Shown one piece after another: positions 1 through 55,501 of a stretch of DNA of 55,501 nt. The DNA is from Patescibacteria group bacterium (GTDB lineage: Bacteria > Patescibacteriota > Microgenomatia > UBA10105 > UBA927), in NCBI GenBank assembly GCA_023379025.1, contig JAMCTH010000012.1:1-55501 (forward strand), written 5' to 3'. The translations under genes and the position numbers were made by a program. The notes beneath the pieces were generated by a model, which did no database searches, was not told where the DNA came from, and saw nothing but the letters and a program-made list of their open reading frames with translations. Each line of letters opens with the position of its first letter. Position 1 is the stretch's first letter.

Positions 1-146
1 TTAAAGGAAACCGGATCTCCGTTTGACTTGCGGAGAAAGCCGAGCGTACAATCGCCGAGACCCGCAATAGCCAGATTTCGTTCAAGCGTTCTCAGATAGC
101 GCTGATCGATATCCTCCGCTCCCGCAAAATCAAATTCTACCGTCAT
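1..146 (-). CDS. 5' end of an unrecognised gene, cut by the window edge
   Basis: An open frame starts at an ATG on the minus strand at 146 and runs off the left edge with no stop (about 48 residues, beginning MTVEFDFAGAEDI). Upstream on the same strand are TTGATG (179-184) and TATAAT (156-161), 17 bp apart. The -10 box lies 9 bases before the ATG, so the message would be almost leaderless. The fragment is too short for me to recognise a family. The gene is divergent from the SAM-riboswitch/metK unit. Confidence 0.55.
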   Translation of the reverse strand, partial: MTVEFDFAGAEDIDQRYLRTLERNLAIAGLGDCTLGFLRKSNGDPVSF

Positions 147-192
147 AGAAGGGTAATTATAACCTATAGCACTGATTGCATCAATTTCACTC

Positions 193-221
193 TTGACAGG
201 AGAAGCGTTTCCCGTTACGCT
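193..221 (+). promoter_or_regulatory. Probable promoter of the riboswitch-metK unit
   Basis: A perfect TTGACA (193-198) is followed after 17 bp by TACGCT (216-221), a weak -10 match. It lies just upstream of the riboswitch aptamer and in the right direction. The -35 is convincing and the -10 is uncertain. Confidence 0.45.
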
Positions 222-235
222 TAACACTAATTAAA

Positions 236-340
236 TATATCAAGAGTGGCGGGGAGTGACCTAGCACGGTGATCCGCCCGGCAACCCTTCGACAAGCTCA
301 GGGTGCCAATACTAGCCCCGGAAACGGGGAGTGATAAGCC
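236..340 (+). promoter_or_regulatory. SAM riboswitch (S-box, SAM-I type)
   Basis: The conserved S-box core is recognisable: ATCAAGAG at the start, CCCGGCAACC in the middle, then GGTGCCAAT. A P4 hairpin CCCC-GGAAA-CGGGG follows, and GTGATAAG closes P1 against ATATCA. The P3 arm is GCAACCC...GGGTGCC with a 13-base hairpin top. It sits directly upstream of metK, a classic SAM-controlled gene. An intrinsic terminator follows the aptamer, so binding of SAM most likely ends transcription early. The P2/kink-turn region deviates somewhat from the textbook form, so SAM-I versus a related SAM class should be settled by a covariance model. Confidence 0.88.
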
Positions 341-357
341 GAATCCGGAAAACGCTT

Positions 358-388
358 AGAACTCTCCTTTTTACGGAGAGTTTTTTAT
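358..388 (+). terminator. Riboswitch expression-platform terminator
   Basis: The stem ACTCTCC/GGAGAGT (361-367 with 375-381) is followed by a run of T. It lies between the aptamer and the first coding region, which makes it the likely SAM-dependent off switch. Confidence 0.85.
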
Positions 389-412
389 TATTAATAATAA
401 AAAGGAGGGTAT

Positions 413-619
413 ATGGAAGAACTGAGATTTGATGGATCTGCTCATCCGAGAGATGCCGAAGGGAATGCGATGCCATTTAGGGTTATTGACGAAGAAGGGC
501 ATACTGAATTTGTTCCGGTTGAAACAGCTTATGGCTGGAACACCGGTTGGAACGAAGCGGCTTGGGAACAATTTACGGCGGAAGGTGATACTCAAGGAGT
601 AGAGAAGGAGGAAGCATGA
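413..619 (+). CDS. Small acidic protein of unknown function, first gene after the SAM riboswitch
   Basis: This 68-residue ORF follows a good Shine-Dalgarno site (AAGGAGG, about 8 bases before the ATG). Its stop overlaps the metK start as ATGA, so the two are probably translationally coupled. The protein is rich in Glu, Asp and aromatic residues (a segment reads YGWNTGWNEAAWEQF). I see no signal peptide, membrane segment or metal motif. It shares the riboswitch with metK, so its amount should follow SAM or methionine status. I do not recognise the family. Confidence 0.7.
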   Translation: MEELRFDGSAHPRDAEGNAMPFRVIDEEGHTEFVPVETAYGWNTGWNEAAWEQFTAEGDTQGVEKEEA

Positions 620-1722
620 TCACGTCATTTACTTCCGAATCAGTTGCAGCGGGGCACCCGGATAAGATCTGCGATCAGGTGTCGGATGCGATACTGGATG
701 CGGCTCTTGCCGCCGACCCCGATGCGCATGTTGCCGTTGAGACGCTCGTGACGACGGACCGTGTGGTTTTAGCAGGCGAAGTCCGCTGCCGCAAAAAGCT
801 TGATTACGAAAAAATCGCCCGCGGCGTCATCAAGTCGCTTGGGTACACCAACGGCATCTATCACTTTTCCCACACTTCGCCGGTATCCGTATATATCCAT
901 GAGCAATCCCAGGATATAGCGGTCGGGGTGGATAACGAAGGAGCCGGGGACCAGGGGATGATGTTCGGCTATGCCACAAACGAGACGCCGGAGCTTATGC
1001 CGCTTCCCATCATTCTTGCCCACCGGCTGGTCGAGAACATGGATGAAGCGCGGGAGAAGAAGACGCTGCCGTATCTTCGTCCCGACGGGAAAAGCGAGGT
1101 AAAGGTGAGCTACCGCGACGGCAAACCGGTACGCGTTGAACATGTCGTCCTGGCCGTCCCGCACGACCCGAAGGTGTCGCCGGACCGGGTGAAAAAGGAC
1201 CTTATCCGCTGGGTCGTCCGGCCGGTCCTCAGGCACTATCATATGGCGGTCCCGGAGGATCGTTTTATCACGCTGAACGGCACGGGTCGGTGGGATATCG
1301 GCGGGCCGTCGTCCGATACCGGCGTTACGGGCCGGAAGATTATCGTCGACACGTACGGCGCGTTTGCCCGTCACGGCGGCGGGGCGTTCAGCGGCAAGGA
1401 TCCGACTAAAGTAGACAGGAGCGCCGCATATGCCGCGCGGTATATCGCCAAAAATGTTGTGGCCAAAGGATTAGCGCAGCGCTGCGAAGTGCGGGTTGCC
1501 TATGTTATCGGCCAGCGGGAACCGATCATGAAGACGCTCGAACTTTTCGGTACCGGCAAAAAGCCTCAGAAGGAGATAGAAGCCTATGCATGGGGGCTTC
1601 TTGACCTGTCGGTCAAAGGGATCATACAGGGCCTGAACCTGAAGCGTCCGATTTACCGCGAAAGCGCGCGCTACGGGCATTTCGGCCGAAATGGATTTCC
1701 CTGGGAAGCGGTAGTACAATAG
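616..1722 (+). CDS. metK: S-adenosylmethionine synthetase
   Basis: The enzyme makes SAM from methionine and ATP in the cytoplasm. At 368 residues it is slightly shorter than most bacterial MetK (about 385-400). Hallmarks are visible: the N-terminal TSESVAAGHPDKICDQ, the ATP-binding GAGDQGMMFGYA near residue 115, and the phosphate loop GGGAFSGKDPTKVDRSAAY near residue 255. The start overlaps the upstream ORF by four bases and has a GGAGGA Shine-Dalgarno. rarA begins five bases after its stop. The SAM riboswitch upstream provides feedback control. Confidence 0.97.
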   Translation: MITSFTSESVAAGHPDKICDQVSDAILDAALAADPDAHVAVETLVTTDRVVLAGEVRCRKKLDYEKIARGVIKSLGYTNGIYHFSHTSPVSVYIHEQSQDIAVGVDNEGAGDQGMMFGYATNETPELMPLPIILAHRLVENMDEAREKKTLPYLRPDGKSEVKVSYRDGKPVRVEHVVLAVPHDPKVSPDRVKKDLIRWVVRPVLRHYHMAVPEDRFITLNGTGRWDIGGPSSDTGVTGRKIIVDTYGAFARHGGGAFSGKDPTKVDRSAAYAARYIAKNVVAKGLAQRCEVRVAYVIGQREPIMKTLELFGTGKKPQKEIEAYAWGLLDLSVKGIIQGLNLKRPIYRESARYGHFGRNGFPWEAVVQ

Positions 1723-1727
1723 CCACG

Positions 1728-2918
1728 ATGGCAGAGTACCGGCCGCTTGCAGACATTCTCCGCCCCCGGACGTTTGACGACGTCATCGGGCAAGGCCATC
1801 TGGTGGGCAAAACCGGGATTCTCCGCAAACTCGTTTCCTCAGGATTTCTCCCCTCCATCGTATTTTGGGGACCGCCGGGTAGCGGAAAAACCACGCTCGC
1901 AGAACTCCTGGCCCGCCAGACCAACGCGCATTTCGAGTCAAAATCAGCAGTCACGACGACGCTTTCGGATGTACGCGCGGTCGTTGCCGATGCGAGGAAA
2001 CGGCTCGATACCGGCGGACAGCGGACGATCCTCTTTATTGACGAAATTCACCGGTTTACGAAAGCCCAGCAGGATGCGTTCCTCCCGCATGTCGAGCACG
2101 GCACCATCATCTTCATGGGTGCAACCACGGAAAATCCCTCGTTTGAAGTCATCGCCCCGCTTCTTTCGCGCTGCCGCGTCTTTGTTCTTAAACGGCTCGA
2201 AGACGCGGAGCTTAACGGTATCATCAGCCGGGGTGTAGCTTACCTTAAGCGCAACATCGATGACGACGCGAGAAAGACGCTTCTTGCCTTTGCCAACGGC
2301 GATGCAAGGAGTCTCCTTACGGTGCTTGAAATAGCAGACCGCCTGACCCGGGCGCGCGATAAACGCACGTCACGCGGCAGGGTCATACGGCTTTCCGATA
2401 TCGAAGAGGCGGCTCAGACAAAAATGCTCCAGTACGACCGGGCCGCGGAGGAGCACTACAATACGATCAGCGCCTTCATCAAAAGCATGAGGGCAAGCGA
2501 TGTCGATGCTGCACTTTACTATCTTGCCCGTATGGTAGCGGCCGGAGAAGATCCTCTTTTTATCGCGCGCCGTATGGTTGTCTTTGCTTCGGAAGACATC
2601 GGTATGGCCCAACCCACGGCGCTTGTTGTCGCAAATGCGGTCTTTGACGCCTGCAACAAAATCGGCTATCCCGAATGCCAGGAAAATCTTGCCCACGGTG
2701 TCGTGTATCTTGCTCTTGCCAAAAAAGACCGGCATGCCTATGACGCGTATTTCCGGGCGCTTGATGACGTGAACCGGTTCGGAAACCTGCCTATCCCCCT
2801 GGTCATCAGGAATACCCCGACCAAACTTATGAAGGATCTGGGTTACGGAAAAGGCTACGACCGGTATACGAAAGCGTCTCTTTTACCCGATGCCGTCAAA
2901 GGGAAGAAATACTACTGA
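1728..2918 (+). CDS. rarA: Replication-associated recombination protein A (AAA+ ATPase)
   Basis: This is a clamp-loader-like ATPase of the RarA/MgsA/WRNIP1 family, which acts at stalled forks and single-strand gaps. Its 396 residues carry Walker A (GPPGSGKTTLAE, about residues 47-58), Walker B (LFIDEIHRF), sensor-1 GATTENPSF and an arginine-finger region LLSRCRVF. The C-terminal RarA-type region includes YYLARMVAAGEDPLFIARRM and ASEDIGMA. It follows metK with a 5-bp gap and is probably read through from the same transcript. Confidence 0.95.
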   Translation: MAEYRPLADILRPRTFDDVIGQGHLVGKTGILRKLVSSGFLPSIVFWGPPGSGKTTLAELLARQTNAHFESKSAVTTTLSDVRAVVADARKRLDTGGQRTILFIDEIHRFTKAQQDAFLPHVEHGTIIFMGATTENPSFEVIAPLLSRCRVFVLKRLEDAELNGIISRGVAYLKRNIDDDARKTLLAFANGDARSLLTVLEIADRLTRARDKRTSRGRVIRLSDIEEAAQTKMLQYDRAAEEHYNTISAFIKSMRASDVDAALYYLARMVAAGEDPLFIARRMVVFASEDIGMAQPTALVVANAVFDACNKIGYPECQENLAHGVVYLALAKKDRHAYDAYFRALDDVNRFGNLPIPLVIRNTPTKLMKDLGYGKGYDRYTKASLLPDAVKGKKYY

Positions 2919-3001
2919 CATACAGAGGACATGGACAGTGCATGTTGTGAGCGTTTGTGAATACCTGAACCGTCTTTTTTATGGAAAGGAGGTGAGTATT
3001 C

Positions 3002-3259
3002 ATGGATATTCAGATCGGCCGGATCACGCACTACTATGATAAAATCGGTGTTGCCGTCGTGTCGGTCATGAACCAGCCGCTGAAGGTCGGGGATACGGTC
3101 AAAATTTCCGGTCATGACAGCGAATTCACCCAGGACATCACGTCGTTGCAGGTCGAACACGCCAAAGTCCCTGAGGTAGCGGCAGGAGACAGTTGCGGGC
3201 TTAAGGTAGACCAGCCCGTCAAAGAAGGGGACCGGATATTTCTGATCGGGCACAGTTAG
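3002..3259 (+). CDS. Small EF-Tu domain-2-like beta-barrel protein
   Basis: This 85-residue protein looks like a single beta-barrel of the translation-factor domain-2 type (IGRITHYYDKIGVAVVSV, then LKVGDTVKI and VKEGDRIFLI). Similar stand-alone barrels are often annotated as translation elongation factor-like proteins, and a barrel of this kind also ends U32 peptidases. There is no GTPase domain, so its role is unknown. It has the strongest Shine-Dalgarno of the region (AAAGGAGGTGA) and should be well translated. Confidence 0.75.
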   Translation: MDIQIGRITHYYDKIGVAVVSVMNQPLKVGDTVKISGHDSEFTQDITSLQVEHAKVPEVAAGDSCGLKVDQPVKEGDRIFLIGHS

Positions 3260-3313
3260 TGCTTCAGGCCGGACCAGGTATTTGTAGGCAGGGAAGCCTG
3301 TTATCATTTATGT

Positions 3314-3781
3314 TTGGTAAAAATGACGTTGGCGGAGTATCTTTATGCTATGAAACAGGAACATTCGGCAGGAGGCATGATTCTCCGCAAGAAAAAAACA
3401 TGGGAAGTCCTCGTCATCCGGGATATGAATGACTCCTGGACCTTCCCGAAAGGCCTGATCGAACCGGGCGAAAAGGCACGGGATGCTGCTATCCGCGAAA
3501 TCCGGGAAGAAACGGGACTCACGCAGATCCGCTACTGCCGGGATCTCGGGTCCATCGACTATCAGTACAGGCGAAACGGCCTTATCCGGAAGACGGTTGC
3601 GTATTTTTTATTCTCGCTTACGGGTGCTGAACCGTTCAAGCTTCAGCGCGAAGAAGGTATCCGCGCCGCCCGGTGGGTCACGCTCGGACGGGCTGTAGGC
3701 GTCGTCGGTTATCCCGACACCAACCTGCCGTTACTGGAAAAAGCCGCCGCGTACGTGAACCGAAATCAGGAGAGTACATAG
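3314..3781 (+). CDS. NUDIX hydrolase
   Basis: The Nudix box is complete: GLIEPGEKARDAAIREIREETGL matches G-x5-E-x7-REUxEExGU at about residues 43-65, so this is a nucleoside-diphosphate-linked pyrophosphatase. The substrate cannot be read from the sequence; diadenosine polyphosphates, NDP-sugars and oxidised nucleotides are all possible. The frame begins with TTG at 3314, six bases after a TATCAT box at 3302-3307, which fits leaderless initiation. An ATG at 3323 is the alternative. It is followed within 5 bp by the metallopeptidase gene. Confidence 0.85.
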   Translation: MVKMTLAEYLYAMKQEHSAGGMILRKKKTWEVLVIRDMNDSWTFPKGLIEPGEKARDAAIREIREETGLTQIRYCRDLGSIDYQYRRNGLIRKTVAYFLFSLTGAEPFKLQREEGIRAARWVTLGRAVGVVGYPDTNLPLLEKAAAYVNRNQEST

Positions 3782-3785
3782 TCCT

Positions 3786-4166
3786 ATGGACCTTGTTCCC
3801 GCACCGGACGTTGAAGAGATAGGCCGCGTCATACTGCGGCGGGTTCCGTTTGACTACATCGATCCCGCGAAACTTACCTTTATGAGAAGTTATCATGCTA
3901 CCAGCCGTGCGCGTGCGCGTATCTGGAGTTTTCCGAAAATCTGGCAGCTTGCTCTCGTGCATCCGCCGCATTACGTCATAGAAGTCCTCTCCGAGCATTT
4001 CGACCGGATGAGTCAGGACGATAAGATTCGCGTGATTATCCATGAATTCATGCATATCCCGAAAAATTTCTCCGGGGCGCTTGTCCCGCACCGCGGCCGC
4101 CACCGGAGGATAGACATGAGGAGCGTGGAAACGCTGTTCAAGCAGTTCCAGGCATACGGCGGATAA
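3786..4166 (+). CDS. Putative zinc metallopeptidase
   Basis: This 126-residue protein contains HEFMH (residues 86-90), the zinc-binding HExxH motif, followed by a His-rich stretch (HRGRHRR) that could supply a third ligand. It resembles the small putative metallopeptidases found in archaea, CPR bacteria and phages. It has no signal peptide, so it is likely cytoplasmic. It sits 4 bp after the NUDIX gene. The substrate is unknown. Confidence 0.65.
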   Translation: MDLVPAPDVEEIGRVILRRVPFDYIDPAKLTFMRSYHATSRARARIWSFPKIWQLALVHPPHYVIEVLSEHFDRMSQDDKIRVIIHEFMHIPKNFSGALVPHRGRHRRIDMRSVETLFKQFQAYGG

Positions 4167-4193
4167 CGCTCTGCCACGGGTATTCACACAACT

Positions 4194-4886
4194 ATGCTCT
4201 ACCTTTTTCACGGAGATGATACCGGCGCGTCGCGCGCGGCCTATCTTGCTGCCAGAGCCGGCCGCTCCGAGCCCGACATACGCCCGCTCAACGGCCAGTC
4301 CATGACGGAAACGGATCTTGTCCAGGCCCTTACTTCGGAGTCACTGTTCGGCACGGAGCGTCTTATCCTTATAGAAAATCTGTTTACCGCACTCGGCAGG
4401 AAGGAAACGCTCGCGAAACGCTTTGCCGCGCATCTTTCGCGCGTATCTGCCGATGAGTCCGTGTTTCTCTGGGAAGCGAAGGAGCTTTCGGCGGGGCTCG
4501 TACGGCTTCTTGGATCCGGCGTCAGGGTATCGCTCTTCAAACTGCCGGTTCTTCTCTTTTCATTCCTTGATGGGATCCGTCAGGGAGGGGTAAAGGAGTC
4601 CGTCGCCTCACTCGAAAAACTTCTCGGACATACACCGGCCGAACTCGTGTTTGTTATGCTCGTGCGCCGCGTCCGGGACCTTCTTCTTCTCCGCGACGGG
4701 AAGAAGCCTTCTGCCCTTCAGTCATGGCAAATCGCCCGTTTGACAAGACAGGCGGACTCATTTACCATGGAAAAACTTGTCGCTATGTACCAAAATCTTT
4801 ATGAGATAGACCGCTCGGTCAAGTCCGGAACCACCCCATTTACATCACGGGAACTCATCGAACAATTTCTTATCCGTCATACCTGA
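4194..4886 (+). CDS. holA: DNA polymerase III delta-subunit-like protein
   Basis: The N-terminal pattern MLYLFHGDDTGASR, then LFGTERLILIENLF and FLWEAKEL, is that of HolA, the clamp-loader subunit that opens the sliding clamp. At 230 residues it is much shorter than typical HolA (about 340) and the middle is reduced. The C-terminal helical region (SLEKLLGHTPAELVFVMLVRRVRDLLLL) is retained. A TATTCA box 7 bases before the ATG suggests leaderless expression. The assignment is by pattern only and the divergence is large. Confidence 0.65.
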   Translation: MLYLFHGDDTGASRAAYLAARAGRSEPDIRPLNGQSMTETDLVQALTSESLFGTERLILIENLFTALGRKETLAKRFAAHLSRVSADESVFLWEAKELSAGLVRLLGSGVRVSLFKLPVLLFSFLDGIRQGGVKESVASLEKLLGHTPAELVFVMLVRRVRDLLLLRDGKKPSALQSWQIARLTRQADSFTMEKLVAMYQNLYEIDRSVKSGTTPFTSRELIEQFLIRHT

Positions 4887-4897
4887 AAAGGAGGCAT

Positions 4898-6259
4898 ATG
4901 GCATACGACCTCTCCATTTTTAAAGATTACGATATCCGCGGCACCTACCCCGACAAGATAAACGGGAATGTCGCCGAGGCAATCGCCTATGCAATAGTCC
5001 GTAAATTTCAGCCGCGGTCGGTCGGGATTTGCCGGGATATGCGGCTCTCCGGTACGGAACTGCGTGACGCATTTGTCCGTGTGTTTACGGCGCTTGGGAT
5101 AGAGGTCTTCGACGCCGGACTGGTCGGCACGGAAATGCAGTATTACATCGCCGGCACGAGGCCCTATGACCTGGTCCTCATGATATCCGCCTCGCACAAT
5201 CCGCCGGAATATAACGGCATCAAACTCGTGAAAAAGGGTCCTATCGCGGTTACCAGCGACAGCGGGCTTTATGAGGTACGGGACCTTCTTGGCGCCGGAC
5301 CGCTCCCGGATGCCCCGGACAAAGGATCCGTTACCATGATCGACGTCATCGGGGAATGGAAAAAGAAAATCTACTCGCTGGTCGACGTTTCCTCGCTCAA
5401 GCCGCTTTCCGTCGTCGTTGATGCCGGTAACGGCATGGCCGGTAAGCTTGTCCCTGCGGCATTTGAGGGGCTTCCCATGAACGTGACGCCGCTTTTTTTT
5501 GCGTTGGACGGCCGCTTTCCCAATCACGTGCCCAATCCGCTGATTGACAGCAATAACAAGGTGCTCGTCAAAACCATCACGGAAACGCACGCGGATATCG
5601 GCCTTACCTTCGACGGCGACGCGGACCGGATATTTCTGGTAGACGACCGGGGACGGATCGTATCGGGTACGATTACGACCGCCCTTCTTGCCCAGCATTT
5701 TTTGAAAAATCACCCCGGGGAACTTATCCTCTATAACGCGATATGCGGCAGGATTGTTCCGGAAACGGTCAAGCGTATGGGAGGCAAATCCAAACGCGTC
5801 CGCGTGGGGCATAGCTATATCAAAACATACATGCGGGAGACCGGGGCGATATTTGCGGGGGAACACTCGGGCCACTACTACTACCGCGACTTTTTTGCGG
5901 CAGAAAGCGGCGTCCTGACGGCGCTTCTTGTCCTGTCGTTCCTCGGCCGCGAAGGCAGGAAACTCTCGGAGATGGTTGACGCGCTTGACGTCTATCCGGC
6001 AAGCGGGGAGATCAACTTCGTGGTTGCCGACCGCGACGGGACGCAAAAGGCCATGCGCGACGCTTTCCCCGACGCATCAGCGGTTGACGAGCTTGACGGA
6101 GTCAGCATCTGGTACAAGGACTATTGGTTTAATGTGAGGGCGTCCAAAACCGAGCCGCTTCTCCGGCTGAACGTGGAAGCGGATACCGCGGAGCTTCTCA
6201 AAGAAAAGACCGATATGCTTATCCAAAAAATAGAATCCCTTGGCGGGAAAAGAAAGTGA
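4898..6259 (+). CDS. manB: Phosphomannomutase/phosphoglucomutase
   Basis: This alpha-D-phosphohexomutase interconverts hexose 1- and 6-phosphates. Visible are the phosphoserine loop ISASHNPPEYNGIK (about residues 93-106), the metal-binding TFDGDADRIF (about 238-247), and the sugar-binding GEHSGHYYYRDFFAAESG. Length (453 residues) is normal. A clear Shine-Dalgarno (AAGGAGG) precedes the ATG. It is followed 6 bp later by the phosphoglucose/phosphomannose isomerase gene, so together they link F6P to G1P and M1P for cell-surface sugars. Preference for mannose or glucose cannot be decided here. Confidence 0.93.
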   Translation: MAYDLSIFKDYDIRGTYPDKINGNVAEAIAYAIVRKFQPRSVGICRDMRLSGTELRDAFVRVFTALGIEVFDAGLVGTEMQYYIAGTRPYDLVLMISASHNPPEYNGIKLVKKGPIAVTSDSGLYEVRDLLGAGPLPDAPDKGSVTMIDVIGEWKKKIYSLVDVSSLKPLSVVVDAGNGMAGKLVPAAFEGLPMNVTPLFFALDGRFPNHVPNPLIDSNNKVLVKTITETHADIGLTFDGDADRIFLVDDRGRIVSGTITTALLAQHFLKNHPGELILYNAICGRIVPETVKRMGGKSKRVRVGHSYIKTYMRETGAIFAGEHSGHYYYRDFFAAESGVLTALLVLSFLGREGRKLSEMVDALDVYPASGEINFVVADRDGTQKAMRDAFPDASAVDELDGVSIWYKDYWFNVRASKTEPLLRLNVEADTAELLKEKTDMLIQKIESLGGKRK

Positions 6260-6265
6260 GGGAGT

Positions 6266-7339
6266 ATGACAAATCTCGATGATCTTAGTGCCATACAAAC
6301 GCTTGACGCCGAAAACGTCCGGGGGTCGATAGAGCTGGTCGGGAAACAGTGCCGTCAGGCATGGGACGATGTCCGGGGTATCGCCTTTCCCGCGGCTTAC
6401 CGGACCCCTTCTTCAATCGTATTCGCCGGTATGGGCGGGTCTGCGCTTGGTGCATACATGATCCGTTCTTTGTTTTTTGACACGATTCCGGTTCCGTTTG
6501 AGATCGTCAACGATTATCATCTGCCGCCGTACGTAAACGAAAAGACGCTCGTTATCGTCTGCAGCTACTCCGGTACCACGGAAGAAGCGATCTCCTGCGC
6601 CCGGGAAGCCATCGGGAAGCACGCCATGCTGACCGGTATTACCGAAGGGAAAACGCTCGGGGAGCTTTTCCGATCATCGGATACTCCGGCATATCTATTC
6701 ACCCCGACGTACAATCCTTCCAACCAGCCGCGGCTTGGGACCGGGTACACCGCTTACAGCCAGTTTGCCATCCTTACCGCGTTGGGTCTTGTTTCGGTTA
6801 CGGACCGGGACACGGATGACGTCGTCCGGGTAGCGGAAGAAGGGAATAAGGCATACGGCCTTTCCGTTCCTACTTCCGGCAATCCCGCCAAAGCCCTGGC
6901 ACACACCTGGTTTGAAAAAATCCCCATTATCGTATCTGCGGAATTTTTGAAGCAGGTCGGCCGCATCATCAGGAACCAGTTCCATGAATGCGCCAAGTCG
7001 TTTGCCGCATACCACGATATTCCGGAGCTTAACCACCACCTTATGGAAGCGCTCACCTATCCGGAGGGAAACAAATCGCTTCTCAGTTTCCTGTTTCTCG
7101 ACTCGCCTCTCTACTCGCCCCGCATTAAAAAGCGCGTCGGGATCACCAAAGATGTCGTGAAGCGGCAGGGTATGCACGTTGAGGAATTCGTCCCCACATC
7201 ATCGACCAAAATCACTCAGGCATTCGAGTGCGTGCAGTTTGGGGCATACGTCAACTATTATATGTCCATGCTCTACGGCATCAACCCGAGCAAAATTCCC
7301 TGGGTCGATTATTTCAAAACGGAGCTTGCAAAAGAATAA
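6266..7339 (+). CDS. Bifunctional phosphoglucose/phosphomannose isomerase
   Basis: This is an SIS-fold isomerase of the archaeal/CPR PGI-PMI type (357 residues). AGMGGSALGAYMIR (about residues 52-65) and VIVCSYSGTTEEAISCA (about 94-110) are the sugar-phosphate-binding SIS motifs, and the C-terminal half carries the conserved ELNHHLMEA. It interconverts F6P with G6P and M6P, joining the upstream mutase to the gluconeogenic genes downstream. The Shine-Dalgarno is GAGGGAG. Confidence 0.9.
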   Translation: MTNLDDLSAIQTLDAENVRGSIELVGKQCRQAWDDVRGIAFPAAYRTPSSIVFAGMGGSALGAYMIRSLFFDTIPVPFEIVNDYHLPPYVNEKTLVIVCSYSGTTEEAISCAREAIGKHAMLTGITEGKTLGELFRSSDTPAYLFTPTYNPSNQPRLGTGYTAYSQFAILTALGLVSVTDRDTDDVVRVAEEGNKAYGLSVPTSGNPAKALAHTWFEKIPIIVSAEFLKQVGRIIRNQFHECAKSFAAYHDIPELNHHLMEALTYPEGNKSLLSFLFLDSPLYSPRIKKRVGITKDVVKRQGMHVEEFVPTSSTKITQAFECVQFGAYVNYYMSMLYGINPSKIPWVDYFKTELAKE

Positions 7340-7390
7340 ACGTTTCCGGGCTTTTCGGATATGTTTTCGACGTTTGCACGATTACCTCCC

Positions 7391-7425
7391 TTGCCATCGC
7401 CGGCAAAAGTGTCCATACTGGTAGT
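7391..7425 (+). promoter_or_regulatory. Promoter of ppsA, predicted to give a leaderless message
   Basis: TTGCCA (7391-7396) and CATACT (7414-7419) are 17 bp apart. The ATG of ppsA is at 7426, where transcription should start. No Shine-Dalgarno is present. Confidence 0.65.
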
Positions 7426-9711
7426 ATGCCCGAACAGTATGTCCTTTGGTTTAAGGAAGTCGGAAAAGATGATGTCGGTAGAGTCGGAGGAAAAGGCGCT
7501 AACCTCGGGGAAATGACCCGTGCGCAATTCCCCGTGCCCCCGGGTTTTATTGTAAGTGTTGCGGCGTATAACCACTTCCTCGATGTTTCCGGTCTTCGCA
7601 CGTTCATCCATGACGAACTCAAAAACCTGGATGTTTCCGATTCTGCAGCGCTTGAGAAATCCTCCCGTGCCATCCGGGAACGAATTGTCAGGACCGCGTT
7701 TCCCCGGGAGATCGCCAAGCCGGTTCTTGACGCATATTTTTCCCTGGACCGGGGGATGCTCCGGCACGCCACCGTTGCCGTGCGTTCCTCGGCAACGGCA
7801 GAAGACCTGCCGGGTGCTTCCTTTGCCGGCCAGCAGGATACGTACCTCAATGTGTACGGCGAGGCAAATCTTATAGAAAAGATCAAAGAAGCCTGGGCAT
7901 CGCTGTTTACCGGGCGTGCCATCTTTTACCGTGCGACCAATCACTACGACCATTTCAAAGTCGGTATCGCGATACCGGTCCAGAAAATGGTCGAGTCCGA
8001 TATGTCCGGGATCATGTTTACGATCGACCCCGTGACCAATGACAAGAAAAAGATCATCATCGAGGCAATTTTCGGTCTCGGCGAGATGATCGTGCAGGGA
8101 GCGGTCACGCCCGACCATTATGAAGTGGACAAGCAGAGCCTGACCGTTACGGGAGTTGTCGTCAGGACGCAGGAAAAAATGATGCGCCAGAAAGACGGTA
8201 AAACGGGTATCGTACCGCTTTCGAAGGAGGATGGCGGCCGGAGGAAGCTGACGGATGATCAGGTACTTGCCCTGGCGCGTCTCGGTAAAAAACTCGAAGA
8301 GCACTATTATTTCCCCCAGGACAGCGAATGGGCCATCGAGCGCGGGGAAGTTTTCCTCGTTCAGACCCGCCCGGTCACGACCGTCGGCAAAAAGCATGAG
8401 GCGGAAACCGGCTCTCCGTTTGCCGGCCACGAAGTTATCGTCAAAGGCGACCCGGCAAGTCCCGGTATCGCGAGCGGCCCGGTGAAGGTGCTTTCCTCAC
8501 CTTCGGAAATCGGTAAAATCGTATCCGGAGACGTACTGGTTGCGGAAATGACCAATCCGGATTATGTCCCGGCCATGAAAAAAGCCGTAGCTATTATTAC
8601 CGAACGCGGGGGCCGGACCTCCCATGCCGCTATCGTTTCCCGTGAACTCGGTATCCCTGCGGTCGTGGGTGCCGAAGGGATCCTCAAAAACGTGAAAGAC
8701 GGGCTGGTTGTGTCGGTAGACGGGACAACCGGAAGTATCTACAAAGGAGCAGTCTCACACGGCGCCGCGATGAAAGCCGCGCCCCGCCATGCCGCGGAGC
8801 ATATCAAAACCGCGACCAAAGTGTATGTAAACATGGCCGAGCCCGACCGCGCCGCAAAAAACGCGGCGCTCAACGTGGACGGCGTCGGACTTCTCCGGGC
8901 AGAGTTTATGATCGCCCAGATCGGTACCCATCCCAGGAAATTCATCGCGGATAAAAAAGAAGATGTCTTCGTCCGTGCGCTCGCAAGCGGGCTTGAACAG
9001 ATCGCTAACGCTTTCCGGCCCCGGCCCGTTATCTACCGGGCGACGGATTTCCGTACCAATGAATACCGCGATTTGAAAGGGGGCGATGCGTACGAGCCCA
9101 AGGAAGACAACCCCATGCTCGGCTTCCGCGGCGCCGCGCGCTATATCGCCGATGCATCCGTCTTTAACCTTGAGCTTGAAGCGCTAAAGTACGTCCGCAA
9201 TAAAATCGGCCTCAAAAACCTCAATCTCATGATCCCGTTCGTGCGTTCCCCGGGGGAACTTCTTGAAGTCAAAAAACTCGTGACCGCTTCGGGTCTTGCC
9301 CGTTCGGCGCAGTTTAAGCTCTCTATGATGGTTGAAATTCCGACGAACGTCATACGGATCGAAGAATTTCTCGATGTCGGTATAGACGGCATATCGATCG
9401 GCTCAAACGACCTGACCATGCTTATTCTGGGGACCGACCGCGACAACAGCGAGGTGCGCGGGGACTACGACGAGCGCGATCCTGCGGTCCTTTGGGCACT
9501 CGAACACGTCATCCGGGCGGCAGCCAAACGCGGGGTTACGAGTTCGATATGCGGCCAGGCCCCTTCTGACTACCCGGAGCTTGTGGAAAAGCTCGTTTCC
9601 TGGGGCATCACCGGCGTTTCCGTCAATCCGGATGCCGTTGACCAGGTCCGGGAGACCATTGCCCATGCCGAAGCAGCGCTTGTCACCGGCAAGAGCACCC
9701 CTGCCCTATGA
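7426..9711 (+). CDS. ppsA: Phosphoenolpyruvate synthase (pyruvate, water dikinase)
   Basis: The enzyme converts pyruvate and ATP to PEP, AMP and phosphate, the entry step of gluconeogenesis from pyruvate. From the ATG at 7426 it has 761 residues. The N-terminal ATP-grasp domain begins GGKGANLGEM. The swivelling phosphohistidine domain has GGRTSHAAI with the catalytic His at about residue 400. The C-terminal TIM barrel carries FVRSPGEL, IGSNDLTM and the catalytic-Cys loop SICGQAPSDYPE. The frame stays open about 200 bases further upstream, overlapping the isomerase gene, but 7426 fits the family start and the promoter. It overlaps enolase by four bases (ATGA). Confidence 0.95.
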   Translation: MPEQYVLWFKEVGKDDVGRVGGKGANLGEMTRAQFPVPPGFIVSVAAYNHFLDVSGLRTFIHDELKNLDVSDSAALEKSSRAIRERIVRTAFPREIAKPVLDAYFSLDRGMLRHATVAVRSSATAEDLPGASFAGQQDTYLNVYGEANLIEKIKEAWASLFTGRAIFYRATNHYDHFKVGIAIPVQKMVESDMSGIMFTIDPVTNDKKKIIIEAIFGLGEMIVQGAVTPDHYEVDKQSLTVTGVVVRTQEKMMRQKDGKTGIVPLSKEDGGRRKLTDDQVLALARLGKKLEEHYYFPQDSEWAIERGEVFLVQTRPVTTVGKKHEAETGSPFAGHEVIVKGDPASPGIASGPVKVLSSPSEIGKIVSGDVLVAEMTNPDYVPAMKKAVAIITERGGRTSHAAIVSRELGIPAVVGAEGILKNVKDGLVVSVDGTTGSIYKGAVSHGAAMKAAPRHAAEHIKTATKVYVNMAEPDRAAKNAALNVDGVGLLRAEFMIAQIGTHPRKFIADKKEDVFVRALASGLEQIANAFRPRPVIYRATDFRTNEYRDLKGGDAYEPKEDNPMLGFRGAARYIADASVFNLELEALKYVRNKIGLKNLNLMIPFVRSPGELLEVKKLVTASGLARSAQFKLSMMVEIPTNVIRIEEFLDVGIDGISIGSNDLTMLILGTDRDNSEVRGDYDERDPAVLWALEHVIRAAAKRGVTSSICGQAPSDYPELVEKLVSWGITGVSVNPDAVDQVRETIAHAEAALVTGKSTPAL

Positions 9712-10991
9712 CCGACACTGGACCCGCCATCGCCGGCGTCTTCGCTCATGAAATTCTGGACTCCCGCGCCAATCCGACGGTCGAGACGCTCGTGACGCTG
9801 ACCGACGGATACTGGGGTCTGTCTTCCGTACCCGCAGGCGCCTCGGTCAGCAAATACGAAGCAGTCGAACTCAGGGATGGCGACGACAAACGGTACAAAG
9901 GCATGGGTGTCCTGAAAGCCGTTGCCAACGTAAATACGGTCATCGCGCCCAAACTCCGCGGCATGAGCCCGTTTGACCAGTGGCATATCGACGATGTCCT
10001 GCGGGAGCTCGACGGTACGCCGAATCTTTCAAAACTCGGTGCCAATGCCGTCCTCAGTGTTTCGCTCGCGGTCGCGGTCACCGCCGCAAACGTTTCCCGC
10101 GTTCCTCTATACCGGTATCTCAATAAACTCTTTTCCGGTCTCGTGCCGACGGAGATCAAGCGTATTCCGGCACCGGTCATGAATATCATAAACGGCGGCA
10201 AACACGGGGCCGGCAACCTCAATTTTCAGGAATTTCATGTCATCCCCGCGACAAACAAAAGCTACTCGGAGGCGCTCCGTCTCGGTGTCGAGGTATACCA
10301 GCAGGTAAAGGAAATACTTATCTACAGAAATGCCATTCATTCGGTCGGCGACGAAGGCGGATTTGCCCCGAACCTCTATACGAACGCAGACGCTATAGAA
10401 ATCCTTCTTGAGGCGATCAGAACGGCTTCCTACCACTACGGGGTCGATGTCTTTATCGGTCTTGACCTTGCCGCAAGCGTTTTTAAGACGCCCGGCGGGT
10501 ATAAGATTATTGATAAGCCGTCCGAACTCCCCGAGAAAGCGTTCATCGATTTTTTGAAAGACCTCCACAAGAAATACCATTTCCTTCTCCTCGAAGATGC
10601 CCTGGACCAGGATGACTGGGACGGATGGAAAGAGCTCACCCAGTCCTTCGGCGCGGAAACGCTTATCGTCGGCGATGATTTTTTGGCGACCAATGAGGAG
10701 CGTCTGACGCGTGCGGTACGGGAAAAAGCCTGTACTGCCATACTCCTCAAGCCCAACCAGATCGGTACGCTTTCCTCCTACTTCAAGGTTGTCGCTCTTG
10801 CGAAAAAAAATAATATCCATTGTATCGTTTCCCACAGAAGCGGGGAGACCAATGACAGTTTTATCGCGGACCTGGGCGTTGCCGTTCAGTCCGAATACGT
10901 GAAATTCGGCGCCCCTGCCCGCGGGGAACGCGTCGCAAAGTACAACCGTCTTCTCCAGATAGAAACGGATCTTATTGCGGGGAAACGGTAA
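9708..10991 (+). CDS. eno: Enolase
   Basis: It interconverts 2-phosphoglycerate and PEP. At 427 residues it is full length. Catalytic and metal-binding signatures are present: NGGKHGAGNLNFQEFHVIP, SVGDEGGFAPN, VGDDFLATNEERL, ILLKPNQIGT with the catalytic Lys, and SHRSGETNDSFIADL. The start overlaps the end of ppsA (ATGA), so PEP synthase and enolase, consecutive steps, are translationally coupled. Confidence 0.97.
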   Translation: MTDTGPAIAGVFAHEILDSRANPTVETLVTLTDGYWGLSSVPAGASVSKYEAVELRDGDDKRYKGMGVLKAVANVNTVIAPKLRGMSPFDQWHIDDVLRELDGTPNLSKLGANAVLSVSLAVAVTAANVSRVPLYRYLNKLFSGLVPTEIKRIPAPVMNIINGGKHGAGNLNFQEFHVIPATNKSYSEALRLGVEVYQQVKEILIYRNAIHSVGDEGGFAPNLYTNADAIEILLEAIRTASYHYGVDVFIGLDLAASVFKTPGGYKIIDKPSELPEKAFIDFLKDLHKKYHFLLLEDALDQDDWDGWKELTQSFGAETLIVGDDFLATNEERLTRAVREKACTAILLKPNQIGTLSSYFKVVALAKKNNIHCIVSHRSGETNDSFIADLGVAVQSEYVKFGAPARGERVAKYNRLLQIETDLIAGKR

Positions 10992-11018
10992 CCGTTTCCG
11001 GTGCGGCACACGAATCCT

Positions 11019-12671
11019 ATGACCAAACCCGTGGTACTCATTATTATGGACGGCTGGGGACTTGCGCCTCCGGGGCCCGGGAATGCCATTTCCCTCTCAG
11101 CACTCAAACATATCCCGTCATACTGGCACAGGTATCCGCATACGGAGCTTGCCGCTTCCGGCGAAGCCGTCGGACTGCCCCCGGGAGAAGACGGGAACAC
11201 GGAAACCGGGCATATCAATATCGGTGCCGGACGCGTGGTTTACCAGGATCTGCCGCGGATCAACATGGCGATAGCAGACGGCAACTTTTTCAAAAACGAC
11301 GCGTTCCTCGGCGCCGTACAGTATGTGACGGAGCACCATTCCAATCTTCACCTGCTGGGCCTTGCAACGGATGCGGGCGTTCACGCGAGCCTTGAGCACC
11401 TGTATGCGCTTCTGACCCTCGCCAAACGGCATACTCTGAACGGACGGCTGTTCCTCCATCTGTTTACGGACGGCCGCGATTCCTTTCCCAATGCCGCGCC
11501 CCGTTACCTCCGGGAAATCGAGGCCAGATGCAGGCTCACGGGCATCGGGACGATTGCCACCATTATGGGGCGGTATTATGCTATGGACCGGGATCAGCGC
11601 TGGGACCGCACCCGGAAAGCCTACGAGGCGCTTACGGAACATGCACCCTATCAAGAAAAGGATGCGGTTGCCGCGGTTGAGGCATCGTATAAACGCGGCC
11701 AGACGGATGAATTCGTCGAGCCGACCATTTTGACGGACGCGGACGGCAAGCCCTACCCGCGCATCGCGGATTCCGATGCCGTGATTTTCTATAACTACCG
11801 GATCGACCGCCCGCGGCAGCTCACGCGTGCGTTTGTCCTGCCGGATTTCGAATCGCACAATAAACCCATTGCGTTTGACCCCTATGCGGTCAAATACTTC
11901 CATAAGCACGTGCCGGATTTGGGTGCCGCTAAAAAACCCTTTGCACGGCACGTCATCCTGAAAAACCTTTTTTTCGTCACCATGACCGAATACGAGCGTG
12001 ACCTTCCCTGCGCGGTCGCATTTCCGCCCAATCCGGTATACATGAATATCGGCCGCGTCATCGCCGACCGCAATCTCCGCCAGCTTCGGGTTGCCGAGAC
12101 GGAAAAGGAACGCTTCGTCACGTATTACTTCAACGGCATGCGGGAAGACCCTTACAGCGGGGAGGAGCGGCTCATCATCCCGTCTCCCTCCGTCGCGACC
12201 TATGACCTCAAGCCGGAAATGTCCGCCGCCGAAACGACCGCGCGGCTTATCGACCGGCTCTCGACGGGCGTCTATGCGTTTGCCGTCATCAATTACGCCA
12301 ATCCTGACATGGTCGGGCACACCGGTAATATCCCCGCAGCCGTCCGTGCCTGTCAGGAAACGGACCGCTGTGTTGGGCTCCTTGTCTCATCGGTGCTCGC
12401 GCGCGGCGGGGCTTGCGTTATAACCGGCGACCATGGTAACGTAGAAGAGATGCTCGGTCCCGGAGGGGAAATGGACACCGAGCATTCTACATTTCCGGTT
12501 CCGTTTCTTTTTATCGCGTCTATGTTTGAAGGATATCCCTACGTTCTTCCCTTCGGTAAGCTTGCAGACATCGCCCCCACGATCCTTTCCTATATGCATA
12601 TCGCCGTTCCCGACGAAATGACCGGACGAAATCTGCTTGCTGATGTTGCCGTGAAAGGAGGCAATGTATGA
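11019..12671 (+). CDS. gpmI: 2,3-bisphosphoglycerate-independent phosphoglycerate mutase with Thr at the nucleophile position
   Basis: This alkaline-phosphatase-superfamily enzyme interconverts 3- and 2-phosphoglycerate using two metal ions. From the ATG at 11019 it has 550 residues; a GTG at 11001 is less likely. Motifs in order are IIMDGWG (metal ligand Asp), GEAVGLPPGEDGNTETGH, NIGAGRVVYQDL, DGRDSFPNAAP, MGRYYAMDRDQRWDR and ITGDHGNVEEM. The usual catalytic Ser of GNSEVGH is Thr here (GNTETGH). All other signature residues look intact, so the enzyme is probably active with a phospho-Thr intermediate. The downstream gene overlaps by four bases. Confidence 0.92.
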   Translation: MTKPVVLIIMDGWGLAPPGPGNAISLSALKHIPSYWHRYPHTELAASGEAVGLPPGEDGNTETGHINIGAGRVVYQDLPRINMAIADGNFFKNDAFLGAVQYVTEHHSNLHLLGLATDAGVHASLEHLYALLTLAKRHTLNGRLFLHLFTDGRDSFPNAAPRYLREIEARCRLTGIGTIATIMGRYYAMDRDQRWDRTRKAYEALTEHAPYQEKDAVAAVEASYKRGQTDEFVEPTILTDADGKPYPRIADSDAVIFYNYRIDRPRQLTRAFVLPDFESHNKPIAFDPYAVKYFHKHVPDLGAAKKPFARHVILKNLFFVTMTEYERDLPCAVAFPPNPVYMNIGRVIADRNLRQLRVAETEKERFVTYYFNGMREDPYSGEERLIIPSPSVATYDLKPEMSAAETTARLIDRLSTGVYAFAVINYANPDMVGHTGNIPAAVRACQETDRCVGLLVSSVLARGGACVITGDHGNVEEMLGPGGEMDTEHSTFPVPFLFIASMFEGYPYVLPFGKLADIAPTILSYMHIAVPDEMTGRNLLADVAVKGGNV

Positions 12672-13777
12672 AAACAACGATCTCTGTCATCAAAGCCGAT
12701 ACCGGAAGTGTCGGCGGGCATAACCGCCCGAGCGAAGCCATGGTCGAAAAAGCCAGGGAACGCGTACGGAAAGGCATAAGCGACGGACTTCTCCTGGACG
12801 GACGGGTGACGTTTACCGGAGATGATATTGCCCTTCTCATGACCCACACCAAAGGTACGGATAGCCCGGATATCCATAAGTTCGCCTGGGATACGTTTGT
12901 CGAAACCACGGCAATTGCCAAGTCAGAGGGGCTCTATGGCGCGGGGCAGGACCTTCTCAAGAATGCCTTTTCCGGTAACGTCCGCGGCATGGGGCCGGGG
13001 TCTGCGGAAATAGCGTTTGAGGAGCGCACGGCCGAGCCGTTTATCGTGTTTGCGGGAGACAAATGCGGTCCGGGCGTCTTTAACTACCCGCTGTTTGAAG
13101 GCTTTGCCAACCCGTACCACAATGCGGGACTCCTGCTTGCACCGGATATGAAAGCAGGCTTTACGTTCCACATCATGGACGTGAACTACACGGAAGCGGA
13201 CCGGGTCATTATGCTGAAAGCCCCGGCAGACTACTACGATATCTGTACGCTGCTCCGGGATCCCAATCATTATGTCATCGAGTCGGTCGTCGAAAACGCG
13301 ACCGGGCTCACCGCAGCAGTTGCATCGACCGCACGGCTTCATAATATCGCCGGCAAATATGTCGGCAAAGACGATCCGGTCGCCATCGTCCGGAGCCAGA
13401 AGCAGTTTCCTTCAACGGGTGAAATCCTTTCCCCGTGGGCGCTTGCGCACTACACGCTCGGGGACAACCGGGGTTCGCACCATGTTGCGGTTATGCCGGT
13501 CAAGCAGAATTCTATCATCTCGTTTTTCGACGGACCGACCATCATCTCAGCCGCAGGATACTGCGTCCACGAGGGGAAACTCACCGATGCGGTCGATCTT
13601 TTCGACCAGCCCTTCTGGGATACGATCCGTACGAAAGCGTCGGAAAAAACGCTCGATATCCGCGCGCAGGGTTTTTACGGTCCTGCCATGGCCGGTATGG
13701 ATGAGCTCGAGTACACCGGAGTCGTTGAAAACCTCAAACGCCTCGATGAGAAGTTTACCCTGAGGGAAAAGAAATAA
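12668..13777 (+). CDS. fbp: Fructose-1,6-bisphosphate aldolase/phosphatase (archaeal type, class V)
   Basis: This single enzyme condenses the two triose phosphates to FBP and removes the 1-phosphate, making gluconeogenesis effectively one-way. The 369 residues align by eye along their whole length with archaeal FBPA/P: ISVIKADTGSVGGH (metal/phosphate site), GDDIALLMTHTKG, LYGAGQDLL, FSGNVRGMGPG, and AGKYVGKDDPV with Tyr231 and Schiff-base Lys234. GSHHVAVMPV and FDGPTIISAAGY follow. It overlaps gpmI by four bases and abuts the acetyl-CoA synthetase gene with no gap. Confidence 0.94.
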   Translation: MKTTISVIKADTGSVGGHNRPSEAMVEKARERVRKGISDGLLLDGRVTFTGDDIALLMTHTKGTDSPDIHKFAWDTFVETTAIAKSEGLYGAGQDLLKNAFSGNVRGMGPGSAEIAFEERTAEPFIVFAGDKCGPGVFNYPLFEGFANPYHNAGLLLAPDMKAGFTFHIMDVNYTEADRVIMLKAPADYYDICTLLRDPNHYVIESVVENATGLTAAVASTARLHNIAGKYVGKDDPVAIVRSQKQFPSTGEILSPWALAHYTLGDNRGSHHVAVMPVKQNSIISFFDGPTIISAAGYCVHEGKLTDAVDLFDQPFWDTIRTKASEKTLDIRAQGFYGPAMAGMDELEYTGVVENLKRLDEKFTLREKK

Positions 13778-15508
13778 ATGAAAAGCGACCTGTACCGCAA
13801 AACAAAGAAAGACCTGCCGGTTCCGCCGAATCTCGGGGATTATGAGGAGCTAAGGAAATCCTTCAGCTGGAAAACTGCGGAAAAGGAACTTGCCTGGTTC
13901 GAAGGGAAGATCAATGCCGCGTACAACGCCGTCGACCGTCACGTTGAGACATGGAGGAAGAACAAAGTCGCGCTTTACTGGGAAGATGAGGAGGGCCGCA
14001 AACAACAGTATACGTTCGAGGAGCTGGCCCGGCGTTCCAATCAGTTCGGCAATTACCTCAAAGACCTGGGTGTTGCTCGCGGAGACCGCGTGTTTCTGTT
14101 TCTGCCGCGTATTCCGGAACTCTATATTGCATTCCTCGGCATCCTCAAAATCGGCGCCATAGCGGGTACGCTTTTCAGTGCGTTCCAGGAACAGGCACTT
14201 TCCGACCGCCTCGGCAACAGCGGCGCTTCGGTTGTCGTGACGCACTCGTCACTCCTCCCGCGGATAGAAAAAGTTCGTCATAAACTGCCGGAGCTCCATC
14301 ATGTCCTGGTCGTTGACCACGAAGCGTTCGCGAAAGAGCTCTCCAAAAAAGACGAAGAGCTTCATATTGTCCATATGGACCCCGGCGACTATGCGTTTAT
14401 GCTCTATACCTCAGGGACCACGGGCAAACCCAAGGGCGTCATGCATACGCACCGCGCGGTCGTACAGGAATATGAGACGGCTCGATGGGTCCTTGATCTT
14501 CGGGATGAGGATACCTACTGGTGTACCGCCGACCCCGGGTGGGTCACCGGCATCGCGTATGAGATACTGGGGAGCTGGACTGCCGGGGTGTCGGCGCTCG
14601 TCTATGCGGGCCGGTTTGACCCGAAGCGCTGGTACAAACTCCTTGAGGACTATAAGATCAGCGTCTGGTACACGGCGCCGACGGCGGTGCGCATGCTTAT
14701 GGCGGCAGGAGGGGCTCTCGTCCGCGGGTATGACCTTTCGCACCTTCGTCATATGTGCTCAGTCGGTGAACCGCTCAACCCGGAGGCGATTGTCTGGGCA
14801 GTCCGGACCTTCGGCAGGCCGTTCCATGATACCTGGTGGCAGACGGAAACCGGCGCCATCTGTATCGCAAACTATCCTGCGATGGATATTAAAATCGGCT
14901 CCATGGGCAAACCTATCCCCGGGCTTGATGCGGCAATTGTCGATGACAGCGGCCATGTACTGCCGCCGGGCACCGAGGGCAACATCGCGCTCAAACCCGG
15001 TTGGCCCTCCATGATGAAGACGATCTGGAAACGGCCGCATAAATACGAAAGCTATTTTTCCGGCGGGTATTACATAAGCGGCGACCGCGGTCTTATGGAC
15101 CGGGACGGCTACTTCTGGTTTATCGGAAGGGCGGACGACGTCATCAAGACATCCGGAGAGCGTGTCGGACCGTTTGAGGTCGAATCCGCGCTTGTTGCCC
15201 ATCCGGCGGTTATCGAGGCCGGCGTCATCGGCAAACCCGATTCCCTGCGGGGGGAGATCATCAAAGCATTCGTCGTTCTTACGAAGGAAGAAAGCGATAA
15301 GGTAAAAGTGAAAGCCTATGCGGAAAAACTTAAGGAGGAGCTTGCAAGTCATGTAAAGAAACATCTTGCCGGCCATGCCTACCCGCGGGAAATAGAATTT
15401 ATCGACAAACTCCCCAAAACCCGCTCAGGCAAAATCATGCGCCGCATTCTCAAAGCCCGGGAAATGGGACTTCCGATCGGCGATACGAGCACCTTAGAAG
15501 AATACTGA
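13778..15508 (+). CDS. acsA: Acetyl-CoA synthetase-like AMP-forming ligase
   Basis: This adenylate-forming enzyme activates acetate or another short acid to its CoA thioester. At 576 residues it is shorter than typical Acs (about 650). It shows the P-loop YTSGTTGKPKG (near residue 210), WWQTETG, YYISGDRGLMDRDGYFWFIGRADDVIK, and the C-terminal lysine motif PKTRSGKIMRR whose Lys is the usual acetylation target. The ATG follows the fbp stop directly, so it is the last gene of the PEP-to-hexose block. Acetate is inferred as substrate from the overall pattern. Confidence 0.88.
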   Translation: MKSDLYRKTKKDLPVPPNLGDYEELRKSFSWKTAEKELAWFEGKINAAYNAVDRHVETWRKNKVALYWEDEEGRKQQYTFEELARRSNQFGNYLKDLGVARGDRVFLFLPRIPELYIAFLGILKIGAIAGTLFSAFQEQALSDRLGNSGASVVVTHSSLLPRIEKVRHKLPELHHVLVVDHEAFAKELSKKDEELHIVHMDPGDYAFMLYTSGTTGKPKGVMHTHRAVVQEYETARWVLDLRDEDTYWCTADPGWVTGIAYEILGSWTAGVSALVYAGRFDPKRWYKLLEDYKISVWYTAPTAVRMLMAAGGALVRGYDLSHLRHMCSVGEPLNPEAIVWAVRTFGRPFHDTWWQTETGAICIANYPAMDIKIGSMGKPIPGLDAAIVDDSGHVLPPGTEGNIALKPGWPSMMKTIWKRPHKYESYFSGGYYISGDRGLMDRDGYFWFIGRADDVIKTSGERVGPFEVESALVAHPAVIEAGVIGKPDSLRGEIIKAFVVLTKEESDKVKVKAYAEKLKEELASHVKKHLAGHAYPREIEFIDKLPKTRSGKIMRRILKAREMGLPIGDTSTLEEY

Positions 15509-15543
15509 TGCAACAGCTACTGGCTTCTTAGTGAAATCTCCGG

Positions 15544-15555
15544 TAAAATAAACCA
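15544..15555 (+). promoter_or_regulatory. -10 box of dedA, leaderless arrangement
   Basis: TAAAAT at 15544-15549 ends six bases before the dedA ATG at 15556. No Shine-Dalgarno and no clear -35 are seen. Confidence 0.45.
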
Positions 15556-16185
15556 ATGCTGGAAGTTATTGGCGGCGCTATCGTCCATTTCATATCGTCC
15601 TTGGGGTATGTCGGCATTTTTCTCCTCATGACCCTTGAGTCGGCACTTATCCCCATCCCTTCCGAAGTTACCATGCCGTTTTCCGGGTCACTCGTCGCCC
15701 TCGGCCGGTTTAACTTCTGGCTGGTTGTTGCGGCGGGCGCTTTCGGAAACCTGTTCGGATCGCTTCTGGCCTACTGGCTGGGCTATTGGGGGCAGGAAAC
15801 GGTTGTCCGGAAAGTCATCGTCCGCTACGGCAAGTATCTTCTTCTCAGCGAACGTGAGTATGACCAGTCGGAACGCTGGTTCAGGAAACACGGGGAAATC
15901 ATTGTCTTTGTGTCGAGGATCCTGCCGGTCGCCAGAACCTTCATATCCCTTCCGGCAGGAGTTGCCGAAATGAAAATGTCCAAATTCGTCGTCTATACGC
16001 TTATCGGATCGATTCTCTGGTCCATCCTTCTCACCTCTATCGGCGTTGTCCTCGGAAGCAACTGGAAGTCCCTTCAGGTGTATTTCCACAAGTTCGATGC
16101 GGGTATCGTAATCGCCGGCATTTTGTTTCTGGTCTGGTACGTCCGCCGTAAGCTAAAGCACCTCAAACAACCCGCTACAGAGTGA
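15556..16185 (+). CDS. DedA family membrane protein
   Basis: This 209-residue integral membrane protein of the DedA/SNARE-associated (VTT) family is related to transporters that flip undecaprenyl phosphate or phospholipids. Typical features are the N-terminal SLGYVGIFLLMTLESALIPIPSEV, the FxxR-like segment FVSRILPVARTFISLPAGVAEM, and several hydrophobic segments ending in a basic tail. It stands alone between acsA and the convergent lexA gene. Confidence 0.9.
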   Translation: MLEVIGGAIVHFISSLGYVGIFLLMTLESALIPIPSEVTMPFSGSLVALGRFNFWLVVAAGAFGNLFGSLLAYWLGYWGQETVVRKVIVRYGKYLLLSEREYDQSERWFRKHGEIIVFVSRILPVARTFISLPAGVAEMKMSKFVVYTLIGSILWSILLTSIGVVLGSNWKSLQVYFHKFDAGIVIAGILFLVWYVRRKLKHLKQPATE

Positions 16186-16200
16186 GTATGTCCTCAAGCT

Positions 16201-16827
16201 TCAGGAAGAAAATTTGCGGATAAGCCCGACGACTTTTCCCTGTATTTTTACGTGCGTTGCAAAAATAGGGGACATGGTTGCATTGGCCGGCATGAGTTTA
16301 ATCCGGTCTTTTTCGAAATAGATGCGTTTCAACGTCGCAAAGCCGTTGGGGAGGAGTGCCACGACGATATCGCCGTTTTTGGCTTCCTGCTGGTGCTGTA
16401 CGACCACAAAATCGCCGTCCAGGATGCCGTCATCGATCATCGACGTTCCCTTGACCTGGAGGACATAGGCGGCTTTGGAAGACGCCACCATACCTGGCGC
16501 CACCGATAGGTAGTAGTTGGGATCGGTATACGGCTCAAGCGGCGCTCCGGCTGCGATAAAGCCGAGGACGGGAAGCTCGACGGACGCTTCGGAAGCGCCG
16601 TAGCGGAATTTTTCCGTCACGATCTCGAGTCCCCTCGCGGTACCGTCCAGTTTGCGGATAAAGCCTTTCAGCCGGAGGCGGTCAATATGCTCGTGGACGG
16701 TTGCGGGTGAGGATATGCCCATGGACGTGCCGATCTCCTTGAGGGTGGGCGCATATCCATACCGCTGGATAAACTGGGCGATAAAGTCAAGAAGCTGTCG
16801 TTCGCGGGGGTACAAAGTTACCGGCAT
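16201..16827 (-). CDS. lexA: LexA repressor
   Basis: This 208-residue SOS repressor has an N-terminal winged helix (LTLKEIG-type recognition helix; TLKEIGTSMGISSPATVHEHI) and a C-terminal S24 peptidase fold. The Ala93-Gly94 cleavage site lies in FIAAGAPLE. The catalytic dyad is Ser129 (KGTSMIDDGI) and Lys167 (ATLKRIY), so RecA-stimulated self-cleavage should work. It is divergent from uvrB, and an inverted repeat in the shared 103-bp gap is a candidate operator. Confidence 0.95.
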   Translation of the reverse strand: MPVTLYPRERQLLDFIAQFIQRYGYAPTLKEIGTSMGISSPATVHEHIDRLRLKGFIRKLDGTARGLEIVTEKFRYGASEASVELPVLGFIAAGAPLEPYTDPNYYLSVAPGMVASSKAAYVLQVKGTSMIDDGILDGDFVVVQHQQEAKNGDIVVALLPNGFATLKRIYFEKDRIKLMPANATMSPIFATHVKIQGKVVGLIRKFSS

Positions 16828-16832
16828 ATGGT

Positions 16833-16860
16833 GTATAACGGAATTGTATAGTGGTTATAC
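16833..16860. promoter_or_regulatory. Candidate LexA operator between lexA and uvrB
   Basis: Perfect 7-bp arms GTATAAC (16833-16839) and GTTATAC (16854-16860) are separated by 14 bp. They straddle a TACAAT box on the lexA strand (16843-16848). A self-regulating LexA and a co-regulated uvrB would both be served from here. The motif is not the E. coli or B. subtilis consensus, so the assignment is inferred from position and symmetry. Confidence 0.45.
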
Positions 16861-16930
16861 CGAAGAAAAACCGAACTGTCAACTGCTTCACACGCATATA
16901 TACCGGATCAATTTCGTACGCTACCCGAAT

Positions 16931-18955
16931 ATGAACCGCTTTACGCTCAATGCCCCGTTTCAGCCGGCCGGCGACCAGCCGGAGGCTATTGCCCGGCTGT
17001 TGGCAAATATCAGTAAAGGCATGGAGGAACAGGTCCTTCTTGGTGTTACCGGAAGCGGGAAGACGTACACCATGGCTGAGGTCATTGCTGCGCTCAACCG
17101 TCCGACGCTTATCATTTCGCACAACAAAACGCTTGCCGCACAGCTGTACCAGGAATTCCGCGACTTTTTCCCGAAAAACGCCGTATCGTATTTCGTCTCC
17201 TATTACGATTATTACCAGCCGGAAGCGTACATCCCGCAGTCGGATACCTATATAGAAAAGGAAACCGAAATCAACGAGGAAATAGATAAACTCCGCCTTG
17301 CGGCGACTACGAACCTTCTCACGCGGCCCGACACCATCGTTGTTGCGTCCGTATCCTGTATCTACAACATCGGCTCTCCCAAGGAATACGGACATTTCGT
17401 CCTGGAACTTAAACCCGGCATGAAGGTTGACCGTACATCGGTATTCAAGCGGCTCGTCGATCTCCAGTACGAACGCACGGAGTACGGCTTTACGCGCGGG
17501 ACGTTCCGCGTCCGCGGGGAAACCGTGGATCTTTTCCCGGCATACGAAGATAGCGCACTACGGCTGACTCTCAACGGAGAGTACCTCCGGTCAATAGAAC
17601 GGATGGACCCCTTGACCGGGAATCGGATCGATATTCTTCCCGCCACCGTCATCTACCCGGCCAAGCACTACATGACCGACCCCAAAACGTATACGGACGT
17701 CTTTGCCCTGATCCGGTCCGATCTTGAGGCTTCGGTCCGCCGTTTTCAGGAAAACGGCAAATACATCGAAGCGCAGCGGATCGGGGAACGCGTTAATTTT
17801 GATCTTGAGATGATCCGCGAGATGGGCTATGTCAACGGCATCGAAAACTACTCCCGCTACTTTGACGGCCGTACCCCCGGAGATCCGCCGTATACGCTTC
17901 TCGACTATTTTTCCGAAGCTGCCGGCAGGGACTGGCTTCTGTTTATCGATGAGTCGCACATGACGGTTCCGCAGATCCGCGGCATGTACAACGGAGACCG
18001 CGCAAGGAAACAGACGCTCATAGACTATGGTTTCCGGCTTCCGGCGGCTCTTGATAACCGGCCGCTCCGGTTTGAGGAGTTTCTCCGGAGGATCCCACAG
18101 ACGGTCTACGTATCAGCAACCCCGGACGAGTGGGAAATAGGGAGGGCCAGGGAGTCCGCCTCCCGGATATCCCCGGACGGCGGGGGCGGCGGCATCACGG
18201 AGCAGCTCGTCCGGCCCACGGGGCTTCTTGATCCTATCGTGGAGCTTCGGCCGTCAAAGGGGCAGATCGACGATCTTACGGCGGAAATTGAAACGCACGC
18301 CGGCAGGCACGAACGCGTGCTGGTTACGACGCTCACGAAGCGCATGGCAGAGGATCTCGCTGCATATCTTGAAGAAAAAGGCATACGGGTGCACTACCTT
18401 CATTCGGATGTCGAGACGCTTATGCGTACGGATATTCTCGCGGACCTGCGAAGCGGCACCTATGACGTTATCGTGGGGATCAATCTTCTCCGGGAAGGCC
18501 TCGATCTTCCCGAGGTGTCACTCGTCGCCATCCTCGACGCGGATAAGGAAGGGTTCCTCAGGAGTAGAACCAGCCTTATCCAGACCATGGGCCGTGCGGC
18601 GCGCCACAGGAACGGCAGGGTCATCATGTATGCAGATCACGTCACGCGGTCCATGCAGGATGCTATCGATGAGGGAAAACGCAGGCGTCTCGTACAGGAA
18701 ACGTTCAACAGGGAACACGGACTCGAGCCGCACTCGATCGTCAAACCGATTCGGAAAAAGCTCGTCGAGTACGAAACAAAAGAACAGGAGGATATCGGTC
18801 ATATGCTTTCCGAGCCCGGAGCCGTCGAGACGCTTACGCCCGGAGACCGCAAACAGCGCGCTGCCGAACTCACCCGGGCCATGAGACGGGCGGCACGGGA
18901 CCTGGATTTTGAATCCGCCGCAAGGCTCCGGGACTTGATCGAGACACTCCGCTGA
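16931..18955 (+). CDS. uvrB: UvrABC excinuclease subunit B
   Basis: This DNA-damage-verifying helicase-like subunit of nucleotide excision repair has 674 residues from the ATG at 16931. Walker A is GVTGSGKTYTMAEV (about residue 38). The beta-hairpin region is YYDYYQPEAYIP, followed by the DEAD-like FIDESHMT and motif VI QTMGRAARHRNGRV. It ends in a UVR coiled-coil motif (RAARDLDFESAARLRDLI) that binds UvrC. A Gly-rich insertion (SPDGGGGG) follows the conserved SATPDEWE region. The upstream frame is open further but overlaps lexA antisense. Confidence 0.96.
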   Translation: MNRFTLNAPFQPAGDQPEAIARLLANISKGMEEQVLLGVTGSGKTYTMAEVIAALNRPTLIISHNKTLAAQLYQEFRDFFPKNAVSYFVSYYDYYQPEAYIPQSDTYIEKETEINEEIDKLRLAATTNLLTRPDTIVVASVSCIYNIGSPKEYGHFVLELKPGMKVDRTSVFKRLVDLQYERTEYGFTRGTFRVRGETVDLFPAYEDSALRLTLNGEYLRSIERMDPLTGNRIDILPATVIYPAKHYMTDPKTYTDVFALIRSDLEASVRRFQENGKYIEAQRIGERVNFDLEMIREMGYVNGIENYSRYFDGRTPGDPPYTLLDYFSEAAGRDWLLFIDESHMTVPQIRGMYNGDRARKQTLIDYGFRLPAALDNRPLRFEEFLRRIPQTVYVSATPDEWEIGRARESASRISPDGGGGGITEQLVRPTGLLDPIVELRPSKGQIDDLTAEIETHAGRHERVLVTTLTKRMAEDLAAYLEEKGIRVHYLHSDVETLMRTDILADLRSGTYDVIVGINLLREGLDLPEVSLVAILDADKEGFLRSRTSLIQTMGRAARHRNGRVIMYADHVTRSMQDAIDEGKRRRLVQETFNREHGLEPHSIVKPIRKKLVEYETKEQEDIGHMLSEPGAVETLTPGDRKQRAAELTRAMRRAARDLDFESAARLRDLIETLR

Positions 18956-19006
18956 TCGTATACTTGGAAACTGCCGCGGGGCAATCCGCGGTCATTTGAC
19001 GTTCAT

Positions 19007-22000
19007 ATGGAACAACTGGTTATCAGAGGAGCACGTCAGCACAACCTAAAAAACATTACGTTGGCGCTGCCGAAAAACAGCCTGATCGTCTTCACCGGCG
19101 TGTCCGGTTCCGGCAAGTCATCGCTTGCGTTTGACACGATCTATGCCGAAGGGCAGAGGCGTTATGTCGAGTCGCTCTCCTCCTACGCGCGGCAGTTTCT
19201 GGGCGTCATGGACAAACCCGATGTCGACGCGATCGAGGGCCTGTCGCCGGCCATATCCATAGACCAGAAATCGACTTCGCATAACCCGCGTTCAACCGTC
19301 GGCACGGTCACGGAAATCTACGACTACCTCAGACTGCTCTATGCACGGATAGGACACCCGCACTGCCCGTCATGCGGACGCGAAATTGCGCGCCTCTCGC
19401 GCCAGCAGATGACGGAACAGATCCTGGACCTCGCCCGGGAGAAGCTTTCCGAACGCAGACTGGCGCAGCTGCGCTTCTTTATTCTCGCGCCCGTGGTGCG
19501 GGACCGGAAAGGCGAATTCAGCGGGCTTTTTGCCAACCTCAAAACCAAAGGGTACCGCACAATCCGCGTCGACGGCAGATATCTTGAGACTGACAGTGAC
19601 ATGGCGCTCATCAAGACCAACAAACATACGATCGACGTCGTCATAGACCGCGTGAGCATCGACCGGAAAACCGTGAAATTTCTGGATGACTACGCGCGCT
19701 CCGAAGGCGCTCAGGGCAGAGGCATACCTCCCGGCATCGCCATACGGTCGCGGATCGGCGATGCGGTCGAGCAGGCGGCAAACCTCTCCGACGGCCTGGT
19801 TATCGTCACCGAACTTACGGGCGCCGCGTTTGACCTGGACAAAACCCCCAAGCAAACGGTTGATCACCTGTTTTCGGAAAAGTTTTCCTGCCCGGTCTGC
19901 AATATTTCGATCCCGGAGATAGAGCCGCGGACGTTTTCGTTCAATACACCCCACGGGGCCTGTCCCGACTGCAGCGGATTGGGGGAGATACTCACCGTAG
20001 ACCCGTCGCGGGTCATCAATCCGGAGCTCTCCATCACCGAGGGAGGTATTTTGCCGTTTGCCAGGATGTTTTTCCATGACACCTGGTTTTCCCGGGTCAT
20101 CACGACCATGTGCGATGCAAACGGCATAGATCCCAGGAAAGCTTTGAAACACGCGGGTCGAGACGGACTTAAGGCGCTTCTCTACGGCACAGGAGAACGC
20201 CTCTATACCGTTATCGGGAAAAACCGCTTCGGCGACACGACCCGGATAGAGGAGCGCTACCCCGGCATTGTGCCCGAACTCAAACGGCGCTACAGCCAAT
20301 CCGAATCGGATTTCGTCCGGACGGAAATAGAAAAATACATGCGGACGGAAACCTGTACGGCGTGCGGCGGGCGGCGGCTTAAACCGGAAGCGCTGACGGT
20401 GACCGTGGAAGGCAAAAACATCGCTGCGGTGACGGATCTTTCGATTGCTGACGCCCGGGCGTTTATTTCTTCGCTTCCCGAACGGCTCAGTTCTCCTTCG
20501 GAGCGCACGATTGCCGCGCCGATTGTCAAAGAAGTCTCCGCGCGTCTCGGATTTCTTACCGCGGTCGGACTCGAATACCTCACCCTGGCGCGTTCGGCGA
20601 CGACACTGGCCGGCGGGGAAGCACAGCGCATCCGGCTTGCCTCCCAGATCGGATCGGGTCTGTCCGGGGTACTCTACGTTTTAGACGAACCGTCGATCGG
20701 TCTTCATCAGCGGGACAACAGAAAACTTATCGATACGCTCGTGAAACTCCGCGATCTCGGCAATACGGTTATTGTCGTTGAGCACGACCGGGAAATGATG
20801 GAGCACGCGGACTATCTCGTGGATTTCGGTCCGGGGGCCGGAGAAAACGGAGGCGCGGTTGTTGCTGCGGGAACGGTACGGGAGGTGAAATCCAACCCGC
20901 TCTCGCTTACCGGGGCCTATCTTCGGGATGAGCGCCGCATACGCCGCAAGCCGGTCCGTGCCGCAGAGCTTCCGGCATCCGGCCGTCAGCTTTTCGAAGC
21001 AAACGAAGAGCGGCATACGAAAGCGCCGGAGCTTCTTACTCTAACCGGGGCCTCGGAACATAACCTGCAATCCATACGGGTTTCCTTTCCCATCGGTACC
21101 TTTATCTGCGTCACCGGGCTTTCCGGGTCGGGCAAGTCCTCACTCGTCGTCGAGACGCTGTACCCCGCTCTTGCTGCAGCGTTTTCCCCGATGAGTAAAC
21201 GCACCCCCGGCGCCTATACGGGGTTAACCGGTACGGATGCTCTCGATAACGTCATACTCATTGACCAGTCCCCGATAGGCAGGACCCCGAGGAGTAATCC
21301 CGCTACCTATACGGGCATTTTTTCGCCGATGAGGGAAATCTATGCAGAACTTCCGGAATCGCGTCTTCGGGGATACAAAGCCGGACGATTTTCGTTCAAT
21401 GTCAAAGGCGGACGGTGCGAGGCGTGTGAAGGCGAGGGACAGCGGAAAATAGAAATGCAGTTTCTTTCGGATATTTATGTTACCTGTGAGGTCTGCCACG
21501 GCAAGCGGTATAACACGGAAACCCTCGATGTGCTCTATCACGGCAAATCCATAGCGGATGTCCTCGATATGACGGTCGATGAGGCGCTTGAGTTTTTCCG
21601 CCATTACCCGGGGCTTTCCGAAAAACTCTCGACCATCCATGACGTCGGGCTCGGATATATTCACCTGGGTCAGCCCGCTCCGACACTGTCCGGCGGGGAA
21701 GCACAGCGGGTCAAGCTTGCCACCGAACTCTCGAGAAAAACGACGGGAAAAACGGTGTATATCCTGGACGAACCGACGACCGGCCTTCATTTTGCCGATC
21801 TCGAAAAACTTCTCGACGTTCTTTCCCGCCTTACCGCGCTCGGCAATACGGTTATCGTCATCGAACACAATCTGGATATCATCAAAAACGCGGACTGGAT
21901 TATTGATCTCGGACCGGAAGGCGGGGAAAACGGGGGGAAGGTCGTCGCAACCGGCACTCCGCGTGATATCGCGCAAAACCCCGCCTCATATACCGGCAGA

Positions 22001-22030
22001 TTTTTAAAGGAACTTCTTGGCCGCGGATAA
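19007..22030 (+). CDS. uvrA: UvrABC excinuclease subunit A
   Basis: This damage-sensing ABC ATPase has 1007 residues, somewhat longer than the usual 940. Two nucleotide-binding halves are visible: Walker A GVSGSGKSSLAFDTIYAEG near residue 30 with signature LAGGEAQRIRLASQ, and Walker A GLSGSGKSSLVVETLYPAL near residue 705 with LSGGEAQRVKLATE. Cys-pair zinc motifs (CPSCG, CPVC, CPDC, CEAC...CEVC) are present. An extra segment of about 40 residues (around 640-690) lies before the second half. It is next to uvrB and one gene away from uvrC. Confidence 0.96.
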   Translation: MEQLVIRGARQHNLKNITLALPKNSLIVFTGVSGSGKSSLAFDTIYAEGQRRYVESLSSYARQFLGVMDKPDVDAIEGLSPAISIDQKSTSHNPRSTVGTVTEIYDYLRLLYARIGHPHCPSCGREIARLSRQQMTEQILDLAREKLSERRLAQLRFFILAPVVRDRKGEFSGLFANLKTKGYRTIRVDGRYLETDSDMALIKTNKHTIDVVIDRVSIDRKTVKFLDDYARSEGAQGRGIPPGIAIRSRIGDAVEQAANLSDGLVIVTELTGAAFDLDKTPKQTVDHLFSEKFSCPVCNISIPEIEPRTFSFNTPHGACPDCSGLGEILTVDPSRVINPELSITEGGILPFARMFFHDTWFSRVITTMCDANGIDPRKALKHAGRDGLKALLYGTGERLYTVIGKNRFGDTTRIEERYPGIVPELKRRYSQSESDFVRTEIEKYMRTETCTACGGRRLKPEALTVTVEGKNIAAVTDLSIADARAFISSLPERLSSPSERTIAAPIVKEVSARLGFLTAVGLEYLTLARSATTLAGGEAQRIRLASQIGSGLSGVLYVLDEPSIGLHQRDNRKLIDTLVKLRDLGNTVIVVEHDREMMEHADYLVDFGPGAGENGGAVVAAGTVREVKSNPLSLTGAYLRDERRIRRKPVRAAELPASGRQLFEANEERHTKAPELLTLTGASEHNLQSIRVSFPIGTFICVTGLSGSGKSSLVVETLYPALAAAFSPMSKRTPGAYTGLTGTDALDNVILIDQSPIGRTPRSNPATYTGIFSPMREIYAELPESRLRGYKAGRFSFNVKGGRCEACEGEGQRKIEMQFLSDIYVTCEVCHGKRYNTETLDVLYHGKSIADVLDMTVDEALEFFRHYPGLSEKLSTIHDVGLGYIHLGQPAPTLSGGEAQRVKLATELSRKTTGKTVYILDEPTTGLHFADLEKLLDVLSRLTALGNTVIVIEHNLDIIKNADWIIDLGPEGGENGGKVVATGTPRDIAQNPASYTGRFLKELLGRG

Positions 22031-22070
22031 TGTAGAGAGCACCCGTCATATGCGTTACACTGGAGGAAGC

Positions 22071-23864
22071 ATGTCCCGGATCATACAGATTGCAGCATTC
22101 GTATTCACCTTTTTTTTTATTCCGTTGTTCCGCGTCGAAGCCGCCGGCGGGTATTTCCGTGCCGATTACGACGTGCAGTATGACGTTGCTCCGGGCGGCA
22201 AAACCATCGTCACCCAGACGGTCCAGCTCACCAACAAGGAAACCAATCTCTATCCCAAACAGTATTCGATAGACATCGATACGGATCAGATCAGGAACGT
22301 TGTTGCGCGTGATCCGTCCGGGCAGATCACGCCGCAGATCACCCAGTCCGACGGAAAAACCCATATCCTTCTGACCTTCGGCACGCAGGTGGTAGGACTT
22401 GGGAAAACTCTGAGTTTTACATTGCGCTACGAAGATCTTCTTATCGCCCAAAAAAACGGGCGGATCTGGGAAGTGAACATACCGGGGGTCTCGCCCGACC
22501 CGGACCTCGGCGATTACCGGGTGGGTTTAACCGTGCCGCCGGCCTTCGGCGATGCGGCATACGTGTCACCGCTTCCCGCGGACGGCACCCACTGGGACAA
22601 AGCGCAGATGCTCACGGGCGGCATCAGCGCGGCATACGGCACGAGCCAGGTGTTTTCGGTCGGTCTTTCGTATTATCTTGCCAACAGCAATGTCACTCCC
22701 GGCTATACGGAAATAGCCCTTCCCCCCGATACCGAATATCAGCATGTTTTTATCTCCGCCATCAACCCCAAACCCTCAAACGTCCGCGAAGACCGGGATG
22801 GAAACTGGCTTGCGCGTTACGACTTAAGCGGCGGGCAGAAACTGAACGTATCCGTATCCGCCCTGGTTGCCGTATCTCCGACGCCCCGGGCGGGATATCA
22901 TCAAAAACGCGGAGATCCCTCCCTCTATACCGGGCCGGACGAATACTGGGAATCCGGCGATCAGGAAATCGCCGCGGCTGCCCGCTCCCTGCATACCCCG
23001 AGGGCGATATACGATTATGTCGTTAAAACGCTCTCCTACGACTATGCGCGGGTCAACGGGCAACCGATCAGGAAAGGTGCTGCCGAGGCGCTGAAGACCC
23101 CGGATCAGTCGGTCTGCATGGAATTTACGGATCTCTTTGTTGCCCTGTCCCGCGCGGCGGGCATACCGGCACGGGAAGTCGTCGGCTATGCGTATACGAC
23201 CAATACCAAGCTGCGCCCGCTGTCGCTTGTTGCTGATGTTCTGCATTCGTGGCCGGAGTATTACGATACCGGGGCTTCACGCTGGATCGCCGTCGATCCG
23301 ACCTGGGGGAAAACCACCGGAGGCGTCGACTATTTCGACAAGATGGATTTTGACCATATCGCGCTTGCAGTCCACGGCGTTTCCAGTACGCTTCCGTATC
23401 CGGCGGGGTTTTACCGGAAGCCGGGGTCAAGCGGCAAAGACCTCGATGTCTCATTCACGGACCGCGATCTGCCCGTTTTCTCTCCGGGAAACCTCTCCGC
23501 TGCCGTTTCCTTCCCGTCCTGGGTCCTTTCCGGTACAGTGGCGGAGGGACTCGTCACCATACAAAACGTATCCGGCCTTGCCGCCGGGAATATCGCCTAT
23601 TCAATCCAGACCGAGCCGCACGTGTTTTCGGCATCCGATACGATCACGCGGGTTCCGCCGCTTTCCGAACTTTCCGTCCCCATAACGATTCGCGCGCCGC
23701 AGATCCTTACGATCGGGCGGGGAAGGATATCGGTTTCGGTATCGGGCGGGGAGGTCAACGCATATTATACGGTAGAACCGGTAGTAATCCTTCTTATTCC
23801 CATCGGATTTGCCGTTTCGATGGCTATCATTGCCGTATGGATTCTCTTCAGGAAAAAAACCTAG
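22071..23864 (+). CDS. Secreted, membrane-anchored transglutaminase-like protein
   Basis: The ATG at 22071 has a GGAGGA Shine-Dalgarno and gives 597 residues. A signal peptide (about residues 1-27, ending VEAAGG) is followed by beta-rich domains. The transglutaminase-like core has Cys in SVCMEFTDLF, His in LHSWPEYY and Asp in AVDPTWG. A C-terminal membrane segment (LLIPIGFAVSMAIIAVWIL) and the basic tail RKKT complete a type-I topology with the catalytic part outside. Such proteins may be proteases or cross-linkers of surface proteins. It overlaps the start of uvrC by 28 bases. Confidence 0.85.
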   Translation: MSRIIQIAAFVFTFFFIPLFRVEAAGGYFRADYDVQYDVAPGGKTIVTQTVQLTNKETNLYPKQYSIDIDTDQIRNVVARDPSGQITPQITQSDGKTHILLTFGTQVVGLGKTLSFTLRYEDLLIAQKNGRIWEVNIPGVSPDPDLGDYRVGLTVPPAFGDAAYVSPLPADGTHWDKAQMLTGGISAAYGTSQVFSVGLSYYLANSNVTPGYTEIALPPDTEYQHVFISAINPKPSNVREDRDGNWLARYDLSGGQKLNVSVSALVAVSPTPRAGYHQKRGDPSLYTGPDEYWESGDQEIAAAARSLHTPRAIYDYVVKTLSYDYARVNGQPIRKGAAEALKTPDQSVCMEFTDLFVALSRAAGIPAREVVGYAYTTNTKLRPLSLVADVLHSWPEYYDTGASRWIAVDPTWGKTTGGVDYFDKMDFDHIALAVHGVSSTLPYPAGFYRKPGSSGKDLDVSFTDRDLPVFSPGNLSAAVSFPSWVLSGTVAEGLVTIQNVSGLAAGNIAYSIQTEPHVFSASDTITRVPPLSELSVPITIRAPQILTIGRGRISVSVSGGEVNAYYTVEPVVILLIPIGFAVSMAIIAVWILFRKKT

Positions 23865-25201
23865 ACCGCCTCAAAAAAACTGCCCGGACCCTGCCGGAGC
23901 GCCCCGGTGTCTATCTCTACGCCGGCAAAAACGGCAGGATTATCTATGTCGGTAAGGCCGTCAATCTCAAACGGCGGGTGTCGCAGTACTTTACGGGCAG
24001 CGGCGCGGTCGGCGAAAAAACGGCGCTCCTTGTTTCGCAGATCCGCTCCCTACGGACTATAGAAACCGTCTCCGAATTTGATGCGCTCCTTCTCGAGGCG
24101 AAACTCATCAGGCGGTACCTGCCCCGGTATAACGTCATAAGCCGCGACGACAAAAGCCCGGTCTATATTGTCCTCACGATGGATCATCTCCTTCCGGCGG
24201 TCATCCTTTGCCGGAAATCATCGCTTCCTGACCCGGTTCCGAGAGGCAGACGCGTATTCGGGCCGTTTCAGTCCTCGCGCGTTGCACGTATGCTCCTCCG
24301 CACCATCAGAAGAAGCATTCCCTACTGTACCGAGAAACAGAGAAACGGCACGCCCTGTTTTTATACGCATCTCGGGTTATGCGACCCCTGTCCGTCCGTC
24401 ATCGCCGCGCTGCCCCAGTCCCCGGAAAGATCCCGGCTTGTCCGCCGGTACCGCAGGAATATTTCCGCCATCGCATCCATACTGTCCGGCAGGCATGCGG
24501 CAGTCAGGAGATCGCTCGAGCGCACGATGAACCGGCTTTCGGACACGCGCCGGTTCGAGGAGGCAGCCGACATACACCGGCAGCTCACTAGCCTCTACGA
24601 ACTCATAGGACACCGGTTTGATCCGTCACTCTACACGACCAACGACTCGCTTGCCCCCATGGAGCGAAGCCATGAAGGGGACGACCTCCGCCGTCACCTT
24701 CTGCCGTATCTGCCGGATCTTCAGCCGCTCAGGCGCGTCGAGTGCGTCGATATCGCGACCATCGGCGGAGCGGATACGACCGGCTCGCTCGTTGTTCTTA
24801 TCGACGGCATACCGGATCACTCCTGGTACCGCCGGTTCCGTATGAAAAACGGCCTCGCCACGGACGATACGAAACGCATCGCGGAAGTCGTAACCCGGAG
24901 GTTTGCCCACCCGGAATGGCCGTTTCCGGACCTTCTTGTTATCGACGGCGGAAAAGGACAGGTTGATGCTGCCCGGACGGCACTGAGGGAAAAGGGGATT
25001 ATGACGGTTCCGGTCATAGGTCTTGCCAAACGCCGGGAGGAAATCATATGCATGACGGGGGATCAGTACAGGAACGTTATCCTTCCGCTTTCCTCGCCGG
25101 CACTCCACCTTCTCGAGCGGATCCGCGACGAAGCACACCGTTTTGCGCGCGTCTATCATCATTTCCTCCGCCGGCAGCATATTCCCCGTGCCGCGCACTA
25201 G
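23837..25201 (+). CDS. uvrC: UvrABC excinuclease subunit C, short form
   Basis: This nuclease subunit makes both incisions in excision repair. Its 454 residues contain the N-terminal GIY-YIG domain (GVYLYAGKNGRIIYVGKA, about residues 24-41), a UVR motif (DTRRFEEAADIHRQL) and the RNase-H-like second nuclease (ECVDIATIGGADTTGSLVVL, LLVIDGGKGQVDAA). It is about 150 residues shorter than common UvrC and ends without the helix-hairpin-helix DNA-binding domain. The start lies inside the transglutaminase gene, so the two are coupled. Confidence 0.93.
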   Translation: MDSLQEKNLDRLKKTARTLPERPGVYLYAGKNGRIIYVGKAVNLKRRVSQYFTGSGAVGEKTALLVSQIRSLRTIETVSEFDALLLEAKLIRRYLPRYNVISRDDKSPVYIVLTMDHLLPAVILCRKSSLPDPVPRGRRVFGPFQSSRVARMLLRTIRRSIPYCTEKQRNGTPCFYTHLGLCDPCPSVIAALPQSPERSRLVRRYRRNISAIASILSGRHAAVRRSLERTMNRLSDTRRFEEAADIHRQLTSLYELIGHRFDPSLYTTNDSLAPMERSHEGDDLRRHLLPYLPDLQPLRRVECVDIATIGGADTTGSLVVLIDGIPDHSWYRRFRMKNGLATDDTKRIAEVVTRRFAHPEWPFPDLLVIDGGKGQVDAARTALREKGIMTVPVIGLAKRREEIICMTGDQYRNVILPLSSPALHLLERIRDEAHRFARVYHHFLRRQHIPRAAH

Positions 25202-25240
25202 GATTGCCGATCCGGGCGATATTTGCTACCATTGGAACAC

Positions 25241-25645
25241 ATGAAACACATCGTCCGCGTGTTTTTGTTTGCGATGTTCGCCCTCTGGCTGACGAGTCAG
25301 ATATTTCCGACGATTGTCATCGCGGGAAGCTGGCAGACGCTCCTCGTTGCCGGGGCAATATTTGCCCTCCTTATGCTCTTTGTGCATCCGATGCTCAAGA
25401 TTCTCTTTATTCCCATCAATATCATCACCTTCGGCCTTCTCTCGTGGCTTATCAACGTCATCGTATTGTGGCTTCTCACGGTTTTTGTCCCGGCAGTCGA
25501 GGTGCGGCCGTGGCAGTTCCCGGGGTATAGTGTCGGCGGATTTGTCATTCCGGCCATATCGTTCTCCTACCCTCTTGCTCTCATCCTTTCGTCATTATCC
25601 ATCACCTTCATATCCAATATCCTGCACGACGTAAGTGAAGGCTGA
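25241..25645 (+). CDS. Phage-holin-family (PF04020-like) membrane protein
   Basis: This 134-residue protein has four predicted membrane segments: VRVFLFAMFALWLT, LLVAGAIFALLMLFVHPMLKIL, LSWLINVIVLWLLTVFVPAV, and the C-terminal SYPLALILSSLSITF. It matches the pattern of the small YvlD/holin-4-like proteins common in bacteria, which are not lysis proteins in a chromosome context. TTGCCG (25204-25209) and TACCAT (25227-25232) lie 17 bp apart, and the ATG follows 8 bases after the -10. The yvcK frame begins inside its last codons if GTG is used, or 4 bases after the stop if ATG is used. Confidence 0.75.
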   Translation: MKHIVRVFLFAMFALWLTSQIFPTIVIAGSWQTLLVAGAIFALLMLFVHPMLKILFIPINIITFGLLSWLINVIVLWLLTVFVPAVEVRPWQFPGYSVGGFVIPAISFSYPLALILSSLSITFISNILHDVSEG

Positions 25646-25649
25646 TCGT

Positions 25650-26645
25650 ATGAAAACTCAGGCACATATCGTCTGTATCGGCGGAGGAACCGGAACGTTT
25701 GTTGCGCTGAGAGGTCTCAAAAAATATACCGAAAACGTTTCCGCTATCGTTGCCATGAGCGACTCCGGCGGAAGCAACAAACGGATACGGGACGAATTCG
25801 GGCTCCTTCCGACATCGGACATCCGCCAGTGCCTGGTCGCCCTTTCGGACGAAAACGGCGGGGCGGGGCTCCTCAGGAAACTGTTCATGTACCGGTTCGA
25901 GAAAGGGGAAGGGATATCCGGCATGACGTTCGGCAACCTCTTTATGGCAGCCCTTGCCGATATCCTCGGTTCGCAGAAGGAAGCGATCCGTCAGACGGGC
26001 AAAGTGCTCCGTATCCACGGGTCAGTCATACCGGTATCGTTTACGAAAACAAACCTCTTTGCGCGCTACGAAGACGGCCATGTCCTGTCGGAAGAACACC
26101 TCATAGACGAACCGCCGCACGACGGAACCCTCCGGATCACCGATATCTCCCTCAAACCCAAAGCGCGGGTCAACCCGGAAGCCGTAACCGCGATTATGGA
26201 GGCAGATGCCGTACTTCTCGGCCCCGGCGATCTCTACACCTCCGTCATACCGAACCTTCTTGTCACCGGAATAGCCCGGGCGCTCATCAAAACCCACGCG
26301 AAAGTCATCTATACGGTGAACCTTATGACCAAATACGGACAAACGTACCGGTTTACCGCCCGCGATCATGTCCGCGCCCTCGAGCAATTCATCGGCCGAT
26401 CGCTCGACTACTGCCTCATGAACACCGAACCGCTGTCAGAAGAGGCGCTTGCGATTTACGGTAAACTGCACGAAGAGCCGGTAGCTGATGATCTCGGGAA
26501 AAAGGAGTATTATACGATCGTGAGGGCTAAACTCGTGAGCCGCCGGATCGTGCACAAGACCAAAAGCGACGTATTGGTGCGGAGCCTTATCAGGCATGAC
26601 AGCGGGAAGCTTGCCGCAGCAGTCATGGGAATACTGGCCAAATGA
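25650..26645 (+). CDS. yvcK: YvcK/CofD-family gluconeogenesis factor
   Basis: This 331-residue Rossmann-like protein binds UDP-sugars in characterised homologues and is needed for growth on gluconeogenic carbon and for cell shape. Seen here are VCIGGGTGTFVALRGLK (nucleotide-binding loop, about residues 7-23), VAMSDSGGSNKRIRDEFGLLPTSDIRQCL, GMTFGNLFMAAL and LLGPGDLYTSVIPNLLV. Its presence fits the gluconeogenic gene block at 4.9-15.5 kb. The ATG at 25650 is preferred; an in-frame GTG at 25635 would overlap the upstream gene. Confidence 0.92.
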   Translation: MKTQAHIVCIGGGTGTFVALRGLKKYTENVSAIVAMSDSGGSNKRIRDEFGLLPTSDIRQCLVALSDENGGAGLLRKLFMYRFEKGEGISGMTFGNLFMAALADILGSQKEAIRQTGKVLRIHGSVIPVSFTKTNLFARYEDGHVLSEEHLIDEPPHDGTLRITDISLKPKARVNPEAVTAIMEADAVLLGPGDLYTSVIPNLLVTGIARALIKTHAKVIYTVNLMTKYGQTYRFTARDHVRALEQFIGRSLDYCLMNTEPLSEEALAIYGKLHEEPVADDLGKKEYYTIVRAKLVSRRIVHKTKSDVLVRSLIRHDSGKLAAAVMGILAK

Positions 26646-26655
26646 ACGAAACTCT

Positions 26656-26874
26656 ATGAAAGCTGTTGCGCTCGTCATTCATCTCATTGTCTCGGTAGCT
26701 CTGGTCGGACTTATCCTCATGCAGTCAACCAAAGGTGGGCTCGGCAGCGCATTCGGCGGCGGGGAAGTCTACCGGACGCGCCGGGGGGCTGAGCGTATCG
26801 TGTTTCTGGCTACCGTCGTCGTCTCCGTACTCTTTCTCCTTTCCTCAATGGTGAATTTGCTGATACACTCATGA
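26656..26874 (+). CDS. secG: Preprotein translocase subunit SecG
   Basis: This 72-residue protein has two hydrophobic segments (VALVIHLIVSVALVGLILMQ and IVFLATVVVSVLFLLSSMVNLLI). They are linked by the SecG hallmark QSTKGGLGSAFGGGEVYRTRRG. It assists SecYEG-mediated export. It overlaps the next gene by four bases (ATGA). Confidence 0.92.
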   Translation: MKAVALVIHLIVSVALVGLILMQSTKGGLGSAFGGGEVYRTRRGAERIVFLATVVVSVLFLLSSMVNLLIHS

Positions 26875-28217
26875 AACTTTTCAAACGCGGACGGTACCTC
26901 TACCGGCTCATGGCGGAACTGTCCCGCAAGTATCGCGCAGCACTCCTGCTGGGTTTTTTGCTGGGACTGCTCGGTTCGATTGTTTTCCTCAAGATTTCTC
27001 CGGTCGTTGACCGCGAATTCTTGACGCCGACGGAACACATCGGCATGGTCGGGGATTTCACGCCGACGACCCTTCCCTATGATATTCAGTCCAAATTGAG
27101 CTTCGGTCTTACGCGTATCGCAGCGGACGGATCCGCTTCCGCCGCACTCGCCGGGTCATGGGAAGCGACCGCAAGCGGCAAAGTATACCTGTTTCACCTG
27201 AAAAAAAACGTATTTTGGCCCTCAGGCATGGAAGTGACCGCACGGGACGTCAATTACAATATCCGCGACGTTACGTTCCGTGCGCTTTCGGACCGCACGC
27301 TTGAAGCCCGGCTTTCGGAATCCTACAGCCCCTTTCCGACGCTCGTCTCCAAACCCATATTCCGAAGCGGACTTGTGGGATTCGGAGCCTATCGCGTCGA
27401 TTCAATACGGCTTGAGGGGGACAGGATATCGTACCTCCGCATCCTGCCCGCTCCCGGGACCCACGGCCCATCCGCCGAATACCGCTTTTACCCGACGGAA
27501 AGCATGGCCATCGTCGCGTACAAGAGGGGAGACGTCGATATCCTTCAGGATCTCACGTCTCCGGCGGACCTCACCGGCTGGAAAAATACGGCGGTCACGG
27601 TCAAAACGGATTACCAGGAAATCGTTTCGCTCTTTTACAACACGAAAAACCCGAAACTTACCGAAAAATCCCTGCGCCAGGCGCTTTCCTACGATATACC
27701 GGATATTGCCGCCGAACGCGCCTGGTCCCCCATATCGGTCAAGTCGTGGGCATACGAGGATCCGGGCAAGCATTACACCTACGAGCCCGATACCGCCAAA
27801 CCGCTTTTTGCCAAATCGGCGCTTGCCTCCGCATCCGCATCCCTCACCATCTCGACGTTTGCGCCGTATATTGACCTTGCCCAGAGCATCGCCAATAACT
27901 GGACGGCATTGGGAATACCCACGGGTGTCCGGGTCATCAACGACCTGTCCGACGGCTTTGAAGTACTCCTGACAGCCCAGTTCATCCCGCCGGATCCGGA
28001 CCAGTATCCGTTCTGGCATTCGACCCAGAAGGAAACAAACATCACGGGCTATACCAACGTCAAAATAGACAAGCTGCTTGAAGACGGGAGAGTCTCAACA
28101 AACGTCAGCACCAGAAAGGCTATCTATGCGGATTTTGCCAGGCGTCTCGTTGACGACGATCCGGTCACATTCCTCTACTACCCCAAGCGGTATACGATCA
28201 CCCGCGTTCACCGCTAG
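26871..28217 (+). CDS. Membrane-anchored peptide-binding protein (SBP family 5)
   Basis: This 448-residue protein has an N-terminal signal anchor (ALLLGFLLGLLGSIVFL, about residues 24-40). A periplasmic-binding-protein fold of the oligopeptide/nickel family (SBP_bac_5) follows: the pattern AADGSASAALAGSWEATASGKVYLFHLKKNVFWPSG, then VTARDVNY and SLRQALSYDI. No lipobox is visible, so it is held by the anchor. No permease or ATPase genes are adjacent, so its transporter must be elsewhere, or it acts alone as a sensor or scavenger. It is coupled to secG. Confidence 0.85.
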   Translation: MKLFKRGRYLYRLMAELSRKYRAALLLGFLLGLLGSIVFLKISPVVDREFLTPTEHIGMVGDFTPTTLPYDIQSKLSFGLTRIAADGSASAALAGSWEATASGKVYLFHLKKNVFWPSGMEVTARDVNYNIRDVTFRALSDRTLEARLSESYSPFPTLVSKPIFRSGLVGFGAYRVDSIRLEGDRISYLRILPAPGTHGPSAEYRFYPTESMAIVAYKRGDVDILQDLTSPADLTGWKNTAVTVKTDYQEIVSLFYNTKNPKLTEKSLRQALSYDIPDIAAERAWSPISVKSWAYEDPGKHYTYEPDTAKPLFAKSALASASASLTISTFAPYIDLAQSIANNWTALGIPTGVRVINDLSDGFEVLLTAQFIPPDPDQYPFWHSTQKETNITGYTNVKIDKLLEDGRVSTNVSTRKAIYADFARRLVDDDPVTFLYYPKRYTITRVHR

Positions 28218-28238
28218 ACTGCTTCCCGCCCGGAAAAC

Positions 28239-28266
28239 TTTACATCAGGCAAAATTGCGGTATACT
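28239..28266 (+). promoter_or_regulatory. Promoter of the trehalose genes
   Basis: TTTACA (28239-28244) and TATACT (28261-28266) are 16 bp apart, a strong match. The start point should be near 28273, leaving a leader of about 92 bases, unlike the leaderless genes in this window. Confidence 0.65.
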
Positions 28267-28364
28267 AAGGCGGTACGATTTAACCCTCAGTTGCGGTCGT
28301 CCCCCGGGCAGTACAATCCTATCCTGAGAGGCCGACGAGGTACGGCGACGGATAATCCCACCGT

Positions 28365-30587
28365 ATGAAACAAACGTTTTTCACCGTCATCATTTTCTTC
28401 ATTCTCGTATGCCTGACCACTGCCTTTTTTACCTTCCGGCAGGCAAACCGCGAGTCGCAGCGTCTCACGACCGACCTTCAATACAGGACAACGCTCCTTG
28501 CGGACAGCCTCAAAGATAAAGTAGAGCCGTACGTGGTTTATGAAAACAAACCCGTACTCACGCGGATCATTACGACGTTCGTTGACGACAAGCGGATCAT
28601 GGGGGTCATGCTGTTTGACAACAAGGACAATCTTATCGCTTCCTCATCCGCCGATTCTACCGTTTCCGCAGAGATGACGACGCTCATCGCCAACTCCATG
28701 GACGAGGATAAAGTCAGCGCGGACACGCTGACGCTTGCAAAGAAAAAAGTCTATGTGTTTGCGCTTCCGCTTCATCAGGATACGAATGTCGTGGGTTCGC
28801 TTGTCCTTACCCAGAACGCCGGATTCATCGATGACCGGATCACCGAGATCTGGCGGACAAACATCATCCGTCTCGGTGTCCAGGCCACGATCGTATTTCT
28901 CGCCATATTCCTTACCCTCCGGTTTATCATCTACACACCGATCCACGATCTTGTAGAGTCCGTCCAGGCACTCCGCACCAATCCCGGTGACTCGAAAGCC
29001 CGCCGTCTCCCGGATAATTTCATGTTGCGGCCGCTCATCCGGGAGATCTCCCACGTCAATCAAAGCCTCATCGAAGCCCGTATGGCGGCAAGCGAAGAAG
29101 CAAAGATGCGCATCGAAAAACTCGACTCGCCGTGGACCGAACAGCGCCTCCACGAATACATCAAGCAAATCCTGAAAGACCGGACGATTTTTGTCGTCTC
29201 CAACCGGGAGCCGTATATCCATGTAAAAAGGGGAAATGACATTACCTATTACGTACCGGCGAGCGGCATGGTAACGGCTATTGAGCCTATGGTTCGTGCC
29301 TGTAACGGCACGTGGATTGCCCACGGAAGCGGCTCGGCCGACCGCCTGGTTGTCGATAAGCATGACGCGATCAGAGTCCCTCCGGATGAGCCGGGTTATA
29401 CCCTCCGGCGGGTATGGCTTACCCAGGAAGAGGAAAAGCGCTATTACTACGGATTTGCCAACGAAGGCCTGTGGCCGCTTTGCCATATGGCTCACACCCG
29501 TCCGGTATTCCGGGAAGAAGACTGGCACACCTACAAGGCGGTCAACGGCAAATTCGCCGAAGTCATACTCAAAGAAATGAAAAACACCGGCCACCCGCTT
29601 ATTCTCATACAGGATTACCATTTCGCAGCGCTTCCACGCATGATAAAAAATGCCCGTCCAGACGCGCAGATCGGTATGTTCTGGCATATTCCCTGGCCCA
29701 ACGCGGAAGCGTTTGGCATCTGCCCCTACCGCGCGGACATCCTGGACGGCATGCTCGGCGCGGACCTCATCGGGTTCCATACCCAGCTTCACTGCAATAA
29801 TTTTATCGAAACCATAGGAAGGGAACTCGAGTCGCTGATCGACTGGGAACAGTTTTCCGTCAAAAAAAACAGCCATACAAGCTATGTCCGTGCATTCCCG
29901 ATCAGCATTGCGTTTTCAGGTCGTCCTGAGGAGAAAAAAGGCGATGAGGGCGCACTCGTCAAGGAACTCAATCTCACCCCGGTAAAATATATCGGGGTCG
30001 GCGTAGACCGCCTCGACTATACGAAAGGCATCATAGAGCGCCTTAAGGCTATCGAGCTCCTCCTTGAGGAAAAGCCGGCGTACCGGAAAACCTTCACCTT
30101 TATCCAAATTGCACCACCGAGCAGGAGTCAGATCGCCGCGTATCACGCGCTCGAGACACAGGTCGAAGAAGAAACGAAACGCATCAATGCCCGGTTCCGG
30201 TCCGGCAGCTGGCAGCCCATCATACTCCTCAAAAAACACCATACGCACGGGGAAATCAACCGGTTTTTCAAAATAGCCAACGTGTGTCTTGTCACCTCGC
30301 TTCATGACGGCATGAATCTCGTTGCCAAGGAATTCGTCGCCGCGAGAAGCGATGAAAAAGGCGTCCTCATCCTTTCGAAGTTTGCCGGAGCCTCGCGGGA
30401 ACTGAAGGAAGCGCTCATTATCAATCCCTATGACATCCGCGAGCTTTCCGAAGCCATCAATACATCCCTCCAGATGAGCATTCTCGAGCAGAAATCGCGG
30501 ATGAAGGAGATGCGCGATACGGTCGGCCGGAACAATATTTACCGCTGGTCGGCAGACCTTCTCAAAACGCTGGTTGAGATCGAATAA
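28365..30587 (+). CDS. otsA: Membrane sensor fused to trehalose-6-phosphate synthase
   Basis: This 740-residue fusion has two parts. Residues 1-25 are a membrane segment, about 30-160 an extracytoplasmic sensor-like region (MGVMLFDNKDNLIASS), and about 166-190 a second membrane segment. A HAMP-like linker and helix (about 190-255) lead to a GT20 domain from residue 274. The GT20 part has the start FVVSNREPY, then MFWHIPWPNAEAFGICPY, GVGVDRLDYTKGI (donor-site Arg and Lys), and LVTSLHDGMNLVAKEFVAAR. It should make trehalose-6-phosphate from UDP-glucose and G6P at the membrane. Architecture suggests catalysis gated by an outside signal. otsB follows 5 bp later. Confidence 0.93.
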   Translation: MKQTFFTVIIFFILVCLTTAFFTFRQANRESQRLTTDLQYRTTLLADSLKDKVEPYVVYENKPVLTRIITTFVDDKRIMGVMLFDNKDNLIASSSADSTVSAEMTTLIANSMDEDKVSADTLTLAKKKVYVFALPLHQDTNVVGSLVLTQNAGFIDDRITEIWRTNIIRLGVQATIVFLAIFLTLRFIIYTPIHDLVESVQALRTNPGDSKARRLPDNFMLRPLIREISHVNQSLIEARMAASEEAKMRIEKLDSPWTEQRLHEYIKQILKDRTIFVVSNREPYIHVKRGNDITYYVPASGMVTAIEPMVRACNGTWIAHGSGSADRLVVDKHDAIRVPPDEPGYTLRRVWLTQEEEKRYYYGFANEGLWPLCHMAHTRPVFREEDWHTYKAVNGKFAEVILKEMKNTGHPLILIQDYHFAALPRMIKNARPDAQIGMFWHIPWPNAEAFGICPYRADILDGMLGADLIGFHTQLHCNNFIETIGRELESLIDWEQFSVKKNSHTSYVRAFPISIAFSGRPEEKKGDEGALVKELNLTPVKYIGVGVDRLDYTKGIIERLKAIELLLEEKPAYRKTFTFIQIAPPSRSQIAAYHALETQVEEETKRINARFRSGSWQPIILLKKHHTHGEINRFFKIANVCLVTSLHDGMNLVAKEFVAARSDEKGVLILSKFAGASRELKEALIINPYDIRELSEAINTSLQMSILEQKSRMKEMRDTVGRNNIYRWSADLLKTLVEIE

Positions 30588-30592
30588 CGGTT

Positions 30593-31405
30593 ATGACCCA
30601 TGCTGCTGCTCGAACTGAGGAGGCGGATAATTCACGGGCCGCTCTCGTTGTAGCGCTTGATTTTGACGGCACGCTGGCGCCGATTGCCCGGTCCTCCCGG
30701 CAGGCAACGATCGGAGCGGCTCCACGTGCGGTTCTCCGTCGGCTTGTATCACTCACGGCGGTCCGGCTTGCCGTCATATCCGGAAGAAGTCTCAATGATA
30801 TAAGAACGAAGGTCGGAGTCAGCGGCATTACCTATGCAGGAAACCACGGACTCGAATGGAGTCTCGATGGCATAACGGCGAACGCGCCCGTACCCGCCGG
30901 CGAAAGCCGGGCTGTCCGTTCCTGCACACGAACATTAAAACCGTTCGAGTCGCGTTTTCCCGGATGTACCGTCGAGGATAAAGGCATGACGGTTGCCCTT
31001 CATTACCGCGGTGTCCGGCCGCGGATGCGGAGCCGTCTCCTGAGAGCGCTTTCCGGTACCCTTCGTGACCCGCGCCTGGCATCCCGCATACGGATCATCC
31101 GCGGGAAAATGGTCTTTGACGTCCGGCCGGCCTTCCCCTGGACCAAAGCAGACTTTATCCGGCTTCTCCTCCGGCATGAGCGCTTACCGGCGGCAACCGG
31201 CCGGCTCATCTATATCGGGGACGACGCCACCGATGAGGATGTTTTTTCGGCATTTCCGTCCGCCATGACGGTCCGGGTCGGACGGGGGAAACGGACCTTC
31301 GCGCGTTACCGCATCCGCTCACCCAAAACGGTGACTGCCTTCCTTTCTCTGCTCGTTGCCCGGTATGAAACTCAGAAACCTGCCGTCGCTCACCGTTATG
31401 CCTGA
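30593..31405 (+). CDS. otsB: Trehalose-6-phosphate phosphatase
   Basis: This 270-residue HAD-fold enzyme has the nucleophile motif ALDFDGTLAPIA (Asp23, Asp25). NHGLEWSLDG is the TPP cap-region signature. KGMTVALHYR and GKMVFDVRPAFPWTKADFIRLLL are also present, and YIGDDATDEDVF carries the metal-binding acidic pair. It removes phosphate from T6P made by the upstream fusion to give trehalose, an osmo- and stress protectant. The spacing (5 bp) indicates one operon. Confidence 0.94.
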   Translation: MTHAAARTEEADNSRAALVVALDFDGTLAPIARSSRQATIGAAPRAVLRRLVSLTAVRLAVISGRSLNDIRTKVGVSGITYAGNHGLEWSLDGITANAPVPAGESRAVRSCTRTLKPFESRFPGCTVEDKGMTVALHYRGVRPRMRSRLLRALSGTLRDPRLASRIRIIRGKMVFDVRPAFPWTKADFIRLLLRHERLPAATGRLIYIGDDATDEDVFSAFPSAMTVRVGRGKRTFARYRIRSPKTVTAFLSLLVARYETQKPAVAHRYA

Positions 31406-31440
31406 ACCATTACGGATATGAGAGCGCAGCAGGTGTACGA

Positions 31441-32955
31441 TTAATGGGTGCGAAGGCCCGTTTTGCGGAATGCATAAAACGACCCGGTGTGGACGAGAAG
31501 GGTATAGGCAGGATCCCCGAGCAACCGAGCGACCGCCTGGCTTTGCGCCTTCCTGCTCGGCCATGCATACTGGTCCCCGAGAAGCGCTACCACGTAATCG
31601 GCGTGCTCTGCATTCACGGGAAACGTATAAAGGTGCTCGCGGTCGGAAAAATGCGCCCCGATGTTATTGGTTGCCGAGACGGAATACCGCGACGGTATGG
31701 ACATAGCTGCAGAAAGGATTGCCGATGCTTCCGGAGGTCGTGTCTGAAAATACCGGAACCGGCTTTTTGCGCCGTACGGATACTCTCCCCAGAGGTAAGA
31801 AGACCACGCCGTGCATAGGAAAAAAACGAGCGCTATGAACGCGGTAGCCCACCGCGCGGAAATAACCCGTGACAGGAATTTCTCAAAGGTTTTCCATCCG
31901 TAAACAGCCGAGACGAACACCCACGGTGTTATGCCGCTCGTATACTGGTAATCGATCATCCGCATCAGCGTATCGCTGCTTAATACATTGATTGCAAGGT
32001 TTGGAAGCGTCAGAAGGAGCAGCTGGGGAGCGAAAAGACTGAAAAACCCTACGGGAAACAGCAGCTGGAAATAATAATAGAGGCGGTCGGGTGCTATGGC
32101 CGTACCGATGGCGGCAACCGGGTGAAGCAAAAGGCTTTTGACGATATCGCTGATATTTCCTCCGTAATCCGAAAGGTAGATAAGCGCCCAATGCTGACCC
32201 GAAGGCGTCACCGAAGGGATAAATTTCCAAAAGAGAAGGTAAAAAATCACACTGCTTACGGCCGTCACGGCAAGACCGAAAGCGCGGTACTGTTTCTTTG
32301 CGATCCATAGAATACCGAGGAGCGCCGTTACGGCCCAGAACTGTTCCTTTCCCATGGCGGCCAGTCCCGCAAATACGGCAAAAAGCCATGGCCTGTCATC
32401 GACAAGATACCAGAAAGCAAACAGGAGAAAGGGCGTCGAGATGGAAGTAGCGTGGAAATCATGAAGGGCATTGAGGCCGACGGTCGGGTAGAGAAGGTAG
32501 GATACGCTCAGGAGGTAAGCAACCCATTCCTTCTTGAGTACTTTTTGGGCAAGCCAAAAAAGCGGTATGGCGCCGGAGGCGAGTGCGATCGCCTGAACGA
32601 TGAGAAGCATCCGGGGATCGGACCACAGGAAATAGAGTGGCGCCATAAGTATGAGGAGAAAGTCCGCATGTATGGCAAGCCGTGATTCCTGGGCCGTACC
32701 CATAGGATCCGTCAGCGTAAAGCCGTTCCCATGCGCCACGTTCCACACCGTCTGATCCATATTCCCGAGATCAATCCGGAGCGAATGGATGTTTTCATGC
32801 CGGGCAAAGGAGAGGAATAGGAAATAGCCGATAAACAAAGCTATCGACAGACAGAGGAGGTTCCTCCAGGTTCCGGTCCGGGAAGAAAGCGCTTTTATGT
32901 GTGGGGATGAAGCGGATCGCTCCGTACCACGTTGTTTCGGTTGGTGTGTTGCCAT
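31441..32955 (-). CDS. DUF2079 family membrane protein
   Basis: This 504-residue multi-pass protein matches the DUF2079 pattern: IDLGNMDQTVWNVAHGNGF, then RLAIHADFLLILMAPLYFLW and LLIVQAIALASGAIPLFWLAQ. The fold resembles lipid-linked-sugar glycosyltransferases (GT-C), with an outer-facing conserved Asp/His region, but activity is unproven. It is convergent with otsB (35 bp gap), and it is the last clear GC-rich backbone gene before the AT-rich accessory region. Confidence 0.85.
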   Translation of the reverse strand: MATHQPKQRGTERSASSPHIKALSSRTGTWRNLLCLSIALFIGYFLFLSFARHENIHSLRIDLGNMDQTVWNVAHGNGFTLTDPMGTAQESRLAIHADFLLILMAPLYFLWSDPRMLLIVQAIALASGAIPLFWLAQKVLKKEWVAYLLSVSYLLYPTVGLNALHDFHATSISTPFLLFAFWYLVDDRPWLFAVFAGLAAMGKEQFWAVTALLGILWIAKKQYRAFGLAVTAVSSVIFYLLFWKFIPSVTPSGQHWALIYLSDYGGNISDIVKSLLLHPVAAIGTAIAPDRLYYYFQLLFPVGFFSLFAPQLLLLTLPNLAINVLSSDTLMRMIDYQYTSGITPWVFVSAVYGWKTFEKFLSRVISARWATAFIALVFFLCTAWSSYLWGEYPYGAKSRFRYFQTRPPEASAILSAAMSIPSRYSVSATNNIGAHFSDREHLYTFPVNAEHADYVVALLGDQYAWPSRKAQSQAVARLLGDPAYTLLVHTGSFYAFRKTGLRTH

Positions 32956-33013
32956 CGGTATCTTTGGCGTCTTATGCAGAATATATCACGCTCCGGTGAA
33001 TTTCTTATGAAGA

Positions 33014-33265
33014 GTGCCTCATGCCGGACACGCTTGGCCAATTGTGTCACCGTTTTTCACGCTCTGCAAGCGGGCTAGGTGGGAACGCTATCAACTGTGG
33101 GCAACCGCTTTCTCTTGTGCAGATGAAGCGATCAAATACGAACCACTTCTAGACTCCATTTTATCACATTGGAAACCTCTTAACCTAGACTATAAAAATA
33201 TTGTCTTTGAAGAGACAAATATGACGACCGGATTCAGTGAGGCTGGTTTTTCCTATCTGTACTGA
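33014..33265 (+). CDS. Doubtful small ORF at the left edge of the accessory element
   Basis: A GTG-started frame of 83 codons ends EETNMTTGFSEAGFSYLY. There is no ribosome-binding site and I recognise no family. It could be a short gene, the remnant of a longer one cut by insertion of the neighbouring element, or noise. If it is not real, 32956-33343 has no gene, and I see only the PD-(D/E)XK gene's upstream region at its right end. Confidence 0.25.
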   Translation: MPHAGHAWPIVSPFFTLCKRARWERYQLWATAFSCADEAIKYEPLLDSILSHWKPLNLDYKNIVFEETNMTTGFSEAGFSYLY

Positions 33266-33343
33266 TAAGAGGCAGACTATTGAACCATGTATGTATAAAC
33301 GGTGCTCTCAGCCTCAATTTAGGTCATCTGGTAAAATATAATA

Positions 33344-34090
33344 GTGAAATACTATTTAGATTACTTTCAACACGTGCCTCAAGACGACTTCGGCTGGTCT
33401 TCAGAATGTAATTCTGAAGTAAATATATGGCTAGAGTATTTATATACAATTAACCCCGCTCATTATGAACTAAATAAGAAACGAGTGCTTAAGGACAAAC
33501 AGCGTGATGAGTTTCTAGGAGAAATAAAAACTCTGTATTTTCTCGGTAAAATACTGGGATTAGAGACTGTTGCACTGGAGCCTAACGGAAAAGGAAATAC
33601 GTTGCTTGATCTGTCTATTCAGGATTTAGGTGGAGTTTTGTGGAAAGTTGAGGTAAAAGCACCGTCGTGGAAAGGGCAAATATGGAAAGATCCAAGTTTG
33701 ACTGATGAAATGAAGAAGGCGCGCACCTCTCTGCCAAAGTTCATTAACGGTCAAGGAGGATCTTTTTCGTCTGAGGAAGAAATACAGTACGCGGCGGAGG
33801 ATTCAATAAAAAACGCCCTTCCTAAATTTATGTCAGGCGACAATAACCTTCTCGTCATTACTCCGGATATGTATCAACAAATTATCACGATGCTTGCGAT
33901 CTCGGCAATGGCCGGGGGCAGCACGACTATACAAAATACGTTACGGGTTAAAGATGCGCGCAAGTTAATATCTACAGTTTTAATTTTAGAACCAGTCTTG
34001 CCTTCCGAATCCGGCAGGGTTGAGTATTGGCATAGATTTATAAAAATTACCTCACGACCTTCATTGCCCCCAATAGCTAAATTTGTCTAG
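33344..34090 (+). CDS. PD-(D/E)XK nuclease-like protein of unknown role
   Basis: This 248-residue AT-rich gene starts with GTG. The segment LGEIKTLYFLGKILGLETV, then LLDLSI (Asp89) and, 14 residues later, VEVKAP (Glu103, Lys105), forms a plausible E...D...ExK nuclease core as in restriction and phage enzymes. A TAAAAT box (33332-33337) ends six bases before the GTG, so the message would be leaderless. I see no methyltransferase partner nearby. A restriction-like or anti-phage role is possible but inferred only from fold and context. Confidence 0.6.
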   Translation: MKYYLDYFQHVPQDDFGWSSECNSEVNIWLEYLYTINPAHYELNKKRVLKDKQRDEFLGEIKTLYFLGKILGLETVALEPNGKGNTLLDLSIQDLGGVLWKVEVKAPSWKGQIWKDPSLTDEMKKARTSLPKFINGQGGSFSSEEEIQYAAEDSIKNALPKFMSGDNNLLVITPDMYQQIITMLAISAMAGGSTTIQNTLRVKDARKLISTVLILEPVLPSESGRVEYWHRFIKITSRPSLPPIAKFV

Positions 34091-34438
34091 AATTTATATT
34101 TCTAGCCCATATTGTAACGAAAGTGCGTATTACAGGACAGAGACATTATATTTGTTGAAGCTAAGTAGAAACAAAGACGTCGCACCTCGTTGATTGTGCG
34201 ACTGCTAAATACTCCCATTATTGATTTGGCAAAATTATATGTATGTATTTTTAAGTATATCAAACTATTACAATTTTTACTATTTATAGCTAGGAACGCC
34301 CCTGTACCCTGCCTGCTTGTAACCACCGCTCCCGCCCGCTCCCCCCGGCGTTGGGGGGAAGGGCGGGCTCGTTTGATCATGTCTTCTCCTCGCGCGCGGA
34401 GGGTGTGGGCGCTTTTGGAAACGGCGTATAATAATGGT
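34091..34438. other. 348-bp gene-free stretch with a very GC-rich hairpin
   Basis: AT-rich sequence is followed by a near-perfect hairpin. CCCGCCC (34331-34337) and TCCCCCC (34340-34346) pair with GGGGGGA (34353-34359) and GGGCGGG (34361-34367). There is no run of T after it, so it is not a clear intrinsic terminator. TATAAT at 34427-34432 belongs to the next gene. No open frame here looks real. Confidence 0.6.
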
Positions 34439-35041
34439 ATGGCCAATACCGGACACAAACTCGCACTTGCCCTGGAAACCGCCTCGGAAATTTCGGGGAA
34501 GGTGATGGATTTGCGGGTGCTTATGGCGAAGATGACAGAACACCAGCGCACTCTATTTGCCTACCTTGTAAAGGGTTACAGTGAGCTAGAAACGCTCCTT
34601 CTTGCCGGTCGGATGGAAGAACTCGCTCACGTGGTTCCGGTGGTCACGACGACTACCGGCACTATGATAAAAACCGGCGCTCTACGGGCATTAAGCGACC
34701 TCAAACAGCTTGAGCCCGGGAGTCTTGCTGCGCTTGAGAAGCTCGCGAGGGAACATGTTCAAGCTTCTATTGGGACGTTTAACTACCAACAGCCATTGGA
34801 GGATATTTCCTGGTTTTTCAAACTGCTTGCGCCTCAGGCCGCGCAAATTGTCACGGAGATTATGGAAGACACGAAGGTAGCGGCCCAAACCCGTCTCACG
34901 GCCGCCAATAGTTTGTTAGACCGCGCTGGATATCGCCCAACGGAAAGTATTAAGAGAGTGGAACTGCCTGTTAGGGTAATTATTAACCCGCCTCCAACAA
35001 TTCAACAGGGCGAAGTGGTTAAAGGGACAGCAGCAACTTAA
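34439..35041 (+). CDS. Possible phage terminase small-subunit relative
   Basis: This 200-residue, mostly helical protein ends with TKVAAQTRLTAANSLLDRAGYRP followed by a VELPVRVIINPPP tail. That resembles the C-terminal part of many phage and prophage terminase small subunits. A helical N-terminus (EISGKVMDLRVLMAKMTEHQRTLFAYLVKGY) could be a DNA-binding segment. TATAAT (34427-34432) lies exactly six bases before the ATG, so it is leaderless; the frame is open further upstream without support. No large terminase is adjacent. The assignment is tentative. Confidence 0.5.
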   Translation: MANTGHKLALALETASEISGKVMDLRVLMAKMTEHQRTLFAYLVKGYSELETLLLAGRMEELAHVVPVVTTTTGTMIKTGALRALSDLKQLEPGSLAALEKLAREHVQASIGTFNYQQPLEDISWFFKLLAPQAAQIVTEIMEDTKVAAQTRLTAANSLLDRAGYRPTESIKRVELPVRVIINPPPTIQQGEVVKGTAAT

Positions 35042-35053
35042 GAAGTAAAAACG

Positions 35054-35224
35054 TTAAAACCCCGCTTGACGCATACAGGATCTATAGTGTATTTCGTGAT
35101 AAGGTACGCCATAATCGTATGCGTCTTTGTCACATCTGGCCTTTGAAGCTTCATAATATAAAAACAGAATAAATATAACGATGATACCTAAGGTGGTAAG
35201 TGAGCCTTTTAAAATCCGTTTCAT
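35054..35224 (-). CDS. Tiny membrane protein (56 aa) coupled to the zinc-ribbon gene
   Basis: It is read on the minus strand from the ATG at 35224 to the TAA at 35054. Residues 9-24 (LTTLGIIVIFILFLYY) are one membrane segment, followed by a short outside tail with two Cys (Cys31, Cys50) and many Tyr and His. It starts two bases after the stop of the upstream zinc-ribbon membrane protein, so the two are likely co-translated. The Cys pair could form a disulfide. The family is unknown. Confidence 0.6.
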   Translation of the reverse strand: MKRILKGSLTTLGIIVIFILFLYYEASKARCDKDAYDYGVPYHEIHYRSCMRQAGF

Positions 35225-35226
35225 GT

Positions 35227-36288
35227 CTACTCAGTTAGCTTTTGTTTAGATTTAGTAAATAATCTCCCCATTTTAATAATTAGTGCTCCCAAAATTAATA
35301 AAACCATTGTTGATATGGCAAAGAAGAGCCAACTACCAAACAAGGCGAGGAGTACATTTGTTTTTCTTAGAAAGATAAAAAACGAGACTATACCTAACAA
35401 AAATGTAAGAACTAAAACGCGCTTAGCAATAATTGTGGAAGTCTGTATAGAAATATCTGACGTATATGTATTGTCATTTGCCGCCTCAACTTGTTTGAGA
35501 TACCGACCCAATAAAATCTTAGCCTCAAAACTACCAACGGATTCACCTTGTAAACCCTCTATTACTTTGGCCGGAATGTTAACTAATAAATTACATCTGG
35601 TACAAAACGCTGGAAAGTTATTAGTATCCAACTCTAAATTTTCATTGATGCTTTTGAAATCAAAATAAACGTGGGTGGTTGATTTATTACAAAAATTACA
35701 GGGGTAGGACAATCTAAAAGCAAAGGGTTCTCTTGTATTCATTTTTTTTGTCTCCATTTCTGCGGGACTTAAAAAGCTCCCTGCTGGTTTCTTTCCGACT
35801 GGAACATTTTTAGAATAAAGCTGACGTGCTTGTGTTAAATATTCGTTAACATCAAGTTTGTAAGTTACAGAACTTCCATATTTTTCTAAGACCTGATTAA
35901 TTTGTTGAGTTTCCGGTATGGCATCTACGCTTTTACCATAATGTGCCCTATCAATAATTTGTTTGAATCTTAAACTCTGGACGACCAGGTTGCGAATCTC
36001 TGGATTATTATCCATAAGCGAATTAGCTTCCGCCGGAATTTCTTTAATAATTTCTGCGATCTTTTCCTTTAACGGACTTGCTGATTCAGCCATTACCTTT
36101 TCTACGGACGTACCCATTAGATAATTCATGGTTTGAGCCGCGAGCACTTGAGCAGTCCACTCCTCTCTTTCGCTTTTAAACTTTAGAAAGAGTTCGTCAA
36201 AAATCGTTATACTTATCAGTTTGTAGCCTTCAAAAATTTCTTTCTCAATTTTTCTACCTCCAAAATAGTCTTTGATAAAATCAAACAT
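35227..36288 (-). CDS. Zinc-ribbon protein with two C-terminal membrane segments
   Basis: This 353-residue protein has a good Shine-Dalgarno (GGAGGT, six bases before the ATG). The N-terminal about 165 residues are helical and cytoplasmic. Cys197/Cys200 and Cys229/Cys232 form a zinc ribbon (CNFC...CTRC). Membrane segments lie at about 289-307 and 312-340. No catalytic motif is seen. It sits in the AT-rich element and is coupled to a 56-aa membrane protein. I do not recognise the family; a membrane-tethered sensor or adaptor is one possibility. Confidence 0.7.
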   Translation of the reverse strand: MFDFIKDYFGGRKIEKEIFEGYKLISITIFDELFLKFKSEREEWTAQVLAAQTMNYLMGTSVEKVMAESASPLKEKIAEIIKEIPAEANSLMDNNPEIRNLVVQSLRFKQIIDRAHYGKSVDAIPETQQINQVLEKYGSSVTYKLDVNEYLTQARQLYSKNVPVGKKPAGSFLSPAEMETKKMNTREPFAFRLSYPCNFCNKSTTHVYFDFKSINENLELDTNNFPAFCTRCNLLVNIPAKVIEGLQGESVGSFEAKILLGRYLKQVEAANDNTYTSDISIQTSTIIAKRVLVLTFLLGIVSFFIFLRKTNVLLALFGSWLFFAISTMVLLILGALIIKMGRLFTKSKQKLTE

Positions 36289-36362
36289 TTTACCTCCATT
36301 TCAAGCTCACTGAGTCAAGCCAACAAAAAAGCTCCCCGCCAGTGGTAGCTTACGCTACCCAT

Positions 36363-36457
36363 AACCCTTTCGGATCATGACCTTCGCAGGTGCTCTGAAC
36401 GGAGAGCTTACTCCTGCGAAGGTTTTTCAGCCATGCCCCCGGAATGACCAAAGGGTT
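36363..36457. repeat. Nested palindrome in the divergent intergenic region
   Basis: An inner hairpin pairs CCTTCGCAGG (36381-36390) with CCTGCGAAGG (36413-36422) and continues with GCTCT/AGAGC. TTTTT follows the right arm. Outer arms AACCCTTT (36363-36370) and AAAGGGTT (36450-36457) enclose it. It could act as a terminator for rightward transcription, although no gene reads into it, or as a protein-binding or att-related site of the element. Confidence 0.6.
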
Positions 36458-36520
36458 TAGGCCTATTAACTTGTATAAGTATTCTAAATCAGTAAGATAA
36501 AATACGCAACCTAAAATAGG

Positions 36521-36787
36521 TTGACAAGGATGCATGAAAAATGCTAGTGTGAACGTACAATTAAATAATCGGTATGTTCTATTTTGAACAAGCCGCGGAC
36601 ACTGAAATTAGTTATCTGTCTGGGAATAAGTACGCTTTTCAACCAAAAGAGTGTCACTCACAGATTAACAGTAACTAATAGAGTCCAGGAAAAGCTCAAA
36701 ATGAACCGGTTGACCAATGCAGGATAACCTGAAGGCAACTAATTCATCTTGAGCTTTTTATTTGCAGCCTTTGGGGGCTGCTTTTTT
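36521..36787 (+). ncRNA. Candidate structured non-coding RNA or long leader upstream of the recombinase operon
   Basis: TTGACA (36521-36526) with TAGTGT 18 bp downstream could start a transcript near 36557. In it GGAC/GTCC and ATTAGTTA/TAACTAAT arms enclose ATCTGT/ACAGAT. Then comes a long hairpin, 36690-36758: AAAAGCTCAA/TTGAGCTTTT, ATGAA/TTCAT, GTTG/CAAC, and apical CAGG-ATAA-CCTG. A classic terminator follows. It matches no riboswitch or RNA class I know. It may be an independent small RNA or an attenuator for the small ORF and recombinase. Confidence 0.45.
36764..36787 (+). terminator. Intrinsic terminator before the recombinase operon
   Basis: GCAGCC (36764-36769) pairs with GGCTGC (36776-36781) and is followed by six T. 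It ends the structured stretch and lies 16 bases before the small acidic ORF. Confidence 0.8.
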
Positions 36788-36802
36788 GTTGTGAAAATAC
36801 CC

Positions 36803-36979
36803 ATGGAAACCATCAAACAAAATGAGGAACCACAACCGACTCAGAAGACTACGCCTCCTGACGACGCAGCTATACAAAAATTGGTAGAAATAATGCGTAT
36901 GGTTGACTTGGATGACCCCGACGCCAAATTAAATGCAACTACCATAAGCGATGGCAAGGGTGGAAGAATCCTCCTATAA
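36803..36979 (+). CDS. Small acidic ORF preceding the recombinase
   Basis: This 58-residue frame (METIKQNEEPQPTQ...) has a Pro/Gln/Glu-rich start and a helical middle (AAIQKLVEIMRMVDLDDPDAKL). It ends 8 bases before the recombinase ATG. It has no Shine-Dalgarno and no recognisable family. A recombination directionality factor would be expected near such a recombinase, but the acidic composition does not favour DNA binding. Confidence 0.4.
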   Translation: METIKQNEEPQPTQKTTPPDDAAIQKLVEIMRMVDLDDPDAKLNATTISDGKGGRILL

Positions 36980-36987
36980 TATCCGTG

Positions 36988-38526
36988 ATGGAAGAAGAAT
37001 TTGATTTTACAAAATTGAAGTATGTCCTCTATGCTCGGAAATCCACAGATGATGTAGGAAGGCAACCAAAATCCATAGGTGATCAAATTGCCGAATGCAA
37101 GGAACTCGCAGCGAGAGAAGGACTTCATATTGTCGGTGATCCCCTCACAGAAACAAAATCTGCAAAAAGACCCAATCAACGACCCGTGTTCACACAAATG
37201 ATTAAAGATCTCAAAAAGGGCATCTATGACGGAATACTCTCATGGAACCCGGATCGGTTGGCTAGGAATATGAGAGAGGGCGGAGAAATCATTGACATGA
37301 TTGACGAAGGACAGATTAAGGATTTAAAGTTCGTCACCCATCATTTTTCAAAAGATGCAAACGGGAAAATGCTATTGGGGTTAGCGTTTGTTTTATCAAA
37401 GCAATACTCGGATAACCTTTCCCAAAACGTCAAACGTGGGGTCACTAGGAGACTGTCAGAGGGTAAATCGCCGACGCCGAAACATGGATACATAAAGGAC
37501 TCCGAAAGACTTTACCGACCAGATGGTAAAAACTTTGAACTAATATGTAATATTTGGGAATTAAGAGCAGAAGGAACTTCGTATGAAAACCTTGTAAAGT
37601 ATCTAAACGACAACAACTATGCGAGAACTACTAAACGCGGCAGAAGAATTGCAATTACTGGACAAATGCTTACTGATCTCTTTAAGGATCCATTTTATTA
37701 CGGTATTTTAGTTCAAAAGGATCAAAAAGTAGACTTACGATCTCTTTACAACTTTCAACCTGCAATTACGGAAGAGCTATATAATAAAGTGCAACAGCTC
37801 TCATACAGGAAAATATATTCCTCTAAAAAGCCTACTGCTGCATTTTATCCGCTAAAAAAGATGATAATATGTTCGTTTTGTGGCAGTAATATGTACGTCG
37901 GAGCTTCAACGGGAAGGTATCAGCGATACTTGAATGCAAGGTGCGGAAATGCATCTTGCCGTCGCAAGGACAAATCTATACGAATGAAGATTGTATTTGA
38001 CTTTATATATAAATTATTTGCTAAAGGATTAAACTTTACTGAGAAAGAATACGACAAATACTATGATAGCCTGTCAATGCTAACTGATAAAAAAAGACAA
38101 GAACTTACCATTGAGCTCCACAGCAAGCAGGCTATACTTAAAAAAGTAGATGCAGACCTGAATGAAAGAGCTTTAGGAATCGTAAAATTGAAGAAGGGCT
38201 CAGAGACGTGGAATATCAACGAACGGAAAATAAATAAACTAAGCAACCAAAAAATAGGTCTGCAAACTCAAATAGACAAGTTAAAGGAAAAAAATAGCAA
38301 TCCGGAAGCGGAGCAGCTAAATCTTGAGGATTTCTTGAACCTTTCAAAAAATGCTTCTGTAATAGTCCAATCGGCGAATGCGGTCGTAAAAGATCTAATT
38401 TGCCGAAAAATCTTTTTGAACCTTACTGTTGATAACGAGAAAGTATTGTCCTATCAAGCTAAAGAACCATTCGCTACCCTTCTAAAACAGAGGGGGCTGT
38501 TATCTTGTGCGGACGAGAGGACTTGA
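36988..38526 (+). CDS. Large serine recombinase (integrase) of the accessory element
   Basis: The 512 residues contain an N-terminal resolvase domain with the catalytic Ser in YARKSTDD and IGDQIAECKELA, and NPDRLARNMREGGEI. The recombinase domain includes RGVTRRLSEGKSPTPKHGY. A zinc ribbon (CSFCGSNMY...CGNASC) and a C-terminal coiled coil (about residues 355-430) follow. TATAAT at 36975-36980 ends seven bases before the ATG. The last 19 bases of the gene, including the stop, lie within the 3' end of tRNA-Leu(GAG) on the other strand, as expected if the element inserted there. It should catalyse integration and excision of the AT-rich region. Confidence 0.93.
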   Translation: MEEEFDFTKLKYVLYARKSTDDVGRQPKSIGDQIAECKELAAREGLHIVGDPLTETKSAKRPNQRPVFTQMIKDLKKGIYDGILSWNPDRLARNMREGGEIIDMIDEGQIKDLKFVTHHFSKDANGKMLLGLAFVLSKQYSDNLSQNVKRGVTRRLSEGKSPTPKHGYIKDSERLYRPDGKNFELICNIWELRAEGTSYENLVKYLNDNNYARTTKRGRRIAITGQMLTDLFKDPFYYGILVQKDQKVDLRSLYNFQPAITEELYNKVQQLSYRKIYSSKKPTAAFYPLKKMIICSFCGSNMYVGASTGRYQRYLNARCGNASCRRKDKSIRMKIVFDFIYKLFAKGLNFTEKEYDKYYDSLSMLTDKKRQELTIELHSKQAILKKVDADLNERALGIVKLKKGSETWNINERKINKLSNQKIGLQTQIDKLKEKNSNPEAEQLNLEDFLNLSKNASVIVQSANAVVKDLICRKIFLNLTVDNEKVLSYQAKEPFATLLKQRGLLSCADERT

Positions 38527-38589
38527 ACCTCCATGCCTTGCGGCACAGCCTCCTCAAGACTGCGCGTATACCAATTCCGCCACGTCCGC
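38508..38589 (-). tRNA. tRNA-Leu(GAG)
   Basis: Class II tRNA of 82 bases: acceptor GCGGACG/CGTCCGC, anticodon stem CAGTC/GGCTG with loop TTGAGGA giving GAG, and a long variable arm GTGCCGCAAGGCAT. CCA is not encoded. Its 3' end overlaps the recombinase gene antisense by 19 bases and is the likely insertion site. Confidence 0.92.
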
Positions 38590-38633
38590 ATGTAAAATTT
38601 GACAATAAAAATTTCTTCTTAGAAATTATTCTG

Positions 38634-38706
38634 TGCCGAGACTAGGAATTGCACCCAGATAACGTGTTTTTCAGACACGCGCCTTGACTACCTCGGCCAT
38701 CTCGGC
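38634..38706 (-). tRNA. tRNA-Phe(GAA)
   Basis: Acceptor GCCGAGA/TCTCGGC, anticodon stem CGTGT/ACACG with loop CTGAAAA giving GAA, and a four-base variable loop. The D arm (GCC/GGC with a long loop) looks Leu/Ser-like, but the short variable loop supports Phe. Confidence 0.85.
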
Positions 38707-38764
38707 AGACAGATATTACTCAAATAGCAATACAAACATCCTATTATAACGTATATTTCTTCTG

Positions 38765-38838
38765 TGGGCACGAAGAGACTCGGACTCCTGACCTCTTCTG
38801 TGTAAAAGAAGCGCTCTAACCGGCTGAGCTACGTGCCC
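38765..38838 (-). tRNA. tRNA-Val(TAC)
   Basis: Acceptor GGGCACG/CGTGCCC, anticodon stem CTTCT/AGAAG with loop TTTACAC giving TAC, and T arm AGGAGTCCGAGTCTCT. It is first of the Val-Phe-Leu cluster read leftward. Confidence 0.92.
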
Positions 38839-38847
38839 GTCATCCGT

Positions 38848-38914
38848 ATTTTAAATGAAATCCACGGGTAACTCAATGAATTATGTTGTCAAGCATACGT
38901 AAATTGGTTACAAT
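38848..38914. promoter_or_regulatory. Divergent promoters for the tRNA-Val/Phe/Leu cluster and tRNA-Gly
   Basis: Leftward: TTGAGT (complement of 38871-38876) and TAAAAT (complement of 38848-38853), 17 bp apart. Rightward: TTGTCA (38886-38891) and TACAAT (38909-38914), 17 bp apart, with a start about seven bases before tRNA-Gly. Confidence 0.7.
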
Positions 38915-38927
38915 ACAAACTGTTCCT

Positions 38928-39002
38928 GCGGCGGTAGTTCACCGGTAGAATGTCTCCTTGCCAAGGAGAATGTAGCGGGTTCAATTCCCGTCCGCCGCTC
39001 CA
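38928..39002 (+). tRNA. tRNA-Gly(GCC)
   Basis: Acceptor GCGGCGG/CCGCCGC with T73 and an encoded CCA; the loop around TTGCCAA gives GCC. The gene and its 3' flank form the left arm of an inverted repeat with tRNA-Gly(TCC) at 47573-47647. Confidence 0.93.
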
Positions 39003-39056
39003 GACGGGATAGCCTGGTTATCAAAGTGGTGAATGAATTGATATAACGGGCTAATC
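38990..39056 (+). repeat. Left arm of the 67-bp tRNA-Gly inverted repeat
   Basis: This covers the tRNA-Gly(GCC) acceptor end plus 54 bases of 3' flank. It matches the reverse complement of 47519-47585 at 66 of 67 positions. The flank is better conserved than the bodies of the two tRNA genes. The purpose is unknown; see findings. Confidence 0.9.
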
Positions 39057-39215
39057 TTCCAATTTGACCTAAGTAACATATTACAAACGGATTTAGCCTC
39101 AATTGAGATTTCAGGAAGACGGGAATTGAATCCAAGGGAAAAATAAACTTTTTAACCGGGCTTGAAATTGTTCTTTTGTTGAAATATCCACTAAATAAGT
39201 ATATTTCATATGGTA

Positions 39216-39250
39216 TTGACAAGTTTGATCATCTTTGATAACATATAGTC
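39216..39250 (+). promoter_or_regulatory. Promoter of the toxin-antitoxin pair
   Basis: Perfect TTGACA (39216-39221), a 17-bp spacer and TAACAT (39239-39244), then six bases to the ATG at 39251. This is the clearest leaderless promoter in the window. Confidence 0.75.
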
Positions 39251-39523
39251 ATGTTAAACACATCTTTAGAGCCCACAAGAGCATATACTCCCGATCAGGT
39301 TGCTCAAATGCTGCAACTCTCTAAAAACACAGTTTATGAACTCATTAACCGGGGAGAAATTGTGGCCAAAAAAATCGGCAAAGTGTATCGGATACCGGCA
39401 GCTTCCATCGCCTTTATCTTTACCGGCCTTGATTATGACCTCTATCAGATGGATCAAGAAGACCGAAAATATCTTCCTCAGATCGAGAAGACGCTGAACG
39501 AGGTACGTTCTGAAATAAAATAG
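39251..39523 (+). CDS. Excisionase-type helix-turn-helix antitoxin
   Basis: This 90-residue protein carries a MerR/excisionase-like helix-turn-helix near its N-terminus (YTPDQVAQMLQLSKNTVYELINRGEIVAKKIGKVYRIP), followed by a helical tail likely to bind the toxin. It is the first gene of a pair with a PIN toxin 4 bp downstream and probably represses their shared promoter. On its own the domain could also serve as an excision factor for the neighbouring element. Confidence 0.8.
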   Translation: MLNTSLEPTRAYTPDQVAQMLQLSKNTVYELINRGEIVAKKIGKVYRIPAASIAFIFTGLDYDLYQMDQEDRKYLPQIEKTLNEVRSEIK

Positions 39524-39527
39524 ACGT

Positions 39528-39950
39528 ATGAACGTGTATGTTGATTCTGATGTTGTAATTTCATCCTTATTTTCCGGAACAGGAGCAGCATATTACCTTC
39601 TCAACAAGAGTTCGATAACTCCCGTAATTTCCTCTCTTTCAGTTCAAGAACTGAAGAATGTAATCTCACGCCTGAATATAGATCAGAACAGGCTCCTGGA
39701 GCTGACTAAAAAACATCTGAAACTCGTGGAGTTAAAACAGCGTATCGCGTCTTTGAAAACGAAATACTCTCCGTACGTGTTCGATGTTAATGACGGACAT
39801 ATTGTGGCAGGAGCCCAAAAGGAGAAAGTTAGTTTTCTTCTGACATATAATTTAAAACATTATAAAATTGCGAAAATTAAAGACGATCTCAATATTCAGG
39901 TCATTACTCCCGCACTTTTTCTTCAATATCTCCGAAGTTTGGAAAAATAA
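39528..39950 (+). CDS. PIN-domain toxin (putative RNase)
   Basis: This 140-residue protein starts NVYVDSDVVISSLFSG with the first conserved Asp. Conserved acidic residues recur in SVQELKNVI and FDVNDGHIVAGAQ, and FLLTYNLKHY follows. These make the acidic site of a metal-dependent PIN ribonuclease. Four bases separate it from the HTH antitoxin gene. AT-rich composition and location beside mobile DNA fit a type II toxin-antitoxin module. Confidence 0.82.
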   Translation: MNVYVDSDVVISSLFSGTGAAYYLLNKSSITPVISSLSVQELKNVISRLNIDQNRLLELTKKHLKLVELKQRIASLKTKYSPYVFDVNDGHIVAGAQKEKVSFLLTYNLKHYKIAKIKDDLNIQVITPALFLQYLRSLEK

Positions 39951-40017
39951 CGTCGCAAGACTCACTTTTATACTCATCGCCTTGATTAAGCCTCCATCAA
40001 GCTGTTAAAATGAGATA

Positions 40018-40161
40018 GGAGTTCGGGCAGGAGCGGTCTAAATATTTGTCCGCCTCCCGCTCGTAAACAGAGAACCGACAGGTGTTGATCATAGCCCTGG
40101 CAGGCAGCACAGGAGAAGGTACGTAGTATACGATGTGTAGCCGTAAGGCTATGATTTTTTG
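40018..40161 (+). ncRNA. Candidate small RNA of about 144 bases
   Basis: TTGATT (39982-39987) and TAAAAT (40006-40011) lie 18 bp apart upstream. The transcript would contain a GC-rich hairpin (GGGCAGGAGCGG with CCGCCTCCC) and end at TAGCC-GTAA-GGCTA plus six T. ATCATAGCC (near 40090) can also pair with GGCTATGAT, so two exclusive folds of the 3' end are possible. No coding frame is supported. It lies just before tRNA-Gln and does not match SRP, 6S or tmRNA by eye. Confidence 0.45.
40139..40161 (+). terminator. Intrinsic terminator before tRNA-Gln
   Basis: TAGCC-GTAA-GGCTA stem, then TGA and six T. It lies three bases before the tRNA-Gln gene. Confidence 0.75.
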
Positions 40162-40163
40162 TA

Positions 40164-40234
40164 TGCGGGATCGTCCAATGGTAGGACACAGGACTTTGGA
40201 TCCTGGTATCTAGGTTCGAATCCTAGTCCCGCAG
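40164..40234 (+). tRNA. tRNA-Gln(TTG)
   Basis: Acceptor TGCGGGA/TCCCGCA with G73, anticodon stem CAGGA/TCCTG with loop CTTTGGA giving TTG, and T arm CTAGG-TTCGAAT-CCTAG. CCA is not encoded. Confidence 0.93.
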
Positions 40235-40282
40235 CATATCTAACCATACAAATGAATGGTAATATTTATCTAAAATAATTTT

Positions 40283-40573
40283 ATGTCAAGAGAACAGTTA
40301 GCCAAAAAAATATACTGGACAAAAATAATTTGGATAGTAAGTATTATAAATCCGTTGATGACATTGCCTCAGTTTCTGCAGGTATGGCAAACTCATGAAA
40401 CGGCAGGCCTCTCGTTGGCTTTTCTTTTTATTCTTTTATTCGTTCAAACGGGGTTTTCGACACACGGATTCTTTACTAGAGATAAATTTATTATGGGAAG
40501 TAATGGATTAGCTGCCCTTATGACACTTCTTACAATACTTTCAACTTTATATTTTCGCAGTACTATTTCCTAA
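40283..40573 (+). CDS. SemiSWEET-type sugar transporter
   Basis: This 96-residue protein has three membrane segments: IIWIVSIINPLMTLPQFLQVW, LSLAFLFILLFVQTGFSTHGFF and MGSNGLAALMTLLTILSTLYF. The PQ motif in the first segment (TLPQFLQVW) and the overall size are those of SemiSWEETs, which dimerise to let sugars such as sucrose or glucose diffuse through. TAAAAT (40271-40276) lies six bases before the ATG. It may take up sugars for an organism with reduced biosynthesis. Confidence 0.8.
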   Translation: MSREQLAKKIYWTKIIWIVSIINPLMTLPQFLQVWQTHETAGLSLAFLFILLFVQTGFSTHGFFTRDKFIMGSNGLAALMTLLTILSTLYFRSTIS

Positions 40574-40660
40574 ACTAACTTGTATCTAGTCCACCTGGTC
40601 TCCATTCCAACCTCTGAATATCGAAAAGTCATAAATATTTTGTTTCATGTAATCGGGCTT

Positions 40661-42085
40661 CTATAGCGGCTGGTAGCGGCTTCTCTCGCTCAGGAGTTTC
40701 TCGTAGTCTGTCCCGAGGAGGATGTCAACCGTATACTGCTGCCCCGAAATGTTCTCTCCATAGGTGACGATGCCGACGCCGAACATCGACTGCAGCATAT
40801 CGATATCCGCTTTTCCGATGGATCTGTCGTAGACCGTGATCGACGTCTTCGTGGTCGATGTCGCCGGTGCATTTCCCGTGGTTACCGAGGTATATCCCGC
40901 ATCCGTAAGTTTTCCGAGTGCTTCCTGAGCCAGGCCCTGTACGGGCGTCCCGTTTCGTACACGGATGAGGGGTGCTTTACCGGGGAGGGCCCCGAAGCTA
41001 TCAGCAATCCAGGTATGGACAGGGGTCCATGCATCGGTTCCGTTTTCGGGGATAAGCACCGCCTGTCCGTCCGAAGCCGTCCGGTCGGCCAGGAAATTGC
41101 CGTCCGTTAAAGCCATGGTGTGTACGGCATAGGTATTTAGCTCCGCGGACTTCTGTATGAGGGTCTGAAGATCCCCGGCCGTCATATCGGTACTGAAGTC
41201 GCGGGAAAGAGAATCAACAAAAGGGATGATTTTCGGTATAAACCCGATCGAAAAAATCTTCTCGCGTACCGCAAGGATGAGGTTTCTCTGCCGCTTTGCG
41301 CGTCCGAAATCCGTGCCGTCCTGTACTGAATGTCGGGACCGTACATACGCCAGAGCTGTGGCTCCGTCCATATGCTGGAGACCCGCGTCAAAATGCAGGT
41401 GCTCATAGCGGCAGGGGAATACGAGCTCTGCCGCCGTGGTCGCTTCTTCGGCCACAAGTGACGGCAATTCCTCCTGGGTATGGCCGCAGAGGTCATCTTC
41501 CTTGCCGGCGACGGGGTATTCGTAATCATCAAATGTTTTTTCTACGTTGATGTCCACGCCTCCCAGGGTATTGATGGTCTGTTCGAATCCGGAAAAATCA
41601 AGCGCCACGTAGTACTGGATCGGTTCGCCTATGACCTGGCCCACCGCCCAGCGCGCCAGTCTTCCGGCTGCTCCGGTCCCGGTATATTCTTTCGGTTTGT
41701 CGGGATAATCGGCGTCATCAAGACCTATGGCATAAGCCGCGTTCAGTTTCCAGTATTTGCCGCCGTTTCCGTTACTCGGCAGTTTTATCCATATGTCCCT
41801 CGGAACGGACAGAAGGGACACGACTTTGAGGTTGGAATCGATATGGGCCACAAGTATCGAATCGGTCAGATACGCGCCGTCGTGATTTCCGCCGCCATAA
41901 CCGAGGAGCAGGATATTCAGGGGCTTTTTGTTCATGAGGTAGTCGGCAACACGTGTCAGACTGGGTTCGCTGACACCCGATACCGGTATGAAAATGCGCT
42001 GCGTTACGTTTCTGAGCCAGAAATACGGCACACCGATACAGAGGACAAAAAGAAGAACTAGCAGAAATATTTTCTTCATGTGCAT
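40661..42085 (-). CDS. LytR-CpsA-Psr family protein
   Basis: This 474-residue protein has an N-terminal membrane anchor (FLLVLLFVLCIGVPYFWL). The LCP catalytic domain has TDSILVAHID, VVSLLSVPRDIWIKLP and the conserved Arg-rich ALAYVRSRHSVQDGTDFGRAKRQRNLI. A C-terminal LytR_C-like domain begins about residue 375. LCP enzymes transfer lipid-linked glycopolymers to the cell wall, so this suggests wall-attached polymers. Either of two ATGs (42085 or 42079) may be the start. It is divergent from a 53-aa membrane protein and tgt. Confidence 0.92.
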   Translation of the reverse strand: MHMKKIFLLVLLFVLCIGVPYFWLRNVTQRIFIPVSGVSEPSLTRVADYLMNKKPLNILLLGYGGGNHDGAYLTDSILVAHIDSNLKVVSLLSVPRDIWIKLPSNGNGGKYWKLNAAYAIGLDDADYPDKPKEYTGTGAAGRLARWAVGQVIGEPIQYYVALDFSGFEQTINTLGGVDINVEKTFDDYEYPVAGKEDDLCGHTQEELPSLVAEEATTAAELVFPCRYEHLHFDAGLQHMDGATALAYVRSRHSVQDGTDFGRAKRQRNLILAVREKIFSIGFIPKIIPFVDSLSRDFSTDMTAGDLQTLIQKSAELNTYAVHTMALTDGNFLADRTASDGQAVLIPENGTDAWTPVHTWIADSFGALPGKAPLIRVRNGTPVQGLAQEALGKLTDAGYTSVTTGNAPATSTTKTSITVYDRSIGKADIDMLQSMFGVGIVTYGENISGQQYTVDILLGTDYEKLLSERSRYQPL

Positions 42086-42130
42086 CTCACGAGTGTATCA
42101 AAAATCGGGAACGTTTAGTATAATGCAGCT

Positions 42131-42292
42131 ATGATTGTTCAGGCTCTTATTATACTCTTTCTCGGTATCGTTGTCGGACTTATCGCCCTGCTTACCGGTG
42201 TGGTCGGCCGGCTCTGGCTTCTCCTGTTTAAAAAAGAACTGTCGCTCCCGTTCGGCGGGAAAAACGATGCTCCGTCGGAAACCGACAGATAA
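42131..42292 (+). CDS. Very small membrane protein (53 aa) upstream of tgt
   Basis: The frame begins MIVQALIILFLGIVVGLIAL, a single membrane segment running to about residue 30, and ends with a charged tail (KKELSLPFGGKNDAPSETDR). TATAAT at 42119-42124 is followed by exactly six bases and the ATG, the same arrangement as other leaderless genes here. tgt starts 6 bases after its stop. GC content and spacing support a real gene; function unknown. Confidence 0.65.
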   Translation: MIVQALIILFLGIVVGLIALLTGVVGRLWLLLFKKELSLPFGGKNDAPSETDR

Positions 42293-42298
42293 CCCGCG

Positions 42299-43513
42299 AT
42301 GCAACCGACGTTTGAACTCTCGTCTACTTCCCGGGAATGCAGTGCGCGGACAGGAGTTCTCCGCACGGCACACGGCAGTATAGAAACACCCTGTTTCGTC
42401 CCGGTCGGGACACAGGCCAGCCTTAAATCGCTCTCGTCAGAAGAAATCAGGGCTTCCGGGACCCAGCTTCTGTTTGTCAACACCTACCACCTCCATCTTC
42501 GGCCCGGTGAAGAGACCATTAAGGCGCTCGGGGGCGTCCACACCTTCATGCACCACGACGGTCCGCTCATCAGTGACAGCGGGGGATTTCAGGCATTTTC
42601 GCTGGGACTTGGTCTCGAGCACGGAGTCGGGAAAATCGCCGATATCTTTCCGGATGAAGAGAAACGGACCATAAATTTTGCCAAAACCGCAAAATCACTG
42701 GTGCATGTCGACCCCGACGGCGTCACGTTCCGCTCACATGTGGACGGCAGGAAGCTCAGGCTTACCCCCGAGTCATCCATCCGCATACAGGAAGCGCTCG
42801 GAACGGATATCGCGCTTGCCCTGGACGAGTGCACCTCGCCGCTCTCTCCGAAATCCTACGTACGGGAAGCGCTCCTTCGTACGACACGCTGGGCCGGGCG
42901 TTCGCTCGAGGCCCACAAAAGTAAACGTCAGCTCCTCTTCGGCATCATCCAGGGCGGGCATTACCGGGACCTCCGGGAGAAAGCGTGCCGTACGATCGGC
43001 TCACTCCCGTTTGACGGATTTGCCGTGGGCGGCGATTTCGGGAGAAGTAAGCGCGAAATGGTCCGGATAACGGCGCTGGTTATGAACAGTATTCCCCGGG
43101 ATAAACCGCGTCATATTCTGGGTATAGGCGAGATAGACGACATCTTCCGTATTGTCGAAAACGGCGCGGACAGTTTCGACTGTGTCATGCCGTCGCGGCT
43201 CGGCAGGATGGGACATATACTGCACAAATCAAAAATCAAAGATCAAAGATCAACAATATCGTTTACATACGATATCACGAAAAAAGTCTTCAGTAAGGAT
43301 AGTAAACCATTGGATGAAGCGTGTTTGTGCTGGGTCTGTCAAACGTATAGCCGCGCATACATGCATCACCTGTTTCGGACCCGAGAACTTCTGGGATACA
43401 GGCTCGCAACGTATCATAATGTCTCGTTTCTCAATACGCTGGTCGGAGATATCCGCCGTGCCATCAGAAACAATTCGTTCATAAAACTCCGAAATTCCTG
43501 GCTTGACAGCTGA
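42299..43513 (+). CDS. tgt: tRNA-guanine (queuine) transglycosylase
   Basis: It exchanges G34 for a 7-deazaguanine base in tRNAs with GUN anticodons (His, Tyr, Asn, Asp); a tRNA-His(GTG) lies nearby. The 404 residues carry DSGGFQAFSLG (catalytic-site Asp), a substrate pocket (FGIIQGGHYRDLREKA), the GVGGDFGRSKREM-like segment AVGGDFGRSKREM, and FDCVMPSRLGRMG with the nucleophile Asp. The zinc site is CLCWVCQTYSRAYMHHLF. It is probably cotranscribed with the 53-aa membrane protein gene. Confidence 0.93.
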   Translation: MQPTFELSSTSRECSARTGVLRTAHGSIETPCFVPVGTQASLKSLSSEEIRASGTQLLFVNTYHLHLRPGEETIKALGGVHTFMHHDGPLISDSGGFQAFSLGLGLEHGVGKIADIFPDEEKRTINFAKTAKSLVHVDPDGVTFRSHVDGRKLRLTPESSIRIQEALGTDIALALDECTSPLSPKSYVREALLRTTRWAGRSLEAHKSKRQLLFGIIQGGHYRDLREKACRTIGSLPFDGFAVGGDFGRSKREMVRITALVMNSIPRDKPRHILGIGEIDDIFRIVENGADSFDCVMPSRLGRMGHILHKSKIKDQRSTISFTYDITKKVFSKDSKPLDEACLCWVCQTYSRAYMHHLFRTRELLGYRLATYHNVSFLNTLVGDIRRAIRNNSFIKLRNSWLDS

Positions 43514-43578
43514 TGGCGGAGTGAGTAGGGTAGTACTGTTTATCCCGTTTGAAATCCCCTGCCCGCACAAAACCATCA

Positions 43579-44178
43579 ATGCAACTTAGTGAAGCATTTA
43601 GGGGTTATTCTATTCAAGAAGGATCGGTATCCGATGGAATACCGTGGGATGAATTAGATAGACTGGTATCTACTGGATTCACGCAGGGAGAAGTCATAAC
43701 CAAATCCGGGCACACACTTTCTTTTGACGTAGCTCCATACTCTGTAAGACTGACGGATGCCGAAAGCAGTGACTATCTGATGGAAGGGGACATTGAACCA
43801 GAAAGCGGTGTTGCTCAATTTCATTTGTATACACGTTCACCGGCAGATTCTGTACACGATATCCCGAAGTATCACCCTGATTTTCATGCAGAATCATTTG
43901 TTGGAATAGTACTGCTGTATTTTGAATGTCAGGGATATCCTGTCTCTCGTATACATTCCCGGTGGGACGCCTGGGGATCCGGACATTTCGGAACACAATC
44001 AAACTATGCTGCCTTCCGTCGTGGTCTCATAAATACCAGTGATATTGTATCTATCGCACGTTCTACACCATCGGGTATGCTTTATAATCGTTTTGGATTT
44101 ACCGTCAACTCACGGGACCAAATATCGATAAGTTCTGATTGGAGCACTATTGAGGTATTGTTTGAAAAAGAGATGTAA
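43579..44178 (+). CDS. Hypothetical protein
   Basis: This 199-residue protein starts at the ATG at 43579; a TTG 30 bases upstream is less likely. It is soluble, acidic and rich in Ser, Asp and aromatic residues. It has no signal peptide or obvious catalytic motif, though SRWDAWGSGHFGTQSNY is a distinctive segment. TTGACA at 43503-43508 may be part of its promoter. I do not recognise the family. Confidence 0.6.
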   Translation: MQLSEAFRGYSIQEGSVSDGIPWDELDRLVSTGFTQGEVITKSGHTLSFDVAPYSVRLTDAESSDYLMEGDIEPESGVAQFHLYTRSPADSVHDIPKYHPDFHAESFVGIVLLYFECQGYPVSRIHSRWDAWGSGHFGTQSNYAAFRRGLINTSDIVSIARSTPSGMLYNRFGFTVNSRDQISISSDWSTIEVLFEKEM

Positions 44179-44250
44179 TTTTATCAATAACCAAATTCAG
44201 CAACTCGTATTGTTCTGTATCTTCACGTAATATTTTATACACACGTTCTG

Positions 44251-44334
44251 TGCCGCAGAGAGGACTCGAACCTCCACGCCGTTACCGGCACACGCTCCTG
44301 AAGCGTGCCTGTATACCAATTTCAGCACTGCGGC
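44251..44334 (-). tRNA. tRNA-Leu(CAG)
   Basis: Class II tRNA: acceptor GCCGCAG/CTGCGGC, anticodon stem CACGC/GCGTG with loop TTCAGGA giving CAG, and a long variable arm with GCCGGTAACGGC. Confidence 0.93.
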
Positions 44335-44390
44335 GATACATCCGTATTGTAACAGCCTTTTTCATGGCTTTCCATCGCCTAATATACCTA

Positions 44391-44912
44391 ATGAAGTTTG
44401 GATTTCAATACTACCATTTAGTATCATGGGACTATGGCGCGAAGAAAAAATGGACAGAAGAAGATTTACGTCGTGCCACAGCACATGCAAGAAGCATACG
44501 ACAAATTCTTCATGAATTACATCTGGTTGAAGCCGGGGGGAACTACGCACAAGTGCAAAAATATCTTCAATATTATAAAATTGATACGGGTCACCTGAAA
44601 GGAAGAGGCTGGAATAAGGGTTTGAAGGGAATTGGAATGCCGCACATCCCATTACAATCAATACTTGTTACAAAAAGCACATTTCAAAGTTATAAGCTTA
44701 AAAAACGCCTGTTTCATGCCGGAATTAAACAACAAAAGTGCGAAATATGCGGCTGGTCAAAAAAATCATCTGACGGGAGAATTCCTCTTGAATTGGATCA
44801 TATAAATGGTGATCGGACGGATAATACCTTAATAAATCTTCGGGTACTTTGTCCAAACTGCCATAGTTTACAACCAACTCATAGAGGAAAAAACAGACAG
44901 AAACGACTGTGA
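44391..44912 (+). CDS. HNH endonuclease
   Basis: From the ATG at 44391 the protein has 173 residues. The C-terminal HNH module is complete: CEICG, then PLELDHINGDRTDNTLINLRVLCPNCHSL, with two zinc Cys pairs and the catalytic His in ELDHING. The N-terminal part (WTEEDLRRATAHARSIRQILHELHL) looks like a DNA-binding helical segment. Similar stand-alone HNH proteins are found in phages and as homing-type endonucleases. It is placed between two tRNA-Leu genes. A TAATAT box (44380-44385) lies five bases before the ATG. Confidence 0.82.
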   Translation: MKFGFQYYHLVSWDYGAKKKWTEEDLRRATAHARSIRQILHELHLVEAGGNYAQVQKYLQYYKIDTGHLKGRGWNKGLKGIGMPHIPLQSILVTKSTFQSYKLKKRLFHAGIKQQKCEICGWSKKSSDGRIPLELDHINGDRTDNTLINLRVLCPNCHSLQPTHRGKNRQKRL

Positions 44913-44919
44913 TACTGCA

Positions 44920-45005
44920 GGGCGAGTGCTGGAACTGGCAGACAGGCAACACTTAAAATGTTGTGGTGAGAAATCACCGTGTGGGTTCGACTCCCACCCC
45001 GCCCA
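44920..45005 (+). tRNA. tRNA-Leu(TAA)
   Basis: Class II tRNA: anticodon stem CAACA/TGTTG with loop CTTAAAA giving TAA, variable arm GGTGAGAAATCACC, and T arm GTGGG-TTCGACT-CCCAC. The acceptor GGGCGAG/CCCGCCC has one A-C mismatch at position 6. CCA is not encoded. Confidence 0.9.
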
Positions 45006-45097
45006 CTGAACAATTTCTAAAAGAAAGTTTTTGTCTAAACACACGAGTACAATTGCATCGGGTTTATCCGAAAATTTTCTGCAAAGAAGCCGGTTCC

Positions 45098-45195
45098 GCG
45101 AGGTAACTCAATTGGCAGACTACGCACTTTACACTTCGAATTTGGTCGGAGAGTAGTTCAGTTGGTAGAACGCACGGTTTGTACCGAAATCTGGT
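45098..45195 (+). pseudogene. Two tandem tRNA fragments
   Basis: Fragment one (about 45098-45147) has a 5' half with D arm and the start of an anticodon arm (CGCACTTTACAC), then jumps to TTCGAATTTGGTC. Fragment two (about 45148-45195) repeats the design: GTAGTTCAGTTGGTAGAAC, CACGGTTTGTAC, then CGAAATCTGGTC. Both lack the 3' side of the anticodon stem and most of the T arm, so neither can fold as a tRNA. They directly precede tRNA-Pro. Confidence 0.6.
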
Positions 45196-45272
45196 CGGGG
45201 TGTGGCGCAATTGGCTAGCGCGCATCGTTTGGGACGATGAGGCTGAGAGTTCGAGTCTCTCCACCCCGACCA
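45196..45272 (+). tRNA. tRNA-Pro(TGG)
   Basis: Acceptor CGGGGTG/CACCCCG with A73 and an encoded CCA, anticodon stem CATCG/CGATG with loop TTTGGGA giving TGG, and T arm GAGAG-TTCGAGT-CTCTC. Confidence 0.95.
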
Positions 45273-45293
45273 GTTTCCAGTATGAAGGTTTAC

Positions 45294-45360
45294 TCGGGAT
45301 GTCGCGCTTTGAATATCCCGGGACCGTGAGGTCAGAGGCTCGAGTCCTCCATCCCCGGGT
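45294..45360 (+). pseudogene. Degenerate tRNA-Pro-like fragment
   Basis: CGGGATGTCGCGC at the start and GAGGTCAGAGGCTCGAGTC, then CTCCATCCCCG, at the end mirror the intact tRNA-Pro 22 bp upstream. The D loop and the 5' side of the anticodon arm are missing. It is probably a decayed duplicate. Confidence 0.55.
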
Positions 45361-45442
45361 AAATTCCGAGTATAATGGAAGTTTGTCCGGAAGTATCGAA
45401 AGGTGAGGTTCCGGGTTTGTTTACTCGGCCTCCTGAACATAT

Positions 45443-45901
45443 ATGAAAAAGCAAATTCCTGTCTGGTTGATTGCCGCAGTCTGCATCGTAGTGCTTCTTG
45501 GGGGCTATACCATTTATCACTATAAAACGCATCCGCTGGGAGCCGCTGCCGTCATACGGAGTCATCGCATTGCACTACTCCTGGCGGTCACGCCGTCGGA
45601 AAAAGACCGGGGGCTCGGGCACCGTGACAGTCTGCCTCCCGACACCGGGATGCTGTTTCCGTTTGACCGAAAAGCGCGGTACCAATTCTGGATGAAAGGC
45701 ATGCGGTTTCCTTTGGATTTTGTCTGGATCGCGGATAAAAAAGTAGCGGATATCACCCAAAACGTCCCGCCTCCGGCCGGCAGCGGGCCGCTTCCCGTCT
45801 ATCAGCCGTCGGTTCCCGTCGATCAGGTGCTCGAGCTCAACGCGGGTTCTGTAGCAAGACTCCATATCGCCGTCGGCGATACAGTCATCTATACATTTTA
45901 A
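45443..45901 (+). CDS. DUF192 family exported protein
   Basis: This 152-residue protein has an N-terminal signal anchor (VWLIAAVCIVVLLGGYTIYHY). A DUF192 domain follows: VTPSEKDRGLGHRDSLPPDTGMLFPF, FWMKGMRFPLDFVWI and VLELNAGSVARLHIAVGDTV. The family is widespread and its function is unsettled. TATAAT at 45372-45377 could be its promoter, with a 60-base leader. Confidence 0.85.
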   Translation: MKKQIPVWLIAAVCIVVLLGGYTIYHYKTHPLGAAAVIRSHRIALLLAVTPSEKDRGLGHRDSLPPDTGMLFPFDRKARYQFWMKGMRFPLDFVWIADKKVADITQNVPPPAGSGPLPVYQPSVPVDQVLELNAGSVARLHIAVGDTVIYTF

Positions 45902-45998
45902 TCGAGGCTGTAGTCAACGCTGCGCTCTCCGCGGGAATTGTACCGGCAAGCTTCCCCGTAGCAGGGTGTTATGTGGTAGTCAAGCGGAATATCGTCTG

Positions 45999-46070
45999 CG
46001 CCCTCAGGTAGAATCGAACTACCATCTGCTCCTTAGAAGGGAGATGCTCTATCCGTTGAGCTATGAGGGC
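45999..46070 (-). tRNA. tRNA-Arg(TCT)
   Basis: Acceptor GCCCTCA/TGAGGGC with G73, anticodon stem closed by CTCC/GGAG with loop CTTCTAA giving TCT, and T arm GGTAG-TTCGATT-CTACC. Confidence 0.93.
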
Positions 46071-46109
46071 CCAATGCATATTTTACCCCCACTCTACGAA
46101 AAGCGCTAC

Positions 46110-46155
46110 GGCAGGCGGGAGGGGCATGCTCTATCCGATGAAACTATGGGTGACT
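46110..46155 (-). pseudogene. tRNA 5'-half fragment
   Basis: Read leftward, the sequence CACCCATAGTTTCATCGGATAGAGCATGCC resembles the first 30 bases of a tRNA such as Arg, then breaks off in a C-rich stretch. No 3' half follows. It lies 40 bp from the intact tRNA-Arg. Confidence 0.45.
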
Positions 46156-46201
46156 GACAGAACGAAACTACATGAGAGGAGGACGGTTGTGACACACCGA
46201 G

Positions 46202-46241
46202 GCGTCTGAGAATATTCTGGGCAGGAGACGCGGATTTTTTT
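46202..46241 (+). terminator. Terminator-like hairpin
   Basis: GCGTCT (46202-46207) pairs with AGACGC (46226-46231), followed by GGA and seven T. No gene clearly reads into it from the left. The rest of 46156-46325 shows nothing recognisable. Confidence 0.45.
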
Positions 46242-46325
46242 GATCTCCTGTTCGACGAGATACTAATAGATTTTAGCAAGTTGATGGAAGCTTATTAAAC
46301 ACTTGGGGAAAAATTATTTCAAAAA

Positions 46326-47366
46326 TTAATTTTGATACCGAAGTATCATTGTGCAAAATTCATTAGCCACGGTAAAAGCTGCTGGTTGGTCATAGTTTGA
46401 TAAAACAACTGTAGTGTAATCTAGCAAAGGATACATATCTAAACGCGTATTTGCTCCGGCATATGCGCCTGCATGACCGTAACGTTGGAATTTCCCAGCC
46501 GCTTCCAGAATTTGAAAACCATAACCGTAGTACAGTGATTCATTATTCTTCGTTCCTATTTTGACCCTAGGGGAAAGCATTAATTTTGTTGTCTCCGGGG
46601 TGAACAGCTTGTTTTGCAGTAACGCTTGTGAAAATTTATATAAATCCCGGCAAGTTGAGTACCCTCCACCAGCCGAATTGCCTTTTTTTGGTAGGTCAAG
46701 AGTATTGTTTCGGCGAGGACCATCAATTAATTCGTGCGAAAAAGGCTGGCGATACGTATAGCCGTTGGCGATTCTCGGATTATTCTCATGAGGGTTGAAA
46801 CAACCGCTATCGGACATATTGGCAATATCGAATATATGTTTTTTTACGTAATCATAATACGATATCCCGGATATGGCTTCGACGATAGCACCCAGGATTA
46901 TATAGCCACAATTACTGTACTGGTTTTTTTCGCCTGGGTTAAAAAGGAGAGGTTTCTTTTTAAACAAATCAACATATTCATTTATCGAATCGATTTCCAG
47001 TCTTTTATCAATAAATTGTTTATCCTCCATATAACTGGGTAATCCATCAGTGTGAGTTAACAAATGATGGATAGTCATTTTGTTTGCTACTTCCTTGGGA
47101 TAATCGGATAGATATTTAGCAATAAGATCATTAAAATCCAATTTTCCTTGCTCCCGTAGCTGTCCAATCGCCACTGCGGTAAACATTTTATCCATCGACC
47201 CGATATTAAAAATGGTATCTATAGTATTCGGAATATACTTTTCTTTATCCGCGTATCCGCAGGAATGTTGGAGAAGTATTTTTCTATTTTTTACGATTAA
47301 TACATTCCCTGAAAATAGGTCTTTTTCCGTTTGATTGATAAGAAATGTCTTAAATTCATCTATCAT
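46326..47366 (-). CDS. Serine hydrolase of the class C beta-lactamase/penicillin-binding fold
   Basis: This 346-residue protein has the active-site motif SxxK in NIGSMDKMFTAVAIGQL, the YxN motif in QYSNCGYIILGAIVEAI, and a late HAG in YGHAGAYAGANTRLDMY. No signal peptide is visible, so it is likely cytoplasmic, or exported in some other way. Substrates of this family range from peptides to esters. A TATACT box with an upstream TG lies eight bases before the ATG at 47366. The gene is AT-rich compared with the backbone and lies inside the tRNA-Gly inverted repeat, which suggests acquisition. Confidence 0.85.
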   Translation of the reverse strand: MIDEFKTFLINQTEKDLFSGNVLIVKNRKILLQHSCGYADKEKYIPNTIDTIFNIGSMDKMFTAVAIGQLREQGKLDFNDLIAKYLSDYPKEVANKMTIHHLLTHTDGLPSYMEDKQFIDKRLEIDSINEYVDLFKKKPLLFNPGEKNQYSNCGYIILGAIVEAISGISYYDYVKKHIFDIANMSDSGCFNPHENNPRIANGYTYRQPFSHELIDGPRRNNTLDLPKKGNSAGGGYSTCRDLYKFSQALLQNKLFTPETTKLMLSPRVKIGTKNNESLYYGYGFQILEAAGKFQRYGHAGAYAGANTRLDMYPLLDYTTVVLSNYDQPAAFTVANEFCTMILRYQN

Positions 47367-47518
47367 TAATTTCGAGTATATCAAACAAACTATTCGGTGC
47401 TGTTAGGCGTACATGATTTACTTATTACAAAAGCAATCAATTTGTTCAATTCTCATCTCAGTAAAACACAAAGTTAAGCCTAACAGTTTTATCTGATTCT
47501 ATTGAACTAATTTATGAT

Positions 47519-47585
47519 GATTAGCCCGTTATATCAATTCATTCACCACTTTAATAACCAGGCTATCCCGTCTGGAGCGGCGGAC
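47519..47585 (-). repeat. Right arm of the 67-bp tRNA-Gly inverted repeat
   Basis: The reverse complement of this segment equals 38990-39056 except at one position. It contains the acceptor end and 3' flank of tRNA-Gly(TCC). Confidence 0.9.
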
Positions 47586-47647
47586 CGGATTTGAACCGGC
47601 GACCTTCTCCTTGGAAGGGAGACATTCTACCGCTGAACTACCGCCGC
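47573..47647 (-). tRNA. tRNA-Gly(TCC)
   Basis: Acceptor GCGGCGG/CCGCCGC with T73 and an encoded CCA; the loop around CTTCCAA gives TCC. The T arm is GCCGG-TTCAAAT-CCGGT. It is paired head-on with tRNA-Gly(GCC) across 8.5 kb. Confidence 0.93.
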
Positions 47648-47674
47648 AACAGCCTTCATTATACAATGAGTCTC

Positions 47675-49393
47675 ATGCATATGAAACGGGGGTTCTTTTT
47701 AGTTATCCTCGCGGCTCTCGTTTTGCCGTCGGAGGTCTTTGCGGTGTATGACCCGACAAGCGTTCCGAACAACCGGTTCGGTATCCACATCGCCGATACC
47801 AATAACATCCCCGAAGTTCCCGCGCTCGTTAATTCAACTGGCGGAGACTGGGGTTACGTAACACTCGTCATTCCTGATTCGGACAGGAATACGGAAAAAT
47901 GGCAAAAAATCTTCAATATTCTACGACGTTCACACCTTATTCCGATTGTTCGTCTTGCAACCCACAGCGACGGCCCGGTATGGATCAAGCCATCCGATGC
48001 GACTCTTCTTGACTGGGTCAGCTTTCTCGGAAGTCTCAACTGGCCGACCGCAAACCGCTACGTCGTGGTCTATAACGAGCCGAACCACGCGAACGAATGG
48101 GGAGGGCAGATCGATCCGGAGGGCTATGCGGACATTCTCAGTATTATTTCCAAGGAACTTAAAGCTTCTTCCCCGGACTATTTTATCCTGCCCGCGGGAC
48201 TTGATGCTTCCGCACCGTCGGGCGGGGAATCCATGGACGAAGCTGCGTTTCTCCGGCGTATGGTTACTGCCATTCCGGATATATTCTCGAGTATCGACGG
48301 CTGGACGTCCCACGCATACCCCAATCCGGAATTTTCCGGTTCTCCGTATGCCGAGGGCCGTGGTACGCTGACGACCTACCGCTGGGAGGAGCAATATCTT
48401 CATTCGCTCGGTCTTACGCGGCAGCTTCCTGTTTTTATCACGGAAACGGGCTGGGTTCACGACGCCGGGATACAGGAAAACCTGCGCTACCTCACTTCAG
48501 ACCAGATAGGCCGCTACCTTCTGTATGCCGCGGGAGCAGTCTGGAATGACCCGTCCGTCGTCGCCGTGACGCCGTTTGTGTTCAGTTACCAGGGCGAGCC
48601 GTTCGATCATTTTTCTTTTAAGGAAGTGGGGGGAGATGCATTCTATCCCCAGTATTACGCGTACCGGAGTATCCCGAAGGTGAGCGGAGAGCCGCTGCAG
48701 CACGAACGTTTTGACCTCCGCGAACCGATTCTCCCCCCGGTCCTCATCGCGGATTCCGTCTACACCGTGACGAGAACGATCGCCAATACCGGCCAGAGTA
48801 TTCTCGACGAAAAAGACGGATATTCATTCTCCCTCACCGACCCTGACGGCTCGTTTCAGGCCACCTCAGAAGCCTTGCCGTATCTTGAACCAGAGGAGAG
48901 CGGTACGCTCACGCTTTCGGTTAAAACGCCGAAAACTTCCGGTGTCTACCGTGTCGGTGCGTCGCTCACCCACCACGGATACCATATTCCGGTTACGGAG
49001 GAGACGGTCCGTATCGTACCGCCACCATCGCTCACCGTGAGCGCCCGGCTCGGGTGGAGAAAAACCAGTACTGCCCGCGGCGTCACCGTGCTTCTTTATA
49101 AAGATACGAAACTCCTCCAGAAATTCACCGGCCTCACGCTCCGGGATGGCAGGGTTACCGTGTCCGGTATCACCGGTATCATTCCCCGCGAACCGTACCG
49201 TGTCGTTATTCTTGTGCCGTACTATCTGCCGAGACAGGCAATCATCGCGTTGCAACCAAGCAGTACGGTCGTCACCATGCGCCGCATGCTGCCGCTTGAT
49301 TTCGACCGTGACGGCGCATTTACGCTCCGGGACATCATGGCGCTTCTCCGAAAAAGCCCGAAGGATATCCTTCCGTACATTTTTTCTCCCTAA
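47675..49393 (+). CDS. Secreted glycoside hydrolase-like protein (clan A type)
   Basis: This protein of about 572 residues has a signal peptide (KRGFFLVILAALVLPSEVFA). The (beta/alpha)8-like domain has VVVYNEPNHANEW (general acid Glu) and LPVFITETGWVHD (nucleophile Glu), as in GH5/GH39-like enzymes. Two beta-sandwich-like regions follow, then a C-terminal acidic loop (LDFDRDGAFTLRDIMALL) resembling one half of a dockerin or EF-hand repeat. It probably cleaves or modifies extracellular polysaccharide. TACAAT (47662-47667) lies seven bases before the ATG at 47675; other in-frame ATGs are at 47666 and 47681. Confidence 0.82.
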   Translation: MHMKRGFFLVILAALVLPSEVFAVYDPTSVPNNRFGIHIADTNNIPEVPALVNSTGGDWGYVTLVIPDSDRNTEKWQKIFNILRRSHLIPIVRLATHSDGPVWIKPSDATLLDWVSFLGSLNWPTANRYVVVYNEPNHANEWGGQIDPEGYADILSIISKELKASSPDYFILPAGLDASAPSGGESMDEAAFLRRMVTAIPDIFSSIDGWTSHAYPNPEFSGSPYAEGRGTLTTYRWEEQYLHSLGLTRQLPVFITETGWVHDAGIQENLRYLTSDQIGRYLLYAAGAVWNDPSVVAVTPFVFSYQGEPFDHFSFKEVGGDAFYPQYYAYRSIPKVSGEPLQHERFDLREPILPPVLIADSVYTVTRTIANTGQSILDEKDGYSFSLTDPDGSFQATSEALPYLEPEESGTLTLSVKTPKTSGVYRVGASLTHHGYHIPVTEETVRIVPPPSLTVSARLGWRKTSTARGVTVLLYKDTKLLQKFTGLTLRDGRVTVSGITGIIPREPYRVVILVPYYLPRQAIIALQPSSTVVTMRRMLPLDFDRDGAFTLRDIMALLRKSPKDILPYIFSP

Positions 49394-49435
49394 GACTTTC
49401 TGTGATTCGCCGGGTACGCTATAATACGCGGTATT

Positions 49436-49512
49436 GGTGACGTGTGCCGAACGGCTTAGGCGCTGCCCTGTGGAGGCAGTTTTAGCGGGTCCGACTCCCG
49501 TACGTCACCCCA
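49436..49512 (+). tRNA. tRNA-His(GTG)
   Basis: Extra 5' G (-1) opposite C73, acceptor GTGACGT/ACGTCAC, anticodon stem CTGCC/GGCAG with loop CTGTGGA giving GTG, and an encoded CCA. TATAAT at 49420-49425 lies upstream. It is a natural substrate for the nearby tgt product. Confidence 0.92.
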
Positions 49513-49557
49513 AGGCTTGTCAATAGCATAGATAACTTGTTAGAACAGTCTAAATTA

Positions 49558-49632
49558 TTGACATAAAAGAGTCACTCGTGTAATATAAAAGTATAAACGC
49601 CTCGTCTTAGCGTAAGCTCGACGAGGTTTTTT
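49558..49632 (+). promoter_or_regulatory. Promoter followed almost at once by a terminator, upstream of the NYN gene
   Basis: TTGACA (49558-49563), a 17-bp spacer and TAATAT (49581-49586) form a near-ideal promoter with a start near 49593. The stem CCTCGTC/GACGAGG (49600-49626) plus six T follows within about 40 bases. A second -10 (TATACT, 49638-49643) then lies six bases before the NYN ATG. It is either a tiny RNA or an attenuator. Confidence 0.6.
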
Positions 49633-49649
49633 AGTGCTATACTAAAGCC

Positions 49650-50236
49650 ATGGATACGTACTTATTCATAGATGGAGAAAACTTCTTATACAAAGTTGAG
49701 GATGCGCTCCGAGAATCAGGCATTCCGAAACGTAAAATTGATACAACTCACATCAAGCTTGCCGGACTTATCTCGCAGGCGCTTACCGGATATACAATCG
49801 CAAAGAAAACTTTCTACTCAGCAAAACTCCGATTCTTTGAAGAAACGAAAGAAAAGTCACGAGTGCTTATCAATAAACAGCGAATACTTAAACAAAACCT
49901 AGAAAAACAGGGGTTTGAATTCCTTATCGCCGGCAATGTTCGTCCTCAACAAGTAACGGCAAACGGAAAAACTACATATGTTTTTAAAGAAAAAGGCTTG
50001 ATGTGAGAATCGCCGTCGATCTTATAACAGCCTGTTGCGATAAAAAAATAGATACGGCCATTCTTTGCAGTTCAGATTCCGATCTGCAGCCTGCAATTAC
50101 AGAATTAAAGCGACGCGGAGTAAAAATCGTATATGTAGGCTTTGAATTATCACCGAATAAAGGATTAACATTCACCTGTAACAAGACTATTTTGTTCAGA
50201 AACAGCGAAATTCTCAAATACTGCCCGCCTAAATAA
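49650..50236 (+). pseudogene. NYN-domain (LabA/DUF88-like) RNase, split by a frame change
   Basis: The first frame (49650-50006, 118 aa) begins TYLFIDGENFLYKV with the first conserved Asp of the PIN-like NYN fold. It ends VFKEKGLM at a TGA. A second frame (from 50003, 77 aa) continues without a gap in similarity: VRIAVDLITACCDKKIDTAILCSSDSDLQPAI, with the remaining acidic residues. In the family EKG(V/L)DVRIAVDM is one piece, so the loss of a single G near 50000 explains the split. A GTG/TGA overlap or recoding could still give product. Confidence 0.7.
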
Positions 50237-50343
50237 AGGGGCGTGAAAGTACATTCAGTCAGCGGTACAACGGTGTTTCGCTCTGTATCCAAATTCGTCA
50301 TCGATTGGTTACTTTCCGCGAAACGCGGTTCTCCCCCTGTAAT

Positions 50344-51372
50344 ATGATGGATAAACGAAACACACCGTCAGGAGCACTTGTGTTTATACTGCTTGGGGCT
50401 CTTATTTTTTCCTATGTCCGTCTCAGGGTGCAAACGGTTCGGGAATCGTCGCCTGCAACCCGTCCTGTTATCCTCATCATGATGGAAAATACGTCCTGGG
50501 ACGGGATAGCCGGCAACCCGAACGCACCGTACATCAACAGTCTTCTCAGGCGCCGCGACGCGGCATATCTTACAAATTACCATTCGCCTGCCGGCATCCA
50601 TCCGAGTGAACCGAACTATGTCTGGCTGGAAGCCGGTATGTCGGAGTCACTTCCGAACGGGAAAGCGGGTGTAAGCTTTACCTCCGATGCGGTCCCCAGC
50701 CCGGGCAATTCTACCTCTACCCGGATCCACCTCTCGACGATTCTTTCGGCAAACGGATACACCTGGAAAGTCTACGCGGAAGGCATATCCGGAACGGACT
50801 GCCCGCTTACGGCGGATCCGTTTACCCGCTATGCCCCCAAGCATGTGCCGCAGCTTTTCTTTCAGGACGTGACCGGTGACAATGCGTCGGGTTTCCCCGC
50901 ATGTATACGTCACATACGGCCGCTCACGGAATTCCTGCCGGATATCGCACACCGCACGATAGCGGATTATTCGGTGGTCATCCCCAATACCTGCCACGAC
51001 ATGCACGATACGATCGGATGCGAATCCGGTGACCGTATTGCAAACGGCGACCGGTGGCTTTCCCGCTTCCTCCCGCCGCTTCTTTCCTCGGGAGTGTACC
51101 AAAACAACGGTGCGGTGTTTCTGACCTGGGACGAGGACGGCACGGACAGCGGAAATCCCATTGGTCTTATCCTGCTTTCGTTCTTATCCAAGGGAAGAGG
51201 GTACTCCAGCGCCAACTATTTCGACACAAGTTCGCTCGTTTCTACCTTCTGTCAGATGTATGCGCTATTCCCGTGCCCCGGACATGCACGGGAAGCCCCA
51301 CCCATGAACATCCTGTTTCAGGGCGATGCAGTTCCACATCTCCGGACCACTATAGGGACCACGACGCACTAA
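50344..51372 (+). CDS. Phosphoesterase (phospholipase C/acid phosphatase AcpA type), membrane-anchored
   Basis: From the ATG at 50344 the protein has 342 residues. A signal anchor (GALVFILLGALIFSYVRL) is followed by RPVILIMMENTSWDGIAGNPNAPYINSLL, the metal and nucleophile region of this alkaline-phosphatase-superfamily branch. HPSEPNYVWLEAG, VVIPNTCHDMHD and VFLTWDEDGTDSGNPIG follow, and supply further metal ligands. It probably acts on phosphate esters outside the membrane and could release phosphate or attack phospholipid head groups. Confidence 0.83.
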   Translation: MMDKRNTPSGALVFILLGALIFSYVRLRVQTVRESSPATRPVILIMMENTSWDGIAGNPNAPYINSLLRRRDAAYLTNYHSPAGIHPSEPNYVWLEAGMSESLPNGKAGVSFTSDAVPSPGNSTSTRIHLSTILSANGYTWKVYAEGISGTDCPLTADPFTRYAPKHVPQLFFQDVTGDNASGFPACIRHIRPLTEFLPDIAHRTIADYSVVIPNTCHDMHDTIGCESGDRIANGDRWLSRFLPPLLSSGVYQNNGAVFLTWDEDGTDSGNPIGLILLSFLSKGRGYSSANYFDTSSLVSTFCQMYALFPCPGHAREAPPMNILFQGDAVPHLRTTIGTTTH

Positions 51373-51431
51373 AAGTGCGCACCCGTGCTTGCTATTGGCG
51401 CCAGCTGTAGTACCATTAAAGGTACGAAATT

Positions 51432-53006
51432 ATGGAATTGCCGAATGTAGTCAATTCAGTAATCCGGGAATTTGAAGGCAAACGTCCGCTTCCCAAAGAC
51501 GGCGCCCACCTTACCGTCAGCCGCACTATATCGGTTCTGGCCGTTCTCTACGAGAAGGTCAGGAACGCCGTCGAGTTCCGGGCAGAACACCTCATACGCC
51601 GCGCGGCGATCGAACGGATCCTCAAACGGCGCATCCTCCTCAACGGCGGCTCGACGACCATCGCGGAAAACCTGGTCATCGAGCTTCTCTGGGCGCGCTA
51701 TATCGACAGCTCTCTCATTGATGACCTGAAGATCCGCGATATCCAAAAAATCATTGAGCGGTACCTCGCCGTCAAACATGCGGTATTTGACCGGGGATCC
51801 AAACCCAAATCCGTCACGTGGGATGACGTATTAGGCGTTGCTTCCTCGGAGATAGAAGAAACATTGGTTTCTCCGAACAAACGTGATGCGCTCAACTCCC
51901 TGTTTTACCAGGCGATCCGGCCGAAAGTCACGATTGCCGGCCGGGACGAAACATTCGTGAACGTCCAGACGTATGTTGCCGTCGAAAGGAGTTTTGCGCA
52001 GTCCGATGACGCACTTATTTCTTACCATCTCATGAAACTGGTCGATCCCGGATGGTTTACAGCAGGGCCGCCGGTCGACGCCACAGCCGTTTCGGCATTT
52101 ATGCATGCGTATACCGGGGTTCACCAGGCGCTTCATGATCCGGTTGGGGAGGGGATCTACCGCTTTGCCCGGCGCCTGACGCCTGCATTTCTTCTGATCC
52201 GTGACCTATTCTATGACCAGGGCGCCGAAGTCCGTAAAACCATCGAAGATCCGGTCGTCCTCGAACAGAAGCTCGCCGGGCTTGCCGCGAAAAAATATCA
52301 GGAAATCGGTACCAAGGTCCGCCGTGCCGTCATCCGGAGCTTCATATACATATTCCTCACCAAAATGGTCTTTGCGTTCGCCCTTGAAGCGCCGTACGAC
52401 CTCTACATCGCCAAAAAACTTCTTCCCATACCGCTGACGATCAATATGCTCTTCCCGCCGATACTCCTTATCCTCGTTGCCGGGTTTATCAGAGTCCCGG
52501 CCGGCGACAATACCAAACGTCTGACCGAACGGATACAGAAAATCCTCTACCGCTTCGATACGCTGAAGGATGAAACGGATCTCTACACCGGCAAAAAGAC
52601 GGAACGCCGGCCCATCCTCATGGCGGTATTCACGGCGATCTACATCCTCACCTTCGGCGCGACGTTTTATCTGATCCATCTTGGTCTCACAGCGCTTCAG
52701 TTCAATATCGCAAGCCAGATTATCTTCTTCTTTTTCGTCGCGCTTGTCACGTTTTTTGCCTACCGCATCAGGCAGTCCGCGCGTGAGTATGAAATTGTCG
52801 AACACCAGGGGGTCCTCGAACCGGTCGTCGATTATTTGTTTCTCCCGATTCTCCGCGCCGGTAACTTTCTGTCCGCGGAAATCGCGCGGCTGAATGTATT
52901 TCTTTTTGTCTTTGATTTTATTCTCGAGGCGCCGCTTAAAGTCATCTTCGAAGTCATCGAGGAATGGATCCGCTTCGTCCGCCTCAAAAAGGAAGAGATT
53001 GTTTAG
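51432..53006 (+). CDS. Conserved-looking membrane protein of unknown function
   Basis: This 524-residue protein is soluble and helical up to about residue 300. It then has four hydrophobic segments: SFIYIFLTKMVFAFAL, INMLFPPILLILVAGFI, AVFTAIYILTFGATFYLIHLGL and IIFFFFVALVTFFAY. It ends in an amphipathic helix. No catalytic motif is seen. Its stop overlaps the stop of the convergent glycosyltransferase gene. Confidence 0.75.
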   Translation: MELPNVVNSVIREFEGKRPLPKDGAHLTVSRTISVLAVLYEKVRNAVEFRAEHLIRRAAIERILKRRILLNGGSTTIAENLVIELLWARYIDSSLIDDLKIRDIQKIIERYLAVKHAVFDRGSKPKSVTWDDVLGVASSEIEETLVSPNKRDALNSLFYQAIRPKVTIAGRDETFVNVQTYVAVERSFAQSDDALISYHLMKLVDPGWFTAGPPVDATAVSAFMHAYTGVHQALHDPVGEGIYRFARRLTPAFLLIRDLFYDQGAEVRKTIEDPVVLEQKLAGLAAKKYQEIGTKVRRAVIRSFIYIFLTKMVFAFALEAPYDLYIAKKLLPIPLTINMLFPPILLILVAGFIRVPAGDNTKRLTERIQKILYRFDTLKDETDLYTGKKTERRPILMAVFTAIYILTFGATFYLIHLGLTALQFNIASQIIFFFFVALVTFFAYRIRQSAREYEIVEHQGVLEPVVDYLFLPILRAGNFLSAEIARLNVFLFVFDFILEAPLKVIFEVIEEWIRFVRLKKEEIV

Positions 53007-54418
53007 CCCTGCAACCGGTAAAAAGCTGCACCGGGATTATGTATGGACGGATCAGAAATCTTCCGGTAGCCGGATAGCACCTCAGGAAATCCATTCATGG
53101 TTTTCAGTCTTCCGTTCCAGGCAACGATCAGTGCAGGTTTTTCCGATTGTATGATCCCGGCAAACCTTTGGGAGGTCATGTTGCCGGATGCTATACGTAC
53201 ATAGGACAGGTCGGAAAGTTCCGGCGGAGGAAGCCGCCCGGACAGGGCAGAAAAAATCGCTTCATCACTCACGACACCGTCTCCCGGCTTTGTCGACCGC
53301 AGGATAAACGCGACCCCTTCCTGACGCTCCGGATCCAGAAGCGCCGACCCTGCTGAAGTTCTGACCAACTGCATCCGTACGCCGATTGCGGCGACGAGAA
53401 GAAGGATCGTGAATGGCGCAATCAATTCACGGCGGCGTTCCATAGAAAGCACGATAACATATGCCGTCGCCACGACGACCGGTACGGCCAGAATAGCGAG
53501 GTGATGGGGGAAAAACGGACGGTACAGCGAAAAAAACAGGAGTGATGACCCTGCCCAAAATATGAGCACCTGTCCCATATCCTTCAGCCGGTTTCTCACG
53601 GACCAAACCAGAACTGCACCGATAAGAAGTACCACGGAAAGCATCCGTTCGGTGCTCAAAAGGGATACCAGGCTTGCCGCCCCCGCAGCGACGCCTTCGG
53701 ACTGCATCCGATACCATACCGTATTGGAAAACACATTGCCGACGCCAAAGGGGATGGCCAAAACACCGGACACTGCGGCAACCACGCCGGAACAAACACG
53801 ATAAGCTCGGCCGAGCCGCTCTCGCCGGTGAGCCATATTGCCCGTACCGGCGCCTCCGGCGAGATAGATACCGAGGAGGAGCGGTGGCAGAAACGTCACA
53901 TCAAATTTTGTCCAGAATGCTACCGCATAGGCAACCGCTGTAGCAGCAAACCACAGAAGCTGTCCGGTGCGGAGGAATCGGAAAAGAGCGCCGAGAGACA
54001 GGAGCGTAAACGTCGTCACTATCGCATCGGACTGGAGTACAAGCGTTTGCCCGTAATAGTGGGGGATAAGGTAGAGAAGTGCGCTGGCAAGCGGGGCAAA
54101 CCATCGTTTCCCGAGCTCTTTGCCGATCCAGAACAGCGCACCTATCCCCACAAGCGACCATGCGGCAACCCCCAGGCGGAAGGTCTCAAGGTGGTTACCG
54201 GACAGAGAGACCAGGGGATAAAGCGACAGAAGAAATCCCGGCGGCTGGGAAAAAAACGTTTCGGCATACGCGGGAAAACCTTTCCGGATCAGAAGAAACG
54301 ACGTCAGATATATGCCTTCGTCATTGTCCGTTACCGGGTGCCCCGCAAGTGCTACATCGCTCCACGCGAGGAACAAAAACAAGCTTCCGATGAGTCCGAA
54401 CACAATTAGTCGTTTCAT
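53003..54418 (-). CDS. GT39/ArnT-like membrane glycosyltransferase
   Basis: This 471-residue multi-pass protein has the catalytic-type acidic pair in TDNDEGIYL in the first outer loop, followed by FFSQPPGFLLSLYP, a pattern of dolichyl/undecaprenyl-phosphate sugar transferases. About ten further hydrophobic segments and a C-terminal soluble region with GDGVVSDEAIFSALSGRLPPPELSDLS complete it. It probably moves sugars from lipid carriers onto surface proteins or glycans. It diverges from the acyltransferase gene. Confidence 0.85.
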   Translation of the reverse strand: MKRLIVFGLIGSLFLFLAWSDVALAGHPVTDNDEGIYLTSFLLIRKGFPAYAETFFSQPPGFLLSLYPLVSLSGNHLETFRLGVAAWSLVGIGALFWIGKELGKRWFAPLASALLYLIPHYYGQTLVLQSDAIVTTFTLLSLGALFRFLRTGQLLWFAATAVAYAVAFWTKFDVTFLPPLLLGIYLAGGAGTGNMAHRRERLGRAYRVCSGVVAAVSGVLAIPFGVGNVFSNTVWYRMQSEGVAAGAASLVSLLSTERMLSVVLLIGAVLVWSVRNRLKDMGQVLIFWAGSSLLFFSLYRPFFPHHLAILAVPVVVATAYVIVLSMERRRELIAPFTILLLVAAIGVRMQLVRTSAGSALLDPERQEGVAFILRSTKPGDGVVSDEAIFSALSGRLPPPELSDLSYVRIASGNMTSQRFAGIIQSEKPALIVAWNGRLKTMNGFPEVLSGYRKISDPSIHNPGAAFYRLQG

Positions 54419-54463
54419 GTACGCTTCGTTTCCTCTACACTATTCTAGTATGTCAAGCCATCT

Positions 54464-55414
54464 ATGAGAAATCCGGTATTCGACGTTCTCCGGTTCCTGC
54501 TGATCATCCCGATCGTCAGCCTTCATATGCGGATCATCATGGGCGCTTCATCCGGCAATCCCCTTGAGCCGGTCGCCTGGTACACCGTACCCGTATTTAT
54601 CATCCTCTCCTTCTATTTCCGCCGGAAAAAACCGCTCGCCGTACGTCTACAGCGCCTTATCATACCGTTTCTCTTCTGGTCAGCCGTTGGCTTCCTCATC
54701 TCTCCCCGGCTCGTCTCGGTGAGAAACGGCATACTCCAGCTGACCACCGGGCAGATCGTCGACACACCGCTCTATTATCTCCTCATCCTTGCTTCCTTTA
54801 CCCTCATCGCAAAATTCATGGATATGCTGCCCCGGCTCCTCACGGTTTTGCTGTACGCCGGCATCGTGCTTGGTGCCTTTACCCTCGAGTACAGCGGCCT
54901 CAATGCCCGTGTGTTCTCTCCCAAGCTGCCCGCTGTTGCCAGGACTTACGGACGCTTTGCCGAGCTTATCGTGTTTGTTCCGGCCGGGCTTGCCTTTTCC
55001 TGGCTTGCCGGGCGGAGCTTATCCCGGCTCTGGCTCATGCTCGTCCCGCTCGCGTTTCTCATACTCTCCGCTCTTGCAGCTATCATCCTGCCGGGCACTT
55101 CCGGGTTCCATTTCGGCGGCCTGCCGGTTGCTTTCGGTGCGTCAGCAATTTTTTCGGTTTTCCTCTTCCTCTCGGATATGAAGCTTCCCAACCGCGTCTC
55201 GGCAGCATTTCTTTTCCTCGGCAAGTATACATTCGGCGTATACCTTACCCACTATCTTATTATCCTCTCGGTCGTGACCCTCATTCCACAGGCGATACCA
55301 TTCATATCCGGGCACTACGCCGTGTCTCTTCTCCTGTTTCTGTTCCTCTCCTATACGTTTGCAGCCGCCCTGGACCGCGGCACCATGGGGCATGCAGCGA
55401 AGCTTGTCAGCTAA
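54464..55414 (+). CDS. Membrane acyltransferase (family 3)
   Basis: This 316-residue protein with about nine membrane segments begins VFDVLRFLLIIPIVSLHMRII, the Arg...His signature of acyltransferase-3 (OafA-type) proteins. Family members O-acylate surface sugars or peptidoglycan. Late features include LFLGKYTFGVYLTHYLIIL, also typical. It is short for the family but complete (stop at 55412-55414). With the neighbouring GT39-type enzyme it suggests surface-glycan modification. Confidence 0.85.
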   Translation: MRNPVFDVLRFLLIIPIVSLHMRIIMGASSGNPLEPVAWYTVPVFIILSFYFRRKKPLAVRLQRLIIPFLFWSAVGFLISPRLVSVRNGILQLTTGQIVDTPLYYLLILASFTLIAKFMDMLPRLLTVLLYAGIVLGAFTLEYSGLNARVFSPKLPAVARTYGRFAELIVFVPAGLAFSWLAGRSLSRLWLMLVPLAFLILSALAAIILPGTSGFHFGGLPVAFGASAIFSVFLFLSDMKLPNRVSAAFLFLGKYTFGVYLTHYLIILSVVTLIPQAIPFISGHYAVSLLLFLFLSYTFAAALDRGTMGHAAKLVS

Positions 55415-55501
55415 ACATCACGTACGGCCGGTGTGATCCCCGATGCGGTCGCTACGCACAATTCTGCGCCCCATCAACCCGCCGGGTTACTTACGTTCAA
55501 A

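What the first reader, a model, noticed from the sequence alone, without database searches (positions are those of the whole stretch)
28365..30587. Trehalose-6-phosphate synthase fused to a two-pass membrane sensor with HAMP-like linker
The N-terminal 270 residues have the layout of a chemoreceptor or histidine-kinase input module, but the output is a GT20 sugar transferase. Trehalose synthesis would then be switched by an extracellular cue (osmolarity, wall stress or a ligand) in one protein, without a transcription step. otsB follows directly. I cannot say how common this fusion is.
Basis: partly seen in the sequence, partly recalled or inferred. Interest (0 to 1): 0.7.

Follow-up and report, generated by a model that had tools for sequence, protein, structure and literature searches.

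The report
Trehalose-making enzyme with built-in membrane sensor
A small-genome candidate-phylum bacterium carries a trehalose-6-phosphate synthase joined in one protein to an outside-facing sensor of the kind normally found on signalling kinases; the same fusion is kept in at least three phyla, which suggests, but does not prove, that the cell controls sugar-protectant synthesis directly from a signal outside the membrane.

Summary
The ORF at 28365-30587 (740 aa) is a real, conserved fusion. Residues 276-736 are a GT20 trehalose-6-phosphate synthase with catalytic residues intact. Residues 1-256 are TM1, a Cache-type sensor domain, TM2 and a divergent HAMP module. otsB starts 5 bp downstream. 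No Pfam HAMP match is found in any of 22 members, but the whole N-terminal module is homologous to that of sensor histidine kinases with canonical HAMP, and its predicted fold best matches WalK's Cache domain. The fusion occurs in 13/380 sampled Patescibacteria, about 23/247 Desulfobacterota and 10/274 Gammaproteobacteria genomes. All 54 fused GT20s form one clade, so one fusion event is likely. The sensor is under purifying selection. The HAMP-to-enzyme linker has near-fixed length within clades, and the main difference between clades is exactly 7 residues (one heptad), while the HAMP connector varies. This fits helical signal transmission to the enzyme. The cue, the direction of control and regulation itself are untested. 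No paper in the searched library describes the fusion, and a Cache-superfamily survey lists signalling outputs only. Verdict: observation confirmed, interpretation plausible but unproven; a known receptor type with an unusual metabolic output.

The parts
28365..30587 (+). Whole sensor-GT20 fusion gene, 740 aa
   Evidence: Uninterrupted ORF; 51 full-length proteins with the same architecture
28374..28430 (+). TM1, residues about 4-22
   Evidence: Hydropathy 2.52; helix 2-57 in the AlphaFold2 model
28461..28820 (+). Cache-type sensor domain, residues about 33-152, predicted extracytoplasmic
   Evidence: Foldseek to WalK ectodomain, E about 2e-7, TM-score 0.75 of target; weak Cache-family matches in several members; dN/dS 0.13-0.35
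28863..28919 (+). TM2, residues about 167-185
   Evidence: Hydropathy 2.16; part of helix 153-205
28923..29084 (+). Divergent HAMP module, residues about 187-240 (AS1 187-205, variable connector 206-219, AS2 from 220)
   Evidence: Profile-profile match to canonical HAMP of histidine kinases, prob. 95%, controls under 1%; no Pfam HAMP match
29085..29132 (+). Stalk/linker, residues 241-256, between HAMP and enzyme
   Evidence: Length P223-W257 is 35, 34 (33 once) or 27 residues according to clade
29133..29180 (+). Short helix before the enzyme core, residues 257-272; W257 and L262 invariant
   Evidence: Kept in free-standing relatives of the same GT20 subfamily, so it belongs to the enzyme
29190..30572 (+). 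GT20 trehalose-6-phosphate synthase domain, residues 276-736
   Evidence: PF00982 E 7e-114; catalytic and substrate columns shared with E. coli OtsA
30593..31405 (+). otsB, trehalose-6-phosphate phosphatase, 270 aa
   Evidence: T6PP TIGR00685 140.9 bits against a cut-off of 68; otsB homologue found in 36 of 54 fusion loci

Best explanation
This is a membrane-bound trehalose-6-phosphate synthase that works as a one-component receptor enzyme. A Cache domain outside the cytoplasmic membrane perceives a cue that is still unknown. TM2 and a divergent HAMP/coiled-coil stalk carry the conformational change across the membrane and alter the activity (or the dimer arrangement) of the cytoplasmic GT20 domain. 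The product, trehalose-6-phosphate, goes to OtsB, encoded 5 bp downstream. Shown here: the architecture, homology to kinase input modules, catalytic residues, one probable origin, selection on the sensor and the linker-length pattern. Inferred: topology, dimerisation, cue binding and allosteric control.
For: Full-length conservation across three phyla. One clade for all 54 fused GT20s. A profile of fused sensors recovers histidine kinases matched from TM1 through HAMP, E down to 6e-27, with Pfam HAMP, HisKA and HATPase_c in the two scanned. Profile-profile 99.7% for the module and 95% for HAMP alone, controls under 1%. WalK-like Cache fold. Linker length fixed within clades and differing mainly by exactly one heptad, with a free connector. 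Sensor dN/dS 0.13-0.35. Catalytic residues intact. otsB next to the gene in 36 of 54 loci. In the sampled class the sensor was seen only in front of GT20-sized frames.
Against: No activity data and no cue. HAMP is degenerate: no Pfam match in any member, and one subclade lacks the AS1 proline. The model breaks the helix near residues 252-258 with low confidence. The heptad step is probably a single event, the Patescibacteria group has one extra residue, and heptad periodicity is not seen in the Gammaproteobacteria group. Free-standing GT20s of the same subfamily exist, so the sensor is not needed for the enzyme as such.
Confidence: 0.68

Rival explanations
1. The N-terminal module is now only a membrane anchor and dimerisation device that keeps the synthase at the membrane, near OtsB, a transporter or the envelope, and no longer passes a signal.
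For: HAMP consensus is lost; the sensor evolves faster than the enzyme; only R41 and G144 are invariant, or nearly so, in the sensor across clades; a paralogue without TM2 and AS1 exists (L120).
Against: A mere anchor would not need a folded Cache domain under purifying selection, a kinase-type HAMP position, or a stalk of clade-fixed length beside a freely varying connector.
Confidence: 0.22
2. Signalling runs inside-out or feeds elsewhere: substrate or trehalose-6-phosphate occupancy of GT20 is reported through HAMP to the Cache domain and a periplasmic partner.
For: Other HAMP proteins can signal in both directions (a paper title on LapD, PMC5231407, seen, says so); OtsA was proposed as an osmotic stress sensor in Arthrobacter (PMC5685639).
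Against: No conserved partner gene was found beyond otsB, though partners were not searched systematically; GT20 is catalytically intact and paired with otsB.
Confidence: 0.08
3. Artefact: two separate genes joined by an assembly error or a mis-called start.
For: None found; the window is one contig of a 12-contig assembly.
Against: 51 full-length proteins with the same junction in three phyla; no stop inside; no conserved internal start.
Confidence: 0.01

Closest known systems
Cache-HAMP sensor histidine kinases (WalK/YycG; the Desulfobacterota kinases in loci L109-L114)
   Same: TM1, extracytoplasmic Cache domain, TM2 and HAMP, homologous over about 245 columns; fold match to WalK
   Different: Output is a GT20 metabolic glycosyltransferase instead of HisKA/HATPase_c; HAMP consensus is degenerate
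OtsA trehalose-6-phosphate synthase (E. coli OtsA; PDB 5jij, 1gz5)
   Same: GT20 fold family, shared catalytic and substrate columns, paired with otsB
   Different: E. coli OtsA is a free-standing protein without the membrane module; this subfamily falls below the OtsA equivalog cut-off (430 of 565 bits)
Bifunctional OtsA-OtsB fusions (PRK14501 type) of other Patescibacteria
   Same: GT20 fused to a second domain in one polypeptide, trehalose pathway
   Different: The partner is the phosphatase at the C-terminus; no membrane sensor; a separate part of the tree
Transmembrane diguanylate cyclases with CHASE8-HAMP (DgcN/YfiN)
   Same: Weak NCBIfam match of residues 33-206 (E 6e-5, far below cut-off); one-component receptor with an enzymatic output
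   Different: The output makes a second messenger (GGDEF), not a metabolite
Thermoproteus tenax msc-gt-tpsp operon (PMC3634074)
   Same: Trehalose synthesis tied to a putative membrane stress protein and to an activator
   Different: Separate proteins; a mechanosensitive channel and a glycosyltransferase activator, no Cache-HAMP fusion

Membership tests
GT20 / trehalose-6-phosphate synthase | GT20 domain over its full length | tested here: met
   Residues 276-736 cover profile positions 4-471 of 473, E 7e-114
GT20 / trehalose-6-phosphate synthase | Catalytic and substrate-binding residues of OtsA | tested here: met
   Columns R10, G23, Y77, W86, D131, H155, R263, K268, R301, D362, E370 of E. 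coli OtsA (Met1 numbering) are identical; the roles are from memory of OtsA structures
GT20 / trehalose-6-phosphate synthase | NCBIfam OtsA equivalog cut-off | tested here: not met
   TIGR02400 429.9 bits against 564.85; PRK14501 471 against 634. A divergent subfamily; the product is inferred from active site and otsB
GT20 / trehalose-6-phosphate synthase | T6P synthase activity | not testable with these tools
   Needs an enzyme assay
HAMP domain | Match to the Pfam HAMP model | tested here: not met
   No match in 22 members and none at this gene in the own-genome HAMP search
HAMP domain | Homology to canonical HAMP in the position directly after TM2 | tested here: met
   hhalign prob. 95%, E 4e-8 for all members, 76% for the Patescibacteria subset; controls under 1%
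HAMP domain | Two helices joined by a connector | tested here: inconclusive
   Helices 153-205 and 222-253 with a break in the model, but pLDDT is 52-75 there and no dimer was modelled
Cache superfamily sensor | Cache/PAS-like fold between two TM helices | tested here: met
   Model with sheet and long N-terminal helix; top solved matches are Cache ectodomains of WalK and others
Cache superfamily sensor | Curated Cache-family score cut-off | tested here: not met
   CHASE8 20.7 bits against 27 for this protein; other members match sCache_3_2, Cache_WalK or dCache_1 only weakly
One-component transmembrane receptor enzyme | Output activity changes with the external cue | not testable with these tools
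   Needs an experiment

The most novel reading that the evidence does not exclude
A transmembrane Cache-HAMP receptor whose direct output is a biosynthetic metabolic enzyme: an outside cue sets trehalose-6-phosphate synthesis allosterically in one protein, without kinase, second messenger or transcription, in a lineage spread over at least three phyla including tiny-genome Patescibacteria.
Probability: 0.6. Interest if true: 0.75.

Novelty: new variant of a known kind. Interest (0 to 1): 0.58.

Why it matters
The published survey of Cache sensors reports that, apart from the truncated SMP_2 family, they sit in proteins with known signal-transduction outputs (PMC4822843), and the signalling-helix survey lists kinases, cyclases, phosphodiesterases, phosphatases and AAA+ ATPases (PMC1592074). 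A receptor acting directly on a glycosyltransferase that makes a compatible solute would show that HAMP-type signalling can gate primary metabolism. It would also be a very short route from an external signal to osmoprotection, notable in a 1.1-Mb genome where the searches found only three HisKA domains and one canonical HAMP. The enzyme can be assayed and sensor modules of this type can be exchanged in the laboratory, so the idea is directly testable.

Tried and rejected
(1) Separate sensor protein or mis-joined genes: rejected by 51 full-length proteins with the same junction. (2) Canonical HAMP by Pfam: not met; replaced by a profile-profile test with controls. (3) Sensor encoded next to the free-standing GT20s: none found in the fetched loci by the sensor profile; a related kinase lies about 10 kb away in L109 and L110 but was not followed. 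(4) Glucosylglycerol-phosphate synthase identity: that model scores far below its cut-off (288 of 569 bits). (5) Plasmid-borne fused homologues: none; no plasmid record covers 80% of the query. (6) Viral structure library for the sensor: only general Cache/PAS and kinase-like matches. (7) Prior description: no paper in the held library has otsA plus 'HAMP domain'; one irrelevant fungal paper has trehalose-6-phosphate synthase plus 'HAMP domain'. Most subscription journals and domain databases such as InterPro were not searchable; the architecture may well be listed there without comment.

Full report
What is there. The ORF at 28365-30587 (+) encodes 740 aa without interruption. Residues 276-736 are a GT20 domain (PF00982, E 7e-114), closest among solved structures to a trehalose-6-phosphate synthase (5jij, E 3e-76). 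Aligned with E. coli OtsA (fetched from NC_000913.3), the columns of the known substrate and catalytic residues are identical (R10, G23, Y77, W86, D131, H155, R263, K268, R301, D362, E370 with Met1 numbering; the role of each residue is from memory of the OtsA structures). otsB follows after 5 bp (T6PP model 140.9 bits against a cut-off of 68). This is the only GT20 gene found in the 1.11-Mb, 95% complete genome. The nearest named relatives are Candidatus Roizmanbacteria MAGs (66-67% identity in the best segment), so the host belongs to the Patescibacteria.

The N-terminal module. Two hydrophobic helices (4-22, 167-185) flank about 145 residues. AlphaFold2 on 22 homologues (mean pLDDT 81) gives helix 2-57, a PAS-like sheet with helix 102-113, helix 153-205, a break, helix 222-253 and a short helix 259-271. 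Foldseek places it with WalK: full-length WalK model E 8e-11 over 268 columns, crystallised WalK ectodomain E about 2e-7 with TM-score about 0.75 of the target; then KinD, DctB and Tlp3 sensor domains. Sequence models match only weakly, but the recurrent ones in this region (CHASE8, sCache_3_2, Cache_WalK, dCache_1, SMP_2) are mostly sensor families, several of them listed in the Cache superfamily by PMC4822843. No member has a Pfam HAMP match.

Is it a real receptor module? A profile made only from fused proteins finds, in Desulfobacterota, histidine kinases matched from TM1 through HAMP (E down to 6e-27). In the two kinases scanned, Pfam finds HAMP at about 186-236, HisKA and HATPase_c. Profile-profile comparison of the sensor modules gives prob. 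99.7, E 5e-26 over 245 columns. The region after TM2 alone gives prob. 95, E 4e-8 (76% for the Patescibacteria subset), while reversed, column-shuffled and HisKA-helix controls stay under 1%. So the module is a Cache-HAMP input module whose HAMP has diverged.

How common and how old. Sampling gave 13 of 380 Patescibacteria genomes, about 23 of 247 Desulfobacterota genomes (two of them split or interrupted) and 10 of 274 Gammaproteobacteria genomes. The first sample includes the window's own genome and the other two the genome used as centre. In the class of this genome 12 of 137 genomes carry the sensor, 11 in open frames of 743-776 aa and one cut by a contig end; no other output was seen at that threshold. 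A tree of 103 GT20 domains puts all 54 fused ones in one clade (SH-aLRT 97; one change of label against about 34 with shuffled labels), nested among free-standing GT20s of the same subfamily (quick method, no bootstrap). One Patescibacterium (L014) groups with the Desulfobacterota/Gammaproteobacteria subclade, and in the family of this genome only a minority of sampled members carry the fusion; both suggest transfer or loss. Free-standing relatives begin at the short helix equivalent to residues 257-272, so that helix belongs to the enzyme and the sensor was added in front of it.

Linker mechanics. In 51 aligned fusions the stretch from P223 to the invariant W257 is 35 residues in the main Patescibacteria group, 34 (33 once) in one Desulfobacterota group and one Gammaproteobacteria group, and 27 in the remaining clade. 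The stretch before it, from AS1 over the HAMP connector, varies from 27 to 38. The step from 34 to 27 is exactly one heptad. Hydrophobicity in the Desulfobacterota AS2/linker has its strongest period at 3.5 residues; the Gammaproteobacteria group does not show this. This is what a helical transmission element would show (PMC1592074, describes coiled-coil segments that differ in the number of heptads). It is not proof: the 7-residue step is probably one event, the Patescibacteria carry one extra residue, and the model breaks the helix near residues 252-258 with low confidence.

Selection. In pairs with measurable synonymous change the sensor has dN/dS of about 0.13-0.35 and the GT20 domain about 0.05-0.18 (simple counting method, some pairs saturated). 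The sensor is maintained but evolves faster than the enzyme.

Operon. An otsB homologue was found in 36 of 54 fusion loci, mostly directly downstream. Where none was found the fetched flank was often short, so absence is not established. With the active-site residues this makes trehalose-6-phosphate the likely product, though the OtsA equivalog cut-off is not reached (430 of 565 bits).

Mechanism and status of each step. Shown by sequence or model: fusion, module homology, intact catalytic residues, conserved junction, purifying selection. Inferred: outside location of the Cache domain, dimerisation, transmission through HAMP, allosteric control of GT20. Unknown: the cue and the sign of control. 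The main rival is that the module is now only an anchor or dimeriser (0.22).

Novelty. In the held literature no paper combines otsA with a HAMP domain, and the only paper with trehalose-6-phosphate synthase and HAMP domain is about a fungal phosphorelay. PMC4822843 states that Cache proteins otherwise have known signal-transduction outputs; that survey built its models from proteins with such outputs, so this class could have been missed by construction. Trehalose synthesis linked to a membrane stress protein has a precedent in Thermoproteus tenax, with separate proteins (PMC3634074); in Arthrobacter OtsA itself was proposed as an osmotic stress sensor acting on morphology (PMC5685639). I therefore rate this a new variant of a known kind: a known receptor type with an unusual, metabolic output.

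Noticed in passing
L109:1539-3032 and L110:9835-11313 (-): In two related Desulfobacterota genomes a histidine kinase with the same sensor module lies about 10 kb from a free-standing GT20 of the same subfamily with its otsB; possibly a split version of the same circuit, possibly chance.
   Followed up: no
L120:1188-3314 (+): A gammaproteobacterial paralogue (708 aa) keeps TM1 and most of the sensor but lacks TM2 and HAMP AS1, so the sensor and enzyme would lie on the same side of the membrane; the same genome also has a complete copy.
   Followed up: partly
L014:1414-3666 (-): One Patescibacteria fusion has the 27-residue linker and groups with Desulfobacterota/Gammaproteobacteria, a likely separate acquisition.
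   Followed up: partly
L015, L016, L041 (free-standing GT20 genes): Some Patescibacteria of the same and related groups carry free-standing GT20s of the same subfamily, starting at the short helix equivalent to residue 257.
   Followed up: partly
26871-28217 (+): Family 5 extracellular solute-binding protein (SBP_bac_5) directly upstream of the fusion; a weak Sigma70_r4_2 match at its N-terminus is below cut-off.
   Followed up: no
25635-26642 (+): CofD-like protein (2-phospho-L-lactate transferase family, E 6e-83), after uvrA- and uvrC-like genes upstream.
   Followed up: no
22017-23864 (+): ORF of 615 aa with a transglutaminase-like core domain (E 2e-17), between the uvrA-like and uvrC-like ORFs.
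   Followed up: no
36985-38523 (+): Large serine recombinase (Resolvase, Recombinase and Zn-ribbon domains), a possible mark of an integrated element; not examined.
   Followed up: no
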